Both the position numbers and the translations under genes were made by a program. The notes under the pieces are model-generated. The model was not told the DNA's origin. It did no database searches and worked only from the letters and a program-made list of their open reading frames with translations. From an uncultured candidatus Porisulfidus sp. (GTDB taxonomy: Bacteria; Pseudomonadota; Gammaproteobacteria; Poriferisulfidales; Poriferisulfidaceae), in assembly GCA_958431155.1 (NCBI GenBank), contig OY288106.1, positions 781,161-845,160 on the forward strand: 64,000 bases of DNA. Reading direction: 5' to 3'. Positions 1 through 64,000 of this stretch are shown piece after piece; positions within the stretch are counted from its first letter, which is position 1; every line of letters starts with the position of its first letter.

Positions 1-795
<795 letters not shown>

Positions 796-813
796 CTTTT
801 CGTCTCCTGGTCG

Positions 814-2910
814 TTAAGCTTGGCTGCGCGAAATCACGTCCTCGGCGAGGCTGCCGGGGACTTCCGCGTATTTCGCAAATTCCATGGTGTAGGTGGCCCG
901 ACCCTGGGTCGCGCCGCGCAGGTCGGTTGCGTAACCGAACATCTCTTTGAGCGGCACTTCGGCGCGAATCACCTTGCCGCTGGGCGAATCTTCCATGCCA
1001 CCGACGATGCCGCGGCGGCGGTTGAGGTCACCAACCACGTCGCCCATGTAGTCTTCCGGCGTCACCACTTCCACCTTCATCATCGGCTCGAGCAGCACCG
1101 GGTTGGCGTTCTGGGCGCCTTCGCGGAATGCCATCGAGCCCGCTACCTTGAAGGCGGTCTCGGAAGAATCCACCTCATGGTAGGACCCGTCGTACAGGGT
1201 GACCCGGACGTCCACCACCGGGTAGCCGGCGATGACGCCGTTCTGCATCTGCTCCTGGACTCCCTTGCCGACCGCCGGGATGTATTCCTTGGGCACCACA
1301 CCGCCGACGATCTTGCTTTCGAAGACATAGCCTGCGCCCGGCTCCTGCGGCTCGATCTTCAACCAGACATGGCCGTACTGGCCGCGGCCGCCGGTCTGGC
1401 GGACGAACCGGCCTTCCTGCTCGATCGGCCTGCGGATGGTTTCGCGATAGTTGACTTGCGGAGCGCCCACGTTGGCCTCGACGCTGAATTCCCGGCGCAT
1501 CCGGTCGACGATGATCTCAAGGTGCAATTCACCCATCCCCGAGATGATGGTCTGTCCGGATTCCTCGTCGGTCGCCACCCGGAACGACGGGTCTTCCTGC
1601 GCCAGCTTCTGCAGCGCCACGCCCATCTTCTCCTGGTCGACCTTGGTCTTGGGTTCCACCGCCACGGAGATCACCGGCTCCGGGAACTCCATGCGTTCCA
1701 GCGTGATCGGGGAGTCGACCGCGCACAGGGTGTCGCCGGTCATCACGTTCTTGAGGCCCACGGCGGCCGCGATGTCGCCAGCCCGTACTTCCTTGATCTC
1801 TTCGCGGTGGTTGGAATGCATCTGCAGGATGCGCCCGATGCGATCCTTGCCGTACTTGCGCGGGTTGAACAGGGAGTCGCCGGAGTTCAAAACACCGGAA
1901 TACACGCGGAAAAACGTCAGTGTGCCGACGAACGGGTCTGTGGCCACCTTGAACGCCAGTGCGGAAAACGGCGCATCGTCATCCGATTTCCGGTTGGCTT
2001 CCTCGCCATTGTCCAAGTGCCCCTTGATCGGGGGGACTTCCAGCGGCGACGGCAGGTAGTGCACCACCGCGTCCAGCATTGCCTGGACGCCCTTGTTCTT
2101 GAAAGCAGAACCGCACAGCACCGGCACGATCTCGTTGCGCAGCGTGCGCAGCCGCAGCCCCTTGCGGATCTCGTCCGGAGACAGCTCACTCGCCTCCAGA
2201 TATTTCCCCATCAGTTCGTCGTCGCCCTCGGCGGCCGCCTCGATTATGTGTTCGCGCGCCTCATGGCACGCCGCGACCATGTCCTCCGGGATGTCCTTCA
2301 GTTCGAAGTTCGCGCCCATGTCGCCCTCGCTCCAGTAGATCGCCTTCTGCTCGATCAGGTCGACTACCCCGACGAAATCCTCCGAAGCCCCGATCGGCAA
2401 CTGTACCGGGACCGGAACGGCCCGCAGTCGATCGCGGATCTGATCCACCACGCGTCCGAAGTCCGCGCCGGCACGATCCATCTTGTTGACGAACGCCAGG
2501 CGCGGCACGCCATAGCGATTAGCCTGCCGCCAGACCGTCTCGGACTGCGGCTCGACGCCGCCGACCGCGCAGAACACCGCGCAGGTGCCGTCCAGCACCC
2601 GCAGCGAGCGCTCGACCTCGATCGTGAAGTCCACGTGGCCGGGCGTGTCGATGATATTGATGCGGTGCGTGTCGATGTCGCGCGCCATGCCGCTCCAGAA
2701 GCAGGTGGTCGCGGCCGACGTGATGGTGATGCCCCGCTCCTGTTCCTGTTCCATCCAGTCCATCACGGCCGCCCCGTCGTGCACCTCGCCGATTTTGTGC
2801 GAGATGCCGGTGTAGAACAGGATGCGCTCGGTCGTGGTGGTCTTGCCGGCATCGATGTGCGCCATGATGCCGATGTTCCGGTACCGCTGCAGGGGGGTTT
2901 GGCGGGCCAT
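814..2910 (-). CDS. fusA: Elongation factor G
   Basis: Ribosomal translocase GTPase. The 698-residue length is normal for bacterial EF-G. The P-loop AHIDAGKTT is at residues 17-25, followed by the switch region with [15 protein letters not shown], and the G4 motif NKMDRAG. The C-terminal domains IV/V end with a typical [20 protein letters not shown] stretch. It lies 4 bases downstream of rpsG and 18 bases upstream of tuf on the same strand, so cotranslation within the str operon is expected. No truncation or unusual residue is seen. Confidence 0.98.
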
Positions 2911-2914
2911 GATC

Positions 2915-3406
<492 letters not shown>

Positions 3407-3411
3407 TCAAC

Positions 3412-3792
3412 TCAACCGCCGACTTTGGGCCGCTTGGTTCCGTACTTGGAGCGACCCTGCCGGCGATCCGCCACCCCTTGGGTGTCGAGGCTGCCGCGCA
3501 CCGTGTGGTAGCGCACGCCGGGCAGGTCCTTGACGCGCCCGCCCCGGATCAGGACGACGGAATGTTCTTGGAGGTTGTGCCCTTCGCCACCGATGTAGCT
3601 GGTGACTTCGAAGCCGTTGGTCAGACGGACGCGGGCGACCTTGCGGAGTGCGGAATTAGGCTTCTTTGGAGTCGTGGTATAGACACGAGTACAGACCCCG
3701 CGTCGTTGCGGGCAACGGGCGAGCGCCGGCACGTTGCTTTTGCTCGTCGGGCGTTTGCGCGGCTTGCGCACCAACTGGTTGATTGTTGCCAT
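3412..3792 (-). CDS. rpsL: 30S ribosomal protein S12
   Basis: Decoding-centre protein of the 30S subunit. It has 126 residues. The conserved [10 protein letters not shown] loop (residues 42-51) carries lysine at 43, and the second loop [13 protein letters not shown] is intact, so both streptomycin-contact loops look wild type. It is the first gene of the str operon. The start ATG at 3792 has only a weak GATGAG Shine-Dalgarno. Upstream lie a hairpin with a U-run and then a TATAAT promoter, both described separately. The usual upstream neighbour rpoC is absent; aprA is there instead. Confidence 0.98.
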
Positions 3793-3820
3793 AGTCTCAT
3801 CAATGAATTGGCGTTCATTT

Positions 3821-3857
3821 ATAAAAACAGGCCAGCGTCCGCGGTCGGAGGCTGGCC
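3821..3857 (-). terminator. Terminator-like hairpin in the rpsL leader
   Basis: Read on the minus strand, GGCCAGC (3857-3851) pairs perfectly with GCTGGCC (3836-3830) across a 14-base loop, and is followed by TGTTTTTAT. That is the form of an intrinsic terminator. It lies after the TATAAT promoter and about 30 bases before the rpsL start, so it would be inside the str operon leader. It could be an attenuator, or a terminator for aprA readthrough. Confidence 0.6.
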
Positions 3858-3875
3858 CGCCAAATCCAGCGGCGA

Positions 3876-3884
3876 ATTATAGCA
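3876..3884 (-). promoter_or_regulatory. Extended -10 promoter for the str operon
   Basis: The minus strand shows TGCTATAAT, a perfect -10 hexamer (3881-3876) with the TGn extension, about 85 bases before the rpsL ATG. No convincing -35 is visible at 16-18 bases, which is common with extended -10 elements. A transcript would start near 3869 and include the hairpin at 3821-3857. Confidence 0.6.
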
Positions 3885-4007
3885 CAAGGGAAAACCCGAA
3901 GACCTGTTTCGGCGGCTTCACATTCCCGTCATCGGGCAGGGCGGAAGCAGCCGCTTCTTCGACCTCCCCTTCTGTTGAATGAATGCCTATTCCGGCCTGG
4001 CTGGCCG

Positions 4008-4039
4008 AAGCCCGAGCAGGGATAGATCCTGTCGGGCTT
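4008..4039 (-). terminator. Long stem-loop just after aprA
   Basis: AAGCCCGA (4008-4015) pairs with TCGGGCTT (4032-4039), and GCAGG/CCTG extend the stem inside, leaving a small loop. It lies 12 bases past the aprA stop. On the minus strand it is not followed by a U-run but by a second short GGCC hairpin. It may be an RNA-stabilising or Rho-linked 3' end rather than an intrinsic terminator. Confidence 0.5.
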
Positions 4040-4050
4040 GACTGGTATTT

Positions 4051-5895
4051 TTAGTCGATGATGTGGTGAACCGGAGCCTTCTCCATTTCCCACTCGTCGG
4101 ATTCCTGATCATAGCGGGACAGGGTGAGGCAATGCCAGTCCTGATCGTCGAGTTTCGGGAAATCGCCACGGTAGTAGTAGCCGGGCCAACGCGTTTCCTT
4201 GCGGAACAGCGTGTGGTGCGCGACTGACTGCGAGGCCAGGAACCGGTGATGAAGCTCCCATGTTCTTTGCAGTTGGTGAAGGTCTTCGGCCCCGATATTG
4301 TCGAGATCCGTCTTCAGCATGTCCAGCAACTCCAGGCCACGGGTGAGCAAGGGCTCGTTCGTCATATAGTTCGTGCTGATTCCGCCAACATATTCGTCCA
4401 TGATCTTTTCAAGACGCTGAAGACCATGGATCGGCAAGATATAACTCGGCGAGACGGTTCCCGCTACGATCTCGTTACGACCCACCGCGTAGTTTTCCAT
4501 GGGCTTGTAGATGGTCTCTTTCAGATCCTGACACTGTTTTTCGCCGACTTGAAGCTTTTCATTTTTCAGGTCGTTGATGTAATTGACCGCCGCCTTGGCT
4601 GCGATCCGACCCTCAGTGTAGGATCCCGATGAGAACTTGTGCGCACTGCCGCCAATCGTGTCGCCCGCACCGAACAGTCCGTCAACGGTCATCATTCGGT
4701 TGTAGCCCCACTGATAATCAGAAGGCGCCACATCCTCGGGGCCACTTGCCCAGGCTCCCGAGCAGGTGGCATGAGACCCCATGACGTAGGGCTCGGAAGT
4801 CGTCAGTTCCGGGTTGATATGCTTGGGATCAATGTTTTGCGCTGCCCAAACAACCGCCTGACCGATGGTCATGCCGAGAAAGTTCTCCCACCCTACGGTT
4901 TCCTTGTGCGGGTCCTGGAAGGCCTCTTTGGTCACCATGCGAATGGGCCCTCTGCCTGCCTTCACTTCTTCAAGAAAAGCGTGGTTGCGCAGACAGGTCG
5001 GGGTCGGATGGTGATCGATGTACTCTCCGACCATTTCCTTCGTGTGCTCGTACCATTTGGACTCGTACTCTTCACCATACCCGTTCTGAGTGTACGTCTT
5101 GAGGTGCAGGAAGTAGGCACCGACAGGGCCATAGCCATCCTTGAACCGGGCAAGGACAATCCGATTCTCCATCTGGGTCATCTTGGCGCCGGCGAGAATC
5201 GGCAGTGCATAGGCCGAGGCACTACTCCACGGAGCATACCAGGTGCGTCCCATGCCTTCTCCCACGGAACGGGGCTTGTAGATATGCGATGCGCCACCGG
5301 CGCAAACGATCACGGCCTTGGCCCGGAACACATAGAAATCCCCGGTACGGACATTGAAGCCGACGGCACCGGCGACTCGGTTTGGTTTCGACTCGTCCAT
5401 CAGCAGGTGAGTCACCATGATTCGGTTATAGACCTCGTTCGCGGCCTTGCGGGCGGCCTCGGCGACGATCGGCTTGTAGCTTTCGCCGTGAATCATGATC
5501 TGCCATTTGCCCTCGCGCTGGTAGCGCCCCGTTTCCGGGTCCCGCATCATGGGAAGGCCCCACTCTTCAAATTTGTGCACGGTGGCGTCAACGTGTCGAG
5601 CAATGTCGTAGCCCAGGTCCTCTCGCACCAGCCCCATGAGGTCGTTGCGCGCGTAGCGGACATGATCTTCCGGCTGATTCTCACCCCACTGCATGCCCAT
5701 GTAGCAGTTGATCGCGTAAAGGCCCTGCGCAACCGCGCCACTGCGTTCGATGTTTGCTTTTTCAACACAGACTACTTTCAGGTCTCGCCCCCAGTACCTG
5801 GACTCGTACGTGGCACCACAACCGGCCATACCGCCGCCGACGACGAGGATGTCGGAATCGACAACAACCGTCTTTCTTCGATTAAACAATCCCAT
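4051..5895 (-). CDS. aprA: Adenylylsulfate reductase, alpha subunit
   Basis: Flavoprotein subunit of dissimilatory APS reductase, which interconverts sulfite plus AMP and APS in the cytoplasm. The FAD-binding motif GGGMAGCG is at residues 20-27. The 614-residue length and stretches such as NCYMGMQWGENQPEDHVRYA, GGASHIYKPRS and GPVGAYFLHLKTYTQNGYG fit AprA. The start ATG at 5895 follows a good AAGGAG. aprB is 11 bases upstream. The company of aprM, and the absence of dissimilatory sulfite reductase genes nearby, fits the sulfur-oxidising (reverse) direction, but direction is inferred from lineage-level knowledge, not from this sequence. Confidence 0.96.
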   Translation of the reverse strand: MGLFNRRKTVVVDSDILVVGGGMAGCGATYESRYWGRDLKVVCVEKANIERSGAVAQGLYAINCYMGMQWGENQPEDHVRYARNDLMGLVREDLGYDIARHVDATVHKFEEWGLPMMRDPETGRYQREGKWQIMIHGESYKPIVAEAARKAANEVYNRIMVTHLLMDESKPNRVAGAVGFNVRTGDFYVFRAKAVIVCAGGASHIYKPRSVGEGMGRTWYAPWSSASAYALPILAGAKMTQMENRIVLARFKDGYGPVGAYFLHLKTYTQNGYGEEYESKWYEHTKEMVGEYIDHHPTPTCLRNHAFLEEVKAGRGPIRMVTKEAFQDPHKETVGWENFLGMTIGQAVVWAAQNIDPKHINPELTTSEPYVMGSHATCSGAWASGPEDVAPSDYQWGYNRMMTVDGLFGAGDTIGGSAHKFSSGSYTEGRIAAKAAVNYINDLKNEKLQVGEKQCQDLKETIYKPMENYAVGRNEIVAGTVSPSYILPIHGLQRLEKIMDEYVGGISTNYMTNEPLLTRGLELLDMLKTDLDNIGAEDLHQLQRTWELHHRFLASQSVAHHTLFRKETRWPGYYYRGDFPKLDDQDWHCLTLSRYDQESDEWEMEKAPVHHIID

Positions 5896-5906
5896 TAGTC
5901 TGCTCC

Positions 5907-6362
5907 TTAATTATTTTGTGAGGCCGCTTTCAACGTGGGCAGCCCACCATCGATGTTGAGCGCATCCGGTTCGTGTGCAAGTTCTTGAGACTTAAACGCT
6001 TCTGCACTGGGCGCATCCAGTTCAGCCGGGGACGGAATGGTGCCCCAATCCGTGGTCCGAATGGGTGAGACAAAATTCTTTTCCCGACCATCTTGGAACA
6101 GGATCTTCCAGGAAATCGTGCCCTTTTCCTCCTCGCGCAGTACTCGGACACTGTGGCCGAGAGGCGCGAAGTCGGCATATCCGCGTGCATCGATCGCATT
6201 TTGCGGACAAGCCTTCACACAGGAGTAACACTCCCAGCACATGTTGGGCTCAATGTTGTAGGCGCGTCGATAGGTCTTATCGATGTGCATGATGTCCGAG
6301 GGACATATATCGACGCAGTGACCGCAACCATCACAGCGGGTCATATAAACGAAAGTAGGCAT
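5907..6362 (-). CDS. aprB: Adenylylsulfate reductase, beta (iron-sulfur) subunit
   Basis: Electron-transfer subunit of APS reductase. Two ferredoxin-type 4Fe-4S motifs are visible: cysteines 10, 13, 16, 20 followed by proline, and cysteines 42, 45, 48, 52 followed by proline. The 151-residue length and the C-terminal tail after the ferredoxin part agree with AprB, where the tail wraps the alpha subunit. It lies between aprM and aprA, in the order known from aprMBA operons of purple sulfur bacteria. Confidence 0.96.
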   Translation of the reverse strand: MPTFVYMTRCDGCGHCVDICPSDIMHIDKTYRRAYNIEPNMCWECYSCVKACPQNAIDARGYADFAPLGHSVRVLREEEKGTISWKILFQDGREKNFVSPIRTTDWGTIPSPAELDAPSAEAFKSQELAHEPDALNIDGGLPTLKAASQNN

Positions 6363-6419
6363 GCTTTCCGTCCTCTCCTATTGTTGAGTGAACAATTGTT
6401 TCTTCTTGAAGGTTAATGA

Positions 6420-6440
6420 CCTAGTCAAAAACAGACTAGG
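6420..6440 (-). repeat. Inverted repeat between aprM and aprB
   Basis: CCTAGTC (6420-6426) and GACTAGG (6434-6440) form a perfect 7-bp stem with an A-rich 7-base loop in the 82-base gap between aprM and aprB. No U-run follows. It may mark an RNA processing or stability site that sets the different levels of AprM and AprBA; that role is inference. Confidence 0.45.
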
Positions 6441-6444
6441 CAAA

Positions 6445-7218
6445 TTAATAATTCGTCGGCATTCCACGCGCCGAACCAAATGTTTCAGGCTTGTCCGCCG
6501 GTGCCGGCAAATTGCTTCTCGAGCCGGCCGCTTCCGCCACTCTTTTCTGCAAGGCGGCAGAGGGCTTGAAGAACATGTGCGCGAACTTGGACCAGGGTAT
6601 GGACCCGAACAGGATTGTGGTCGAAAGCACGTATAGCCCGAAAGCCAGCCAACCGATTATCGATGTCCCCAGCCATGACCATACCAGGGCCCATGTCGTA
6701 CTCGCAAGCAGCGAAAGAACGAACAGGTCGGCTTGCGAAACATTAAACGGCGAATTGCCTTCGGCCGAAACATCGGCTCGAATGAAGAACCAGAACCAGT
6801 AGCCGCCAATGCAGACCATCAGCGCTCCGATGTGCCACATCATCGGCCAGACAGCGGGACCATCCGAGGCTGGATATCCAAATACCATGACAGCGGTTGC
6901 GACAACATATCCGATAAAGCCGTACATCGTCAGCAGGTGGGAGATTCTTCTTTGAGTGGAGCAGAATTCCGATGACGTCAACACCTCGCTCGCCAGGGTT
7001 TGTGCCGCCATGGACATGACTTGTCCGCCCCCGACTTGATTGGTTCCTTTAGTCTTTGATTTCTGCCAATCTTCAAAGAAATACTTGGCACTTTTTTTAT
7101 GTATAACGTCAAATAACGTTCCCACCACGACCAGAGCAAACATGGTGACAATGAAAGTCTCTGTCACGGCGCTAGGGATGTACGCCGAAAGCTCAGCAAA
7201 GGGATTGCTGGTGAACAT
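6445..7218 (-). CDS. aprM: APS reductase membrane partner AprM
   Basis: Putative membrane anchor and quinone-side electron acceptor for AprBA, as in Allochromatium-type aprMBA operons where AprM replaces or complements QmoABC. The 257 residues show a first hydrophobic segment near residues 18-38, another near 98-116 (TMYGFIGYVVATAVMVFGY), and further segments around WHIGALMVCIGGYWFWFFI, DLFVLSLLASTTWALVWSWL and the following GWLAFGLYVLSTTILFG. It is first in the operon. I assign it on topology and position; no cofactor motif was verified. Confidence 0.85.
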   Translation of the reverse strand: MFTSNPFAELSAYIPSAVTETFIVTMFALVVVGTLFDVIHKKSAKYFFEDWQKSKTKGTNQVGGGQVMSMAAQTLASEVLTSSEFCSTQRRISHLLTMYGFIGYVVATAVMVFGYPASDGPAVWPMMWHIGALMVCIGGYWFWFFIRADVSAEGNSPFNVSQADLFVLSLLASTTWALVWSWLGTSIIGWLAFGLYVLSTTILFGSIPWSKFAHMFFKPSAALQKRVAEAAGSRSNLPAPADKPETFGSARGMPTNY

Positions 7219-7262
7219 ATTTTTTGAATCCTGCGTTATTTTTGTTGGGGGTCGAGTTTTTT

Positions 7263-7268
7263 AGTATA
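7263..7268 (-). promoter_or_regulatory. Possible -10 element for aprMBA
   Basis: TATACT on the minus strand lies about 45 bases before the aprM ATG in a very A+T-rich stretch. No good -35 hexamer is found at normal spacing, so the call rests on the -10 and position only. Confidence 0.35.
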
Positions 7269-7391
7269 TCAAAATTATTTTAAAACCGACTTGAACGACC
7301 CTTCATGGTTTCGTGCGAAATTGCTGGCTGGGGACGGCGGGGCTCGAGTTTTGGTCTTGTGGGTGGACCCGTCCGCAGAAGTTTATCCCGC

Positions 7392-7826
7392 TTATCGCAA
7401 GGGGTCGACAACGGTAAGAAACGGGAACCGATGAAAGTCGGTGTCGCGGGTGCATATCTGGCTGACACCATGCTCTCGCATTAACACCGCGGTGTTCAGG
7501 TCGTGGCACAGATTCCCATGCACATCCGGCAACTCCTCCAAGGTTTGTGCCAGCACGGTTTCATGCCGAGACGTCGCCAACAACAGGTCAAACCCGGGCG
7601 CTTCCAGCAAAGATCTGAGAAACCTCCAGGCCTCTTGAGATGTCCAGGGAGACTTAGATGCGCGAGCGTGTGTTGTTACTCGCAGAAATTCATAGCAGAC
7701 GTTCCAGGTGAGGAAAGCTGGAGCAGGGTCTTCGCAGGCCCGCAAAACTCTGTCATGGCATGGGGCGTGAAACGGCGATTTCCTGTCCGCCGCATAGACT
7801 AGGATGTTCGTGTCGAAGACCAGCAC
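7392..7826 (-). CDS. vapC: PIN-domain toxin, VapC family
   Basis: Likely a ribonuclease toxin of a type II toxin-antitoxin pair. The 144 residues show the PIN acidic residues in order: Asp5 in VFDTNILVY, Glu46 in the YEFLRV segment, Asp109 in LCHDLNTAVL, and Asp128/Asp130 in CTRDTDF. The start is GTG at 7826, placed directly after the antitoxin TAA (TAAGTG), which indicates strict translational coupling. Targets (often tRNA or rRNA in this family) cannot be read from the sequence. Confidence 0.88.
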   Translation of the reverse strand: MLVFDTNILVYAADRKSPFHAPCHDRVLRACEDPAPAFLTWNVCYEFLRVTTHARASKSPWTSQEAWRFLRSLLEAPGFDLLLATSRHETVLAQTLEELPDVHGNLCHDLNTAVLMREHGVSQICTRDTDFHRFPFLTVVDPLR

Positions 7827-8066
7827 TTATTCTTCATCCAATATCCGGTAGAGCTCTTCGCGATTGGCGACATCGACCCGGAACCCTCCGCTATCCCAAG
7901 TCGGCAACCGCCGGGAGACATCCGGTGTGCTTTTGGAGGGAGAAGGCGCCGCGAGGATGCGCCTGAGTCCCGCTTCCACAAGAGCAGACATGGTCGTACC
8001 GCGCCGTGCAGCTTCTTCTTTTAATTGCCGCATCACGGTCTCGTCAATATTGAGTGTCGTTTTCAT
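7827..8066 (-). CDS. vapB: Ribbon-helix-helix antitoxin, VapB-like
   Basis: Antitoxin and probable autorepressor of the following PIN toxin. The N-terminus MKTTLNIDETVMRQLKEEA is a ribbon-helix-helix DNA-binding start, followed by a short helix pair and a C-terminal tail that would wrap the toxin. I prefer the ATG at 8066 (79 residues) because MKTTLNI is the usual beginning of the fold; an ATG four codons upstream at 8078 is also open. No strong Shine-Dalgarno is visible for either. Confidence 0.82.
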   Translation of the reverse strand: MKTTLNIDETVMRQLKEEAARRGTTMSALVEAGLRRILAAPSPSKSTPDVSRRLPTWDSGGFRVDVANREELYRILDEE

Positions 8067-8080
8067 ATGGATTAACATAT
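8065..8080. promoter_or_regulatory. Palindrome at the vapB start, possible operator
   Basis: ATATG-GATTAA-CATAT is a 16-bp interrupted palindrome overlapping the alternative start codons of the antitoxin. RHH antitoxins commonly bind such short A+T-rich repeats at their own promoters. The assignment is by position and symmetry. Confidence 0.45.
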
Positions 8081-8297
8081 CATAAATATTGATGTATTCC
8101 TATTATGACAGGAAGGAAGAGTAATCTGTGTAAATTCAAGCCACTATCTAATTCTTATGTACAGTCGTGCCGCCGACTCACTACTCCCGCATTCGCATCA
8201 GTGGATCACGTCGCCCCCCCCCCAGTTCCTGCCCCGCCTCCAGAATCTGTCGGGCAGCTGAACGCTCAACGCCTCACTTGATTTTTCCTGACAATGC

Positions 8298-9254
8298 TTA
8301 TTCGATAAACAGCGTACTGATCGATTCGTTCCGGTGAATGCGGGAAATCGATTCCGCCAGCAGTTCGGATACGCTGAGCACCCGGATCCGGTCGCAACTC
8401 CCGGCCTCCTCGCTCAACGGGATGGTGTCCGTGACGACCATTTCGTCGAGCGTCGAATTCGCCAGGTTCTCGATGGCACGGCCCGACAGCACCGGGTGCG
8501 TGACATAGGCGACCACTCGCGTGGCCCCCTGTTCCTTCAGGGCTGCTGCGGCATGGCATAGCGTGCCCGCAGTATCCACCATGTCGTCGACCATCACGCA
8601 GGACATGCCCTCGACTTCACCGATGATGTTCATGACTTCCGATTCGTTGGGGTTCGGGCGTCGCTTGTCGATGATGGCGAGTTCGCTCCCGAGTTGCTTG
8701 GCGAACGCACGGGCGCGCACCACCCCGCCGATGTCCGGCGACACCGTCACCAGGCTGTCTCCTTTGTCCTGATGCCAGATATCCTTGATCAGGATCGGCG
8801 AGGCATAGATGTTGTCGACCGGAATGTCGAAGAATCCCTGTTCCTGATCGGCGTGCAGGTCGATGGTCAGCACCCGGTCGACCCCGGCCGCGGTGATGAT
8901 GTTTGCCGCCAATTTGGCCGAGATCGGCACGCGGCCCGAGCGGGCCCGGCGGTCCTGCCGCGAATAGCCGAAATACGACACCACCGCGGTGATGCGGTTG
9001 GCCGAGGAACGGCGCAGCGCATCCACGATGATCACCAGTTCCATCAGGTTCTCGTTGGTCGGCCGGCAGGTCGGCTGCACGATGAACACGTCCTTGCCGC
9101 GAACGTTTTCGTTGATCTCCACGCGTACCTCGTCGTCGCTGAAGCGGCCGATGTCGGCCTTGCCCAGCGGAATACTGAGGTACTGGGCGATCTTCTGTGC
9201 GAGCGCCGGGTTGGCGTTCCCGCTGAACACCATCAAGTCGTCGTAGTCACTCAT
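8298..9254 (-). CDS. prs: Ribose-phosphate pyrophosphokinase
   Basis: Makes PRPP from ribose 5-phosphate and ATP for nucleotide, histidine and tryptophan synthesis. The 318 residues include the PRPP-binding loop [13 protein letters not shown] at 220-232, the N-terminal [12 protein letters not shown], and the flexible loop region with [13 protein letters not shown]. It lies downstream of ispE and tRNA-Gln on the same strand, a conserved gammaproteobacterial arrangement. Here vapBC and aprMBA follow it instead of the usual rplY-pth. Confidence 0.97.
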
Positions 9255-9285
9255 GCTTCAGGTTCCCGTTCATGAATTGGGAGAG

Positions 9286-9363
9286 TGGCTGGGCCGGCAG
9301 GATTCGAACCTGCGAATGCGGGGATCAAAACCCCGTGCCTTAACCTGACTTGGCGACGGCCCA
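9286..9363 (-). tRNA. tRNA-Gln (anticodon UUG)
   Basis: The minus strand folds as a complete cloverleaf. TGGGCCG pairs with CGGCCCA as a perfect 7-bp acceptor. CGGGG/CCCCG flank the loop TTTTGAT with anticodon TTG. GCAGG/CCTGC enclose TTCGAAT. CCA is encoded at 9288-9286. It sits between ispE and prs, and probably shares their transcript. Confidence 0.95.
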
Positions 9364-9370
9364 ACATCCT

Positions 9371-10201
9371 TCACGCCCTTTCCTGCGCCAGCAGAGGCGA
9401 GCGCGCGAGGCTCGCAGCGACCCGTCCATTCCATTCCAGCGGACAGAGCGCCAGCACGGACTCGGCCTCACCGCGATCATCGAACCACGCGAAGACCGAA
9501 CCGCCCGAACCCGTCATTGCTGCCGGCGCGTAGCGGCGCAACCAGTCCAGACGTATCCCCACCTCCGGCAGCCGCGACCGGAGCAATTCCTCGAACACGT
9601 TGCTCCCCCAGTACGCGTCCACCTCGCCCATTTTGATGGGGGCGCTCCATTGTGTCAATTGCAGGGACCGGTACGCCTCGGCCGTGCTCACCTCCGACGG
9701 GGTCGGCAAAACCAGAGCAAAACCCTCCGGGCGGTCCGCCGGCGTCAGCTTCTCGCCCACCCCTTCCGCCCACGCGGTGCGCCCGTGCACGAACAACGGC
9801 ACGTCTGCCCCCAGCTCCAGTCCCATCGCGGCCAACTCCTCGATATTCCACGGCTGGCCCCACAGGCGATTGAGCCCGTGCAGCACGGCAGCCGCATCGG
9901 AACTGCCACCGCCCAGGCCCGCGCCGACCGCGATCTGCTTGTTGAGGAACATCGAAGCGCCACAGCCTTCGGGGTGGCGCTTCCGTGCCAGTTCGGCGGC
10001 CCGCAGACATAGATTGGACTCCCCGAAATCCCCGCCCGCATCATCCGCATACTCGAAACGACCGTCCTCGCGCGCATCGATCGTGAGGCAGTCCATGTAG
10101 TCGATCAGTTGGAACAGGGTCTGCAACTCGTGATAGCCGTCCTCGCGGCGGCCGGTCACGTGCAGGAACAGGTTGAGCTTGGCCGGAGCGTACAGGCGCA
10201 T
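9371..10201 (-). CDS. ispE: 4-diphosphocytidyl-2-C-methyl-D-erythritol kinase
   Basis: GHMP kinase of the MEP isoprenoid pathway; phosphorylates CDP-ME. The ATP-binding loop GAGLGGGSSD is at residues 93-102, and the N-terminal MRLYAPAKLNLFLHVTGRR is the family signature. At 276 residues the length is normal. lolB ends 3 bases upstream and the tRNA-Gln gene begins 7 bases downstream. Together with dxs at 48301 it shows that the MEP pathway is used. Confidence 0.96.
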   Translation of the reverse strand: MRLYAPAKLNLFLHVTGRREDGYHELQTLFQLIDYMDCLTIDAREDGRFEYADDAGGDFGESNLCLRAAELARKRHPEGCGASMFLNKQIAVGAGLGGGSSDAAAVLHGLNRLWGQPWNIEELAAMGLELGADVPLFVHGRTAWAEGVGEKLTPADRPEGFALVLPTPSEVSTAEAYRSLQLTQWSAPIKMGEVDAYWGSNVFEELLRSRLPEVGIRLDWLRRYAPAAMTGSGGSVFAWFDDRGEAESVLALCPLEWNGRVAASLARSPLLAQERA

Positions 10202-10204
10202 CGA

Positions 10205-10810
10205 CTAGTTCCGGCTCCATTCGCGAACGACCAGCACACCGCGCATCGCCTCCTGGGCGAAACGCACCCGGCCCGGCAGGGTCGGCTCCTCGCAGCAGCT
10301 GTAGTCGCGGTAATTGATCTCCCATCCTCTCTGGAGGATGCGCAGGGCCCGGGCCTGCCCGTCGAGCATCACCTCGCTGGCGTCGGAGATCGGGATGCCG
10401 CGCACGAGGTTCACCAGTTCCGCCAGCGGCAACGCAAAACCGAGGCGCTCCCGCATGACCTCTTCGATCTCTCCCTGAATGCTCTGCTCCCCGTCGTACA
10501 GGGTCGCCTGGCCCGTCTGCAGGTTGCCGTTCACGTGCACCGGGTTCAGCCCGAACGGCCCGCTCAACCGCAGTTCGAAGTCGGCGCCCGTCTGGCGCCA
10601 CTGCAGACGGCCCTGGATCTGGCCATCGTCCCATTGCAGGCCGAAGTGGCCCTGCAGTCCCCAATCGTCGAGATCCGCCACGCTGCGGCGGTGCTCCTCC
10701 CAAAGTCGAACCTGCCCCGAGTCCCCCACCCCGGCTTCTCCCGGCATTTCCAGCAACGCGCAACCCGTCAGCAGAAACGCTGCCAGCAGACCAAACCCTG
10801 GGCCCCTCAT
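10205..10810 (-). CDS. lolB: Outer-membrane lipoprotein receptor LolB
   Basis: Accepts lipoproteins from LolA and inserts them into the outer membrane. A short signal peptide ends in the lipobox LTGC with the lipidated Cys at residue 17. The 201-residue length and the position next to ispE are typical. Inner features fitting LolB include DDWGLQGHFGLQW, LRLSGPFGLNPVHVNG and INYRDYSC. Its start overlaps the end of the upstream TPR gene by 4 bases, so the two are translationally coupled. Confidence 0.9.
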   Translation of the reverse strand: MRGPGFGLLAAFLLTGCALLEMPGEAGVGDSGQVRLWEEHRRSVADLDDWGLQGHFGLQWDDGQIQGRLQWRQTGADFELRLSGPFGLNPVHVNGNLQTGQATLYDGEQSIQGEIEEVMRERLGFALPLAELVNLVRGIPISDASEVMLDGQARALRILQRGWEINYRDYSCCEEPTLPGRVRFAQEAMRGVLVVREWSRN

Positions 10811-12543
10811 AAGGAGAAGCGCTGGGCGATCCGACTCAGGAATTCATCGTCCGGAAGCCGGCCGACCGCCTCGCGGTAGATCTTGCGCGCTTCCTCGTGC
10901 CGTCCCTGCACCCAGAGCACCTCGACCAGGTGTGCCACGATCTCCCCGTCGGGCTGCAGCGAAAACGCCCGCCGCAGCAGTGCCTCCGCCTTCTCGATGT
11001 TGCCGAGCCGGTAGTGAACCCAGCCCAGGCTGTCGGTGATCGCCGCATCGTCCGGAATCTGCGCATGCGCCCGCTCGATGTATTCCAGTGCCAACTCAAG
11101 GTTGAGGTTGTGGTCCGCCCAGGTGTAGCCGAGCGCATTCAGCGCCTGCGGATTCTCCGGGTCATCTGCGAGCACTGCCTGCAGGTCCCGCTCCAGCCAA
11201 TCGATCCGGCCCATCCGCTCGGCCAGCAAGGCGCGGCTGTACAGCAGCGATGCGCGGCCGGGGTATTCCTTCAGCGCCCGGCTCAACAGGGTGAACCCGG
11301 CATCGTACTGCTTCAGCCCGTACAGCAGGTCTCCCTCCGCGACGTACAGCTGCACCACGCTCTCTTCACTCCGGCTGCGCCCGCGCGATACCATCAGGTG
11401 CATGCGCGCCTGGTCCGGGTGTCCTGCGTCCAGGAGCAGGTGTGCGATTCGCACCCGCGCCTTCTGGTAATACTCGTCGACCCCGAAGTAGTCCCGCTCC
11501 TCGACCTGGTAGTAGTAATCCATGGCCTTCGCCGCATCCCCGGTCTCTTCGGCCACCAGGCCGAGAAAGTACGCGCTGATCGAGCGGTTGAACACCTGCG
11601 GCTGGCCGGACACCAGCGGGCGGGGATTGAGGCTGAGCGAAAGGAAGTATTCCTCGGATTCCTTCCAGTCGCCCGCCAGGAGCGCCAGGGAGCCGAGGGT
11701 CATCTGCCAGTGCGGGCTACCCGGGTCGAACTCGAGCAGGCGGGCGAATTCCGCCCGCGCCTCGGCCTGCCGCCCCAGGCTGTTGAGAAGGTCTGCCAGC
11801 ATCTGGCGCAGGCGTGGCGCATTCTGGATCGGTTTCTCCAGAGCGCTGCGCAGCAGCGTGATCGCCTCCTCGGGGCGCTTCATCTCGCGCAGGATGTCGG
11901 CGTGCAGGATGATCGCCTCCGGCCATGCCGGAAGCAGCTCGGAAGCAAGGCGTACCGCCGCCAGGGCTTCATCGATCTTGCCTTCCACGCGTGCGATGCC
12001 GGCCACGTGGAGATGGGCGTGCGCGCTTTTCGGGTGGCTTTTCGCCAGCGCCCGCAGGACTTCGAGCCGGACCGGCTGGGCCGCCTCGGTGGAAAGGGAG
12101 TTCGAAACCGCGAGCAGGTCCAGCTCCAGGCTGAGCGGCGACACTTCGATGGATTTTTCGTACGCCTCAAGCGCGGCCGGGAGATTCCCCCGGATCGCAT
12201 GGATGGAGCCCAGCACGCGCAAGGGGTGCGGATTCTCGGGCACCAGGTCCCGCCAGCGCGAGGCAGCCTTCACCACGCGTTCGTAGTCCTGCATCCACAG
12301 GGCGATTTCGGTGGCCCGCGAGGCCACCTGGGGGTCGTGCGTCAGTTGGGACGCCTGGTAGTAGTGGTCGAACGCACCCGGCAGGTCTCCGCGGAAGCCG
12401 CTCATTTCGCCCTGCAGCAGTTCGTACATCAAGTCCGCGACCGGGGTCTCGACCGTTTCGGCCGGCTCCGGCAGAGACTGGCAGCCGGACACCAGCCCGA
12501 CCAGTAACGCCAGTCCCGCGATCCCGGAACGATTCCGGCCCAT
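10807..12543 (-). CDS. TPR-repeat lipoprotein upstream of lolB
   Basis: Predicted envelope scaffold of tetratricopeptide repeats; no enzymatic motif is seen. I place the start at the ATG at 12543, which gives a clean signal peptide with lipobox VSGC and Cys21; an in-frame TTG at 12591 would add 16 residues. About 578 residues contain many 34-residue repeats, for example around LGSIHAIRGNLPAALEAYEK and LGWVHYRLGNIEKAEALLRR. Such genes are conserved between hemA and lolB in gammaproteobacteria, divergent from hemA as here. The client process is unknown to me. Confidence 0.85.
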   Translation of the reverse strand: MGRNRSGIAGLALLVGLVSGCQSLPEPAETVETPVADLMYELLQGEMSGFRGDLPGAFDHYYQASQLTHDPQVASRATEIALWMQDYERVVKAASRWRDLVPENPHPLRVLGSIHAIRGNLPAALEAYEKSIEVSPLSLELDLLAVSNSLSTEAAQPVRLEVLRALAKSHPKSAHAHLHVAGIARVEGKIDEALAAVRLASELLPAWPEAIILHADILREMKRPEEAITLLRSALEKPIQNAPRLRQMLADLLNSLGRQAEARAEFARLLEFDPGSPHWQMTLGSLALLAGDWKESEEYFLSLSLNPRPLVSGQPQVFNRSISAYFLGLVAEETGDAAKAMDYYYQVEERDYFGVDEYYQKARVRIAHLLLDAGHPDQARMHLMVSRGRSRSEESVVQLYVAEGDLLYGLKQYDAGFTLLSRALKEYPGRASLLYSRALLAERMGRIDWLERDLQAVLADDPENPQALNALGYTWADHNLNLELALEYIERAHAQIPDDAAITDSLGWVHYRLGNIEKAEALLRRAFSLQPDGEIVAHLVEVLWVQGRHEEARKIYREAVGRLPDDEFLSRIAQRFSL

Positions 12544-12632
12544 GGCCGGAAATAGCCATAGCGAAAGGGATTTTTGACGTAAAATGAACAAGACAGCCGT
12601 CGCAGCAACCGGGCCCGGGAACCCCGATTATT

Positions 12633-13898
12633 ATGGCACTGGCCACTCTTGGCATCAATCACCAGACCGCCAGCCTGGACCTGCGCGAGAAAATCGCGTT
12701 CACCCAGGATTCGCTGGATGCCGCCCTCAGGGAGCTGGCGTCGCTCCCCCACATCAGCGAGGCGATGATCCTGTCGACCTGCAACCGCACCGAGCTGTAC
12801 CTCAGCCACGACACCGCAGAGGACATCGCCCAGGCCCGCGACTGGCTCTGCCACTGGCATCAGGTAGACCAAGGGATCCTTCGGGACGCGCTGTACTGGC
12901 ATGCCGACGAGGCTGCGGTGCGGCACGCCATCGAAGTCGCCAGCGGGCTGGACTCCATGGTGCCCGGCGAGCCGGAGATCCTCGGGCAGTTCAAGCAAGC
13001 CTCGCGCGATGCGGAGCAGGCCGGCACCCTGGGCGGCGAGCTCCACCGTCTGATCCAGCACACCTTCTCGGCAGCAAAGAAAGTCCGCACGCTGACCGAG
13101 ATCAGCCGCAACCCGGTCTCCATCGCCCATGTCGCCGTTGCCCTCACCAGACAGTTCTTCGACCAGCTGCAGGAACGGCGGGCGCTGGTGGTCGGGGCCG
13201 GCGAAGCCGCGCGACTGGTGGCGCGCTACCTGCACGACGCCGAGGTCGGCCACCTCACCATCGCCAACCGCAACCTGAACCGCGCGCAGAAGCTCGCCCG
13301 GGAACTGCTGGCGCATGCCATCCCGATGTCCCATATCGGCCATGCGCTGGAACACGCGGACATCGTCATCAGCAGCACGGGAAGCCCGGTGCCGGTGCTC
13401 GGCAAGGGAACCGTCGAGGATGCCGTCCGGCGGCGCAAGCACCGACCGATCTACATGGTGGACCTGGCAGTGCCGCGCGACATCGAGCCGCAGATCGCAC
13501 ATCTCTCCGATGTTTATCTGTACACCCAGGAGGATCTGCGCCAGGTCGTCGAGAAGAACCTGCAGTCCCGCGAGAATGCACGCCGGGAGGCGAGCGCCAT
13601 CATCGACCAGCAGGTGGAGGAGTTTGCGCGGCGGGCGCAGAGCGAATCCGCATTCGCCCTGATCCGCGACTACCGTGACCAGGCACAGCAACTGCGCGAC
13701 GAGACGCTGGAGCAGGCGCAACGGCGGCTGAAGCGGGGGCGTGGAGCCGACGAGACCCTGCAATGGCTTGCTCATACGCTGTGCAATCGCTTGACGCACA
13801 ACCCGACCCAAGCCCTGAACGAGGCTGGCCAGGACAACGACCTCTCCCTGCTCGACGCGGCACGCGCCCTGCTCAAGACCCGTTCCCCGGACTCATGA
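12633..13898 (+). CDS. hemA: Glutamyl-tRNA reductase
   Basis: First step of the C5 pathway to tetrapyrroles: reduces glutamyl-tRNA to glutamate-1-semialdehyde. The catalytic Cys50 lies in STCNRTE, and the NADP-binding motif appears as LVVGAGEAARLVARYL. The 421-residue length and the C-terminal dimerisation helices are normal. It is divergent from the TPR lipoprotein gene and overlaps prfA by 4 bases (ATGA), the usual hemA-prfA coupling. Confidence 0.97.
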   Translation: MALATLGINHQTASLDLREKIAFTQDSLDAALRELASLPHISEAMILSTCNRTELYLSHDTAEDIAQARDWLCHWHQVDQGILRDALYWHADEAAVRHAIEVASGLDSMVPGEPEILGQFKQASRDAEQAGTLGGELHRLIQHTFSAAKKVRTLTEISRNPVSIAHVAVALTRQFFDQLQERRALVVGAGEAARLVARYLHDAEVGHLTIANRNLNRAQKLARELLAHAIPMSHIGHALEHADIVISSTGSPVPVLGKGTVEDAVRRRKHRPIYMVDLAVPRDIEPQIAHLSDVYLYTQEDLRQVVEKNLQSRENARREASAIIDQQVEEFARRAQSESAFALIRDYRDQAQQLRDETLEQAQRRLKRGRGADETLQWLAHTLCNRLTHNPTQALNEAGQDNDLSLLDAARALLKTRSPDS

Positions 13899-14983
13899 GG
13901 GAATCCCTTCAGGCCCGGCTCGACCGTTCGGTCGAACGCCATGCCTGGGTCCAACAGCAGCTCGCAGACCCGGAAGTGCTGTCCGACCGTACACTCCACC
14001 GCGACCTGTCCAGTGAATTTGCCCGCCTCGCGCCACTAGTGGATCGGTACCAGGACCATCAGGCCTGCCAACAAGAACTGGACTCGATCTCCCAACTGCA
14101 GAACGAACCGGATGCCGCGTTGCGCGCCCTGGCCGATGAAGAGCAGTTGCGCCTGCGGCAGCGGATGGGCGAGATCGAGAAGGAAATCGAAGCGTTGCTG
14201 GTCCCGGTCGACCCGCACGACCAGTGCAACGCATTCCTGGAGATCCGCGCCGGGACCGGCGGGAACGAAGCGGCCCTGTTCGCCGGAGATTTGTTCCGGA
14301 TGTACAGCCGATACGCCGAACGAAGCGGCTGGCAGGTCGAGTCGCTGAACCACAACGAGGGCGAACAAGGCGGCTTTCGCGAAGTGGTGGCGCGCGTGCG
14401 CGGCCGGGACGCCTACGCCCGGCTCAAGTTCGAATCCGGCGTGCACCGGGTGCAACGCGTCCCGCAAACGGAATCCCAAGGCCGGATCCACACCTCAGCC
14501 GCCACCGTCGCGGTATTCCCGGAGACCGACGAAGTCGATGAAGTCGAACTTTCGTCGGAAGACCTTCGCATCGATCGGTTCCGCGCTTCCGGCGCCGGGG
14601 GACAACACCTGAACAAGACTGATTCTGCAATCCGCATCACCCACCTGCCCACCGGGATCGCGGTCGAGTGCCAAGACGAACGCTCGCAGCACCGCAACCG
14701 GGAGCAGGCCATGTCCCTGCTGCGGGCACGGCTGCTGGACATGGAACGGCGGCGGCGTGCCGAAGAGGAAGCCAGTCTTCGCCGCGACCTGATCGGCAGC
14801 GGCGACCGTTCGGAGCGGATCCGGACCTACAACTTCCCGCAGAGCCGCGTCACCGACCACCGGATCGGATTAACGTTGCACTCCCTGCACGAGATGCTCG
14901 AAGGCGACCTCAACCCGGTCATCGACCCTCTGCGGCAGGAACACCAGGCCCTGCAGCTGGCCGAGCAGCCGGGTGACGGCTGA
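13895..14983 (+). CDS. prfA: Peptide chain release factor 1
   Basis: Terminates translation at UAA and UAG. The start ATG at 13895 overlaps the hemA stop, giving 362 residues. The GGQ catalytic motif is at residues 235-237 in [19 protein letters not shown]. The tripeptide anticodon of the RF1 type, PxT, appears as PQT at 190-192 in RVPQTESQGRIHT; the central residue is usually Ala or Val, so Gln is a mild variant. prmC overlaps its end by 11 bases. Confidence 0.97.
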   Translation: MRESLQARLDRSVERHAWVQQQLADPEVLSDRTLHRDLSSEFARLAPLVDRYQDHQACQQELDSISQLQNEPDAALRALADEEQLRLRQRMGEIEKEIEALLVPVDPHDQCNAFLEIRAGTGGNEAALFAGDLFRMYSRYAERSGWQVESLNHNEGEQGGFREVVARVRGRDAYARLKFESGVHRVQRVPQTESQGRIHTSAATVAVFPETDEVDEVELSSEDLRIDRFRASGAGGQHLNKTDSAIRITHLPTGIAVECQDERSQHRNREQAMSLLRARLLDMERRRRAEEEASLRRDLIGSGDRSERIRTYNFPQSRVTDHRIGLTLHSLHEMLEGDLNPVIDPLRQEHQALQLAEQPGDG

Positions 14984-15815
14984 GCCGCTCACCCTCCGCC
15001 AGGCGCTGCTCGAATCCCGCATCCGACTCAGCTCCTGCAGCGACAGCCCGGCCATCGATGCCGAATGGCTGTGGAGCCACGCCTTGCGCCGCTCCCGCGT
15101 CTGGCTCATGGCGCATTCGGAATGGCTGCTGACGCCGGCAGAACAGGCGCGAGGCGAATCTTTGGTCAGCCGCCGACAGGAGGGTTATTCGGTCGCGCAC
15201 CTGTGCGGCGAGTGTGAATTCCTGGATTTTTCGGTTCGGCTGACGCCCCAGGTCCTAGTGCCTCGCCCGGAGACCGAGCTACTTGCGGAACAAGCCCTGC
15301 GCGGGCTGCCGCGCCGCGCGCGCATCCTCGAATGGGGTACCGGCAGCGGCGTACTTGCCCTGGCCCTCGCCCTCGCCCGTCCCGATTGCCGAATCCTAGC
15401 CTTGGATCAATCGCGCACCGCAATCAAGCTGGCCCAGAGCAACGCCCTGCGGCTGCGCCTGACGAATATCCGTTTTATGCAAGGCGACTGGCGATGCCGG
15501 TGGCCTGGCTCTACTTTCGACCTGATCCTCGCAAATCCGCCTTATGTGGCACTCCACGATCCCCACCTGCAATCTCCCGGTGTGTGCCGCGAGCCCCGTC
15601 ATGCGCTGGTCGCCCCTGTCCGGGGGACTCAGGCAATCCGGATCCTCGCTGTAAAGGCACGCCGACACGTGCATCGGCGTACCCGGCTGCTGCTGGAGCA
15701 CGGCGCGGATCAGGGTGACGTCTGTCGGAAGATCGTCGAGCGGGCGGGATGGGGACGGTCGAAGACCTTGGCCGATTTGCCCGGCCTGCCGCGGGCCTGC
15801 CTGGCGTCGCACTGA
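14973..15815 (+). CDS. prmC: Release factor glutamine methyltransferase
   Basis: Methylates the GGQ glutamine of RF1 and RF2. The start is GTG at 14973, inside the end of prfA. The SAM motif reads LEWGTGSGVLALALA, where the family usually has LDLGTGSG, and the substrate motif NPPY is intact in LILANPPYVALHDPHL. After NPPY the sequence drifts from the family (an Arg-rich stretch replaces the usual Gly-rich linker) but recovers at LLLEHGADQGD. 280 residues, slightly short of the average. Function is likely retained, though the C-terminal half deserves a check. Confidence 0.9.
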   Translation: MTAEPLTLRQALLESRIRLSSCSDSPAIDAEWLWSHALRRSRVWLMAHSEWLLTPAEQARGESLVSRRQEGYSVAHLCGECEFLDFSVRLTPQVLVPRPETELLAEQALRGLPRRARILEWGTGSGVLALALALARPDCRILALDQSRTAIKLAQSNALRLRLTNIRFMQGDWRCRWPGSTFDLILANPPYVALHDPHLQSPGVCREPRHALVAPVRGTQAIRILAVKARRHVHRRTRLLLEHGADQGDVCRKIVERAGWGRSKTLADLPGLPRACLASH

Positions 15816-15859
15816 AGAATTCATCGGGACAGGGTCCGGATCTCGAATTCGTTCTCTGC

Positions 15860-16633
15860 CTATTGGAAAATCCGCTTGAAGAACGCCCGCATGTTCTTAG
15901 TCGACTGCTGGTCGGCATAGGCATCGTATTTCAGGGCCTCGATGCCGTACTTCGATGCATCCGGGTTGGTAAACCCGTGGAGCACGCCGTCGTAACCGTT
16001 GAACGTGTAGTCGACCTCGGCCGCATCCAGTGCCGCACGGAACTGGCGGACTCTTTCCTCCGGAATAAAGGGATCGGCGTTTCCGTGTTCGACCAGTACC
16101 GCGGCCTTGATCGCCTCCGCCTGCTCGGCGGTGGCTGGCGGCAGTGAGCCGTGTAGGGTGACCACGCCTTTGATGTCCGTACCACTGTAGGCGAGTTGCA
16201 CGACGGTGGAGCCTCCGAAGCAGTAGCCGATCGCGGCAATGTTATTGCCGTCAGTCATTTCGTGGTTGCGCAGGAATTCGACCCCCAGCTGCGCACGCTT
16301 CTGCCAGTCCTCAACATTGCTGGTGGTCTGCGTCATCCATTCCCTAGCTTGCTCAGGATGCTCGGTCACCTTGTCCGCGCCATACATGTCGATGGCGAAG
16401 GCCACATAGCCGTCGGCGGCCATCTGCCTTGCACGCTTGCGGGCATAGGCATTCAAGCCCCACCACTCATGTACCACCAGAATGCCGGGGCGTTCGGCGG
16501 AATCGCTGTCGTCGTAATAGATGTAGCCTTTGTGTGGGGCGCCATTGTGTTCGAAATCGATGGCTTCCTCGACGACTTCGGCCGCAACCGAACCGCAGGC
16601 CAGCAACAAAATCAGTGGAAGTGCTGTTCTCAT
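15860..16633 (-). CDS. Exported dienelactone hydrolase family protein
   Basis: Alpha/beta hydrolase of unknown substrate. Residues 1-18 look like a signal peptide; LLAC at 10-13 could also be read as a lipobox. The catalytic triad is visible as Cys138 in GYCFGG, Asp187 in NADPF, and His219 in LHGFTNP, so the enzyme is a cysteine-nucleophile DLH. 257 residues. It is convergent with prmC and 26 bases upstream of gatB's end. Periplasmic DLH-like proteins are common in proteobacteria and mostly uncharacterised. Confidence 0.87.
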   Translation of the reverse strand: MRTALPLILLLACGSVAAEVVEEAIDFEHNGAPHKGYIYYDDSDSAERPGILVVHEWWGLNAYARKRARQMAADGYVAFAIDMYGADKVTEHPEQAREWMTQTTSNVEDWQKRAQLGVEFLRNHEMTDGNNIAAIGYCFGGSTVVQLAYSGTDIKGVVTLHGSLPPATAEQAEAIKAAVLVEHGNADPFIPEERVRQFRAALDAAEVDYTFNGYDGVLHGFTNPDASKYGIEALKYDAYADQQSTKNMRAFFKRIFQ

Positions 16634-16659
16634 CCGTTGCCCTCCCGTGCTCTCTGGTT

Positions 16660-18099
16660 TTAATCCTTCTGAAGTCTTGCACGCAGTTGTTCGCTGACCT
16701 GCTTCGGGTCCGCCTTGCCGCCCGACGCCTTCATCACCTGCCCGACGAAGAAGCCAAGCAGCCGATCCTTGCCACCGCGGTACTGCGCTGCCTCGGCCGG
16801 GTGCGCTTCGATGACCTGGTCAACCCACTGGTCCAGATCGGCTCCCGCGCCGACCTGGCGTAAACCTCGAGCCTCGATGATTGCCTCGGCCTCGCCTTCG
16901 CCCTGCCACATCGCGGCCAGCACCTCTTTCGCCGCGCTGTTGGACACGACGCCGGAGTCGATGCACTTCAGCAGTTGCGCCAGCGAATTCGCGGACACCG
17001 GAGGCTCGACTCCTTCAGTCGAATGCTTGTGCATATGGGCGAACACTTCACCGGTGATCCAGCGCGCCGCGGTGGAGGCGTTTGCGCCAGCCTCGACGGT
17101 CGCCTCGAAATAATCGGCCCACTGCCGGCTCTGCACCAGCACGGCGGCGAGGTCAGCGGCCAGTGCGTATTGCTCGACCAGCCGGGCCCTGCGCGCCTGC
17201 GGCAGTTCTGGAAGCGATTCGGCCAGTTCCACCTGCATCGCCTGATCGACGACGACCGGCAACAGGTCGGGATCCGGGAAATACCGGTAGTCGTCCGCGT
17301 ATTCCTTGACTCGCATCGGGCGGGTACGGTCGCCCGCCGGGTCGTACTGTCGGGTCTCCTGGATGATCGGCTGGCCGGACTCCAGTGCTTCGACCTGGCG
17401 CTGCTGCTCGTAGCGCAGGGCGCGTTCGACGAAGCGGAACGAGTTGATGTTCTTCAGTTCGACCTTGACGCCCAGTTCCGTCTCGCCCTTGCGGCGCATG
17501 GAAATGTTCGCGTCGCAGCGAAACGATCCCTGTTCCATGTTGCCGTCGCAGATTTCCAGGAAAGTGACGATGCCGTGCACGGCGCGCATGTAGGCGGAGG
17601 CCTCCTCGGGGCTGCGCATCTGCGGCTCCGAGACGATTTCCATCAGCGGTACGCCGGCGCGGTTGAGATCCACCGCGCTTTCTCCGGCGTAGCCTTCGTG
17701 CAGCAGCTTGCCCGCGTCCTCCTCCAAGTGCGCCCGGGTCAAATCAATCTGCCGCCGGTTGCCGTCCTGGAGTTCGATCTCGACCGTGCCGCCCTCGACG
17801 ATCGGCAATTCGTACTGGCTGATCTGGTAACCGCGCGGCAGGTCCGGATAGAAGTAGTTCTTGCGCGCGAACACGCAGGGCGTGCGGATCTTCGCACCAA
17901 CCGAAAGCCCGAACAGGACCGCCATGCGAATGGCCTCGCGGTTGACCACCGGCAGCACACCCGGCAGGGCCAGATCGATGCCGCAGGCCTGGCGGTTCGG
18001 TTCCGCCCCGAACTGCGTCGAGGCGGCAGAAAACAGTTTGCTCCGGGTCGACAACTGGGTGTGGATCTCCAGCCCGATTACGGTCTCCCACTCGCTCAT
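16660..18099 (-). CDS. gatB: Asp/Glu-tRNA amidotransferase subunit B
   Basis: tRNA-binding and kinase subunit of GatCAB, which converts Glu-tRNA-Gln and/or Asp-tRNA-Asn to the amide forms. I place the start at the ATG at 18099 ([16 protein letters not shown]), which overlaps the gatA stop as ATGA; the longer reading to 18147 is not needed. The [20 protein letters not shown] region and the C-terminal YqeY-like helical domain ([20 protein letters not shown]) are both present. 479 residues is normal. Confidence 0.97.
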
Positions 18100-19550
18100 G
18101 CGAACTCCGGCGGCACCTGCCGGTGCCAGTCCGTCTCCCGTTGCCAAGCGGCACCAAGGCCGAGCAGCCGCGCTTCGTCGAAATAGTTGCCGATCAACTG
18201 CACGCCGGTCGGTAGCCCGTCCACCGGCCGCGCCGGCAGCGACAAGCCCGGCAAACCAGCCAGATTGACCGGGATGGTGTAGCAGTCGATCAGGTACATC
18301 GCCACCGGGTCCTGCGTCTTCTCGCCGAGTTTGAACGGCAGCACCGGCGAGACCGGGGCCGCAATCACGTCGACTTTTTCGAACGCCTGCTGGAAATCCT
18401 GCCGGATCAACTGCCGCACCCGTTGCGCCCGGCCGTAGTACGCGTCGCGGTAGCCGGCGGACAGGGCGTACGTCCCGATCATGATTCGGCGACGCACCTC
18501 CGCCCCGAAACCCTCCTCACGAGAGCGGCAGAACAGCTCCTCCAGGTCATCCGGGTCCTGGCAACGGTGCCCGTAGCGCACTCCGTCGTAGCGGGCCAGG
18601 TTGGACGAACACTCGGCCGAAGCGATCACGTAGTAGGCCGGGGTGGCGAGCGACAGGTTCGACAACGAAATCTCGACCGGTTTTGCGCCCTGCCCCTCCC
18701 AGGCCGCAACCGCCTCCTCCACGGAGGCCCGGATCCCTGCATCCAGCCGATCGTCAAAAAACTCCTTCGGCAAGCCCAGACGCAGACCGTCGATCGGCTG
18801 CGCCGACTCCCTCCAGTAGTCCGGCACGGGGTGGTCCACGCTGGTCGAGTCGCGGGAATCGAATCCCGCCATCGCGCCGAGCAGCGCCGCGCAGTCCTCG
18901 GCACTCACGCCCAGCATGCCGCCCTGGTCCAGGCTGGAGGCATAGGCCACCATGCCGAAGCGCGACACCCGTCCGTAGGTCGGCTTCAGGCCGGTCACGC
19001 CGCAGAACGTGGCCGGTTGCCGAATGGAACCGCCGGTGTCCGTCGCAGTGGCCGCCGGAGCCAGACGTGCCGCCACGGCTGCGGCCGAGCCGCCACTGGA
19101 ACCGCCTGGAACTCGATCCGGGTCCCAAGGGTTGCGGACTGGGCCGTAGTAGCTGGTCTCGTTGGACGAGCCCATTGCAAATTCATCCATGTTCGTCTTG
19201 CCAAGCATTACCATGCCGGCCGCTTTCAACCGTTCCACGACCGTGGCGTCGTATGGCGAGACGAAGTTGTCCAGCATGCGGGAGCCACAACTGGTCTTTA
19301 CGCCACGTGTGCAGAAGATGTCCTTGTGTGCCAGCGGAATCCCGGTCAGCGACCCGGCTTCGCCAGCGGAGCGCGTGCGGTCTGCCGCCTCGGCCTGCGC
19401 CAGGGCTTGCTCTTCCGTTACCGTGATGAAACTGTTGATCGACCCGTCGTGTACCCGGATGCGCTCAAGGTAGGACTTCGTCAGTTCGACGCTGGACACT
19501 TCTCCGGCCTGCAACGCCTGCGCGTGCTCCAGCAGGGTCCGCCCATGCAT
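18096..19550 (-). CDS. gatA: Asp/Glu-tRNA amidotransferase subunit A
   Basis: Glutaminase subunit that supplies ammonia to GatB. The amidase-signature Ser-cisSer-Lys triad is visible at Lys76 (AHKDIF), Ser151 (GGSSGGS) and Ser175 (DTGGSIR). 484 residues matches the family. The start overlaps the gatC stop by one base (TGATG), and its end overlaps gatB by 4 bases, so the three subunits are translationally coupled. Start codon and frame are unambiguous. Confidence 0.97.
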
Positions 19551-19843
19551 CAGTCGGAATCCAGCACCGCGGGAACCCGGTACAGGCCCTCGCGTGCGTC
19601 CGGGGCGATCGCCTGGTAGTCTTCCCGCCGATCGGGCTCGGTCACCTCGTCCTCGCGCATACGCTGTTCGACCTCAAGCGGATGCGCCATCGGTTCGATG
19701 CCTTCGACCTCCGCCTCGCTGAGTTGGGCGAAGAATTCCAGAATCGCGCCTAGATCCTGGATCAGGCGTTTCTCTTCCGAAGGACTGGGACGAAGTCGGG
19801 CGAGCTGTGCGATCCCGCGCACGGTATCAGCAGTCAGATCCAT
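19550..19843 (-). CDS. gatC: Asp/Glu-tRNA amidotransferase subunit C
   Basis: Small stabilising subunit wrapped around GatA and GatB. 97 residues with the typical pattern [20 protein letters not shown], followed by [19 protein letters not shown] and a proline-rich C-terminus. First gene of the gatCAB operon, divergent from mreB; the shared upstream gap is about 110 bases. A TATACT hexamer on the minus strand at 19891-19896 may be its -10 element. Confidence 0.95.
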
Positions 19844-19952
19844 GGGCAGAGCAGGGTTCTCGGAACCGAATCGATCAAAAATCGCTCTTTAGTATAGCCG
19901 CCGAACACGAGTTTATGCTAAATTGACTCCCTCAAATCCTAGGAAGCTCCTT

Positions 19953-20990
19953 ATGCTCCGGCGTCTTTTCAGTGACGACATGTCCATTGACTTGGGCACA
20001 GCAAACACGCTGGTGTACGTGCCCGGCGAAGGCATCGTCCTGGACGAGCCTTCGGTGGTCGCCATCCGCAGGTATTCGGATCTCAACAAGCCCCAGGTCG
20101 AGGCCGTCGGCGTCGAGGCCAAACGCATGATTGGCCGGACCCCGGCCAACATCGAAGTGGTGCGGCCCCTGCGCGACGGCGTGGTGGCCGACTTCGCGAC
20201 CGCCGAGAAAATGCTGCAGTACTTCATCCGCAAGGCCAGCCAGCGACGGCTGTTCACCCTCGGGCCCCGGGTCCTGATCTGCGTACCCTGCGGCGCCACC
20301 CAGGTGGAGCGCCGGGCGATCCGGGCCGCCGCGGAAGCGGCTGGCGCGCGCAAGGTCTACCTGTACGAGGAACCGCTGCTGGCCGCGCTGGGGGCAGGAC
20401 TGAGCATCGAGGAGCCCTACGGCCACTTCATCCTGGACATCGGCGGCGGCACCTCGGAGGTCGCGGTTCTGTCGCTCAACGACATCGTGTACGCCGACTC
20501 CTCGCGTACCGGCGGAGACCACTTCAACCAGAGCATCATCGACTATGTGCGGCGCCAATGCGGATTGCTGATCGGCGAGACCACCGCGGAGCAGATCAAG
20601 CACACCATCGGCAGCGCCTACCGTCCGCAGACGATCGAGGAGATGGAGGTGCGAGGCCGCGACCTGTCCGACGGCACCCCCCGCAGCATCACCGTCAACA
20701 GCAACGAGATCAACGACGCCCTGCAGGAGCCGCTGCAGATCATCCTGAACAAGGTCCACTCCGTGCTGGAGCAGACCCCGCCGGACCTGGCTTCGGACAT
20801 CATGGCCCGCGGCATCGTGGTCACCGGCGGAGGGGCGATGCTGAGCGGCATCGACCAATTGCTGATGCAGGAAATCAAGGTGTCCGTCATCATTGCCAAC
20901 GAGCCCCTGTTCTGCGTAGCGCGCGGCGGCGGCAAGGTTCTAGAGGAGAACATCGAGCTTCAACAGGACTCGCACGCTTTCGCGCGGTGA
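19953..20990 (+). CDS. mreB: Rod shape-determining protein MreB
   Basis: Bacterial actin that organises side-wall peptidoglycan synthesis at the inner membrane. I choose the ATG at 19953, preceded by AGGAAG; a TTG ten codons upstream is also in frame. The 345 residues contain the ATP-binding phosphate-1 motif SIDLGTANTLVYV, phosphate-2 LDIGGGTSEVAVLSL and adenosine motif VVTGGGAMLSGI. The N-terminal amphipathic start MLRRLFSDD is typical. It leads the mreBCD cluster. Confidence 0.97.
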   Translation: MLRRLFSDDMSIDLGTANTLVYVPGEGIVLDEPSVVAIRRYSDLNKPQVEAVGVEAKRMIGRTPANIEVVRPLRDGVVADFATAEKMLQYFIRKASQRRLFTLGPRVLICVPCGATQVERRAIRAAAEAAGARKVYLYEEPLLAALGAGLSIEEPYGHFILDIGGGTSEVAVLSLNDIVYADSSRTGGDHFNQSIIDYVRRQCGLLIGETTAEQIKHTIGSAYRPQTIEEMEVRGRDLSDGTPRSITVNSNEINDALQEPLQIILNKVHSVLEQTPPDLASDIMARGIVVTGGGAMLSGIDQLLMQEIKVSVIIANEPLFCVARGGGKVLEENIELQQDSHAFAR

Positions 20991-21037
20991 TCCGGAAATC
21001 CACCTGACGGCTCGGCCGAGCTCCCATCAACCCCGGC

Positions 21038-21856
21038 ATGCTCTGGCGCAAACTGATCAGCAGCCTGATACTGGCCGTCGTGCTGGTCAGCATCGACTAC
21101 CGCTACGCCGTGGTCGACCGCGCGGCCCCTCTGGTCAACCTGGTCACCCAACCGATCGTCGCGGCCTCGAGCCTGCCCCAGCAGTTTTTCGAGTGGGTCT
21201 ACACCCATTACCGCGGCGTCGAGGAGTTGGTCGAGGAGAACCAGATGCTCAGGCAGCAGTTGCTGGAGAATATCTTCTGGACGCAGTCCGTTGAGGCGCT
21301 GGAAGCAGAAAACCGCCGCCTGCGGACCCTGACGCAACTCGACGTTCCGACACATTCGCAACGGGTGCTGGTCGCGGAAGTCACGAAAATCAATACCGAC
21401 ACGTTCCGGCAGACCATCACCATCAACCGCGGCACCCACGACGGCACCTACGTGGGTCAGCCGGTACTGGACGAGCACGGCGTCGTCGGCCAGATCTCCG
21501 GCACGAGCCTGTTCCAGTCCACTGTCCTGCTGGTCACCGATGTCAGCCACGCCCTGCTGGTGCGCAATGTGCGGACCGACGACCGCTACCTGGCGCACGG
21601 GAACGGGCAGGGACTGACCCTGCGATTCGTCCCGCGCCACAACGACCTCGATCCCGGCGACATCCTGCTGACCTCGGGCCTCGACGACACCTACCCCGAA
21701 CAGCACCTGGTCGGCCGGGTCGCACAGATCACCGCCCAGCCCGGCCGGGACTTTTTGGAAGCGGACGTCCAAGCCGAAGCGCAACTGCACCGGAACCGGG
21801 AAGTCCTCCTAGTTTGGCACCGGAACCCCGCAGAGGAGACCGGCGATGCGGATTGA
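21038..21856 (+). CDS. mreC: Rod shape-determining protein MreC
   Basis: Periplasmic scaffold of the elongasome. The 272 residues start with a short cytoplasmic end and one membrane segment (about residues 6-20). A coiled coil follows around VEELVEENQMLRQQLLEN, then the beta-barrel domains (TINRGTHDGTYVGQPVLDEH, FVPRHNDLDPGDILLTSGLD). The gene is a little short because of a compact N- and C-terminus. It overlaps mreD by 11 bases. Confidence 0.94.
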   Translation: MLWRKLISSLILAVVLVSIDYRYAVVDRAAPLVNLVTQPIVAASSLPQQFFEWVYTHYRGVEELVEENQMLRQQLLENIFWTQSVEALEAENRRLRTLTQLDVPTHSQRVLVAEVTKINTDTFRQTITINRGTHDGTYVGQPVLDEHGVVGQISGTSLFQSTVLLVTDVSHALLVRNVRTDDRYLAHGNGQGLTLRFVPRHNDLDPGDILLTSGLDDTYPEQHLVGRVAQITAQPGRDFLEADVQAEAQLHRNREVLLVWHRNPAEETGDAD

Positions 21857-22337
21857 ATCGTGGCGGATCTACCAGGCGCTGAGCCTGATCGCAGCCCTCA
21901 CCCTCTCGGCCTTGCCGCTCCCGGATTCGTATGCTCCGTGGCAGCCGCAATGGGTCGTGATGACCGTGATTTTCTGGATGTCCGTCCGGCCCGAGAAGAC
22001 CGGGTTCGGGATGGCCTGGTCGGCCGGCCTGCTGAGCGATCTTGTTGTTGGGAGCTGGATCGGCATCCATGTCCTCAGCTACTGTCTTATCGTGTTTTTG
22101 TGTGCCCGGTTCTACCGGGTGCTGCAACTCTCCAGCACCCTGCAGAAGATCTTTCCGGTCGGGCTACTACTGGTGCTGCACATGGGCTATCTGCACCTGT
22201 TCTCGATCTTTCTCTCCAACGTCGATCTCGGCCTGCTTTACTGGGCCAGCCTGCCTGCCAGCCTGCTGGTCTGGCCGGTCCTGCATTACCTGCTGAGCAA
22301 GATCTCGGTTGGAGACCCGGGTGGCCTGACGGCATAG
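21846..22337 (+). CDS. mreD: Rod shape-determining protein MreD
   Basis: Polytopic inner-membrane partner of MreBC. The 163 residues show five or so hydrophobic segments: near 9-26, 35-47, 55-70 (WSAGLLSDLVVGSWIG), 74-90, 103-122 and 127-148. The early WVVMTVIFWMSVRPEKTGFG region is characteristic. It starts within the end of mreC and ends 16 bases before a convergent gene. Confidence 0.92.
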   Translation: MRIESWRIYQALSLIAALTLSALPLPDSYAPWQPQWVVMTVIFWMSVRPEKTGFGMAWSAGLLSDLVVGSWIGIHVLSYCLIVFLCARFYRVLQLSSTLQKIFPVGLLLVLHMGYLHLFSIFLSNVDLGLLYWASLPASLLVWPVLHYLLSKISVGDPGGLTA

Positions 22338-22353
22338 CCGAAGCAGTTCCCGG

Positions 22354-22950
22354 TTACGGGTGGTGTTCCAGCCAGCGCGTCACCGCCTCCAACTGTAGCG
22401 ACGGACCCATTGGTTCCAACAGCCTCCGCGTCCGCCTGAAAGCGTTCCGGGCGGCACTCTTCTCTCCCAGCAGCACATAGACGTTTCCGAGTTCGCCAAC
22501 CAAGTCCGGATGTTTCGGCCAGCGGTTCGTCAGGCCCAGGTAGGCCTGCTCGGCACCGGCCAGATCACGCTGCCGCAGCAGCTGCCGGGCCCGAGTCCAC
22601 GACTCGTAGAGCGCTTCCGCCTCCAGGTCGCGCGGTTTCGGCTGGGGTTGCGCTGAAGCGGCCTTCGGCTGTGATGCCGTGGATTCCGACGCCTGTGCAG
22701 GCTCGGACGCGGCTTCAGATGGTTCCTTTCCGGGGGAGACCGGGGTGGGTTGTGCCAGGTTTTCTGCCTCCGGCTGGTCGATCACGTCCCGAAGAGACGG
22801 CAATTGGTCGGGCTCGAACAGCGGTTCCGTCTCCAAATTCGGGAACCAGGTGACATTCGGGCTCATCCGCCACCCCAAGAACAGCAGCGTGATCACGATA
22901 ATGATGACCGCCAGATGGCTAGCAAGGCGAGAGTTCCAATGAAACTTCAT
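22354..22950 (-). CDS. Membrane-anchored TPR-like protein, unrecognised
   Basis: I do not recognise a named family. Residues 11-28 form one membrane segment (AVIIIVITLLFLGW). A long Pro/Ala/Ser/Gln-rich linker follows (about 45-110), then a C-terminal helical part with TPR-like periodicity (RQRDLAGAEQAYLGLTNRWP, LGEKSAARNAFRRTRRLL). It overlaps the upstream 99-residue gene by 4 bases (ATGA), so they form a pair. The architecture of anchor, flexible linker and small TPR module suggests a periplasmic protein-interaction role. Position beside mreBCD hints at cell-envelope work, but that is inference. Confidence 0.75.
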   Translation of the reverse strand: MKFHWNSRLASHLAVIIIVITLLFLGWRMSPNVTWFPNLETEPLFEPDQLPSLRDVIDQPEAENLAQPTPVSPGKEPSEAASEPAQASESTASQPKAASAQPQPKPRDLEAEALYESWTRARQLLRQRDLAGAEQAYLGLTNRWPKHPDLVGELGNVYVLLGEKSAARNAFRRTRRLLEPMGPSLQLEAVTRWLEHHP

Positions 22951-23246
22951 GGCATCTCCTGCCGCATCTCCGAGGTCAGGCGCATGCGCAGCAAGGGGTA
23001 GACATACGGCATCTCGACCAGCGCGTCCGGAGAATACAGGCTCAAGGCGATGGCAGGCGGCGCGAGGGGTTTTCCTTCCGGCGAGGCGAGCGGCTCGGCT
23101 GGATTCCCCCCTTCGGCAGACGTCGGCATGTCGCGCGAGGCGGGCGGGACTGGATCATCCGTTGCCTGATCCTGCGCCTGGACCTGTCCCGGGCCATGCA
23201 CGCCGGCGAGCAGGAGAAACAGGAAAAAAGCCCGAAGAATAGGCAT
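22947..23246 (-). CDS. Small exported protein, unrecognised
   Basis: 99 residues: a clear signal peptide (FFLFLLLAGVHGPGQVQAQ, likely cut near residue 25), a low-complexity Pro/Glu/Ser middle, and a short conserved-looking end with SLYSPDALVEMPYVYPLLRM. No motif is recognised. It is coupled by ATGA overlap to the membrane TPR-like protein downstream, and is divergent from rnd with almost no gap. A partner of the downstream protein in the periplasm is plausible. Confidence 0.65.
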   Translation of the reverse strand: MPILRAFFLFLLLAGVHGPGQVQAQDQATDDPVPPASRDMPTSAEGGNPAEPLASPEGKPLAPPAIALSLYSPDALVEMPYVYPLLRMRLTSEMRQEMP

Positions 23247-23299
23247 TTATGAATACCGGGAAGGGCCTGGAAACGAAAGCGTATTATACTATTTCATTC

Positions 23300-24412
23300 A
23301 TGGATGAGGTGCTGATTCCCAGTTGGACATGGATCGCTCGGCAGGAGGTCCTGCTGAAGTACCTTGATCGTATCGCGGGCGCGCCTTGGCTTGCGCTGGA
23401 CACTGAATTCCTACGCATCCATACCTACTACCCGAAACTCTGCCTGATTCAGATATCGGACGGCACCGAGCATGCCGTGATCGACATGCAGGCCGGGCTT
23501 GACCTCTCCATCTTGGTAGAGCGGCTACGCAGGTCCGACCGGGTCAGCGTCCTGCACGCCTGCCTGCAGGATATCGAAATCATGCATCATGACTTCGACC
23601 TGATTCCCGGAAATGCGTTCGATACCCAGATCGCCTGGGCTCTGCTTGGACATGGCTTCCAGATCAGCTATGCCGCCATGGTGGAGAAGCGGCTGGGGGT
23701 CGCTCTCGACAAATCCCAGGTGCGCAGCTGGTGGGATCGTCGGCCGCTCAAGCCCGCACAACTTCTGTACGCCCTGTACGATGTCGTTTACCTCGGCCCT
23801 GTCTACCAACAACTGTTGGAAGAACTGGAAGCCAAGGGACGTCTGAGCTGGATGCAGGAGGAAATGGAACGGATGCTCACGCCGTCCACCTGGATTCCCG
23901 ACCCGAACCAAGTGTGGAAGCGGGTTCGCATCCCCGGCAGCAATGTGCCCAACAATCGGCTGCATGTACTGCGGGGACTGGCGCGCTGGCGCGAATTGCT
24001 TGCCCGACGCGAGAACCGGGCCCGTGCCCGAGTTGCGTCGGATGAGATCCTGGTCGATCTTGCCTGTACTCCGCTGCATGACCAGAAACATTTCGATCGC
24101 GTGTTAGCCGGCAGAGCTTCCTGGAAGCTTCGCAACAGGCTGTGGAAGGCCCTGCAGTTGGCCGAGGATACCCCCCCCCTCACGCTGAAGTCCGTGAGCC
24201 GGGACGAACGTGGCGAACAGCGCAGGAAAGTGCGGATCCTGGCCGGTGTCGCCCGCAAGGTCGCCGAGGAGATCGGGGTGTCGCCGGAACTGCTCGCACC
24301 CCGCGCCATGCTGGAAGAACTGGTGCACCAGAACCCGGATCCAATCGTGCTGCAGGGCTGGCGCGGCGAGACGGTCGGCCCGGTCCTGACCGAAGCGCTC
24401 AATGCCCTCTGA
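23300..24412 (+). CDS. rnd: Ribonuclease D
   Basis: 3'-5' exoribonuclease in tRNA 3' maturation. The DEDDy active site is visible: Asp34 and Glu36 in LALDTEF, Asp91 in CLQDIE, Tyr157 and Asp161 in YALYD. Two HRDC-like helical regions follow (RVLRGLARWRELLARREN-like and RRKVRILAGVARKVAEE). I prefer the ATG at 23300 (370 residues, MDEVLIPSWTWI); an upstream ATG at 23249 would add 17 residues of unlike composition. No good Shine-Dalgarno is seen for either. The last 11 bases overlap the next gene. Confidence 0.9.
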   Translation: MDEVLIPSWTWIARQEVLLKYLDRIAGAPWLALDTEFLRIHTYYPKLCLIQISDGTEHAVIDMQAGLDLSILVERLRRSDRVSVLHACLQDIEIMHHDFDLIPGNAFDTQIAWALLGHGFQISYAAMVEKRLGVALDKSQVRSWWDRRPLKPAQLLYALYDVVYLGPVYQQLLEELEAKGRLSWMQEEMERMLTPSTWIPDPNQVWKRVRIPGSNVPNNRLHVLRGLARWRELLARRENRARARVASDEILVDLACTPLHDQKHFDRVLAGRASWKLRNRLWKALQLAEDTPPLTLKSVSRDERGEQRRKVRILAGVARKVAEEIGVSPELLAPRAMLEELVHQNPDPIVLQGWRGETVGPVLTEALNAL

Positions 24413-24872
24413 GCTGGCAGCGGATGCTCCGGTTTCGCTTCTGGAGAAGGTTCGCGAGGCCGTCCCGGATCGGGACGTACTGCTGATCTCCGATCATCCG
24501 CCCTCCCCCGTGCCGGAGTGGGTCGCCATGACGCTGTCGAGCGCCGAGATGCTGGCGATGCCGCGCCTAGAGTCGCACCATGCCTGCGGGCTGATCCTGA
24601 CCCCGTGGGTGGAACCGGAACAGGTGGACGTGGTCATCGCACACCTGCGCGATTTCCTGTCGCTAGAGCTATACGTCCTACACCCAGGCGACACCCTGGA
24701 GCAGGCCCGGCGGATGGGTGCGTTGGGACTGCGCTGCGTGGAGGTTTTCGATGTGGACGGACAGCCCTGGGGGCTGAACCACTTCAGCCTGAAGACCTAT
24801 AAGAAAACGCCCAACTGGCTGAACAGCCGCTTCTGGGCCAATCCTCGACGCTGGAACAAATTCCGCTGGTAG
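24402..24872 (+). CDS. Conserved hypothetical protein coupled to rnd
   Basis: 156 residues with no signal peptide or membrane segment. I do not recognise a catalytic motif. The pattern looks like a small alpha/beta domain: LLISDHPPSPVPEWVAM, LILTPWVEPEQVDVVIAHLR, YVLHPGDTLEQARRMGALGL, and a basic aromatic tail with KTYKKTPNWLNSRFWANPRR. It starts inside rnd (11-base overlap) and is convergent with the persulfide dioxygenase gene 6 bases away. Coupling to rnd suggests coexpression only. Confidence 0.7.
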   Translation: MPSELAADAPVSLLEKVREAVPDRDVLLISDHPPSPVPEWVAMTLSSAEMLAMPRLESHHACGLILTPWVEPEQVDVVIAHLRDFLSLELYVLHPGDTLEQARRMGALGLRCVEVFDVDGQPWGLNHFSLKTYKKTPNWLNSRFWANPRRWNKFRW

Positions 24873-24878
24873 GCCAGC

Positions 24879-25631
24879 TCAGCCCTGGTCGTGCAAGTTG
24901 CACAGGGCCTGAACCCCTGGCGGCAGGGTTTCGGGGCAACGGCCGCACAACTCATTGGCCGGGACCGAGAAATCAAGTTTCTTCGGGTACGGGAGGTCCA
25001 GCCCTTTCATCAACTTCACGAAGTCTTCCTCGCTGCGGTTGCCCTTGAGACGGGGATTGCGCGCCTTCTCCTGACCCACGGTGGATACAAAGCGTCCTTC
25101 GTAGTCGTGCGCCGGATAGACCAGGGTCTCGTTGGGGCGGGAGAAGAACTTGTCCTGGATCGAGCGGTACAGGGTGGCGGCATCCCCCATCTGGAAGTCG
25201 GTCCGTCCGCAGGCGTCGATCAGCAGTGCATCGCCGGTGAACAGCCAGTCTCCGCTCGGGGAATGGAACAGGAAGGCGTGATGGGTGTCGGTGTGTCCCG
25301 GCGTGAACAGTGGATGGATCTCAAGAGTTCCGACACGAAACGCTTCGCCTTCACGGACACCGATATCCCGGCACGGCAGGTCGTCCATCGCCGCGCCGGC
25401 GATCTTGCAGTCGGTGATCGCCTTGAGCTTGAAGGCCCCACTTACGTGGTCGGCGTGGACGTGTGTCTCCAGGGTATACGTGAGTTTCAGGCCCATCTCG
25501 TGCAGGACTTCAAGGTCGCGGTTCGCCGTTTCCACTACCGGGTCGATGAGCACCGTCTCACCGGTCTGCGGACAGCCAAGCAGGTAGGTGTACGTGAACG
25601 ATTCCGGTTCGAACAGTTGTCTGAAAATCAT
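24879..25631 (-). CDS. Persulfide dioxygenase, ETHE1 family
   Basis: Mononuclear iron enzyme that oxidises glutathione persulfide to sulfite. The 250 residues show the MBL motif THVHADH (His57, His59, Asp61, His62), His113 in FTPGHTDTH, and Asp134 in FTGDALLID. ETHE1-typical CGRTDFQ follows at 141-147, and YPAHDYEGRFVSTVGQEKAR comes later. These distinguish it from glyoxalase II. It fits with aprMBA: sulfite released here can feed APS reductase. Monocistronic by position, with a gap of over 300 bases upstream. Confidence 0.88.
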   Translation of the reverse strand: MIFRQLFEPESFTYTYLLGCPQTGETVLIDPVVETANRDLEVLHEMGLKLTYTLETHVHADHVSGAFKLKAITDCKIAGAAMDDLPCRDIGVREGEAFRVGTLEIHPLFTPGHTDTHHAFLFHSPSGDWLFTGDALLIDACGRTDFQMGDAATLYRSIQDKFFSRPNETLVYPAHDYEGRFVSTVGQEKARNPRLKGNRSEEDFVKLMKGLDLPYPKKLDFSVPANELCGRCPETLPPGVQALCNLHDQG

Positions 25632-25770
25632 GGTGAATTCGTTCCGTGTATGAATTCCTGCGGGCCTTGTCCAGAGAGAGGTCTTAAAAAGAATTCTTTG
25701 ATTTCTGGTGCAGGCATTTTAGCGTATGGCCGCAGCCAATTTTAAGATGGCTGGTCGTGATAATTTGTTC

Positions 25771-25997
25771 CTACCCTTTCCAGACAATCGGCTTACCAGT
25801 TTCAGTATCAATCCATCCATCTATGGTTGGAGGTTGATCCCCTGGCATTGCTCGCGCAAAAGCGATTTGTCGCTGTGTCAAACCTCCTGCGAGGATACCG
25901 CCTTTGTGAAAAAACGACCCGATAAGCCGAAGAGTTTTTTAGACCATTCGCTGGCACGATTTGTCCAAGCGGTCAACCTCCTCCTTTCCAGTAGTAG
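25771..25997 (-). pseudogene. Interrupted ORF remnant downstream of the DUF4143 ATPase
   Basis: In one minus-strand frame the peptide KTLRLIGSFFHKGGILAGGL continues through TQRQIAFARAMPGDQPPTID to a TAG at 25773-25771. The same frame continues upstream of a single in-frame TAA (25941-25939) as GKEEVDRLDKSCQRMV, close to the ATPase stop. The composition looks protein-coding on both sides of the stop, but there is no start codon for the downstream piece. I do not recognise the family. This is the only sequence of note in the gap 25632-25997. Confidence 0.4.
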
Positions 25998-27161
25998 TCA
26001 GCCGGCCATGAGGCCGCCATCCCAAAGATAATGGATAAAAGTTGTTGCAGGAAGAATATCGATGCCATCATCCGTGCACCATGCACGCGGTTCAAGGCAG
26101 ACGACTATGCGTCGACTAATCTCTGGATGGTCTTCCGCCAAGCTGCGCAATCCTCGCAGATGGGCTGACGAGATTTTCGGACTCGCCTTGGCTTCAATTG
26201 CAATCCGCATGTCACCGAGAACGAAATCCACTTCTGTGCCACCCGCAAGTCTCCAATAGGATAATTTTTCATTCAATTCCCGGTAAGCGCAGAAAGCGGA
26301 CAGTTCATGGAAGACCCAGTTCTCGAAAGCTTTCCCATAATGGTCGGAGCCTGGGAGTATGTCCCCCCTATGCGCCAATCGATTCACGATGCCTACATCG
26401 GAGAAATAGAACTTCGGCGCGCGAATCACCCGCCGTTTCTGTCGCCTGCGGTAGGCCGGCAGCCAACGACCGAGCAACGTATCTTCCAAAATTCCGAAAT
26501 AGGCTTTTGCCGTATGGCTCGACACGCTGCAGTCACTAGCGATATTTGAGAAATTTATAATCTCTCCATCGCAGAGGGCTGCGGCATCAAGAAATCTCGA
26601 AAAACTTGGCAGATTCCGGACTAAACCTTCTGCCGCCACTTCTTCTTTCAAGTAGTCTGCCACGTATGCTTTCAACAATTTTGCCGGCTGCTTGGCCTCA
26701 TACATCCGCGGCAAATAGCCACGGTTGAGTATCCGGGTCAAGTCAAAGTCCTTTCCAACTTCGCCCGCTGTCAGGCCATGTAACTCGTACCGTATCGCCC
26801 TCCCACCGAGAAGGTTGGCAGCCCCCCGCCTCACCTTGCGGGCACTTGACCCACATAAAGCGAAATGAAGCCCGCGGTTCTCAATCAACCAATGTACTTC
26901 GTCAAGCAGCGCAGGAACTTTTTGGATTTCATCGATTACAATCTGGGTTCCATCCCTCGATAGCTCTTCCGACTCAATTTCCTGACGCAGGCGCTCGGGA
27001 TTATCGCCATAGTGCCGGAACTCGTCTGACTTCAGTAAGTCGACCCATCGGCTCTTCGGATAGTGTTGCCGCAACAGTGTGCTCTTGCCCGTCTGGCGTG
27101 GCCCCCACAAGAAGAAAGTCTCGACTCCAGGGGGTGGAAAATCCAAGTTTCTCTTGAACAT
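25998..27161 (-). CDS. AAA-type ATPase with DUF4143 domain
   Basis: Single-chain ATPase of the AAA_14/DUF4143 group, widespread, mobile-like in distribution and of unknown biochemical role. Walker A GPRQTGKST is at residues 20-28 and Walker B IVIDEIQ at 74-80 from the ATG at 27161; a TTG three codons upstream is also in frame. The C-terminal DUF4143 part holds FYFSDVGIVNRL and the nuclease-like stretch YWRLAGGTEVDFVLGDMRIAIEAKAS, which resembles the PD-(D/E)xK pattern D...ExK. Composition is A+T-richer than the core genes, and it has its own strong promoter. Confidence 0.87.
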   Translation of the reverse strand: MFKRNLDFPPPGVETFFLWGPRQTGKSTLLRQHYPKSRWVDLLKSDEFRHYGDNPERLRQEIESEELSRDGTQIVIDEIQKVPALLDEVHWLIENRGLHFALCGSSARKVRRGAANLLGGRAIRYELHGLTAGEVGKDFDLTRILNRGYLPRMYEAKQPAKLLKAYVADYLKEEVAAEGLVRNLPSFSRFLDAAALCDGEIINFSNIASDCSVSSHTAKAYFGILEDTLLGRWLPAYRRRQKRRVIRAPKFYFSDVGIVNRLAHRGDILPGSDHYGKAFENWVFHELSAFCAYRELNEKLSYWRLAGGTEVDFVLGDMRIAIEAKASPKISSAHLRGLRSLAEDHPEISRRIVVCLEPRAWCTDDGIDILPATTFIHYLWDGGLMAG

Positions 27162-27163
27162 GA

Positions 27164-27212
27164 ACTTCAAATTGTCATGATGATTTGAGATTATACTTCA
27201 AATTATCATAAA
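27164..27212. repeat. Two direct repeats in the ATPase promoter region
   Basis: ACTTCAAATTGTCATGAT (27164-27181) and ACTTCAAATTATCATAAA (27195-27212) share 15 of 18 bases with a 31-bp offset, close to three helical turns. They flank the -10 element and reach the start codon, so they are candidate binding sites for a regulator. Confidence 0.5.
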
Positions 27213-27219
27213 TTTTCAA
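27190..27219 (-). promoter_or_regulatory. Sigma-70 promoter for the DUF4143 ATPase
   Basis: Minus strand: TTGAAA (27219-27214), an 18-bp spacer, and a perfect TATAAT (27195-27190). The predicted start lies about 20 bases before the ATG at 27161, so the leader is very short. One copy of the direct repeat lies between -35 and -10. Confidence 0.65.
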
Positions 27220-27327
27220 TCTCCTCATTGCCCCTGCTGGAGATCATGATGCTGACCTTTAATCTAGAACCATTCTCTCAGGCAACATCAAGCGCAAGAG
27301 TACAATTGGCTTTTCACGGAGAAACCT

Positions 27328-27567
27328 GTGGACGCTCAACAGATCGAAAATCTGATTCAGGCTGGCATCCCCGATGCCAAAGTCACCGTCAGCGGCGGCG
27401 AAGGGAAATTTGAGGCGATTGTGGTCAGCAATGCATTTGAAGGCCTGATGCCTGTCAAACGCCACCAGTTAGTCTACGCCACAGTCCGGAAACAGATTGC
27501 AGACGGATCACTGCATGCCCTGAGCATCCGGCCGCTCACGCCAGACGAGCACGAAAAATCCGGGTGA
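27328..27567 (+). CDS. BolA/IbaG-family protein
   Basis: Small BolA-fold protein, likely a partner of monothiol glutaredoxins in iron-sulfur or acid-stress functions. The 79 residues run MDAQQIENLIQAGIPDAKVT, then the conserved FEGLMPVKRHQLVYATVRKQ stretch with the BolA helix-turn-helix-like region, and HALSIRPLTPDE. The start is GTG at 27328. The length and the IRPLTPDE ending suit the IbaG/YrbA branch. It is convergent with the cytochrome genes (1 base between stops). Confidence 0.87.
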   Translation: MDAQQIENLIQAGIPDAKVTVSGGEGKFEAIVVSNAFEGLMPVKRHQLVYATVRKQIADGSLHALSIRPLTPDEHEKSG

Positions 27568-27568
27568 T

Positions 27569-27928
27569 TTAGGGAGTTTCGACTCCGATGCCGGCGTCAA
27601 TCCGGTACAAGCCCTTCTGCCTCGCGTAGTACGCGGCCAGATCTTCCAAATCCTGATCCGACAATGGTGCCACGATTGCCACCATGATTGGGTTGGTCCG
27701 CTCGCCAGTCTTGTAACTCCGCATGCTGTGCAGCAGATAGTCCTGATGCTGCCCCGCAATGATCGGGAACATGGGCACCGGGCTGTTGCCGTCCGGACCA
27801 TGGCATGCCTGGCAGCTTAAGGACTTTTCCTTGCCGCGAACCGGGTCTCCCGCCAGCACCGAGCCGGAAAATCCGAGGCTCAGCACGGCCAAGGCGGAAA
27901 TCAGGAAAGAGCGGGACGGGCAGTTCAT
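27569..27928 (-). CDS. Small periplasmic cytochrome c (downstream copy)
   Basis: Class I-type monohaem cytochrome. I start at the ATG at 27928, which gives a Sec signal peptide (FLISALAVLSLGFSGSVLA) and 119 residues. The haem motif is CQACH, and a distal Met ligand candidate is in the PMFP or SMRSYK/IMVAIV regions. The C-terminal helix shows LEDLAAYYARQKG. It overlaps the upstream cytochrome gene by 4 bases (ATGA). The paired arrangement resembles a diheme cytochrome c4 split in two. Partner enzymes are not visible. Confidence 0.85.
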   Translation of the reverse strand: MNCPSRSFLISALAVLSLGFSGSVLAGDPVRGKEKSLSCQACHGPDGNSPVPMFPIIAGQHQDYLLHSMRSYKTGERTNPIMVAIVAPLSDQDLEDLAAYYARQKGLYRIDAGIGVETP

Positions 27929-28248
27929 TTGAGAGAAGAGAAATAGGCGGCAATGTCTTGGATCTGCTCCTCCGAGAGCCGTACGGAATGAGCCCGCATG
28001 GTGCTGTGGGCACGCTCGCCGGACTGGTAGGCTTTCAGGGCCGCCACGATGTACTCCGCGTGCTGGCCGCCCAGTTTGGGCACATGGTAACTCGGATAGA
28101 CGTTGGTGTAGCTGGGGACGCCGTGACACCCGAGACAGGTCCCTGCCAAGGTACGCCCGCGTTCAATCGTCGCTTCGTCGGCGGATGCAAGAATGGGAGC
28201 CGAGCCCAATACGAGAGCAATCGCCAGAAAGAATCCGCGTCCGTACAT
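27925..28248 (-). CDS. Small periplasmic cytochrome c (upstream copy)
   Basis: Second monohaem class I-type cytochrome. I start at the ATG at 28248 (MYGRGFFLAIALVLGSAPIL), giving a signal peptide and 107 residues; a longer reading to 28311 lacks a signal sequence. The haem motif is CLGCH, followed by GVPSYTNVYPSYHVPKLGGQ, and a late HSTMRAHSVRLSEEQIQDIA segment offers a Met ligand. Similar layout to the next gene (GG/AGQHxxY, GERxxxxM) shows that the two are tandem paralogues. In a sulfur oxidiser they may carry electrons to the terminal oxidase. Confidence 0.85.
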   Translation of the reverse strand: MYGRGFFLAIALVLGSAPILASADEATIERGRTLAGTCLGCHGVPSYTNVYPSYHVPKLGGQHAEYIVAALKAYQSGERAHSTMRAHSVRLSEEQIQDIAAYFSSLK

Positions 28249-28302
28249 GACGTTTATGAAATTCCAAAAAGATGTGCGCGAGGATTCGCTCGTCTGGCGG
28301 CT

Positions 28303-28308
28303 ATTATA
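28303..28308 (-). promoter_or_regulatory. Possible -10 element for the cytochrome pair
   Basis: A perfect TATAAT on the minus strand (GATGTATAATAGCC) lies about 55 bases before the start at 28248. No good -35 is found at 16-18 bases. The rest of the gap 28249-28377 shows nothing else. Confidence 0.45.
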
Positions 28309-28377
28309 CATCGCACTCTTTCCCGAATCGTATAAATGGATGCCTGAAAAGCAGACTATGGGCTGCAGTTCCAGCAG

Positions 28378-30183
28378 TTATACGACCCCGGGACTGAGCT
28401 TGTTCATCAACGGGCACTTGTCCCGCGTACAGCCGCACGGCTTGTCTCCACAGATCCTCATCTGATTGATCGCGTAATCAAGCGCTTCTTCCCGAGTTGC
28501 CGTGAAATATTCACTCCACTCCGGGCTGGCAAATCCCGTGCGCTCGAAAATTTCCATGATCTCGGGCTTGGCGCGGGTCACGATGAAGGTGATGTTGGAA
28601 TCCACCAATTCCCGTGCAAGGCTGTGCAGCATATGCTCCCCGGTGGAATCGATTTCCGTGATGCTGCTCGCATCCACGATGATATAGCGCAGGCCCTCGG
28701 TCGAGGCCGCCGCCCGCAGGACCTGGTCACTGAAATAGCCGGTGTTGGCGAAGAATAGCGGTCCGTCGAAGCGCAGCATCGAGATGCTGCAGCAGGTTTC
28801 CAGAATTCTCCGCCGGGCATCGGCGAACTTGCCGGAACGATCGCGCGAAATCAAGCTGATGTTCGGGCGCATGATGCGGTAGACGAACAGCCCGAGCGCC
28901 AAGAGAACCCCGATGATGATCCCGTTTTCCAGGTGTGGGGCGAATGCCAGCGTCAGTACGAATGTAATGACCGCCACGACCGCATCGTGTTTCTGAACCT
29001 TCCAGGCATCGATGATCGGTCTGATCCGGAACAGGCTGGCCACCGCGATGATGATGACCGAAGCCAGCATGGCCTGCGGCATGTGGTACAGAATCGGCGT
29101 CAAGAACAGCAGGGTCGCGGCCACGAGCAGACCGGTCACGATAGAAGAAAAGCCTGTAATCGCCCCGGCGGACAAATTCACCGCGGAGCGGGAAAACGAG
29201 CCGGAAACCGCGTAGCCCTGAAAAAAGCTGGCCGCAAGATTGCCCAGACCCTGGCCCAGCAATTCCTGATTGGCGTCCAGATGCTGGCGCGTCTTTCTCA
29301 TCGACATGGATTTGGCAACGGAGAATGCCTCCATGAAGCCGATCAGCGAGATGGCGATGGCGACGCCTGCCAGATCCAGCAAATAGCTGAAATCAACGGT
29401 CGGCAGGGCGAAACTTGGCAAGCCTTCCGGAATTGAGCCGACAATGGCTCCGCCGAAATTCTCTTTAAAACCGATCACCCAAGAAACCACCGTGGTTAGA
29501 ACTGCCGCAACCAGGATGCCAGGTACTTTTTTCGAAATTTTTGGCAGAAAATACATCAGGCCGATGGCCATGACGCTCATAGCGACCGTCGGCCAGTGCG
29601 TGAATTCGGAAGCTGCAACCAGTATGTTCCAGACCGTCTCGTAGTGATGTTCGCTTTTCTCGGCAACCACTCCCAGCAGCTTGCCCAACTGGGACGTGGC
29701 AATGATCAGTGCCGCTGCGTTGGTGAAACCAATGACCACCGGATGCGACAGGAAGTCCACCAACACCCCCAAGCGCAAAAGCCCCAGAGCAATCTGGAAC
29801 ACGCCGACCATCAGCGCCAGCATGATCGCGTAGGCAATGTAGCCTTCCGACCCCGACGACGCGATCGGCTCCAGAGCCGATGCGGTCAGCAGCGAGATCA
29901 CGGCTACCGGGCCGGTCGCCAACTGACGGGACGACCCGAACAGGGCCGAAACTATTACCGGCAAAAACGAGGCGTAGAGACCGTAATAAGTTGGCAGGCC
30001 CGCCAACTGAGCGTAAGCCATTGATTGCGGCACTATCACCAGGGCGACGGTGACGCCGGCGATGATATCCGCCTTCAGGACGGAAGAGGCACGCAGTTCC
30101 GGCAGCCATTCGAGGAACGGCAGGAACCGGGTTTTTAAGTATCTCGGGATTTTTTTGGCAGTCTTGACCCAGAATTTCCTCAT
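28378..30183 (-). CDS. SulP-family anion (sulfate) transporter with STAS domain
   Basis: Inner-membrane transporter for sulfate or related anions. The 601 residues contain the SulP signature VALVIVPQSMAYAQLAGLPT and GLYASFLPVIVSALFGSSR, 10-12 hydrophobic segments to about residue 430, and a STAS domain with IIVDASSITEIDSTG. An unusual C-terminal tail carries four cysteines at 578, 583, 585 and 590 (CGDKPCGCTRDKC), which could bind metal or act as a redox switch. Sulfate export or import would suit a sulfur oxidiser; bicarbonate is a known alternative substrate in the family. Confidence 0.88.
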   Translation of the reverse strand: MRKFWVKTAKKIPRYLKTRFLPFLEWLPELRASSVLKADIIAGVTVALVIVPQSMAYAQLAGLPTYYGLYASFLPVIVSALFGSSRQLATGPVAVISLLTASALEPIASSGSEGYIAYAIMLALMVGVFQIALGLLRLGVLVDFLSHPVVIGFTNAAALIIATSQLGKLLGVVAEKSEHHYETVWNILVAASEFTHWPTVAMSVMAIGLMYFLPKISKKVPGILVAAVLTTVVSWVIGFKENFGGAIVGSIPEGLPSFALPTVDFSYLLDLAGVAIAISLIGFMEAFSVAKSMSMRKTRQHLDANQELLGQGLGNLAASFFQGYAVSGSFSRSAVNLSAGAITGFSSIVTGLLVAATLLFLTPILYHMPQAMLASVIIIAVASLFRIRPIIDAWKVQKHDAVVAVITFVLTLAFAPHLENGIIIGVLLALGLFVYRIMRPNISLISRDRSGKFADARRRILETCCSISMLRFDGPLFFANTGYFSDQVLRAAASTEGLRYIIVDASSITEIDSTGEHMLHSLARELVDSNITFIVTRAKPEIMEIFERTGFASPEWSEYFTATREEALDYAINQMRICGDKPCGCTRDKCPLMNKLSPGVV

Positions 30184-30364
30184 GTGGGTGATTCCGTCGG
30201 TAAATCAATCCGCCAAAAAGTGTGGGATTACTTTAGCATATGGGTTTTTTCAATTCAGTTGCCCTGAAATATCCACAGTGCAGAGTGTACGTTCTAATCC
30301 ATACCTTCTGATTCTGGAGACAAATTGCTAAACAGAGGCTATTCTGCGCTTCTAAGAATCGAAA

Positions 30365-31249
30365 CTACTCAGCGATAAGTCCCGCTCTACGTGCTTTATT
30401 AACAAGATATGCAGCAAAGGAAGCACACGCACCAAACATGAAAGCAGCATCTTCTACATCTACATTCGCCTCTTCCTCATCAAGGAGAGAGTGGCGAATA
30501 CCATTTTCATCACTGCTATAGCCATAGAGTTCTTCAATCCCTTTTTTAAAAGCCCCATGCAGAACAACATCCTTTTCAGATAGTGCTCTCAAGGCTGGAG
30601 CTAAAGAACTTTTAGCATCCTGGCTAAGATTCCGTGCAACAGATTCCACAGCATGGATGCTTTCGCGAACACTCCCCGCATAATCACTAGCATGGATGCA
30701 TTTGGCCGATTCACGAAGATGTGTCCGAGCCCCATCGAATGGCCCAGATGCTAGCACCTCGAATGATTGCTCAATAGATTCCCTTTGTTCTGGTATCGCT
30801 ATCGGAATGATTGAAGGGCCATCATTTATTACCATATATGCGCATTTACGACTTCTCAATATAGATTGAACTGTACTGTGAAAATCAGTTGACACGTTAT
30901 CGTGCCGAAGAACAAATTGTAGAAAATCGAAAATTCGATTGTACGGCTCTCTTTTAAAAAATTGCTTTAACTCACTAGCTTGGTGCTCAAATTTATTGTT
31001 AAATTCATCCGCAGGATTGCACAAAAAATTGACATGGAAGTCATGTAGAATTGCTCCCCAAGAACCCACTATGTAATCATAGTAACCATGGTGCTCTCTT
31101 GCAGCCCGCAATCTTTCGTAGACATCACTCCAGAGAAGATTCCGCACATCTACGGGCAATTCTTCCAACGCTAGAGGGCGAGGAAGTTGGTCAATTCCTT
31201 CTGCCTGTGAAAAGGTTAGTTCACTTCGAACGGGATTCGATTCAACCAT
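30365..31249 (-). CDS. AbiJ-like (HEPN-related) protein
   Basis: Possible abortive-infection or RNase-type protein. From the ATG at 31249, preceded by AAAGGAAGG, it has 294 residues; a longer reading to 31327 is not supported. The C-terminal part holds the pattern seen at the end of many AbiJ-related proteins: KKGIEELYGYSSDENGIRHS, LLDEEEANVDVEDAAFMFGA, then CASFAAYL. The IRHSL piece supplies the Arg-x-His feature of HEPN folds. The N-terminal part is not recognised. The gene is A+T-rich and sits at the edge of the accessory stretch. The assignment is by pattern memory, so moderate. Confidence 0.6.
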   Translation of the reverse strand: MVESNPVRSELTFSQAEGIDQLPRPLALEELPVDVRNLLWSDVYERLRAAREHHGYYDYIVGSWGAILHDFHVNFLCNPADEFNNKFEHQASELKQFFKREPYNRIFDFLQFVLRHDNVSTDFHSTVQSILRSRKCAYMVINDGPSIIPIAIPEQRESIEQSFEVLASGPFDGARTHLRESAKCIHASDYAGSVRESIHAVESVARNLSQDAKSSLAPALRALSEKDVVLHGAFKKGIEELYGYSSDENGIRHSLLDEEEANVDVEDAAFMFGACASFAAYLVNKARRAGLIAE

Positions 31250-31314
31250 GGAGCCTTCCTTTGAAAAATTCTGTGACGGAGGGGGGGTAATCCTATCACA
31301 TATAGCGTTTTGAC

Positions 31315-31446
31315 TTATAAATTCCACTTTATCTTGCGGACTAGCTTCTGAGCCTCTTGCTAAAGAGCCACGTAATGCTGCTGCCGCGTCGCTTCAAATG
31401 TCTCACTCATTCCATCTGGAGCAATGACAGGGAAAACTAGCCTTAC
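31315..31446 (-). pseudogene. C-terminal gene remnant with an internal stop
   Basis: One minus-strand frame reads VRLVFPVIAPDGMSETFEAT, RQQHYVAL, an in-frame TAG (31362-31360), then QEAQKLVRKIKWNL and TAA at 31317-31315. The sequence looks like a genuine protein C-terminus broken by a nonsense change, with its 5' part missing (a TAG lies just upstream at 31449-31447). The family is not recognised. It lies just upstream of the AbiJ-like gene. Confidence 0.4.
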
Positions 31447-31538
31447 CTAAAAGGTAGACAGGATAGTAAAATGCCGATCAATGACTAAACCACCACAGTG
31501 TCACCAGTCTGGCAAAGTATAGAGGGACACAGATCACA

Positions 31539-32501
31539 ATGGACACAAAGCGCCAAATCATAGTCTCGGGAGCAAATGACGCATACATGGATTTTTTGGA
31601 TGACATGCTTGCATCCATACAGGACCGTTTGCGTGAATACGATTTAGGAATCCTTGATTTGGGTCTCTCTGAAGAATCGAAAGATCGGATCCGAGTTCAT
31701 AAAAAGGATACCAAGATCGTTGACCCCGGCTGGCGTCACCAGCCTAGGGACATGTCCAAGCAACCTCTTCACAAAAAGGTATTTCTGGCAAAACCCTTCC
31801 TCCCCGAAATTTTCCCTGATCACTCTGGCTATATGTGGATAGATGCCGACATTTGGCTCCTGGACTCTTCCGCCATAGAACACTACATGTCAGCATCAGA
31901 ACAATCTCGGGACGGAGGATCTATCACTTATGAATGTCATCCTTACTATAAAGACGTGAAGTATAAGCCTCGATTTAGGGTGGTAAAAAAATTCGGAATT
32001 TTCCCTGTGGCTATACGTGCGGTCAGCAGGACCGTGTATCGTTTGACGCATGAGATGTTTGGAGATGAAATCGCCAGACGATGGGCGCGTTCTCCAACCA
32101 TTAACAGTGGTTTTTTCTTTATACGAGCTAACTCTCCGGCATGGAGTGCCTGGCAACACTACACACGCAAAGCAAATTTCAAAGCCTTAATGAAGCGAAA
32201 TTATTTCTCTGACCAAACGTGTCTCAATGTCGCTTTGCGGGAAAATAATTTTTCTTTTAATACCTTGCCAGCAACCTATAATTGGGTGGTTGGATTGGGG
32301 CTCCCCCTTTTTGACGAAGAAACGGGCCTGTTACTCGACCCATGCGGGCCTCATGACAGGTTATATGCCATTCATCTGACCAACAAGATCGGCTCTCAAA
32401 TTTTCAAACTCCGGACGACTAACGGCGGCCACATTAGTACATCACTAAAAAGACCTGCCTTCCTTCAAACGCTTTCCGACAAACAGCCAGAATTTTCCTA
32501 A
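31539..32501 (+). CDS. Putative nucleotide-sugar glycosyltransferase
   Basis: 320 residues with a GT-A-type DxD motif at 102-104 in WIDADIWLLDSS, preceded by KVFLAKPFLPEIFPDHSGYM. Later come SPTINSGFFFIRANSPAW and DQTCLNVAL, the pattern seen in GT8-like and related families where the acceptor loop follows. No signal peptide or membrane helix, so a cytoplasmic enzyme is likely. It opens the glycan-type cluster, facing away from the AbiJ-like gene. Donor and acceptor are unknown. A+T-rich relative to the core. Confidence 0.65.
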   Translation: MDTKRQIIVSGANDAYMDFLDDMLASIQDRLREYDLGILDLGLSEESKDRIRVHKKDTKIVDPGWRHQPRDMSKQPLHKKVFLAKPFLPEIFPDHSGYMWIDADIWLLDSSAIEHYMSASEQSRDGGSITYECHPYYKDVKYKPRFRVVKKFGIFPVAIRAVSRTVYRLTHEMFGDEIARRWARSPTINSGFFFIRANSPAWSAWQHYTRKANFKALMKRNYFSDQTCLNVALRENNFSFNTLPATYNWVVGLGLPLFDEETGLLLDPCGPHDRLYAIHLTNKIGSQIFKLRTTNGGHISTSLKRPAFLQTLSDKQPEFS

Positions 32502-32538
32502 TCCACATATTCGACTTCGTGAATTGGGGCTATGACTC

Positions 32539-33390
32539 CTAGTTGTCCATCCAATCAATTTTTTTCCGAATAGAGAGATTGTATTTCCACGCCTCCTCCA
32601 ATACGCTTAGAGAAATACCCATATCTTTTGCTTCGGCAAGCAGAGCATTGGCATCTTTTGGATAGCATTTCCCTCCCCAACCGCGATCTCCATCCGGCCC
32701 GGGGATCTGATAGTGCGAATTACCGAGGCGTTCATCCAAGTGTAATGCCTCCATCAGTTGTAACCACTCCACCGTACTGCCTGATTTCTCCCACAACTCG
32801 TAGAACTGATTCAAAACGCTTACTTTTGTCGCCAAAAATGTGTTGTTCATGTATTTGACCAGTGACGCCCCGGCTGCATCGCAGAATTTGACCGAGCACG
32901 GCGTACAGATACTGAATTTCTCGAACAACTCCTGTACTGCTTTTGTGTCATCCTCCTTGCCACCCAAAATCCTGAATTTGGGGTTCAGGTAATCCTCAAG
33001 CGCCGTATTCTGCTTGAGAAACTCCGGGCAGACAACGAGTCGCAAGTGCGGCCATTCTTTCTGATATTCGACAATACGGGATGGTAGCGTGGTACTCGTC
33101 AGAACGACTGTCTTGGAGATGTTACTTGCCTGTCTTCCCAGCGCCTCCATGCAGTGATCCACGATCGTTCCGTCGAAAGGCCCGCCGTATGTGCCAGGCT
33201 CAATTTTCTGTGGAGTCGGAACACAGACAAAAATAAATTCGGATTTCTTCCAGACCTTATCAAGCGACCCCTCGAATTCTTCCGAATTCTTTGGATACGC
33301 CGGATCAAATATGTGGAGTTGAGCGCGATCCTTAAAGGCGGCATAAACGGATTTGCCTACAACGCCGTAGCCAATAATGCCTATGTCCAT
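32539..33390 (-). CDS. Short UDP-glucose/GDP-mannose dehydrogenase family protein
   Basis: NAD-dependent nucleotide-sugar dehydrogenase homologue. The Rossmann start GYGVVG is at residues 7-12, the catalytic-type Cys242 lies in GWGGKCYPKD, and the central helix region with YMNNTFLATKVSVLN is present. At 283 residues it stops soon after the Cys motif, so the C-terminal UDP-binding domain of the usual 390-450-residue enzyme is missing. No frameshift is visible after the stop. It may act on another substrate or need a partner chain. It lies opposite to its neighbours, between a glycosyltransferase and a methyltransferase. Confidence 0.8.
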   Translation of the reverse strand: MDIGIIGYGVVGKSVYAAFKDRAQLHIFDPAYPKNSEEFEGSLDKVWKKSEFIFVCVPTPQKIEPGTYGGPFDGTIVDHCMEALGRQASNISKTVVLTSTTLPSRIVEYQKEWPHLRLVVCPEFLKQNTALEDYLNPKFRILGGKEDDTKAVQELFEKFSICTPCSVKFCDAAGASLVKYMNNTFLATKVSVLNQFYELWEKSGSTVEWLQLMEALHLDERLGNSHYQIPGPDGDRGWGGKCYPKDANALLAEAKDMGISLSVLEEAWKYNLSIRKKIDWMDN

Positions 33391-33553
33391 TTGTCTTTTT
33401 GCCTAGGTGCCCACCAATCAAACAAGACGAGGCTACATCGAACCTGCGCGCTTAAATTCACGAAAAGGCAGTCCATTCGGGAGGGCGGCAGTATACCAAA
33501 GGAATTGCTTATACTGCCTGAAACTTACAGTAACAGCAAACCGGAAAAGCTGT

Positions 33554-33581
33554 CTGACAGCATGCGCCGAAAATTTATAAT
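33554..33581 (+). promoter_or_regulatory. Sigma-70 promoter for the methyltransferase gene
   Basis: CTGACA (33554-33559), a 16-bp spacer, and a perfect TATAAT (33576-33581). Transcription would begin about 20 bases before the ATG at 33609. The remaining gap 33391-33553 shows no other signal. Confidence 0.6.
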
Positions 33582-33608
33582 AGCCTGCAAAAGCCTAGAT
33601 TGAAATTC

Positions 33609-34472
33609 ATGCTTTCCCTGTTTCTCTCCCCGGAAGACCGGGCTGCTCTCCGTGCGCAACGCGGATACAGTTCCCCTTTCTCGCTACCCACCAAGTCACC
33701 CGAAGCAACCAACCGGGTGATGCTTAAACTGGTTCTCGAATGCCTGGAAGACAAGCCTTTACATATCCTTGACCTAGGCTGCGGTTCCGGCGCCTTGCTG
33801 CAGTGCATCGCAGATCATTACCGCGCACAAGGTTGGGACCCGCAGCAATACCTTCTTGGGATTGATTCGGACGAAGAGTTCTTTCAAGCGGAAATCCCTT
33901 TCCAAGTAGGAGACTTGACGAAGCCTCTAAATCAGCAGACCCGAGCTTTTGACCTGATTATTGCCATACAGGTGCTGGAACATGTCCGTTCTCCATATCT
34001 ATTAATGGAAGAAGCGTATGCGGCTCTAACCCCCAAGGGCAAATTCTTGTTTTCAGTGCCCAACATGATGACGATGAATAGTCGGCTCCGTTTTCTGTTT
34101 ACTGGTCGATTCCAGCTATACCCAGGCCCCAGCAGCGATCCTGCGGATTCTGCATCAGGCCATGGGCACATCAATCCCCTGCCAATACAGTATTGGGATT
34201 ATGGCTTGCGTCATGTCGGTTTCACCGATATCCGTTACCAAACCGACCGTATCAGGCGAGGGTCACTAATCCTTGCCATGTTGTTCTCCCCGCTTCTTTG
34301 GCTGGGAACGCTCCAACTGCATAGAAGGGAACGTCGTTCAAATGAACGAATTTACCAGCAGAACCTTCGCCCATTCCGTGAAATTAACACGATTCGGAAT
34401 CTTGCTGGCCGCGGCTTAGTGGCGATATGCAGTAAACCAGATCAGACGGATTCGCCAGATCCTGCTTCTTGA
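33609..34472 (+). CDS. Class I SAM-dependent methyltransferase
   Basis: 287 residues from the ATG at 33609 (a TTG three codons upstream is also open). The SAM-binding motif I ILDLGCGSG is at 53-61, motif II-like GIDSDEEFF follows, and motif IV AIQVLEHVRSPYLLMEEAYA with LTPKGKFLFSVPN is typical of the methyltransferase-11/23 type. The later hydrophobic stretch LILAMLFSPLLWLGTL may touch the membrane. By context it may methylate a sugar, lipid-linked glycan or O-antigen part. The substrate is not readable. Confidence 0.82.
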   Translation: MLSLFLSPEDRAALRAQRGYSSPFSLPTKSPEATNRVMLKLVLECLEDKPLHILDLGCGSGALLQCIADHYRAQGWDPQQYLLGIDSDEEFFQAEIPFQVGDLTKPLNQQTRAFDLIIAIQVLEHVRSPYLLMEEAYAALTPKGKFLFSVPNMMTMNSRLRFLFTGRFQLYPGPSSDPADSASGHGHINPLPIQYWDYGLRHVGFTDIRYQTDRIRRGSLILAMLFSPLLWLGTLQLHRRERRSNERIYQQNLRPFREINTIRNLAGRGLVAICSKPDQTDSPDPAS

Positions 34473-34510
34473 TGTTGACTAATTGCATAGTTGGAGCCTA
34501 AATTTTTTAA

Positions 34511-34981
34511 ATGGTTGTTGTGCGAGGTCGTGTAATAAAAGGTAAGGGAGGTTATGGCAAAAACCCCCATCGCCCTGAAGTGGCGGCTTACTTTAAAAAT
34601 ACTCCAGTCAAGGGAACTCTTAACGTTGCACTTGACCAGCCTGTACGGCTACGACATGCGCAAACACCTGACTTTATGTTCTGGCCTTCATACATTGACA
34701 GAATCCCTTGCCTTATCACGCGCACCTCACACACGCCTTTGCACATCGTTGAAGTAATCTCCGACGAACAATTGCCATGTACACGCGGCGATTACGTAAC
34801 ACTAGTGATACCCCGTGGACACACTCTTGATTTGCCGTCCATTCACCGCACAATATGGAAGATCTTTTATGGCTTTGGGAGAACACACTGGTACGAATAC
34901 AAAATTTACCGAAGGTTGTTGGGCCCGTTTTATTTTGTCAGGCGCCTATCCATACAAGACCCTGAGCGGCAAGCACATTAG
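34511..34981 (+). CDS. Stand-alone DUF120/CTP-riboflavin-kinase-like domain protein
   Basis: 156 residues that parallel the N-terminus of the convergent neighbour. Its features resemble archaeal CTP-dependent riboflavin kinase (DUF120): VRGRVIKGKGG at 4-14, PVKGTLNVAL at 32-41 (archaeal pattern G-T-L-N), and HIVEVISDEQLPCTRGDYV at 78-96. A helical tail RTIWKIFYGF...KIYRRLLGPFYFVRRLSI is shared with the neighbour. No membrane helix is certain. A role in handling a CTP- or CMP-linked compound for glycan synthesis is inference. Fold identity needs a profile search. Confidence 0.55.
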   Translation: MVVVRGRVIKGKGGYGKNPHRPEVAAYFKNTPVKGTLNVALDQPVRLRHAQTPDFMFWPSYIDRIPCLITRTSHTPLHIVEVISDEQLPCTRGDYVTLVIPRGHTLDLPSIHRTIWKIFYGFGRTHWYEYKIYRRLLGPFYFVRRLSIQDPERQAH

Positions 34982-34998
34982 CAAAAAAGCAAGCCCTT

Positions 34999-36594
34999 TC
35001 AGTCTAAAACCAGCCCATGGTCCTGGTAGACCCTTATATGCTCTTTCGCTACCAACTCCGGACTGTACTCTTTCGCCCTCTCTACCCCCCTCTCCGACAA
35101 GCGTCGCCTTAATTCCTCCAACCGATACAGACGAAGTAATTGTTCTGCCAGTGCCCCCGCGTCTCCAGGCGGGACCAAGATCCCGCACTCTTCGGTGATG
35201 ACTTCCGGAATCCCATCCACCCGACTCGCCACGATGGGCACACCCGCGCGCAACACATCCAGAAGCGTGGATCCTAGCGGCTCAACCAGAGAAGGAAACG
35301 CGAAAAGATCAAAAGCGGCAATCCACGTGATGGGGTCTTCAACCCAACCTGCAAAAGTCACATTGGTCAAACCTTCGGCCTGCTGGCGAAATTCTTCTTC
35401 CAGGCGACCACTTCCCAGCAAAACAATTTGAATGTCCGGCGCATCCTGCTGCAGGGTTCGCGCCGCCTGAAGCAATATGGAATGTCCTTTCTCTGGACCA
35501 TCCATCGCGGCGGCATGCCCGACGATGAATTTGTCTGAAAATTTCTCCTTGATCTTCCGCACCCCATCCGGATCAGGGTATTCCGGGTTCCAGGCATCAG
35601 GAATGCGAACAATTGCAATCTCTGGAAAACGATCCCGGAGGCTCTTTTCCACCGCCTCCGTCAACGCAACTACAGTCTGTGCATTTCGGTATGCGGCGGA
35701 ACTGTAAGAATTGGAGCGCACAGATTTTGTCAGCCGGCGCGTAATCAGGTATTGCTTGCCAAACAACAGACTGGCGGCATACGCTGCCTGCACCGCATGC
35801 GCCTCATGTGCGTGCAGCAAGGATGCTCCTCGACAAGCGAATGTCGCCGACAGCCGGTTTCTCACCCGGCAAACCTCCAAATCTGGACGGCTATGAAAGC
35901 GCTGAGCCAAGGGACCGTGCCGCAGCACGACGACACGCTGCCTAGATATGCCCTCGGCTGCAAGTGCCTCGACAAGGATCTCAGTCTGTCGCTCGCCTCC
36001 GCGTAACTTCGGGTTGCGGGCCAAGTTGATATGGCACACCAAAATATCGCTCTGGAGTTTCTTTCGGTTCCACAATTTGGCATGGTACTGGGGAGATTGC
36101 GTTGCAAGTCGGCGAATCAGCCAGAAAGGTCCAATTAACGTCCGGTAGATTTTTGATACATACCAACACTCCCGGAAGCGCCAAAAAACATTCCAGATTG
36201 CTTTGGTACTCCATGACAAGTTTTTAACTAGAATGTCCTGCGACACTTTCAGTTCAAGCCAATCTCCATCATGCAATTGGAATCTGTCACGCAACTTGCA
36301 TGGAGCGATGATTTCAATGATATGCAATGGATGGCCCTTTGCACGCGTAATCAAACAACGCATTCCATCAATTTCACCAGCCCAGAAAAAGGAGCGTTTC
36401 CCTCCTTTCAGCTCAACCTGTTCCGGATCAAATCGGACTGGCTTGCCCAATGCCAAATTCAGTGATCCGCGAACTGGGGGTTCTCCGAAAAAATCTATGA
36501 CTTCGGCGCTGAAGCCTTTGATCTTTGAAGCAGTGCCACGCCCACTGATCACGCGGCCACGCAGAGTCACAGAATCTGATATCTGCTCAGACAT
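34999..36594 (-). CDS. DUF120-like domain fused to a GT4 glycosyltransferase
   Basis: 531 residues. Residues 9-117 resemble the CTP-dependent riboflavin kinase fold: LRGRVISGRGT, PPVRGSLNLALGKPV (39-53) and HIIEIIAPCKLRDRFQLHDG (91-110). A helical linker (about 128-170) follows. From about 183 on there is a GT-B glycosyltransferase of family 4: LRGGERQTEIL, LLHAHEAHAVQAAY, MDGPEKGHSILLQAA, and the donor site FPSLVEPLGSTLLDVLRAG with nucleotide-contact Glu. The fusion is odd: GT4 enzymes normally lack such a domain. It may bind or phosphorylate a cofactor-like acceptor. It is convergent with its stand-alone paralogue. Confidence 0.7.
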   Translation of the reverse strand: MSEQISDSVTLRGRVISGRGTASKIKGFSAEVIDFFGEPPVRGSLNLALGKPVRFDPEQVELKGGKRSFFWAGEIDGMRCLITRAKGHPLHIIEIIAPCKLRDRFQLHDGDWLELKVSQDILVKNLSWSTKAIWNVFWRFRECWYVSKIYRTLIGPFWLIRRLATQSPQYHAKLWNRKKLQSDILVCHINLARNPKLRGGERQTEILVEALAAEGISRQRVVVLRHGPLAQRFHSRPDLEVCRVRNRLSATFACRGASLLHAHEAHAVQAAYAASLLFGKQYLITRRLTKSVRSNSYSSAAYRNAQTVVALTEAVEKSLRDRFPEIAIVRIPDAWNPEYPDPDGVRKIKEKFSDKFIVGHAAAMDGPEKGHSILLQAARTLQQDAPDIQIVLLGSGRLEEEFRQQAEGLTNVTFAGWVEDPITWIAAFDLFAFPSLVEPLGSTLLDVLRAGVPIVASRVDGIPEVITEECGILVPPGDAGALAEQLLRLYRLEELRRRLSERGVERAKEYSPELVAKEHIRVYQDHGLVLD

Positions 36595-36778
36595 GAAAGA
36601 TGAAGGGGCTATATAAAGAGATTGCGGTTCTTCCCAATACTGGCATGATTATAGGTGTTCCATATGTAGCATCCAATGTATTCATTATTAGCACCTGACC
36701 TTTTGAAATAGCATTGCAACGCATCGGATAGCCTGTCCCCATACTTGCTAAAATGCGGCATCCAGCCACTGCATCCCC

Positions 36779-37198
36779 ATGGAGTTCCTAAAACCCCGCA
36801 CCCTCAAGGCTCGCCAGAAAACCCTTGCCCTGCTCCTGCCCTGCCTTACACCTGTCCAAGATGATCTTGGGAACGTCCCGGTCTCGATGCAACAGGATTC
36901 CCACGTCAACGGTACCTTTATCGGCCTGACCGAACGTGTCTGTGCCTATTTCAAAGTCACTCGACCTATACTCATTCAACGCGTGATTGCTTCCGTGTTC
37001 GAGGAAATCTACCGTCGCGAGGCAACTGCCGTCCTGACGCAGTGCGACGAACTTCTGGAAGACCCCCAGTCCGAACTATCCCGTGCCCGTGCCAATATCG
37101 GCGAACTGCAACCGGAGACCCCAGGCCCGAACTGGGTGAGCAACCTGAACGACTACATCCAGAACAACTACGAACGCCCCAACATCTTGGTACTCTAA
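36779..37198 (+). CDS. Hypothetical protein, unrecognised
   Basis: 139 residues, soluble, mainly helical in appearance, with no motif I recognise. Features: a basic N-terminus (KPRTLKARQKTLALLLPCLT), a possible helix VIASVFEEIYRREATAVLTQ, and an acidic middle. It starts 11 bases... precisely, its stop is 11 bases before the next ORF, so the two are probably cotranscribed. Base composition is closer to the core than the preceding glycan cluster. The gap before it (36595-36778) shows nothing convincing. Confidence 0.6.
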   Translation: MEFLKPRTLKARQKTLALLLPCLTPVQDDLGNVPVSMQQDSHVNGTFIGLTERVCAYFKVTRPILIQRVIASVFEEIYRREATAVLTQCDELLEDPQSELSRARANIGELQPETPGPNWVSNLNDYIQNNYERPNILVL

Positions 37199-37209
37199 AC
37201 CTCTGATTC

Positions 37210-38343
37210 ATGGACATTGCTCTTCACCGCTCAGCCTCCGACATTGAGGAAGATCTGGAGTATTACTTCAGCGAACAGCGTGACAAACACAACCAGATCC
37301 GCCCCTCGGACAACATCCGGAGTTTCACCGCGGATTCTCCCAATTTCATGCAAGACCCTGGCAAGGATGAGACCGGCAATGTGTTCTACCCATTCGCTCC
37401 GTTCTCACTGAACCGAATCTTCATCGGAATCAGTTTCCCTTTGTTCTCCAACAATTGGGGCGCGGCGTTCCTGCGCCATCTGTTGAGCCTGATAAAACCC
37501 AAGGGTGCCGTCATCCTCCCGGTCTACCCGGAAGTCCAGGCGCGCGACCAAGGCCTGTGGTGCCGCAGTTCCCTGGAAAACATCTTCCGCAGCCGTTCAC
37601 GCTACATCGGCATCAGCAACATCTGGGCGGAAAACGACGGCGTCATGTCAATGCGGGTCGGCCGACGCTGGCCACCCGTTATTCCGAGCACGGCCCGGTG
37701 GCTCTTTGAGCAAACTCCGCGCTGCGCGACTGCCTTGGGACTCGAAGGAAGCACCGAAGTAGTCAAAAGGTTTTGGCAGTCCGAGATTCAGCGCTTCTGG
37801 CGTCTCGGTCGACATCACGCCGTGATTGAACAAATCATCCGCAATCAATATGGCCCACGCCGTTCGGTGCGCTTCGCGGCATCCGGCGCGGATGCAGGCA
37901 TTCTTGCGCTCGAATGCCTCTACAGTCCTTACACCCGCGTCATCCATGCCGATGCCCGTGGTTCCGATGAATCTCCTGATGTCCTGCAAGCCCTGGATCA
38001 AGCCTGCTCAACTAAGGAGCACGGCCCGCTGGAATGCCCCGATTCGACTGATACCGAAAACTTCTGCGATGTGCTGTGCGTCACCAATCCGGATGCCTTC
38101 GATCCAGACTCGGTTCCACGTCAGCTTTCCGCAGGTGGAACACTCATCCTGACACCCGAATGCGTTGAATTGGGCCCGGAATTCGGCTCAGAATTTAGTG
38201 AACCGGAATACTATTCAGACACGGTCGCGCAACGCCTCCATCGCAGCGTTCCGATCTACCACTACTCCGAGCGGATCGAGGAAGAAATTGACCAGCAGAC
38301 TGAATCGCGCCAAGGTGCTTTCACGGTTTTACGCAAGGCCTAG
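37210..38343 (+). CDS. Hypothetical protein with two Rossmann-like halves
   Basis: 377 residues, family not recognised. Two segments look like the late strands of methyltransferase-type Rossmann folds: FLRHLLSLIKPKGAVILPVY (about 87-106) and, in the second half, FAASGADAGILALECLYS...RVIHADARG with CDVLCVTNPDAFDPDSVPRQ and LSAGGTLILTPE. No classical DxGxGxG motif is intact, so catalysis is uncertain. No signal peptide. It likely forms an operon with the 139-residue gene upstream. It overlaps the end of a small convergent gene by 4 bases. Confidence 0.6.
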   Translation: MDIALHRSASDIEEDLEYYFSEQRDKHNQIRPSDNIRSFTADSPNFMQDPGKDETGNVFYPFAPFSLNRIFIGISFPLFSNNWGAAFLRHLLSLIKPKGAVILPVYPEVQARDQGLWCRSSLENIFRSRSRYIGISNIWAENDGVMSMRVGRRWPPVIPSTARWLFEQTPRCATALGLEGSTEVVKRFWQSEIQRFWRLGRHHAVIEQIIRNQYGPRRSVRFAASGADAGILALECLYSPYTRVIHADARGSDESPDVLQALDQACSTKEHGPLECPDSTDTENFCDVLCVTNPDAFDPDSVPRQLSAGGTLILTPECVELGPEFGSEFSEPEYYSDTVAQRLHRSVPIYHYSERIEEEIDQQTESRQGAFTVLRKA

Positions 38344-38567
38344 AGCCACTGCCAGACCGCTCCCGCGATGAATGCCACACTGACGATCAAGGCTATTGCA
38401 TTCATGAGCACCGCCTTCCAGTCCGCGTCCTTCTTACCTCGCCGTAGCCGTCCGGCTTCGTGGATCAGCATGTTCCCGCTGACCAACGCCGGAAGAACCG
38501 CCAGCACGCCAAACAGCGTCAAACCGTAACGGTATTGCGGCAGATTGATGATCCAGTCCCAGTCCAT
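38340..38567 (-). CDS. Small two-helix membrane protein
   Basis: 75 residues starting MDWDWIINLPQYRYGLTLFG, with an AAGG Shine-Dalgarno before the ATG at 38567. Two membrane segments are clear: LTLFGVLAVLPALVSGNML (about 16-34) and AVLMNAIALIVSVAFIAGAV (about 52-71), separated by a charged loop RLRRGKKDADWK. The family is not recognised. It lies between two plus-strand genes; its start overlaps one reading of the slt start, and its end overlaps the upstream ORF. Confidence 0.6.
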   Translation of the reverse strand: MDWDWIINLPQYRYGLTLFGVLAVLPALVSGNMLIHEAGRLRRGKKDADWKAVLMNAIALIVSVAFIAGAVWQWL

Positions 38568-40521
38568 CCGGTTGCCTTGCGCTCCTCGCCCGCATCGACA
38601 GTATACGGGTTGGCTACTGGCATTGGCCTTCCTGGCTGCCTTGCTTGCCCCAACCGCGGAAGCCAAATCCAGCGACCGCGATTTGACGAATCAACGCACG
38701 ATCTACAGCCAAGCTCTGAAAGCTCTGCGTAAAGGTCAAACCAAGCGCTTCCGCCGACTGTACCAGCAACTCGGCGACTATCCACTGGTTTCCTACCTCG
38801 ACTACCACTACCTGGTCGCGCGCCGAGGCGGATCGCACGACAAGCAGATCGCCGAATTCATCGTCAAGCACAAGGGCTCCCATCTAAGCCGCCGAATGAG
38901 TAAAGCCTGGCTTCGCTCCCTGTTCAAGCGACGCCAGTACACCAAGCTGATCAATGCCTATCAGGAATACGGCGAGGTCAGTCTTCAATGTCTGTACGTG
39001 CGCTCCCATATCCGCCTCAAAAGGTCCACTGAAGAACTCGAGCCGCTGATTCGCTCCATCTGGCTGCACGGCAAGTCTCGCCCCAAGATCTGCGACCCCC
39101 TGCTCAAGTGGTTCCACAGCAACGGACTGACCAATGACCTGGTTTGGCAGCGTATCCAGCTGAGCATGGAGAAGCGCAACACCCGACTGGCACGCTACCT
39201 CAAGCGCTTCCTGCCGAAGAACGAGCGTGCCTGGGTTGATCTCTTGATCCGGGTTCACCGAAATCCCAAGCGCTACCTGAGAGACCGCCGCCTCAAATCC
39301 GCCACCCCCCAGGCGAGCCGGATCGTCGCGCACGGTATCACGCGCCGCGCGCGCAAGAACCCCGAGGCCGCTTACGAATGGTACGAAGGATTCCGCAAGG
39401 CCAAGGTGCTCAGCCTCAAGCAAGTCCAGGACCTGCGCTACCGTATCGCCCTGGAAGCTGCCAGCGATGGATTACCCCTGGCTCACTCGCTGATGGACGC
39501 TACCCCTCCGTACCTACGCGACGACACATTTCGACACATGCGCCTGCGCTTGGCTCTGCACGAAAGAGACTGGCAACGAATCCTGGAAGCCGCCAAGGAA
39601 CTGCCGGATGCCTACCCATACAACCAGATGGGCCGGTACTGGCAGGCCCGAGCGTTGAAGAAACTCGGCCGCACCACTGAAAGCATCGAACTGTTCCAAG
39701 AAGTCGCCCAGTACCGCGGCTATTACGGTTTCCTCGCAGCCGAGCGACTCAACCGGCCGCATTCCCTGAACAATGCCCCAGTTCAACTGAAGAACAACCC
39801 CGTGAAACAATCGCCCGCGCTGGAGCGCGCGAGAGAGTTCTATTACCACGGAAGCATCATGAATGCACGCGAGGAATGGTACGACCTGCTGGCTCAGGGC
39901 GACAAGGATTTGCTCAACTACGCAGCGGTCGCTGCTGACAGCTGGGGTTGGCATGAAGGCAGCATTCGTGCTTTCGGGAAGAGTCGCTACTTCGACGACC
40001 TCAAGCGCCGCTTCCCGCGAGCCCACGCCGACTTGTTCGAAAAAGAGGCTCGCCGCAACGGGGTGGATCCTTCCCTGCTGTTCGCCATCTCGCGACGCGA
40101 GAGTGCTTTCGCGGCCGACACGCGCTCCCGGGTCGGTGCCGTCGGTCTGATGCAGCTGATGCCGGGAACCGCACGGCAAGTCGCCCGGTCCCTCAAACTC
40201 AAGCGCCCCCGCACCCAGTCCCTCAAAAGGCCCAGCCTGAACATCCGCCTGGGCAGCCGCTACATCGCCGACATGCTCAAGCGCTACGGCGGCAATGCCG
40301 CCATGGCCCTGGCCGCCTACAACGCCGGCCCCGGAGCCGTCGACCGCTGGCGTCCTGATTTCGAGACAGATGCAGACATCTGGGTCGACACTATCCCATT
40401 CGAGGAGACCCGAAAATATGTCCGCATCGTGCTGGAATACGCTGCCATTTATCAATGGCAGGCCGGTCGGGAAACCTCGCCGATCTGGCCGCAGATCCAG
40501 CCGATCCGCCCGGCTTCCTGA
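38548..40521 (+). CDS. slt: Soluble lytic murein transglycosylase
   Basis: Periplasmic enzyme that cleaves the glycan strands of peptidoglycan to 1,6-anhydro products. A signal peptide with core WLLALAFLAALLAPTAEA lies in the first 40 residues. A long alpha-superhelical domain follows. The C-terminal catalytic domain has Glu518 in SRRESAF, then SRVGAVGLMQLMPGTARQVA and AYNAGPGAVDRW. 657 residues is close to Slt70. The start is uncertain: ATG at 38548 overlaps the small minus-strand gene; TTG at 38572 is an alternative. Confidence 0.92.
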   Translation: MIQSQSIRLPCAPRPHRQYTGWLLALAFLAALLAPTAEAKSSDRDLTNQRTIYSQALKALRKGQTKRFRRLYQQLGDYPLVSYLDYHYLVARRGGSHDKQIAEFIVKHKGSHLSRRMSKAWLRSLFKRRQYTKLINAYQEYGEVSLQCLYVRSHIRLKRSTEELEPLIRSIWLHGKSRPKICDPLLKWFHSNGLTNDLVWQRIQLSMEKRNTRLARYLKRFLPKNERAWVDLLIRVHRNPKRYLRDRRLKSATPQASRIVAHGITRRARKNPEAAYEWYEGFRKAKVLSLKQVQDLRYRIALEAASDGLPLAHSLMDATPPYLRDDTFRHMRLRLALHERDWQRILEAAKELPDAYPYNQMGRYWQARALKKLGRTTESIELFQEVAQYRGYYGFLAAERLNRPHSLNNAPVQLKNNPVKQSPALERAREFYYHGSIMNAREEWYDLLAQGDKDLLNYAAVAADSWGWHEGSIRAFGKSRYFDDLKRRFPRAHADLFEKEARRNGVDPSLLFAISRRESAFAADTRSRVGAVGLMQLMPGTARQVARSLKLKRPRTQSLKRPSLNIRLGSRYIADMLKRYGGNAAMALAAYNAGPGAVDRWRPDFETDADIWVDTIPFEETRKYVRIVLEYAAIYQWQAGRETSPIWPQIQPIRPAS

Positions 40522-40536
40522 ACCGACAGGCTGCGG

Positions 40537-41811
40537 TCAGCCTTTCGCTGCCCGCAAGGCCTGGTCGATATCTTCGAGAATGTCGTCGATGTGCTCGATG
40601 CCGATCGACAGACGCACCATGTCCGGACTCACTCCAGCCGCCTTCATGGACGCTTCGTCCAACTGGCGGTGGGTGGTGGTGGCCGGGTGGCAGGCCAGCG
40701 ACTTGGCATCTCCGATGTTGACCAGCCGGACGATCAGGTTCAAGGCGTCGATGAACCGCCCTCCCGCTTCCGTGCCACCCTTGATTCCGAAACTCATGAT
40801 GGACGAGGCCTTCCCATCCATGTAACGCTGCACCCGGTCGTGGTGCGGATGATCCTCGAGTCCGGCGAACTTCACCCAAGTCGCCTGGTCGTGCCCCTGC
40901 AGGAATTCCGCCACCTTTTGGGCGTTTTCGCAATGCCGCTCCATGCGCAGCGGCAAAGTCTCGAGACCCTGCAAAACCAGGAAGCTGTTGAACGGCGACA
41001 GTGCCGCACCCATGTTGCGCAACGGAATCAACCGAACCCGCGTGATATAAGCTGCCGCGCCAAGATCAGTGTAGACCACGCCGTGATAGGACGCGTCCGG
41101 CTCGCTCATCATGGGGAAACGGTCCGCATGGTCGAGCCACGGAAACTTTCCGGAGTCCACGACGACGCCACCGATCGACGTGCCGTGCCCACCCATGTAC
41201 TTGGTCAGGGAATGAATCACGACATCGGCCCCGAATTCGAATGGCCGGCACAGCACCGGGGTCGGGACGGTGTTGTCCACCACTAGCGGCAATCCATGTG
41301 CATGCGCCACATCGGCCAGCGCTGCCAGATCCGCAATGTTGCCGAGCGGATTCCCGATCGTCTCGCAGAAAACCAGCCGCGTGCGGTCGTCGATGCTTGC
41401 CCCCAGTGCCTCCAGGTCGTCCGGGTCCACGAAACGCACTTCGATCCCCAGTCGCGGCAAGGCATGCGCGAACAGGTTATATGTACCACCGTATAGGGTA
41501 TGCGTGGAAATGATGTTGTCGCCACTGCCCGCGATGGTGAAAATTGCGTCAGTGATGGCCGCCATCCCGGAGGACAGCCCCAGCGCCCCGACGCCTCCTT
41601 CCATTTCGGCGACGCGCTTCTCCAGCACCGCCGTGGTCGGGTTCATGATGCGGGTGTAGATGTTGCCCTCGACCTTGAGGTCGAACAGATCCGCTCCGTG
41701 CTGCGTGTCGTCGAAAGCGTACGACGTGGTCTGGTAGACCGGCACGGCCACCGCCTTGGTAGTGGCTTCCGGTTCGTAGCCGCCATGCACGGCCAAGGTT
41801 TCCATTTTCAT
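40537..41811 (-). CDS. metY: O-acetylhomoserine sulfhydrylase
   Basis: PLP enzyme that makes homocysteine from O-acetylhomoserine and sulfide. The PLP lysine is Lys204 in SLTKYMGGHG, the substrate region FETLAVHGG-like start reads METLAVHGGYEPEATTKAVA, and the 424-residue length with the internal insert (SSIMSFGIKGG, HPATTTHRQL) distinguishes MetY from the shorter cystathionine enzymes. Monocistronic by position. No SAM riboswitch-like structure is visible in the short upstream gap. It fits a sulfide-rich lifestyle. Confidence 0.93.
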   Translation of the reverse strand: MKMETLAVHGGYEPEATTKAVAVPVYQTTSYAFDDTQHGADLFDLKVEGNIYTRIMNPTTAVLEKRVAEMEGGVGALGLSSGMAAITDAIFTIAGSGDNIISTHTLYGGTYNLFAHALPRLGIEVRFVDPDDLEALGASIDDRTRLVFCETIGNPLGNIADLAALADVAHAHGLPLVVDNTVPTPVLCRPFEFGADVVIHSLTKYMGGHGTSIGGVVVDSGKFPWLDHADRFPMMSEPDASYHGVVYTDLGAAAYITRVRLIPLRNMGAALSPFNSFLVLQGLETLPLRMERHCENAQKVAEFLQGHDQATWVKFAGLEDHPHHDRVQRYMDGKASSIMSFGIKGGTEAGGRFIDALNLIVRLVNIGDAKSLACHPATTTHRQLDEASMKAAGVSPDMVRLSIGIEHIDDILEDIDQALRAAKG

Positions 41812-41903
41812 GTGTTAATCCTCAATACTGGCACATCCGCACCGGACTTATCCAGTCCTTTCATTAATCAGTATATAGAATAAGCAAGTTTTACGAGCTT
41901 CCC

Positions 41904-42683
41904 ATGTCCCTGCTACCGATTGCTCCGTTCGTCCTGTACTTGGTTGCCCTGGCGGGCATCCTGTCGGACAAATTGGGCCGTAGTGCTACGGCCGCAGCTT
42001 GGGCGGCAGGCTGCTTGCTGCATGCCTGGATCCTGTTCGACCCTGTCGGGTCTGGGGGAAGCTTCGTGTTCACGTTCTTCAACGCCATGGCGTTGACCGC
42101 CCTGTTAATCAATGCATTGGTGTTGGCATGGGCCGTTTTCCAGCCGACCTGGCACTTGGGTCTGATCACCCTTCCCTGCGCCCTCGCAGCCATCTGGATC
42201 GAACCCGCCTCAGGTTCGCAAGCCACAACCCTTCCGTGGAGTGTCGGTGCGCACATCATGATTTCGCTTCTGGCCTACGGCACGCTGATGCTGGCCGGGG
42301 TCCAAGCTTTGATGCTGTTGCTGAAGGAACATCAACTCAGCTCTCGCCACTTGGGGGATCAAATTTCCGGTCTACTGCCGCCGTTGGACCGAATGGAGTC
42401 CTTGCTCATCAAAATCATCGCGCTGGGCCTGATCCTGCTTTCAGTCGGGCTTGCGGTCGGCGGCAGCGCACTGACCGAACCATTCAGCCCAGGCATGATG
42501 CACAAAATGGCGTTTTCCGCCTTGGCGTGGGTCACGCTTGTCGCGCTCCTTTGGGGACACTGGCAGTTTGGCTGGCGGGGACGGCTGGCCGCCGGCATGA
42601 CGCTGGCAGGTCTCGTCTTCCTTATTCTCGGTTTTCTTGGCACCAAACTGGTACTGGAGATAATTCTGAATCACTCGGTCTAG
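41904..42683 (+). CDS. CcsA/YpjD-family membrane protein
   Basis: Polytopic inner-membrane protein of the cytochrome c assembly / HemX type. The 259 residues contain about eight hydrophobic segments; the middle HIMISLLAYGTLMLAGVQAL and the C-terminal GMMHKMAFSALAWVTLVALL carry conserved-type histidines that could contact haem. The product of ypjD-like genes is often named inner membrane protein with CcsA domain and its role is not settled. It is divergent from metY. The E2-E1-JAB island begins right after it. Confidence 0.82.
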   Translation: MSLLPIAPFVLYLVALAGILSDKLGRSATAAAWAAGCLLHAWILFDPVGSGGSFVFTFFNAMALTALLINALVLAWAVFQPTWHLGLITLPCALAAIWIEPASGSQATTLPWSVGAHIMISLLAYGTLMLAGVQALMLLLKEHQLSSRHLGDQISGLLPPLDRMESLLIKIIALGLILLSVGLAVGGSALTEPFSPGMMHKMAFSALAWVTLVALLWGHWQFGWRGRLAAGMTLAGLVFLILGFLGTKLVLEIILNHSV

Positions 42684-42759
42684 CGGGGACGATACAAATA
42701 TCCCAGAATATTCCCACAAATTTCAAGCTTTCTCCCCACATTTTCCACAATATCGGCTA

Positions 42760-42790
42760 TTGAAATATAACGATAGCGCCCATATATAGT
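42760..42790 (+). promoter_or_regulatory. Promoter candidate for the MBL/E2-E1-JAB operon
   Basis: TTGAAA (42760-42765) is followed after 17 bp by TATATA (42783-42788) or after 19 bp by TATAGT (42785-42790). Transcription would start near 42795, inside or just before the palindrome at 42797-42811, giving a leader of about 55 bases. Confidence 0.5.
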
Positions 42791-42796
42791 ACATAG

Positions 42797-42811
42797 GCCA
42801 ATCTGATTGGC
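42797..42811. promoter_or_regulatory. Perfect 15-bp palindrome, candidate operator
   Basis: GCCAATC-T-GATTGGC is a perfect 7-bp inverted repeat around one base, at the predicted transcription start of the island. No regulator gene is seen in the operon, so the binding protein would be encoded elsewhere. As RNA it has only a 1-base loop, so a DNA operator is more likely than a hairpin. Confidence 0.5.
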
Positions 42812-42851
42812 ACAGCGAACATAAACCCTATTCTTATAGGAGGAATGGAAA

Positions 42852-43973
42852 ATGTCCTTTGATTTACCAAAACGCGGACTGGTCTTTTGGCCAGTCGGAA
42901 ACGGTGACAGCACAACCATCGTCGTGGACTCTGAGATCTGCTTGCAGGTGGACTTAAACCACTTAGAGAAGTCTGAGGAGAATGACGATGCTAGTTGGGC
43001 CATTATTGATGAACTCGCAGACCGGCTTCCTAGCGTAGACGGACGCCCGTATCTAGCCGCTTTCGCCCTGACGCACCCTGATCAGGATCACTGTCGGGGT
43101 TTTGCTGAACTACTCGATAGGGTAGATATTGGTGAACTGTGGTTTACACCGAGAGTCTTTCTCGAATACAACGAGGATCTCTGCGACGATGCAGAAGAAT
43201 TCAAGAAGGAAGCAGAACGCCGAGTCAAGGAGACGATCAAAGCCGGGGGAGACCCCGGGACAGGCAATCGCGTCCGCGTCTTCGGTTACTCGGAACTGTT
43301 GGAAGAGGATGACTTTGAGGATTTCCCCGAAGATCGACTGACCGTGCCAGGGAATGAAATCACCTTAATTGACGAGGAAGACGTATCCGGCGAGTTCCGC
43401 GCCTTTATTCATGCGCCATTCAAGGACGATGACGCTGGCGACCGTAATGACACAAGCCTCGGCATGCAGGTTACGCTTTACGATGGAGACCAAGAGCTCT
43501 GTGCTTTGCTCTTTGGCGACCTTTCTTATCCAATCCTCCAGCGTATCTTCGAGCATACCGAGGAGGCGGATGATCTGGCCTGGAATGTGCTTCTCGCTCC
43601 GCACCACTGCTCGAAGGCTGCAATGTACTGGAAGGACGAGAATGACGATGAGGAAAAACTCAAGAAGCACATCGTAGAGGAAATGGATGAAGCGTCACTG
43701 GAACCGAATCGCGTGGTATCAAGTTCCAACTCGGTACCATCATCCAACAAATCTGGAGACAATCCACCGCATGCCAAAGCGAAGACGCAATACGAGAAAA
43801 TCACCGATTCTTTTCTTTGTACGATGGATCAGGATGAGCCGGTTGTGGCTGAACTTGACGACGAAAAAATTGTATTCACTAGAACTGCGGCTGCCACTTT
43901 GTCTGCAACACAAGCCGCGGACGTTGCACAGGGCTCAAGCGAACCTCCTGCCGATGCACATACTTACGGTTGA
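42852..43973 (+). CDS. ComEC-type metallo-beta-lactamase fold protein
   Basis: 373 residues, first gene of the island, with GGAGG 8-10 bases before the ATG. GNGDSTTIV (16-24) and THPDQDH (74-80) match the MBL domains found in ComEC/Rec2-like proteins, and later GDLSYPIL and LLAPHHCSK supply the further metal ligands. Substrates may be nucleic acid or nucleotides. Acidic inserts are frequent. After the MBL core a Ser/Ala/Pro-rich flexible tail of some 60-70 residues ends in glycine (DAHTYG). No signal peptide. The next gene starts 5 bases after its stop, so the two are coupled. Confidence 0.82.
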   Translation: MSFDLPKRGLVFWPVGNGDSTTIVVDSEICLQVDLNHLEKSEENDDASWAIIDELADRLPSVDGRPYLAAFALTHPDQDHCRGFAELLDRVDIGELWFTPRVFLEYNEDLCDDAEEFKKEAERRVKETIKAGGDPGTGNRVRVFGYSELLEEDDFEDFPEDRLTVPGNEITLIDEEDVSGEFRAFIHAPFKDDDAGDRNDTSLGMQVTLYDGDQELCALLFGDLSYPILQRIFEHTEEADDLAWNVLLAPHHCSKAAMYWKDENDDEEKLKKHIVEEMDEASLEPNRVVSSSNSVPSSNKSGDNPPHAKAKTQYEKITDSFLCTMDQDEPVVAELDDEKIVFTRTAAATLSATQAADVAQGSSEPPADAHTYG

Positions 43974-43978
43974 GGCTG

Positions 43979-46900
43979 ATGATCGACGCTTTCGAACTCG
44001 CTAGGGAGCAGATCAGAGAACTCGCGGATGCGTCAGACGGAACTGTTGTAATAGATGACGAAATAATTCAGTCAAATGGTTACCTTCGCTTCGACATAAG
44101 TATCCGCTTCAACGGCTTGGAACGAGTGGAGAACGGGCTCCGTATTCGGGCTCGTGAATCATTTTTTATCTTTGTTCCACCGACTTTTCCATTCCAGGCC
44201 CCCTCGGTCTATACGCAGCACACTCGCTTTTCTGGCTTTCGTCATGTCCAATGGCGAAAAAGCCTTTGTCTATACGGAAGTTCGATGGATTGGCAATCTG
44301 AAGATGGCATGTATGGGTTTATCAGGCGACTCGACTCCTGGATACGTGATGCCGCACTCAATAACCTAGACCCAGACGACGCACCTCTCCATCCACCAGT
44401 CGCATACCCCACAGTCGATCGCATGATTGTGCCTCGGGCGGATACGCCTGTAGTTGGTAGTTCGCCGTGGTTTGGATTTGCCGAACTCCGAGACCGTAAT
44501 CATCGCACCGAGATCATCAGCTGGAAAAAACATGGCCAAGAACATTCAAATTATTTTGCCCCCGCCATTCTCCTGCATAAGGAACTCCCTTTCGAATACC
44601 CTGAGACTGTCGAAGCTTTATTGAAGGAACTTGAATCTCATAGCATCAACTACGCCCCGTTCATTTTCGGGCTCTCCTCATACGCGCAACTCAGTAGCGC
44701 AGGGACACCACTTACGGTCATTCTCGGGGCTCCTATGCGCCGTATAGTCCCAGGCGGCCGTATTCTTCAGCATCTCGCCGCATGGGAAATTTCTGCTGAC
44801 GACGCAGACAAACTACGTGCACTAAACGCTTCCGCACAAATCAGTAATGCAGACCAACGGGAGGCTGCGATAAAAGAAGTCGTTGAATGGAGTATCTCAG
44901 CCAAGGTTGGGTGGTGCACTGTCCGCGAGATGCGCCCCGAGGTCACAAAGAGACGCGATCATACGTCCCCCATGGCTTGGTTTTGTGGCAAGAGTGTGGC
45001 CATTTGGGGGTGTGGTGCTGTAGGAAGCCACGTGGCAGAATCTGTCGTGCGGGCTGGCGCGAAAACAATTGAACTTGTTGACAGCAAGGCTGTTACCCCT
45101 GGACTTCTTGTGCGACAAGATTTCGAAGATGCCGATATAGGAAAAAACAAAGCTAATGCGCTTAAGGATCGGCTCAAACGAATCGAGCCCGAACTTGAGG
45201 TTACTGCTTTAACTGACGACCTTGTTTTTCGCATTACAAATTCAGACGCTATTTCAGAAGTGGATTTGATAATCGACTGTACAGCTTCACTAGCCGTCCG
45301 AACGGCCCTCGAACATGCGCTCCGGGATATCAATTCACGACCCGCGATTGCCTCCATGGCCATCAATAGCCAAGCGACAACGGCTATCGCTACGCTTTCG
45401 AATTCAAACCATAGCGGTGGACCTCTGGATCTTATCCGGCGACTGAAACTGGAAGCATGTCGAGAGCCAGGGCTCTCGAAGATGCTTGAGGCGTTCTGGC
45501 CAAACACCGTTCCAAGCGAACGCTTTCAGCCAGAACCAGGCTGCTCAGAGCCAACGTTTGTTGGATCCAACGCAGATCTTGCTGGTCTCTCCGCACGAAT
45601 GATTAATTCTATCGCTCGCGCCATTGCAACACCCAGCAGCCATCACTCGGGCGCAGGCTGGCTGTTCGAAGAATTGGAGCCGGTTTATGCTTTCACATGG
45701 CCCCAGGACTACGTACTTCAGGACGAAGAGCAAGGCTGCTCTATCAGAATGTGTCCACATGCCGCGCGAGAAATGCGTGGATGGGCCAGACGTTCTGCAC
45801 GTACGGCTGGAAAAAAGATTGAAACTGGTGGCTTAGTCTTCGGCGAGTTGAACGAGGCTGCGGGTGTTCTCTGGGTAACAGAAGTGGAAGGTCCTCCGCC
45901 AGACAGCCATGCGACCGAGGATCAATTCACCTGCGGGACCGAGGGCATGGAGGAGGCTGACAAAGAGCAGCGTGTTAGATTCCGTAAATCTGTTGTTTGC
46001 GTTGGCAGTTGGCATACTCATCCTACGTCAGCACCGCATCCAAGTGACGTTGACATTAACGCGGTTGCTCAACTTCTTGGTGATCCTGGCTCTACTCGGA
46101 AAACCTGCCTTATCCTTATCCTCTCGGGGAACCCCGATAACCCAACCCTTGGCGCGCATGTTTTTCGAACAAGATCGCGTGAAGAGAATCACCTTCGCAT
46201 CCAGCAGGATGCCAGAGCGACAATGCGCCTTGAGCCACAGCCCCAAAAAACACAAAATATTGGACTGGCCCTATCCGGCGGGGGTTCTCGTGCTATCGCA
46301 TTCCATCTCGGGTGCCTACGAGCCCTGTCTGATCTTGATCTTCTCAACCGTATACAAGTAATCTCAAGCGTTTCAGGAGGATCAATCATTTCAGCAATGT
46401 ACGCATACTCCAGTGAATCATTCCAAGAGTTTGACGCGCGTGTGGTGCAACTTCTACGTCGAGGGCTCCACCGTGACATATCCCTCCAGATGTTGAAACC
46501 AAGCTCAATCTGGGAAATTCTGAAAGTTCGCGCCATCGCAAACACGTGCCTTCTTATACGCATGCTCTATCACTTGATTGATGCTGTAGTGCGGTCGGAT
46601 TTGGCCGGTCGCCTTGGTCCTCCTCCAATGCGTACATTCAGTCGCACAGAGGCATTCCGTAATGTCATTGCGAAATCCCTATTTGGCGACACCCTTGTTC
46701 GCGATATTGCACGAGATTCGCTTCATACAATTATCAATGCCACTGAGCTGAAAACTGGCTCAGCATTTCGGTTTGGAAGCAGGGAAAGTGGCTGCTGGAG
46801 ATTCGGAACAATTGCTCCTGAAGATGCATTGCTTGCCGATGCTGTGGCTGCCTCTGCAGCTTACCCGGTCTGGCTCCCAGCACTTGACCGCAAGTATCGC

Positions 46901-47392
46901 TTCGCAAAAAATGGGCATTCTGGAGAATCGAAGCGTGTTGTGCTCACTGATGGCGGGATCTTCGAAAATCTCGGCGTAAGTCCAATGGAGCCCGGTAGGA
47001 CACCTTCAGTTAGCACTAACGTTTTCGACCCCGACTACATCATCTGCTGCGATGCGGGTGCTGGTCTATTTGATGATGACAGCCATCCAACACGCTGGCC
47101 CACTCGAATGTACAGATCATTCCTCACGGTCTTTCGAAAGGTGCAAGATGCCTCGCGGAAACGGCTACACTCTCTCGCTGATGACGAAAAGATATCAGGC
47201 TTCGCGCTATGCTACCTTGGGCAACAGGACAGGGCCTTGCCCCGGATTCCAGCGGGGCTCCCTAAACGGGATGAGGTCAAGGACTACCCAACCGATTTTG
47301 CCGCCATGTCAGCAGAAGATATAGACTGTCTAACACTTCGCGGGGAACTTCTGACAAGATTTCTCATTTCCTACTACCTTCCAGATCTATGA
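43979..47392 (+). CDS. E2-E1-JAB-patatin fusion protein
   Basis: Single 1137-residue chain with four enzyme modules (numbering from the ATG at 43979; a TTG at 43970 is also open). Residues 1-135 look like an E2 conjugating domain, with FIFVPPTFPFQAPSV and a candidate catalytic Cys97 in RKSLCLYG. About 150-310 is a linker domain. About 332-550 is a ThiF/E1 adenylation domain: GCGAVGSHVAE (345-355), LVDSKAV, DCTAS, and a candidate thioester Cys522 in GCSEPTF. About 600-740 is a JAMM peptidase: Glu623, His679, His681, Ser689, Asp692 (HTHPTSAPHPSDVD). From 761 a patatin-like phospholipase: GGGSRAIAFHLG, Ser799 in SSVSGGS, Asp991 in TDGG. All key residues are present. Confidence 0.85.
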   Translation: MIDAFELAREQIRELADASDGTVVIDDEIIQSNGYLRFDISIRFNGLERVENGLRIRARESFFIFVPPTFPFQAPSVYTQHTRFSGFRHVQWRKSLCLYGSSMDWQSEDGMYGFIRRLDSWIRDAALNNLDPDDAPLHPPVAYPTVDRMIVPRADTPVVGSSPWFGFAELRDRNHRTEIISWKKHGQEHSNYFAPAILLHKELPFEYPETVEALLKELESHSINYAPFIFGLSSYAQLSSAGTPLTVILGAPMRRIVPGGRILQHLAAWEISADDADKLRALNASAQISNADQREAAIKEVVEWSISAKVGWCTVREMRPEVTKRRDHTSPMAWFCGKSVAIWGCGAVGSHVAESVVRAGAKTIELVDSKAVTPGLLVRQDFEDADIGKNKANALKDRLKRIEPELEVTALTDDLVFRITNSDAISEVDLIIDCTASLAVRTALEHALRDINSRPAIASMAINSQATTAIATLSNSNHSGGPLDLIRRLKLEACREPGLSKMLEAFWPNTVPSERFQPEPGCSEPTFVGSNADLAGLSARMINSIARAIATPSSHHSGAGWLFEELEPVYAFTWPQDYVLQDEEQGCSIRMCPHAAREMRGWARRSARTAGKKIETGGLVFGELNEAAGVLWVTEVEGPPPDSHATEDQFTCGTEGMEEADKEQRVRFRKSVVCVGSWHTHPTSAPHPSDVDINAVAQLLGDPGSTRKTCLILILSGNPDNPTLGAHVFRTRSREENHLRIQQDARATMRLEPQPQKTQNIGLALSGGGSRAIAFHLGCLRALSDLDLLNRIQVISSVSGGSIISAMYAYSSESFQEFDARVVQLLRRGLHRDISLQMLKPSSIWEILKVRAIANTCLLIRMLYHLIDAVVRSDLAGRLGPPPMRTFSRTEAFRNVIAKSLFGDTLVRDIARDSLHTIINATELKTGSAFRFGSRESGCWRFGTIAPEDALLADAVAASAAYPVWLPALDRKYRFAKNGHSGESKRVVLTDGGIFENLGVSPMEPGRTPSVSTNVFDPDYIICCDAGAGLFDDDSHPTRWPTRMYRSFLTVFRKVQDASRKRLHSLADDEKISGFALCYLGQQDRALPRIPAGLPKRDEVKDYPTDFAAMSAEDIDCLTLRGELLTRFLISYYLPDL

Positions 47393-47405
47393 CGACCTCC
47401 AATCA

Positions 47406-48284
47406 TCATACCGACAACGAACCGATATAGTTGGTGTAAGTACTAGCCGATTTGTCTTCTAGGAAGTCTACACTGTAGGTCGAACTGTCTACGTAAATAT
47501 GAACCCAATTTGTGATGCATTCGAAATAAACAGAACCTGCGGAGTTCTGAGTAATCGTGTTGTAGTTCGTGTAGTAACTCAGATCTTCAGATGGGGCCTC
47601 GCCAATTACTACAATTTGCGGATCCATCTCTTCCAGAATTGGCTTAGGGATTTGTCCACTCGACCTCCCATGGTGTGGCGCAAAAAGAATGTCCACACTC
47701 GGCCATGTAATCTCATTTTTAACTTCTTCCATGAAGTCCGTCTCAAGATCGCCAAACCAAGCCATATCGACACCGTTTTTGAGCGAATACGTGATCACTG
47801 GCGAGATGTTGTTCGGGCTTTTTCCTTCATCAGCATCTTCTAACGCTTTCTTGAAGTGCTCATTTGAGGTGATGGGCCAATGGATGTTGATGCCGGAACA
47901 GCCGCGTTCTTCATCGCTCTGATTCATCCATTTCCTCTCGCATCCTTTATATATGTAGAATGCCTTGTCACTGCCACGCAGGTTTTTATAGCGTATAAAA
48001 TCGTCAGTTTCTTCTTCCTTAATCGCGCTGTTTTCCACGACATAGAAATTTAAAATATTAATATGATCATCCAAGGCCACTAGCCCCATGAGATGGTCTT
48101 GGTCAGGGTGCGTCGAGATGAAGCGCGTAATTCCTTTTCCTTTTCGTTGTTTGTCGATTTCCCCCAATAGCCAGCTTCTATCAGCTTCTGAAATATTACA
48201 GTCAATGATTGTGCAATTATCTGAGTCATGTCGAATCGAGAACATGTCGCCATTACTCACGGAATAGGAATGCACTATGCTCAT
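47406..48284 (-). CDS. Second ComEC-type metallo-beta-lactamase fold protein
   Basis: 292 residues from the ATG at 48284; a GTG at 48296 would add four. THPDQDH (58-64) is identical to the motif in the island's first gene, and WFGDLETDFM and LFAPHHGRSSG complete the metal site. Shorter, without the long Ser/Pro tail. It is convergent with the E2-E1-JAB-patatin gene (13 bases between stops) and follows dxs by about 16 bases on the same strand, so it is probably read from the xseB-dxs transcript. A+T-rich compared with dxs. Confidence 0.82.
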   Translation of the reverse strand: MSIVHSYSVSNGDMFSIRHDSDNCTIIDCNISEADRSWLLGEIDKQRKGKGITRFISTHPDQDHLMGLVALDDHINILNFYVVENSAIKEEETDDFIRYKNLRGSDKAFYIYKGCERKWMNQSDEERGCSGINIHWPITSNEHFKKALEDADEGKSPNNISPVITYSLKNGVDMAWFGDLETDFMEEVKNEITWPSVDILFAPHHGRSSGQIPKPILEEMDPQIVVIGEAPSEDLSYYTNYNTITQNSAGSVYFECITNWVHIYVDSSTYSVDFLEDKSASTYTNYIGSLSV

Positions 48285-48300
48285 TGGGGAGCCCACAAAA

Positions 48301-50154
48301 TTAGATGCTCGCCTGATATTCGGCTACTGACTTTCTGATTCCCTCGGTGTCCAAACCAATCGAAGCCAACTGCTCTTCGCGGGCCCCGTGTTCTACATAG
48401 TGATCCGGAAGACCTAATTGAAGCAGTCGGGTAGAACCATCCAACTCCAATTCCTCAGCCACCGCGCTGCCTGCCCCGCCCGCCACCACGTTGTCTTCGA
48501 CAGTCACCAGCAGGCTATGAGTCGCCGCCACCTCGTTCAGGCATTCCATATCCAAAGGTTTGACGAAGCGCATGTCGATCAGCGCCGCATCCAGTTCTTC
48601 CGCGACCGGGCTCACCTGATCCAACAGGCTGCCGAACACCAGAAACGCGATCTCGCTCCCTTCGCGAACCTTCCGCGCCTTGCCGATCGGGATCGGCTCC
48701 AAGGTTTCTTCGATCTCGGCCCCCGGGCCCTTGCCGCGAGGATAGCGCACCGCTGCTGGACCCTCATGAAGATACCCGGTCGTCAGCATCTTCCGACACT
48801 CGTTTTCATCGGACGGCGCCATGATGACCACGCCCGGCAAACAACGCAAATAGGACAGATCAAACGCGCCGACATGGGTTTTTCCGTCGTTTCCGACCTG
48901 CCCCGCCCGATCAATCGCGAGCAACACATCCAACTCCTGCACCACGATGTCATGGATCAACTGATCGTAGCCGCGTTGCAGGAAAGTCGAATAGATGGCC
49001 ACCACCGGCTTCTCGCCCGCGCAGGCCATGCCCGCGGCCACGGCGACCGAGTGCTGTTCGGCGATGCCGACATCAAAATAACGATCCGGATATTCTTTTT
49101 CGAAGCGGACAAGGCCGCTGCCCTCTCTCATCGCCGGAGTGATCGCCATCAGCCTTGAATCCGCAGCGGCCTGGTCACATAACCAGTTTCCAAATACCTG
49201 CGTGTAGGTTGGCTTCCCGTCCGACCCTTTTTTCTGCACACCGATTTCCGGATCGAAGATCGGCACCGCGTGATAACCCACAGGATCTCCTTCGGCTGGC
49301 TCGTAGCCCATCCCCTTCTGGGTGATGACGTGTAGTAGCCGCGGGCCGGTCTGGTCGCGCATCTGCTCCACGATTTTCAGCAGCCCCAACATGTCGTGGC
49401 CGCCGATCGGTCCGAAATACTGCACCCCCAACTCCTCGAACAGCGTGCCCGGCAAGATCATCCCCTTGAGATGCTCCTCCATCCTCATCGCGAATTTTTT
49501 AACCCGGGGGACTGAACTCAGCATGCGCTGGCCCGTTTCGCGCACCGAGGTATACAGGCTCCCTGCCAGCAGGCGGGTCAGGTAACGGGACATGGCGCCC
49601 ACATTCGGCGAAATCGACATTTCGTTGTCGTTGAGGATCACCAGCACGTCCGCGTCGGAAACCCCCAAGTGGTTGAGCGCTTCGTAGGCCAAGCCGGCGC
49701 TCAATCCACCGTCTCCAATCACCGCAATCGATTTGCACGGTTTCCCGGCGTTGCGGCTGGCCAGCGCCATGCCCAAGGCCGCGCTGATCGAAGTGCTGGA
49801 GTGACCCACCCCGAAGCAGTCGTAGGGGCTTTCTTCCCGAGCCGGGAACGGCGCCAGACCACCCCAGCGGCGAATCGTCTCCAACTGGTCGCGGCGCCCA
49901 GTTAGAACCTTGTGCCCGTAGCTCTGGTGCCCCACGTCCCAGACCAGCCAATCTTCCGGAGTGTTGAATGCATAATGCAAGGCCACGGTCAACTCGACCG
50001 CGCCGAGGCTGGCCCCGAAGTGTCCGCCACAGCGGGCCACGCCCTGGATCAAGAATTCGCGAAGTTCATTGGCAACCGCCGGAAGATCCTCGCGATTCAA
50101 TGCGCGCAAATCCGCCGGGCTTTCGATCTTCGATAGAAAAGGAAAGTCATCCAC
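48301..50154 (-). CDS. dxs: 1-deoxy-D-xylulose-5-phosphate synthase
   Basis: Thiamin-diphosphate enzyme, first step of the MEP pathway. The ThDP motif begins [16 protein letters not shown] (146-161), where most family members have GDGAMTAG, and ends near [10 protein letters not shown]. The transketolase pyrimidine domain shows [17 protein letters not shown] with the catalytic Glu. 617 residues is normal. xseB ends 2 bases upstream. The usual ispA between xseB and dxs is missing. ispE at 9371 works in the same pathway. Confidence 0.96.
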
Positions 50155-50156
50155 GA

Positions 50157-50429
50157 CTATTTATCCATGTCTTTGTCGTCATCGTCCATGATATCCATGG
50201 ACTGGGAGGCGGTCTCCCCACCCTCCTGCTCCACGATCTTGTCGACCCTCTGCTGCGCCTGATCCAGGCGCTCGCGCAACGTGCGCACCAAGGCGACACC
50301 CTGCTCGAAGTCCTGCAGGGATTCCTCCAGCGAGATCTCACCACTTTCCAGCCGTTCGACCAGGTCCTCCAACTGCTTCAGAGAATCTTCAAAAGGAAAA
50401 ACCTGGGCATCTTCCTGTCGATCTGCCAT
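50157..50429 (-). CDS. xseB: Exodeoxyribonuclease VII small subunit
   Basis: Non-catalytic subunit of ExoVII, which degrades single-stranded DNA. 90 residues; the family core [37 protein letters not shown] and CQ-type helix [15 protein letters not shown] are all present. The C-terminus has an acidic tail ([13 protein letters not shown]) longer than usual. It leads the operon with dxs directly after it. Divergent from ygfZ. Confidence 0.93.
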
Positions 50430-50516
50430 ACCTCGCCCCCGAAAAATTGGGTTGCGGTTAGTTTATCACCGGACTTGCGCCCGTTACAATGGAAAATTGG
50501 AAATCAAGTGCCAGCC

Positions 50517-51467
50517 ATGCCTGCGGAATCCCACTCAAGCCTTTACGCCCTCGACGACTGGACCATCCTCGGTGTCGGCGGAGCCGACGCCTCCAACTTC
50601 CTGCACGGCCAGTTCACCAACGACCTCCTGGCACTGCCCGAAGACCAGGCCCAGTTGTCCGCCTACTGCATGCCCAAGGGACAGATGATCGCCAACTTCC
50701 TGGTCTGGCGTACTACCGAGGGCCAGTACCGGATCGCGCTTCCCTCGGGGCTCGCCCAAGCCGTGTCACAACGGCTGCAACTGTTTAAACTGCGCTCCGA
50801 CGTTGAAATCGAATCGCTGGCAGAATCTCTCTCCCTCTTCGGCATCACGGAATCCTATCCTGAAGAACACCCCGCATCGCCAGTCGAACTGCCTCAATCC
50901 CCACTCGGCAAAACAGAAACCGGCCCGTACACCGCCATCGCCTGGCCGGGGCCACGCCCCCGGTGGCTGGTGACCTGCCCCCCGGATGCGGCAACCGCTC
51001 TGTGGGAAGGAAGCGAAGCTCCAAGCTCAGGCTCTGACTTGTGGCGGCTCTGGGACATCGAGGACGGTATCCCGTTTGTGCGCGTCGAGAACCGCGAGCA
51101 ATTCGTCCCGCAACACTTGAACCTGGACCTGGTCGACGCAATCAGTTTCAGCAAGGGATGCTACCCCGGCCAGGAAGTGGTCGCGCGAATGAAGTACCGC
51201 GGCCAGATCAAGTTCCGCACCTACCGCTTGAGCGGCGACTGCGACGAGGCCCCGATCCCGGGCGATCCGATTCATCTGAGCGAGGATTCCGAAGCCCGTC
51301 CCTGCGGGCGGGTGGTCGACGCCCGCATCCCGCCTGGCGGCGGTCCCTGCCAGATACTGGCCTCCGTCCGTGCGGCGGATGCCGGCCAGCCACTGCGTGC
51401 GCAACGTCCGGACGGCCCATCCCTCGAACAACTCCCGCTCCCCTACGAACTGACCGAGGGCGAATGA
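50517..51467 (+). CDS. ygfZ: YgfZ/GcvT-family tRNA-modification/Fe-S protein
   Basis: Folate-binding-type protein needed for some iron-sulfur enzymes such as MiaB. From the ATG at 50517 it has 316 residues (a longer open frame upstream is a shadow of dxs). The signature KGCYPGQEVVARMKYRG is intact with its conserved Cys. The N-terminal LHGQFTNDLLALPEDQAQLS and the C-terminal barrel (KFRTYRLSG, GRVVDARI) match the family. A 51-residue membrane protein gene follows 1 base after its stop. Confidence 0.93.
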   Translation: MPAESHSSLYALDDWTILGVGGADASNFLHGQFTNDLLALPEDQAQLSAYCMPKGQMIANFLVWRTTEGQYRIALPSGLAQAVSQRLQLFKLRSDVEIESLAESLSLFGITESYPEEHPASPVELPQSPLGKTETGPYTAIAWPGPRPRWLVTCPPDAATALWEGSEAPSSGSDLWRLWDIEDGIPFVRVENREQFVPQHLNLDLVDAISFSKGCYPGQEVVARMKYRGQIKFRTYRLSGDCDEAPIPGDPIHLSEDSEARPCGRVVDARIPPGGGPCQILASVRAADAGQPLRAQRPDGPSLEQLPLPYELTEGE

Positions 51468-51468
51468 T

Positions 51469-51624
51469 ATGTCTCGAATGATGCTGATTCTGTACGCGGC
51501 GATCCTGTTGCTGATCGGCGGCTACATCCTGTTCAACCGCCAACGCGAAATCGCCACGCTGCTTTACTTTCTCGGAGCAATCGCAGCCGGACTGGCGATC
51601 ATCGGGTTTCTGGAAGTTATTTAG
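51469..51624 (+). CDS. Very small two-helix membrane protein
   Basis: 51 residues, MSRMMLILYAAILLLIGGYI, then LFNRQREIATLLYFLGAIAA and GLAIIGFLEVI. Two hydrophobic segments (about 4-21 and 31-50) flank a short basic loop with RQRE. It begins 1 base after the ygfZ stop and ends 6 bases before the convergent lysS stop, so it fills the space exactly, and translation is likely coupled to ygfZ. The family is not recognised. Confidence 0.6.
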   Translation: MSRMMLILYAAILLLIGGYILFNRQREIATLLYFLGAIAAGLAIIGFLEVI

Positions 51625-51630
51625 CCAGGC

Positions 51631-53127
51631 TCAGCCCGCTTCCGGGCGCATGTGCGGGAACAGCAGTACGTCCCGGATCGACGGCACGTCGCAGAAGAAC
51701 ATCACCAGCCGGTCGATGCCGATGCCGATGCCGGCCGTCGGCGGCATACCGTACTCCAAGGCACGGATATAGTCGGCGTCGTAGTGCATGGCTTCCTGAT
51801 CGCCTGCGTCCCGCTTCTCCACCTGTGCCTGGAACCGTTCCGCCTGATCCTGCGGATCGTTCAACTCGGAGAAGCCGTTTGCGATTTCCCGCCCGGCCAT
51901 GAACAACTCAAAGCGGTCAACAAAGTCGGGGTTGTGGTCGCAGCGCCGCGCCAGCGGCGAGACTTCGAGCGGGTATTCGGTCACGAACGTCGGCTGTTCC
52001 AGTTTCTCCTCCACCGATGCTTCGAACAGGTCAAAAAGCAGTCCTCCCGAACCCCGATTCTCGTCGACATCGACTCCATTGTCCCGGCACAATCCTGCCA
52101 GCAGTTCCCGATTGGGAAGGTCGGCGTGCTCCAGACTTGGATGATGCGCCAGCACCGCGTCGGTCAGCGTCATGCGCTGGAATGGTTTCTGCAGGTCGTA
52201 CTCTTGGTCTTGATAGGACACCGTCGTGCCGCCCAACACGGCCTGCGCCATCTCCCGGATCAGTCCCTCCGAAAGGTCCATCAGGTCCTGGTAATCGGCA
52301 AACGCCTGATACAGCTCCATCATGGTGAATTCTGGGTTGTGTCGTGACGACACTCCTTCGTTGCGAAAGCTGCGGTTGATTTCGAATACTTTCTCGAACC
52401 CCCCGACCACCAGGCGCTTGAGGTACAACTCGGGAGCGACACGCAAATACAAGTCCTGGTGCAGCACGTTGTGATGCGTCGCGAAGGGGCGTGCCGCCGC
52501 GCCGCCTGCGATCGGATGCATCATGGGCGTCTCGACCTCCAGGAAGCCCTGCTCCTCCAGTTGCTGCCGCAGGCAGTTGAGCAACCGGCTGCGCCGCTGG
52601 AACACGCCCCGGGAATCGCTGTTCATGATCAGGTCCACGTGACGCTGCCGATAGCGCTGCTCAATGTCAGTCAACCCATGGTACTTCTCGGGAAGCGGCC
52701 GCAGGGACTTGCTCAGCAACCGCACTTCCTGCACGTCTACCGACAATTCCCCGGTCTTGGTCTTCATCAGGACGCCCTGCGCGCCGATGATGTCGCCGAT
52801 GTCCCAGGTCTTGAAGTCGGCGTAGTCCTCCTCGCCCAACCCGTCGCGACGCACCAGCAACTGAATCCGCCCGGTCCGGTCCTGCACATGCGCAAACGCG
52901 GACTTGCCCATGACGCGCCGGCTCATCAGCCGCCCACCCAAGGCCACGTGCACCTGACCGTCGGCCAGCTCTTCCATCGACTGCTCCGCATGCGCCTCGT
53001 TTAGTTCAAGCGCCGTGTGCGTGGGCCGGAAATCATTCGGATACGCCCAGCCGGACGCCCGCAGTTCCTGTAGTTTCTCCTGACGCTGCGCAAGCAGACG
53101 CTCTTCGCCGGTTTTCGTCTTCGCCAT
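51631..53127 (-). CDS. lysS: Lysyl-tRNA synthetase, class II
   Basis: Charges tRNA-Lys. 498 residues: an N-terminal OB-fold anticodon-binding domain (GRLMSRRVMGKSAFAHVQDR) and a class II catalytic core with motif 2 (FEINRSFRNEGVSSRHNPEF) and motif 3 (GMPPTAGIGIGIDRLVM). It starts on the last base of the prfB stop (TAATG), the conserved prfB-lysS coupling. Nothing unusual seen. Confidence 0.97.
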   Translation of the reverse strand: MAKTKTGEERLLAQRQEKLQELRASGWAYPNDFRPTHTALELNEAHAEQSMEELADGQVHVALGGRLMSRRVMGKSAFAHVQDRTGRIQLLVRRDGLGEEDYADFKTWDIGDIIGAQGVLMKTKTGELSVDVQEVRLLSKSLRPLPEKYHGLTDIEQRYRQRHVDLIMNSDSRGVFQRRSRLLNCLRQQLEEQGFLEVETPMMHPIAGGAAARPFATHHNVLHQDLYLRVAPELYLKRLVVGGFEKVFEINRSFRNEGVSSRHNPEFTMMELYQAFADYQDLMDLSEGLIREMAQAVLGGTTVSYQDQEYDLQKPFQRMTLTDAVLAHHPSLEHADLPNRELLAGLCRDNGVDVDENRGSGGLLFDLFEASVEEKLEQPTFVTEYPLEVSPLARRCDHNPDFVDRFELFMAGREIANGFSELNDPQDQAERFQAQVEKRDAGDQEAMHYDADYIRALEYGMPPTAGIGIGIDRLVMFFCDVPSIRDVLLFPHMRPEAG

Positions 53128-54222
53128 TACAACCCCGCTTTCAGACTGGCTTCGAGAAAAGCGTCGAGGTCGCCATCCAGCACGGTCTGCGGCGTGCCCG
53201 TCTCGACCTGAGTACGCAGATCCTTGATTCGCGACTGGTCCAGCACGTAGGAACGGATCTGGCTGCCCCAGCCAATGTCCGCCTTATCTCCGGCACTCTG
53301 CTGCTCAGCCTCACGCCGCTTCTGTTCTTCCAACTGGTAGAGCTTGGCCCGCAACTGCCGCATCGCCATCTCCTTGTTCTTGTGTTGTGAGCGACTATTC
53401 TGACATTGTGTAACCACGCCGCTCGGGAGATGCGTGAGCCGCACTGCCGATTCGGTCTTGTTGACGTGCTGCCCCCCGGCTCCGCTGGCCCGGTATACGT
53501 CGACCCTCAGGTCGCTGGGATCGATCTCGATTTCGATCTCGTCGCTGACCACCGGCGAGACCACCACCGCGGCAAACGAGGTGTGCCGTCGGTTGCCGGA
53601 GTCGAACGGCGACTTTCGCACCAGGCGGTGCACACCGGTTTCCGTGCGCAACCAGCCAAAGCAGTAGTCGCCGGTGTACTTGATGGTCGCGCTCTTGATT
53701 CCCGCCACTTCACCGGCTGAAGCGGCGATCAGTTCGGTCCCGTAGCCGCGCTTCTCCCCCCAACGCAGGTACATGCGCAGCAGCATTTCGGCCCAGTCCT
53801 GCGCCTCGGTGCCGCCGGAACCCGCCTGGATGTCGAGGAAGGCGTCGCCCGAATCGAAACGCCCGGAGAACATGCGCTGGAACTCCAGGTCGTGCACCTG
53901 CTTCGCGCACTCCCGGACATCCACCGCCAAGGCTTCCATCGTGTCCTCGTCCTGCTCCTCCAAAGCGATATCCAGCAACTCACCGGCGTCGCGCAGGGAA
54001 TTGCCGAGATCGTCGAGCGTCGCGACGACAGATTCCAGGCGGGCACGCGCCTGGCCCAGTTCGCGCGCCTGGTCCGGATCTTTCCAGATTTCGGGGTTTT
54101 CCAGTTGCTGTTTTATCTCGTCCAACTGGCGGCGTTTGCCGTCGAGGTCAAAGATACCCCCTGAGCGCATCCACCCGCTGTGTCAGGTTGCGCAACTGTT
54201 CCGGCAGTGAAAGTTCTTCCAT
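53127..54222 (-). CDS. prfB: Peptide chain release factor 2, with programmed +1 frameshift
   Basis: Terminates translation at UAA and UGA. Translation starts at the ATG at 54222 ([20 protein letters not shown]), reaches CTT-TGA at codons 24-25, then shifts +1 to GAC and continues for 340 residues, giving 364 in all. The RF2 specificity motif SPF is at 204-206 and the GGQ at 249-251, one off E. coli numbering. The frame after the shift is open from 54170 on its own, which can mislead annotation. It lies in the run holA-proA-prfB-lysS. Confidence 0.97.
54147..54162 (-). promoter_or_regulatory. RF2 programmed frameshift site
   Basis: Minus strand AGGGGGTATCTTTGAC: an internal Shine-Dalgarno-like AGGGGG (54162-54157), the slippery CTT, the in-frame UGA (54150-54148) with a following C, and GAC as the first codon of the +1 frame. 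This is the classic autoregulatory element: low RF2 favours shifting. Confidence 0.95.
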
Positions 54223-54246
54223 GGTCAGGGCCTCGTAGGCGGCGAA

Positions 54247-55509
54247 TTATACGCGGATTTGACCGTCGCCATACACCACGAACTTCTGGCTGGTCAACCC
54301 TTCCAGGCCCACCGGCCCCCGGGCGTGCAGCTTGTCGGTACTGATTCCGATTTCTGCACCCAGTCCGTACTCGAACCCGTCCGCAAACCGGGTCGAGGCG
54401 TTGACCATCACCGAACTGGAGTCCACCTCACGCATGAACCGCTTGGCCCGCTCTTCGTCCGTGGTGACGATGGCGTCCGTATGGTGCGAGCCGTATTTTG
54501 CGATGTGGTCCATCGCATCGTCGAGGCCCGCGACCACCCGCACCGACAGGATCGGTGACAGGTATTCCTCGCTCCAGTCATCCTCAGCCGCAGGCACGGC
54601 CTTCTCCAGCAACTTGCAGGTACGAGGACAACCGCGAATCTCCACGCCATGCTCGACATAAGCGTCACCTAGAACCGGCAGCAGTTCTTCCGCACGGGAC
54701 TCCGCGACCAGCAGGGTCTCCATCGCATTGCACACCCCGTAGCGCTGGGTCTTGGCGTTGACGGCAATCCGGATCGCCTGGTCCCGGTCGGCTGCATCGT
54801 CGATGTACACATGGCACACGCCATGCAGGTGCTTGAGGATCGGAATATGGGTCTGGTCGTGAACCCGCTTGATCAGTTCCGTCCCGCCCCGGGGAATAAT
54901 CAGATCCACCCACTCGTCCATCTTGAGCAGCGCGTCAATCGCGGCCCGGTCCGTGGTCGGCAGCAATTGCACGCCTTCCGAGGGAAGCGAAGCCCGACGC
55001 AGGCCTTCCTGCAAGCATTCCGCCAGTGCCTGATTGGAACGGTACGACTCGGAGCCGCCGCGCAGAATCACCGCATTGCCGGACTTCACACACAGCCCTC
55101 CCGCTTCCGCAGTCACGCCGGGGCGGGCCTCGTAGATCATGCCGATAACCCCGATCGGTACTCGCATCCGGCCGATTTTCAGGCCATTGGGCTGATCCCG
55201 CATGTCCGAGGTTCGGCCCAGAAGGTCCGGCAGCTCAGCAATATGTTCAAGTTCCACCGCCAGCGCCTCGAGCCTAGACTCGTCCAACGCCAAGCGGTCG
55301 ATGAATGCATCGTTCCGATGTTCTTTCACCGCTTCGACATCTTCTGAATTGGCCTCGACGATGGTGTCCACGCGTTCCCGAATCAGGTTAGCCGTGGTTC
55401 GCATCACCTGGTTGCGCGCCGCCGCGCTGGAGGCCGCAATTACTCGCCCAGCCGCGCGTGCGGCTTGGCCCAATTCGGCAATCCGGGCATCCAGGTTCTC
55501 AGTGGACAT
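54247..55509 (-). CDS. proA: Gamma-glutamyl phosphate reductase
   Basis: Second step of proline synthesis from glutamate. The catalytic Cys260 lies in QRYGVCNAMETLL, and the NADPH-side motif PIGVIGMIYEARPGVTAEAG is typical. 420 residues is normal. It begins 11 bases inside the end of holA, a conserved neighbour in gammaproteobacteria, and is followed after 24 bases by prfB. No proB is near. Confidence 0.96.
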   Translation of the reverse strand: MSTENLDARIAELGQAARAAGRVIAASSAAARNQVMRTTANLIRERVDTIVEANSEDVEAVKEHRNDAFIDRLALDESRLEALAVELEHIAELPDLLGRTSDMRDQPNGLKIGRMRVPIGVIGMIYEARPGVTAEAGGLCVKSGNAVILRGGSESYRSNQALAECLQEGLRRASLPSEGVQLLPTTDRAAIDALLKMDEWVDLIIPRGGTELIKRVHDQTHIPILKHLHGVCHVYIDDAADRDQAIRIAVNAKTQRYGVCNAMETLLVAESRAEELLPVLGDAYVEHGVEIRGCPRTCKLLEKAVPAAEDDWSEEYLSPILSVRVVAGLDDAMDHIAKYGSHHTDAIVTTDEERAKRFMREVDSSSVMVNASTRFADGFEYGLGAEIGISTDKLHARGPVGLEGLTSQKFVVYGDGQIRV

Positions 55510-56518
55510 GGTCGGAAACTCCTTGTACGGGCAGCAATCTATCCTTTTCTGAAAAAGCCAGGCAGGCGTTCTGGATGGCGGGCCACGAGCTCTCCGGTCC
55601 CTGCCCCTTGACCACCCGTTCCAGGTGGATGAAACGTTTCAGTATAGCGCGAAAATGCTCCCGGGAGTGCTGGTTCAAGGCTCTTTTCAGCGCGTCGCGG
55701 CGGGTGAATGGAAAAATCGAATCCAGCCCGGACGGCTGCCGGCTCAAGGCGAGCAATTGGCGTACCTCGCGCATCAGCATGGCGTGCGTCGCAACCGGGT
55801 CGTGGCCTTCGCTCTCCAGATTCCGTGCCACGCCAACGATGCGATGGCCCCGGCCTTGCAGCATGGCCATAGCGAGGTCCATCACCTCGTAACGGGCATC
55901 CTGCCCCAGGAACCGCTGCAGGGATTCCAGCGAGACCGGCCCCGATCCGTTCAGAATGTGCAGTTTCTGCAGTTCCTGTTCGGCTGCCAGCAGGTTGCCT
56001 TCCACGCACGACAGGAAATACTCCACCTCGCACACGCCCATCTCCAGTTCAAACCGCCGCAGGGCTCCCTGCAACCACTGCTGCGTCTCCCTCTCGTCGA
56101 GCGGCATGATCCGCACGATCAGGCCGACCTTGTCGATGGCACGCGCCCACGCCTCGTTCAGGCCTCGGTTGTCCAGCCGGGGCACCTGCAAGGTAATCAG
56201 GCTGCCTTCCGGAGCCTGCCCACACCATTCCTTAAGTCGGGCTTTTGCCGTCGCATCCGGCTTGCCGCTCAGCACCCGCATGTCGAGCATGGCTTGATCC
56301 CCGAACAGGGACGGGCTGCACAGTGTCGGCAGTTCCTCCCAGGCAAACCCTCGCTCGATGATTCGTAGCTCGCGGCGGTCGAAGCCCTCCTGCTTTGCTC
56401 GCCTTCGGATCATTCGCGCCGCATCCCGCATCTGCACCGGCTCGTCCCCGGTAATCAGGTACACCGGCAGGAGCGGCCCGTCCAAGGCCTCGCGGAGTTT
56501 TCGAAAATAGACTTTCAC
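55499..56518 (-). CDS. holA: DNA polymerase III delta subunit
   Basis: Clamp-loader wrench subunit. I start at the GTG at 56518 (reads MKVYFRKLREALDGPLLPVY), 339 residues; the longer open reading to 56560 would run into the divergent gene's start. Family marks: VYLITGDEPVQMRDAARMIR, FAWEELPTLCSPSLFGDQAM, and the C-terminal collar with LKRFIHLERVVKGQG. The usual upstream lptE is not here; a GarR-like gene is divergent instead. proA starts inside its end. Confidence 0.92.
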   Translation of the reverse strand: MKVYFRKLREALDGPLLPVYLITGDEPVQMRDAARMIRRRAKQEGFDRRELRIIERGFAWEELPTLCSPSLFGDQAMLDMRVLSGKPDATAKARLKEWCGQAPEGSLITLQVPRLDNRGLNEAWARAIDKVGLIVRIMPLDERETQQWLQGALRRFELEMGVCEVEYFLSCVEGNLLAAEQELQKLHILNGSGPVSLESLQRFLGQDARYEVMDLAMAMLQGRGHRIVGVARNLESEGHDPVATHAMLMREVRQLLALSRQPSGLDSIFPFTRRDALKRALNQHSREHFRAILKRFIHLERVVKGQGPESSWPAIQNACLAFSEKDRLLPVQGVSDHVH

Positions 56519-56562
56519 GATACGGGTAAGATGCGTTCGTATTGTATAAGGAACAGACACCC

Positions 56563-57450
56563 ATGAGTGAGCTTTCCATCGGCTGGGTCGGCCCCGGCAT
56601 CATGGGCCGCCCGATGGCCCTCAACCTGCTGCGCGCAGGCTATCCGGTCAAGGCGTCCGCGCGCCGTCCCGAGCAGTTGGAGCCCCTGATCGAAGCCGGA
56701 GCGACGACCGGAGACAGTCCGGCCGAAGTCAGCACAACGACCGACCTGACCATCGTCATGGTGGCGGACACGCCGGACATGCTGGAAGTCGTGACGGGAG
56801 AGAACGGAATCGACAAAGGTGCCCGACCCGGTCACATCGTGGTCGACATGAGCACCGTCTCGCCAACCGAGACGCGAGCCGTGGCCCAACAACTGGAGGC
56901 GAAGGGCATTGCCATGCTGGACGCCCCGGTGTCCGGTGGTGAAACCGGGGCGATCGACGGCACTCTCTCGATCATGGTCGGCGGGCCGGAAGAAATCTTC
57001 GAGCGCGTACGCCCGGTGTTCGAGGTGCTTGGGGAACAGGTGCGTCGAATCGGCGATGCCGGAGCCGGACAGGTTGCCAAGGCCTGCAACCAATTGCTAG
57101 TGGCACAGACGATGGCGGCAGTGGCAGAGGCCTTTCTGCTGGCGGAATCGAGCGGTGTGAGCCGCGAACAGGTGCGCGATGCCCTGCTCGGCGGATTCGC
57201 CTACAGCCGCATACTGGAAGTTCATGGACAACGCATGTTGACCGACGACTACCAACCCGGATTCAAGGCCAAATTGCACCTCAAGGATCTTCGGATCGTG
57301 GACCAGGAGGCTCGGGAGACCGGCCTTTTCTTGTCCGGCGCGAAAGACGCGTTACATCTGATGGAACAACTGGTCGCGCAAGGCGATGGCGGGCTGGATT
57401 CCGCCGCCCTGGCAAAAATGGTACGCCAGCGTTCCTTAAAGAAAGGCTGA
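56563..57450 (+). CDS. Beta-hydroxyacid dehydrogenase, GarR/tartronate semialdehyde reductase-like
   Basis: NAD(P)-dependent reductase of the 3-hydroxyisobutyrate dehydrogenase family. From the ATG at 56563 (AAGGA upstream) it has 295 residues. The dinucleotide motif GWVGPGIMG is at 7-15, substrate motif DAPVSGG at 120-126, and catalytic Lys173 in GAGQVAKACNQLL. The sequence is closest in pattern to 2-hydroxy-3-oxopropionate reductase, which works in glycolate/glyoxylate salvage. It stands alone; no glyoxylate carboligase gene is near. Confidence 0.87.
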   Translation: MSELSIGWVGPGIMGRPMALNLLRAGYPVKASARRPEQLEPLIEAGATTGDSPAEVSTTTDLTIVMVADTPDMLEVVTGENGIDKGARPGHIVVDMSTVSPTETRAVAQQLEAKGIAMLDAPVSGGETGAIDGTLSIMVGGPEEIFERVRPVFEVLGEQVRRIGDAGAGQVAKACNQLLVAQTMAAVAEAFLLAESSGVSREQVRDALLGGFAYSRILEVHGQRMLTDDYQPGFKAKLHLKDLRIVDQEARETGLFLSGAKDALHLMEQLVAQGDGGLDSAALAKMVRQRSLKKG

Positions 57451-57469
57451 ACTCAGATAAATCTAGAAC

Positions 57470-57560
57470 TGGCGGAGAGGGAGGGATTCGAACCCTCGAT
57501 GGGGTATCAGCCCATACTCCCTTAGCAGGGGAGCGCTTTCAGCCACTCAGCCACCTCTCC
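57470..57560 (-). tRNA. tRNA-Ser (anticodon GCU)
   Basis: The minus strand gives GGAGAGG...CCTCTCC as acceptor stem, anticodon loop CTGCTAA with GCT, the long variable arm of class II tRNAs (GTATGGGCTGATACCCCA region), T-loop TTCGAAT, and encoded CCA (57472-57470). Position just after csrA on the same strand is conserved in gammaproteobacteria. Confidence 0.95.
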
Positions 57561-57569
57561 GGTAACTAC

Positions 57570-57758
57570 CTAGCTTCCCTCAGATTCCTTCGTCTTGTCG
57601 TTCGCGTCGTGCGGAAGAATTTCTTCGCGATATATACGCACGTCCCTGGGCGCATCAATTCCGAGCCGTACCTGATTGCCTTTCATGCTCATCACCGTAA
57701 CCGTGACCTGATCATCAATGATCAGTGATTCTCCTATTTTTCTGGTTAGAATCAGCAC
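57570..57758 (-). CDS. csrA: Carbon storage regulator CsrA
   Basis: RNA-binding post-transcriptional regulator. 62 residues: [16 protein letters not shown] start, the [20 protein letters not shown] core with the RNA-binding Arg near 44, and a hydrophilic tail. The start is GTG at 57758 with GGGGAG before it. In the leader, AGGAT and GGGGAG supply two GGA motifs, one overlapping the Shine-Dalgarno, which is the arrangement expected for autoregulation. It lies between lysC and tRNA-Ser. Confidence 0.95.
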
Positions 57759-57823
57759 TCCCCATGCATCCTAGAACCTCGCGTAAGTGAAAATGGACGT
57801 ACAAAAGACGCCCCATTTTAGCA

Positions 57824-59044
57824 CTAACTACTTTCCGCCAAAGCGAACTCCCGATGTAGCACCTGAACGCAGGTTTCAAGCAGCGGCTCAGCAATCACCA
57901 CCGAGATCTTGATCTCCGAAGTAGAAATCATGGAGATGTTCACACCCGCCTCGGCCAGCGCCTCGAACATGCGGCTCGCGATCCCCGCGTGCGAGCGCAT
58001 GCCGACCCCGACCAGCGACACCTTGACGATGTCCCGGTTGCCGCGGGTCTCGCGCGCGCCGAGCTCGCCCCCGACCTGCTCCAGAATCTCTAGCGCCTTG
58101 GCGTAGTCGTTGCGGTGCACCGTGAAGGTGAAGTCGGCCGTGCCGTCCTGCCCGACGTTCTGCACGATCATGTCTACCTCGATGTGCGCCTCGGCGATCG
58201 GCCCGAGGATGCGGGCGGCAACGCCCGGCATATCGGGCACGCCGGAGATCGTCAACTGCGCTTCGTCGCGGTTGTGCGCGATGCCGGCGATAGTGGCCTG
58301 CTCCATGTTTTCAGCCTCCTCTGAGATCAGCGTTCCAGGACCGGCTTCAAATGTGGAAAGAACCCGGAGCGGAACATTGTACTTTTCTGCGAACAGCACC
58401 GAGCGCAGTTGCAGCACCTTGGACCCGAGCCCGGACATTTCCAGCATCTCCTCGTAGGTGAGGTGTTCCAGCCTGCGCGCCTCCGGCACCAGCCTGGGAT
58501 CCGCCGTGTACACTCCCTCGACATCGGTGTAGACATGGCACTCGTCCGCGCCCAACGAGGCCGCCAGCGCAACCGCGGTCGTGTCCGACCCGCCCCGGCC
58601 CAAGGTCGTGACCCGACCGGACTCGTCCATGCCCTGGAATCCGGCCACTACCACTACCTGCCCCTCGTCCAGCAGGCCGTTCAAATGCTCGCTGTCGATG
58701 TTCTTGATCCGGGCCTTGTTGGCCTGCCCTTCCGTCAGGATTCCCGCCTGCCTCCCGGTCAGCGCCACGGCCGGGCAACCGAGCGCCTGCAACGCCAGTG
58801 ACAGCAGCGCGATGCTGACCCGTTCGCCGGACGACAGCAGAAGGTCCAGAGCGGGGCCTGCCGGCTGTGAACTTACCTGGCGCGCGAGCGACAGCAGATG
58901 GTCGGTCTCACCGCCCATCGCGGACAGCACCACCACCAGGCGGTGCCCTTGGCTATGCTGCTCATGAAGCCGTTCGGCGATGGCCAAGAGCTTCTCGGTG
59001 CTGGCCACCGAGGTCCCGCCGTACTTCTGCACCCAGAGACTCAT
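57824..59044 (-). CDS. lysC: Aspartokinase
   Basis: Phosphorylates aspartate for lysine, threonine and methionine synthesis. 406 residues, monofunctional. The kinase start VQKYGGTSVAS and the GRGGSDTTAVALAASLGA motif are intact. Two ACT domains follow, one with ISGVPDMPGVAARILGPIAE, the other with VGVGMRSHAGIASRMFEALA, so feedback control by lysine/threonine is expected. alaS ends 1 base upstream. It follows the recA-recX-alaS-lysC-csrA order known in pseudomonads. Confidence 0.96.
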   Translation of the reverse strand: MSLWVQKYGGTSVASTEKLLAIAERLHEQHSQGHRLVVVLSAMGGETDHLLSLARQVSSQPAGPALDLLLSSGERVSIALLSLALQALGCPAVALTGRQAGILTEGQANKARIKNIDSEHLNGLLDEGQVVVVAGFQGMDESGRVTTLGRGGSDTTAVALAASLGADECHVYTDVEGVYTADPRLVPEARRLEHLTYEEMLEMSGLGSKVLQLRSVLFAEKYNVPLRVLSTFEAGPGTLISEEAENMEQATIAGIAHNRDEAQLTISGVPDMPGVAARILGPIAEAHIEVDMIVQNVGQDGTADFTFTVHRNDYAKALEILEQVGGELGARETRGNRDIVKVSLVGVGMRSHAGIASRMFEALAEAGVNISMISTSEIKISVVIAEPLLETCVQVLHREFALAESS

Positions 59045-59045
59045 G

Positions 59046-61646
59046 TCAGTGCAGCCTCTCGCGAACCCACTTCGGAATCGACTCCAGTGCCTCCTTCAAA
59101 GCCTGTGGATGGTTCCCTCCGGCCTGCGCCATGTCCGGGCGGCCCCCGCCCTTCCCGCCAACCTGCACGGCTACCGAATTGACCAATTCCCCGGCCTTGA
59201 TCCGCTCGGTCTGATCCGGGGTTACCCCCGCCACCAGGGTCACCTTTTCGCCCTTGACCGAGGCCAGCACGATCACCGCGCTTCCGAGCTTGTCCTTGAG
59301 TTGGTCCAGCATGCTGCGCATCGATTTGATGTCGGCATCCACCTGGGCGCACAACACCTTGATTCCGTTGATCTCCACTGCCTGCTGTACCAGATCACCG
59401 CCGGCCCGGTGCGCCTGCCGGTTCTTAAGTCGTTCCAGTTCCTTTTCAAGATTCTGGTTCTGATCGACCAGACGCTCAAGCTTTTCCCGGAAATTATCCG
59501 GCACGGCTCGAATCAATTCGGCCGTGTTACGCAGCAGTTCCTTCTGCTCCCAGACCCAGCGGTGCGCTACCGCCCCGGTCAGGGCCTCGATCCGCCGTAC
59601 GCCAGAGGCGATACCCGACTCGCTGACGATGCAGAAAAATCCGATATCCCCGGTACGTGAAACATGCGTGCCCCCGCACAACTCCATTGAGAAGTCGCCC
59701 ATCCGCAACACCCGGACTTCATCGCCATACTTGTCGCCGAAAAACGCGAGCGCGCCGGCATCCAGCGCCTCCCGGAACGGCATGACTGTCGGTTCCGCCT
59801 CGTAGTTTCGCCGGATCGCAGCGTTGACCATTTCCTCGATCCGGTGCAGTTCCTCCATCGCGACAGGCTGCGGGTGCGAGAAATCGAAACGCAGCCGGTC
59901 CGGGGCGACCAGCGAACCCTTCTGCATGACGTGAGCACCGAGAACCTCGCGCAGAGCTGCATGCATCAGGTGCGTGGCGGAATGATTGAGCATGATCGAC
60001 TGGCGGCGCTCTGCATCCACTTCCGCGGTCACCGAATCGCCGACTTTCAGGCTTCCCTCCCGCAATCGGCCCAGATGCAAATGAGCCTGCCCATGCTTCT
60101 GCGTATCGCGAACCTCGAACCGGCTGTCCGCGCCACACAGCCAGCCGGTATCGCCGACCTGTCCGCCCGACTCGGCATAGAACGGGGTCTCCTCCAGCAC
60201 CGCCACCGCATCGGTGCCGGCCTCCACTTCCTGCACGCTTCGGCCATCGGCGTAAAGCGCGACCACCGAGCTGTCCTGGGTGACCCGCTCGTAACCGCTG
60301 AAGCGGCCGTCCTGGGCAACATCCTTAAGCTGGGAGTAATCCACCGAAAACTGCGCGGTGTCCCGGGCACGGTCGCGCTGCTCGTCCATTCGGCGTTCAT
60401 AATCCTCCGCGTCCACCGTCAGGCCGCGTTCCCGGGCGATGTCCTGGGTCAGGTCGACCGGAAAGCCGTAGGTATCGTAGAGCAGGAAGGCGAGTTCTCC
60501 GGGAATCGTACTGTCCTGGAGCTGGGCCAACCCGTCGTCCAGAACCTTCAAGCCTGTCTGGAGCGTCTGCGCGAAGCGCTCCTCTTCCTGCAGCAGGGCT
60601 TCCTCGATCCGGTCGCGAGCCTCTGCCAGGTCCGGGTGGGCTTTCCCCATCACTTCGACCAGCGGTCCCACGAGACGGTGGAAGAAAGGCTCGGTCAAAC
60701 CGATCTTGTTGCCGTGGCGCAAGGCGCGGCGGATGATTCGACGCAGTACATAGCCCCGTCCCTCGTTGGACGGCAGCATGCCGTCCATGATCAGAAATCC
60801 ACTGGTCCGGATATGGTCCGCGATCACATTGAACGATGCGGATTTCGGCTCGCCCACCGTATTCACCATTTCGGACACGGCCCGCCGCAGCGGCACGAAC
60901 AGGTCCGTCTGGTAGTTGTCGTGCACGCCTTGCATGACCGCTGCGATGCGCTCAAGCCCCATGCCGGTATCCACCGACGGACTTGGCAGCGGCTCCATGC
61001 TCCCGTCCGCTTCGCGCCGGTACTGCATGAAGACCAGGTTCCAGATCTCCACGAAGCGGTCGTTGTCCTCGCCTTGACCCGGCGGCTTGCCCGGAATCCC
61101 CTCTCCATGGTCGTAGTACACCTCGGAGCAAGGCCCGCACGGCCCGGTGTCGCCCATCGACCAGAAGTTCTCTTCTGCGCCAAGCCGGACCAGACGTTTC
61201 GCGTCGACGCCGACCTCCTCGCGCCAGATCCGCTCCGCCACGTCGTCGTCCTGGTACACCGAGACCCAGAGCTGGTCCGGCGACAACGCGAGCGTGCCGG
61301 TCAGGAATTCCCAGCAGTACTGAATCGCCTCTTCCTTGAAGTAGTCGCCAAAACTGAAATTTCCAAGCATCTCGAAAAACGTGTGATGCCGGGCGGTGTA
61401 GCCGACGTTCTCCAGATCGTTATGCTTCCCGCCGGCACGAACGCAACGCTGCGCGCTGACCGCCCGCGGCGGCGTGCGGGTTTCGTGGCCGAGGAACACG
61501 TCCTTGAACTGCACCATCCCCGCATTGGTGAACAACAGGCTTGGGTCGTTCGCCGGAACCAGCGGGCTGGAGGGCACGACCTGATGGTCGTGATCCGCGA
61601 AATAGTCCAGGAAAGCCTGGCGGATATTGTCGCTCTGATCAATCAT
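59046..61646 (-). CDS. alaS: Alanyl-tRNA synthetase
   Basis: Charges tRNA-Ala and edits Ser/Gly mischarging. I start at the ATG at 61646 ([16 protein letters not shown]), 866 residues; nine more codons upstream are open but lie within recX. The class II core begins [19 protein letters not shown] and [20 protein letters not shown]. The editing domain zinc site is HSATH plus CGGTH. The C-terminal coiled coil and DHHA1 domain are present ([16 protein letters not shown]). It overlaps the recX end by 8 bases. Confidence 0.97.
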
Positions 61647-62094
61647 CCCGACTCTCCTGAAGCGCCGTATCAACTGCCCGTCTCGCGACCTCGCCCGGGT
61701 ACCCGCGCTGGCTCAAAAAACGCAGCATCTGTGCTCTTGCCAACGCCCGTACCCTCGTCTTCTGGCGCAATGCCTCGCAGGCGCGCTTCAAATCTCCCTC
61801 CCTCGCCGAGGACTCGAACGCCTGGGCAATATCGCCCGACACGCCCCGTTCGCGTAATTCGCCCGCCACGCGAAGGCTGCCATAACCGCGGTCCATCAGC
61901 GAACGGGTGCAGGCTTCCGCAAAACGGTAGTCGCTCTGCAGATCCTGCTCGCGCAATGCCGCCAATGCTGCATCCACCGCCTCAGCGGAAAAACTTCGCG
62001 CCCGCAGCTTGTCGCGCAACTCCCGGCTCGAATGTTCGCGTCGCGCCAGAAGACTGACCGCCTGCTGCACGGCGTTACGCCTCGGTTGCGGCAT
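61639..62094 (-). CDS. recX: Regulatory protein RecX
   Basis: Modulates RecA filament activity. 151 residues made of three-helix repeats: [20 protein letters not shown], then [20 protein letters not shown] and [20 protein letters not shown], and a last repeat with [18 protein letters not shown]. It begins 20 bases inside the end of recA in another frame and overlaps alaS, so recA-recX-alaS are closely coupled. Confidence 0.93.
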
Positions 62095-63124
62095 GCTCCG
62101 GTTCAGTGGATTCGGATTCCGTCGGCGCCTCCCGATCCGGCAGCAGCACTTCGCGCAGGTTGCTCTCCAGCGCGTCAGCGATTTCCGGGTGTTCGATCAG
62201 GTAAAGGCGCGCATTGTCCTTGCCCTGGCCAATACGGTCGCCCTCATAGCTGTACCAGGCACCGGACTTCTGGATCAGCCCGTTATCCGCCCCCAACGTC
62301 AGCAGTTCGGACAGGCGGCTGATTCCTTCGCCGTACCGGATTTCGAATTCCGCCTTCTTGAACGGCGGCGCCATCTTGTTCTTCACCACCTTCACCCGGG
62401 TCTCATGTCCCATCACTTCGTCGCCTTTCTTGGTGGCCCCGATGCGACGGATGTCCAGCCGCACCGACGAGTAGAACTTCAGTGCGTTGCCGCCGGTCGT
62501 GGTCTCGGGGTTGCCGAACATGACTCCGATCTTCATGCGCAACTGGTTGATGAACACCACCAGCGCGTTGGAGCGCTTGATGTTGCCGGCAAGCTTGCGC
62601 AACGCCTGCGACATGAGCCGCGCGTGCAGGCCCATGTGGCTGTCTCCCATGCCGCCTTCCAGTTCGGCTCGCGGCGTCAACGCCGCGACCGAGTCCACCA
62701 CGATCAGATCGACCGCCCCGGACGTGACCAGCGTGTCGGTGATTTCCATTGCCTGTTCGCCGTGATCCGGCTGCGAAAGCAGCAGGTCGTCCACCTGCAC
62801 GCCAAGGTTGGTGGCGTAGCCCGGATCCAGCGCATGCTCGGCGTCGATGAAGGCGGCCACACCGCCCTGCTTCTGACAATTGGCCACCACGTGCAATGCC
62901 AGCGTGGTCTTGCCGGACGCTTCCGAGCCGTAGATCTCGACCACCCGGCCGCGCGGCAAGCCGCCGATGCCAAGCGCCGCGTCCAGCGCCAGCGAACCGG
63001 TTGGAATGACTTCGACCTCGGGCACCGCGACGCCTTCGCCAAAGCGCATGACCGCGCCTTTGCCGTACTGACGTTCGATCTGTCCAAGCGCTGCTTCCAG
63101 TGCCTTTTTCCGATCTTTATCCAT
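62075..63124 (-). CDS. recA: Recombinase RecA
   Basis: Strand-exchange ATPase and SOS co-protease. 349 residues. Walker A GSEASGKT is at 66-73, Walker B is [10 protein letters not shown], and loops L1/L2 with [17 protein letters not shown] are standard. The acidic C-terminus EPEHAATEA is typical. I looked for a LexA box of the CTGT-N8-ACAG type in the 104-base gap to pncC and in the region upstream of pncC and found none. It may be transcribed with pncC. Confidence 0.97.
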
Positions 63125-63228
63125 ATGTAGATTAACCTCCCTATTTCAAGGGCGGTTCCGGTTTCGCAGCAGGCTTATTATTCCACAGCGACACCCCCGG
63201 ATTAATCCAGAGGGGATCAACGCTGAAA

Positions 63229-63720
63229 CTACGGGGAAATCTCCTCCGCCAGCCGACGCAGCGCGTACAGTACGGACTCCCGCCGGACCGCATCGCGATC
63301 TCCGGGGAAATCCCGCCGTTCGCTGCATGCCTCCCCGCCCGAACGCAGAAACGCGAACCAGACGCAACCGACCGGCGCATGTTCCGTCCCGCCGGACGGC
63401 CCGGCCACGCCACTGATCGCGCAGACCAGATCACACTGCGTACGTTCCAGGACTCCGGCTGCCATCGCTTCGACCACGGCTCCGGAAACCGCGCCTTCGC
63501 AGCGAATCAGTTCGGGGTCGACCCCGAGCAACCGGCTTTTCGCCGCATTGCTGTAGGTCGCCCACCCGCACTCGAACCAGTCGGAACTGCCCGGCAGATC
63601 GGTACAGCATTTGGCCAACCAACCGCCGGTGCAGGATTCGGCCACCGCCACGCGCAGGCCTTGCGCGCGGCTGCGGTCAGCCAGCACTTTTACCGCTTCG
63701 AACAGTGGCACGTCATCCAT
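63229..63720 (-). CDS. pncC: Nicotinamide-nucleotide amidohydrolase (CinA C-terminal type)
   Basis: Deamidates NMN to nicotinate mononucleotide in pyridine-nucleotide recycling. From the ATG at 63720 (MDDVPLFEAVKVLADRSRAQ) it has 163 residues; a longer reading to 63774 is unlikely. The family motif VAESCTGGWLA and the loop ISGVAGPSGGTEHAPVGCVW are intact. There is no N-terminal MoaB-like domain, so it is the short PncC form. Directly upstream of recA, as in many gammaproteobacteria. Confidence 0.92.
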   Translation of the reverse strand: MDDVPLFEAVKVLADRSRAQGLRVAVAESCTGGWLAKCCTDLPGSSDWFECGWATYSNAAKSRLLGVDPELIRCEGAVSGAVVEAMAAGVLERTQCDLVCAISGVAGPSGGTEHAPVGCVWFAFLRSGGEACSERRDFPGDRDAVRRESVLYALRRLAEEISP

Positions 63721-63799
63721 ACCCTCAATCTTACCTGCCCGCCGGGGCGAAAGACTTGCACCCCCCAGCAACAAACGGTTTTCTTGGAACCGGAAACAC

Positions 63800-63960
63800 G
63801 CGAGATCTTTTCAAAAATAAATTTATAAAATATCTTGATTTATCCTATAAATAATTGATTATCTTATGTAAAATTGAATTAATACGGATTAATCTGTCTG
63901 TTGGTTATAGTAAAATTCTGCATAAGGTCGCAGTCCGCACATTGGCCTCTCTCACCTCTC
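63800..63960. other. A+T-rich gene-free region upstream of pncC-recA
   Basis: This stretch is strikingly richer in A and T than the flanking genes and contains several TATAAT-like hexamers on both strands (for example around TATAAA, TTATCC, TAAAATT). It probably holds promoters for pncC-recA on the minus strand and possibly for a gene beyond base 64000. I see no palindrome, tRNA or ORF worth calling in 63721-64000. Confidence 0.4.
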
Positions 63961-64000
63961 TCATTAGCGAGACCATCATCCAGACCTGATCAAACCCGCT

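Follow-up and report, generated by a model that had tools for sequence, protein, structure and literature searches.

The window, a 64,000-nucleotide stretch of a 1.59 Mb genome carried on one contig, encodes a GT4 glycosyltransferase joined in frame to a domain homologous to the archaeal riboflavin kinase RibK. We found this fusion in one genus, that of a sponge sulfur-oxidiser, where it lies among LPS/O-glycan genes. RibK is known from archaea, where it phosphorylates one vitamin at the expense of CTP. If a bacterial RibK branch equipped with a glycosyltransferase holds, the fold would have been re-used for envelope chemistry, and the assembly of surface glycans in a sponge symbiont would seem to include a CTP-dependent step.

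A RibK-like domain shared by two convergent genes

Both open reading frames were confirmed; they are convergent, with 17 bp between their stop codons (Table 1). The 156-aa protein and the N-terminal 170 aa of the 531-aa protein are 38% identical over 169 aa (BLASTP, E 1e-31). Coordinates, BLASTP and Pfam agree with the first-pass annotation, which had described two convergent genes with a common domain, one of them joined to a GT4, and all the motifs it quoted were found: RGRVI(K/S)G(K/R)G, (K/R)G(T/S)LN(V/L)AL, HI(V/I)E(V/I)I, KIYR..(L/I)GPF and RRL. Around the gene pair, no terminator or promoter signal exceeded that of shuffled sequence.

Table 1. Features of the gene pair and of two neighbouring genes, with positions in the window.
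Feature	Position	Strand	Basis
Fusion protein, 531 aa: RibK-like domain, helical tail and GT4 glycosyltransferase	34999..36594	-	single ORF, Pfam
RibK-like (DUF120) core, fusion residues 9-119	36238..36570	-	profile against PDB, structure alignment
G-R-G-T-A-S, fusion residues 18-23, counterpart of Mj RibK GLGEGR	36526..36543	-	alignment
S-L-N, fusion residues 44-46, counterpart of Mj T39-L-N41	36457..36465	-	alignment
C-K-L-R, fusion residues 99-102, counterpart of Mj MKLR 108-111	36289..36300	-	alignment
Basic aromatic helical tail, fusion residues 124-183	36046..36225	-	composition, predicted model
GT4 glycosyltransferase region, fusion residues 186-531, motif EPLGSTLLD	35002..36039	-	Pfam, solved GT4 sequences
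Stand-alone paralogue, 156 aa: RibK-like domain and tail, without KLR	34511..34981	+	38% identity to fusion N-terminus
SAM methyltransferase	33600..34472	+	PF13489, E 2.7e-16
GT8-like / nucleotide-diphospho-sugar transferase-like protein	31539..32501	+	PF03407 and PF01501, weak, below cut-off

The shared domain is a homologue of the archaeal CTP-dependent riboflavin kinase RibK, because a profile search, Foldseek and VIA-align all point to this family. A nine-sequence profile matched exactly three distinct sequences in the PDB (2oyn, 3cta and 2p3m; E 6-8e-9), all of them RibK (Mj0056, T. acidophilum RbkR). The AlphaFold2 model of the domain, built from four close sequences, has a mean pLDDT of 66, reaching 74-87 where the barrel core is best modelled and staying below 50 from residue 145 onwards, in the tail. 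Foldseek returned RibK at ranks 1-8 with this model, and VIA-align matched it to 2vbs with a Z of 11.0 over 114 aa (model residues 6-120); RibK entries as a whole reached Z 6.2-11.0 and the best non-RibK entry 5.2. The model thus has the cradle-loop barrel of RibK, while that of the full-length fusion (mean pLDDT 45.7) was too poor for use. The RibK/DUF120 fold and ancestry proposed earlier are in this way borne out by Pfam, the PDB profile search and the model comparison, and no other domain gave a better match.

By the curated Pfam cut-off, the large protein is a member of the DUF120 superfamily (PF01982, CTP-dep_RFKase; 29.0 bits, cut-off 25); the small protein alone scores 18.3 bits, under the cut-off. 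Since the equivalog models for CTP-dependent riboflavin kinase were missed (NF040694, 31.7 bits against 168; PRK14165, 26.1 against 279), we assign the domain to the superfamily from its sequence and consider that it should not be named CTP-dependent riboflavin kinase (EC 2.7.1.161).

The remainder of the large protein matched PF13692 (Glyco_trans_1_4; 105.6 bits, E 3e-30) as well as PF00534 (Glycos_transf_1), and its nearest solved sequences are PimA (E 8e-16) and other GT4 enzymes, RfaG among the matches at E 6e-4. It has the GT-B C-terminal nucleotide-sugar domain and the E-x7-E motif of GT4; in the window protein, as in each of five orthologues inspected, this motif takes the conservative form E-x7-D.

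Distribution, phylogeny and selective constraint

Uninterrupted orthologues of the fusion, 55-85% identical, are present in all six genomes of the genus and in none of 14 other genomes of the order. The domain profile detected no genome beyond the genus in the class sample (n = 369) and one further genome, G503, in the phylum sample (n = 398), where PF01982 itself recovered the same two as the profile and no others. Within the class of G503, probably Alphaproteobacteria as judged from its genes, 7 of 385 genomes were positive. Among these, G503 and G1149 carry the helical tail, and G1010, G1098, G1186 and G1123 have short, more orthodox DUF120 proteins. This deep sampling covered genomes of one phylum, and a scan of 84,980 species, run with short patterns obtained by back-translation, reaches close relatives only. 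The closest named records, at 84% domain identity, are from 'Candidatus Porisulfidus sp. TsSOB' (sponge) and a gammaproteobacterial MAG. The earlier remark that no common GT4 has such a domain is consistent with these surveys: the genomes sampled held no DUF120-GT4 fusion beyond the genus, and a literature search, with most subscription papers outside its scope, found no paper on a DUF120-GT fusion. Phages, viral contigs and plasmids yielded no relative save a haloarchaeal sequence that matched the G1149 protein weakly, and carriage by any of them was dropped for lack of a clear relative in those sets.

In the tree, a branch supported at 94/93 sets the long forms with the tail apart from the short ones, some branches being long. 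The two window proteins, one partial copy and the two alphaproteobacterial-looking singletons group, on these sequences, in a putative clade distinct from orthodox RibK; its hallmarks are R..PLH in the acceptor half and the extra basic aromatic helical tail. The bacterial branch of the fold that had been suggested is thus recovered. G503 and G1149 are each the sole carrier within their genus or order sample and both have tyrosine-integrase genes near the relative, which together suggest horizontal transfer. The G503 relative adjoins an uppP-like gene (recognised by sequence reading). In G1149, a 398-aa protein with no match in Pfam, NCBIfam or PDB starts 4 bp downstream in an operon-like arrangement, and an AT3-SGNH acyltransferase is encoded some 3 kb beyond it. 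The 398-aa protein is one of two Pfam-less proteins downstream of the RibK-like gene in this genome (L043:6913-9573); the other, of 479 aa, contains a stretch that looks nucleotidyltransferase-like by eye (LDILIADED).

The small gene is more restricted, being present in two of the six genus genomes and missing from the other four. The second carrier, G019, another species of the genus, repeats the convergent pair (L010; fusion 3293-4885 +, small gene 4905-5375 -), and its small gene product is 82% identical to that of the window. A third copy is found at the end of a contig in G016 (L012, C83); two TAA codons interrupt its reading frame, and it is apparently a pseudogene. This copy, in a sponge sulfur-oxidiser bin, adjoins a methanopterin C1 cluster (L012:2686-6608) with methenyl-H4MPT cyclohydrolase, RimK-like ATP-grasp and CitG-like genes.

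The small gene, the RibK-like part and the GT4 part all look to be maintained by purifying selection. The dN/dS ratio is about 0.15 for the small gene pair (NG86, 0.155), 0.12-0.19 (NG86) or 0.16-0.36 (YN00) for the RibK-like part, and 0.09-0.15 (NG86) for the GT4 part. In two of four comparisons the RibK-like domain outpaces the GT4, with dN of 0.27 against 0.08 (G017) and 0.11 against 0.06 (G019). Such faster evolution, the patchy distribution and the in-frame stops of the G016 copy would be expected if the domain were left over from a horizontally acquired gene and now decaying or neutral, with the GT4 as the sole working part. We consider this improbable, given that the domain is uninterrupted in six fusions, that its NG86 ratios are low and that its motifs are invariant across orthologues only 55% identical.

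Glycan-gene neighbourhood, motif retention and possible function

In all six genomes the fusion lies near LPS/O-glycan genes, in line with the glycan-synthesis setting first proposed. Its neighbours encode GT2, GT9, GT8-like and UDP-sugar dehydrogenase-like proteins, FkbM and other methyltransferases, with GT2 and GT9 found in the other genomes. No fixed substrate is indicated, because different glycan genes accompany the fusion in each genome. CDP-glucose genes occur in G017, where a glucose-1-phosphate cytidylyltransferase adjoins the fusion; this was above cut-off in one of the six genomes, so the tie to CDP-sugars is not general, and a general CDP-hexose link was dropped. The CMP/CTP-linked intermediate that the first-pass annotation thought the domain might make or bind stays a conjecture on this evidence. 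In the window, the methyltransferase gene is 38 bp upstream of the small gene on the same strand, and the two are possibly co-transcribed. The small gene of G019 comes last, behind GT8-like, GT9, methyltransferase and FkbM genes, and the same glycan region encodes the orthologue (L010:8204-9142) of the GT8-like protein of the window.

Several other genes of the region deserve mention. A nucleotide-sugar dehydrogenase-like protein of 283 aa (32539-33390 -) has the NAD-binding and central domains, and a C-terminal UDP-binding domain was not found in it; this short form is conserved, since a 284-aa relative in G015 (L015:13053-13907) is 72% identical. Two adjacent Pfam-less genes (36779-38343 +; 139 and 377 aa) are 81-88% conserved beside the fusion in G015 and G017. 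An AbiJ_NTD4 protein of the PADLOC candidate family PDC-S32 (30365-31327 -; E 3e-59) is encoded beside the glycan region. Further along (42852-47392 +) is a gene for a 1140-aa protein that combines prokaryotic E2 (PF14457), ThiF/E1, JAB and patatin phospholipase domains, preceded by a 373-aa protein that is metallo-beta-lactamase-fold-like by reading; this locus is probably a ubiquitin-like anti-phage defence system with a built-in phospholipase effector. A defence role for the RibK-GT4 fusion itself was rejected, as it had no PADLOC match.

For Mj RibK, we take residues 10-15 and 108-111 to bind CDP, 39 and 41 to bind Mg, and 95 and 103 to bind FMN (UniProt/HAMAP MF_01285). Aligned with it, the fusions keep the G-x-G of the nucleotide loop, with the third Gly replaced by Ala and the Arg of Mj GxGxGR changed. 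They retain the L.DG ending, and S-L-N, K/R-L-R and the acidic E (Mj E103) are found in all six. From this motif retention, CTP binding by the fused domain is likely. In the acceptor half of the long clade, R..PLH (PMH in G1149) replaces Mj 93-100, and the changes include T95 to K or S and E100 to H. The Thr95 counterpart is lost in all bacterial members, the short orthodox-looking ones included, and E103 is kept in all; loss of Thr95 alone is therefore no sign of a changed substrate. The tail of the long clade, missing from orthodox RibK, has a charge of +5 to +11 and 17-23% aromatic residues, and is helical in the predicted model at low confidence. The small paralogue keeps GTLN and the acidic E, with the KLR segment deleted; as it thus lacks some of the CDP site, the two genes may differ in function.

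The homology to RibK and the conserved Mg, CDP and E103 positions could mean that the domain is still a kinase of riboflavin or a related flavin, its fusion to the GT4 being incidental or making a flavin-linked glycan. This appears very unlikely to us: the acceptor-side residues differ, the RibK equivalog is missed by far, the neighbours are glycan genes and a canonical RibF is present in all six genus genomes. As this ordinary RibF is kept throughout, FMN supply is independent of the fusion, and a role as a missing riboflavin kinase was rejected.

Instead, we tentatively favour a RibK-derived CTP/Mg-binding module that has been redirected to a substrate of the envelope glycan and linked to the GT4, acting as a phosphotransferase. 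On this view the RibK fold has a bacterial lineage of its own, which would have altered its acceptor pocket and gained the basic aromatic tail, which may hold the protein at the membrane face. The fused copy would still bind Mg and a cytidine nucleotide, and would phosphorylate a non-flavin envelope-glycan substrate, either what the GT4 accepts or produces or else a sugar of the core or on a polyprenyl carrier; a single polypeptide would thus carry out both glycosylation and phosphorylation. Lacking KLR, the small paralogue could be its partner or its regulator, with little or no catalytic activity of its own.

Loss of the GxGxGR Arg of Mj RibK in the fusions argues against phosphate transfer, and a module that binds a nucleotide without catalysis is almost as probable as transfer to a glycan or lipid-linked substrate. 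Such a module might be a CTP, CDP or CMP sensor, or a docking device, that regulates or places the GT4, for example by tying LPS extension to the supply of CTP or CMP-Kdo, with the small paralogue competing or dimerising. We regard this as a serious possibility, though short of probable. An incomplete GxGxGR and a tail suited to membrane placement are consistent with it, and purifying selection on the small paralogue suggests that the domain is useful without the full site; yet the S-L-N, K/R-L-R and acidic E of all six fusions exceed what docking needs, and there is no fixed tie to CDP-sugar genes. Returning to the phosphotransferase reading, we are more doubtful that these proteins represent a second CTP-dependent kinase lineage on the RibK fold, this one bacterial, with a glycan or lipid-linked sugar as its substrate instead of a flavin, and that the fusion is a glycosyltransferase and kinase in one, serving to build outer-membrane glycan.

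Comparison with known RibK and GT4 proteins

The fused domain and archaeal RibK (Mj0056; PDB 2vbs, 2vbu, 2vbv, 2oyn, 2p3m) have a common fold over about residues 5-121 (Z 11), as well as the G-x-G loop, (T/S)LN, KLR, the acidic E and the L.DGD ending. The fusion differs from RibK in the changed third Gly and Arg of GxGxGR and the changed Thr95, in the acceptor-side PLH, in a shorter mid-region, in the tail of ~60 aa and the GT4 that follow, and in belonging to a genome that already has RibF. The RbkR protein of Thermoplasma acidophilum (3cta, 5trd; profile E 7e-9) is also a RibK domain joined to another. However, RbkR carries an N-terminal DNA-binding wHTH, whereas the window fusion has a C-terminal glycosyltransferase and no HTH.

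The short bacterial DUF120 proteins (L046:9790-10206, L044:9660-10076) score 95 and 103 bits against PF01982 and keep GxG, G-T-(L/V)-N and (L/V)R, but they are 138 aa long, lack the tail and fall on the opposite side of the 94/93 branch from the long forms. Their context includes a radical SAM-like protein and an enolase-superfamily-like gene; among the alphaproteobacterial-looking genomes that encode them (L046, L044, L039), the radical SAM-like gene lies nearby in G1010 and G1186. Finally, PimA, WaaG/RfaG and other GT4 enzymes resemble the C-terminal half of the fusion (PF13692/PF00534), from which they differ in that the fusion has Asp as the second acidic residue and a RibK-like domain at its N-terminus.
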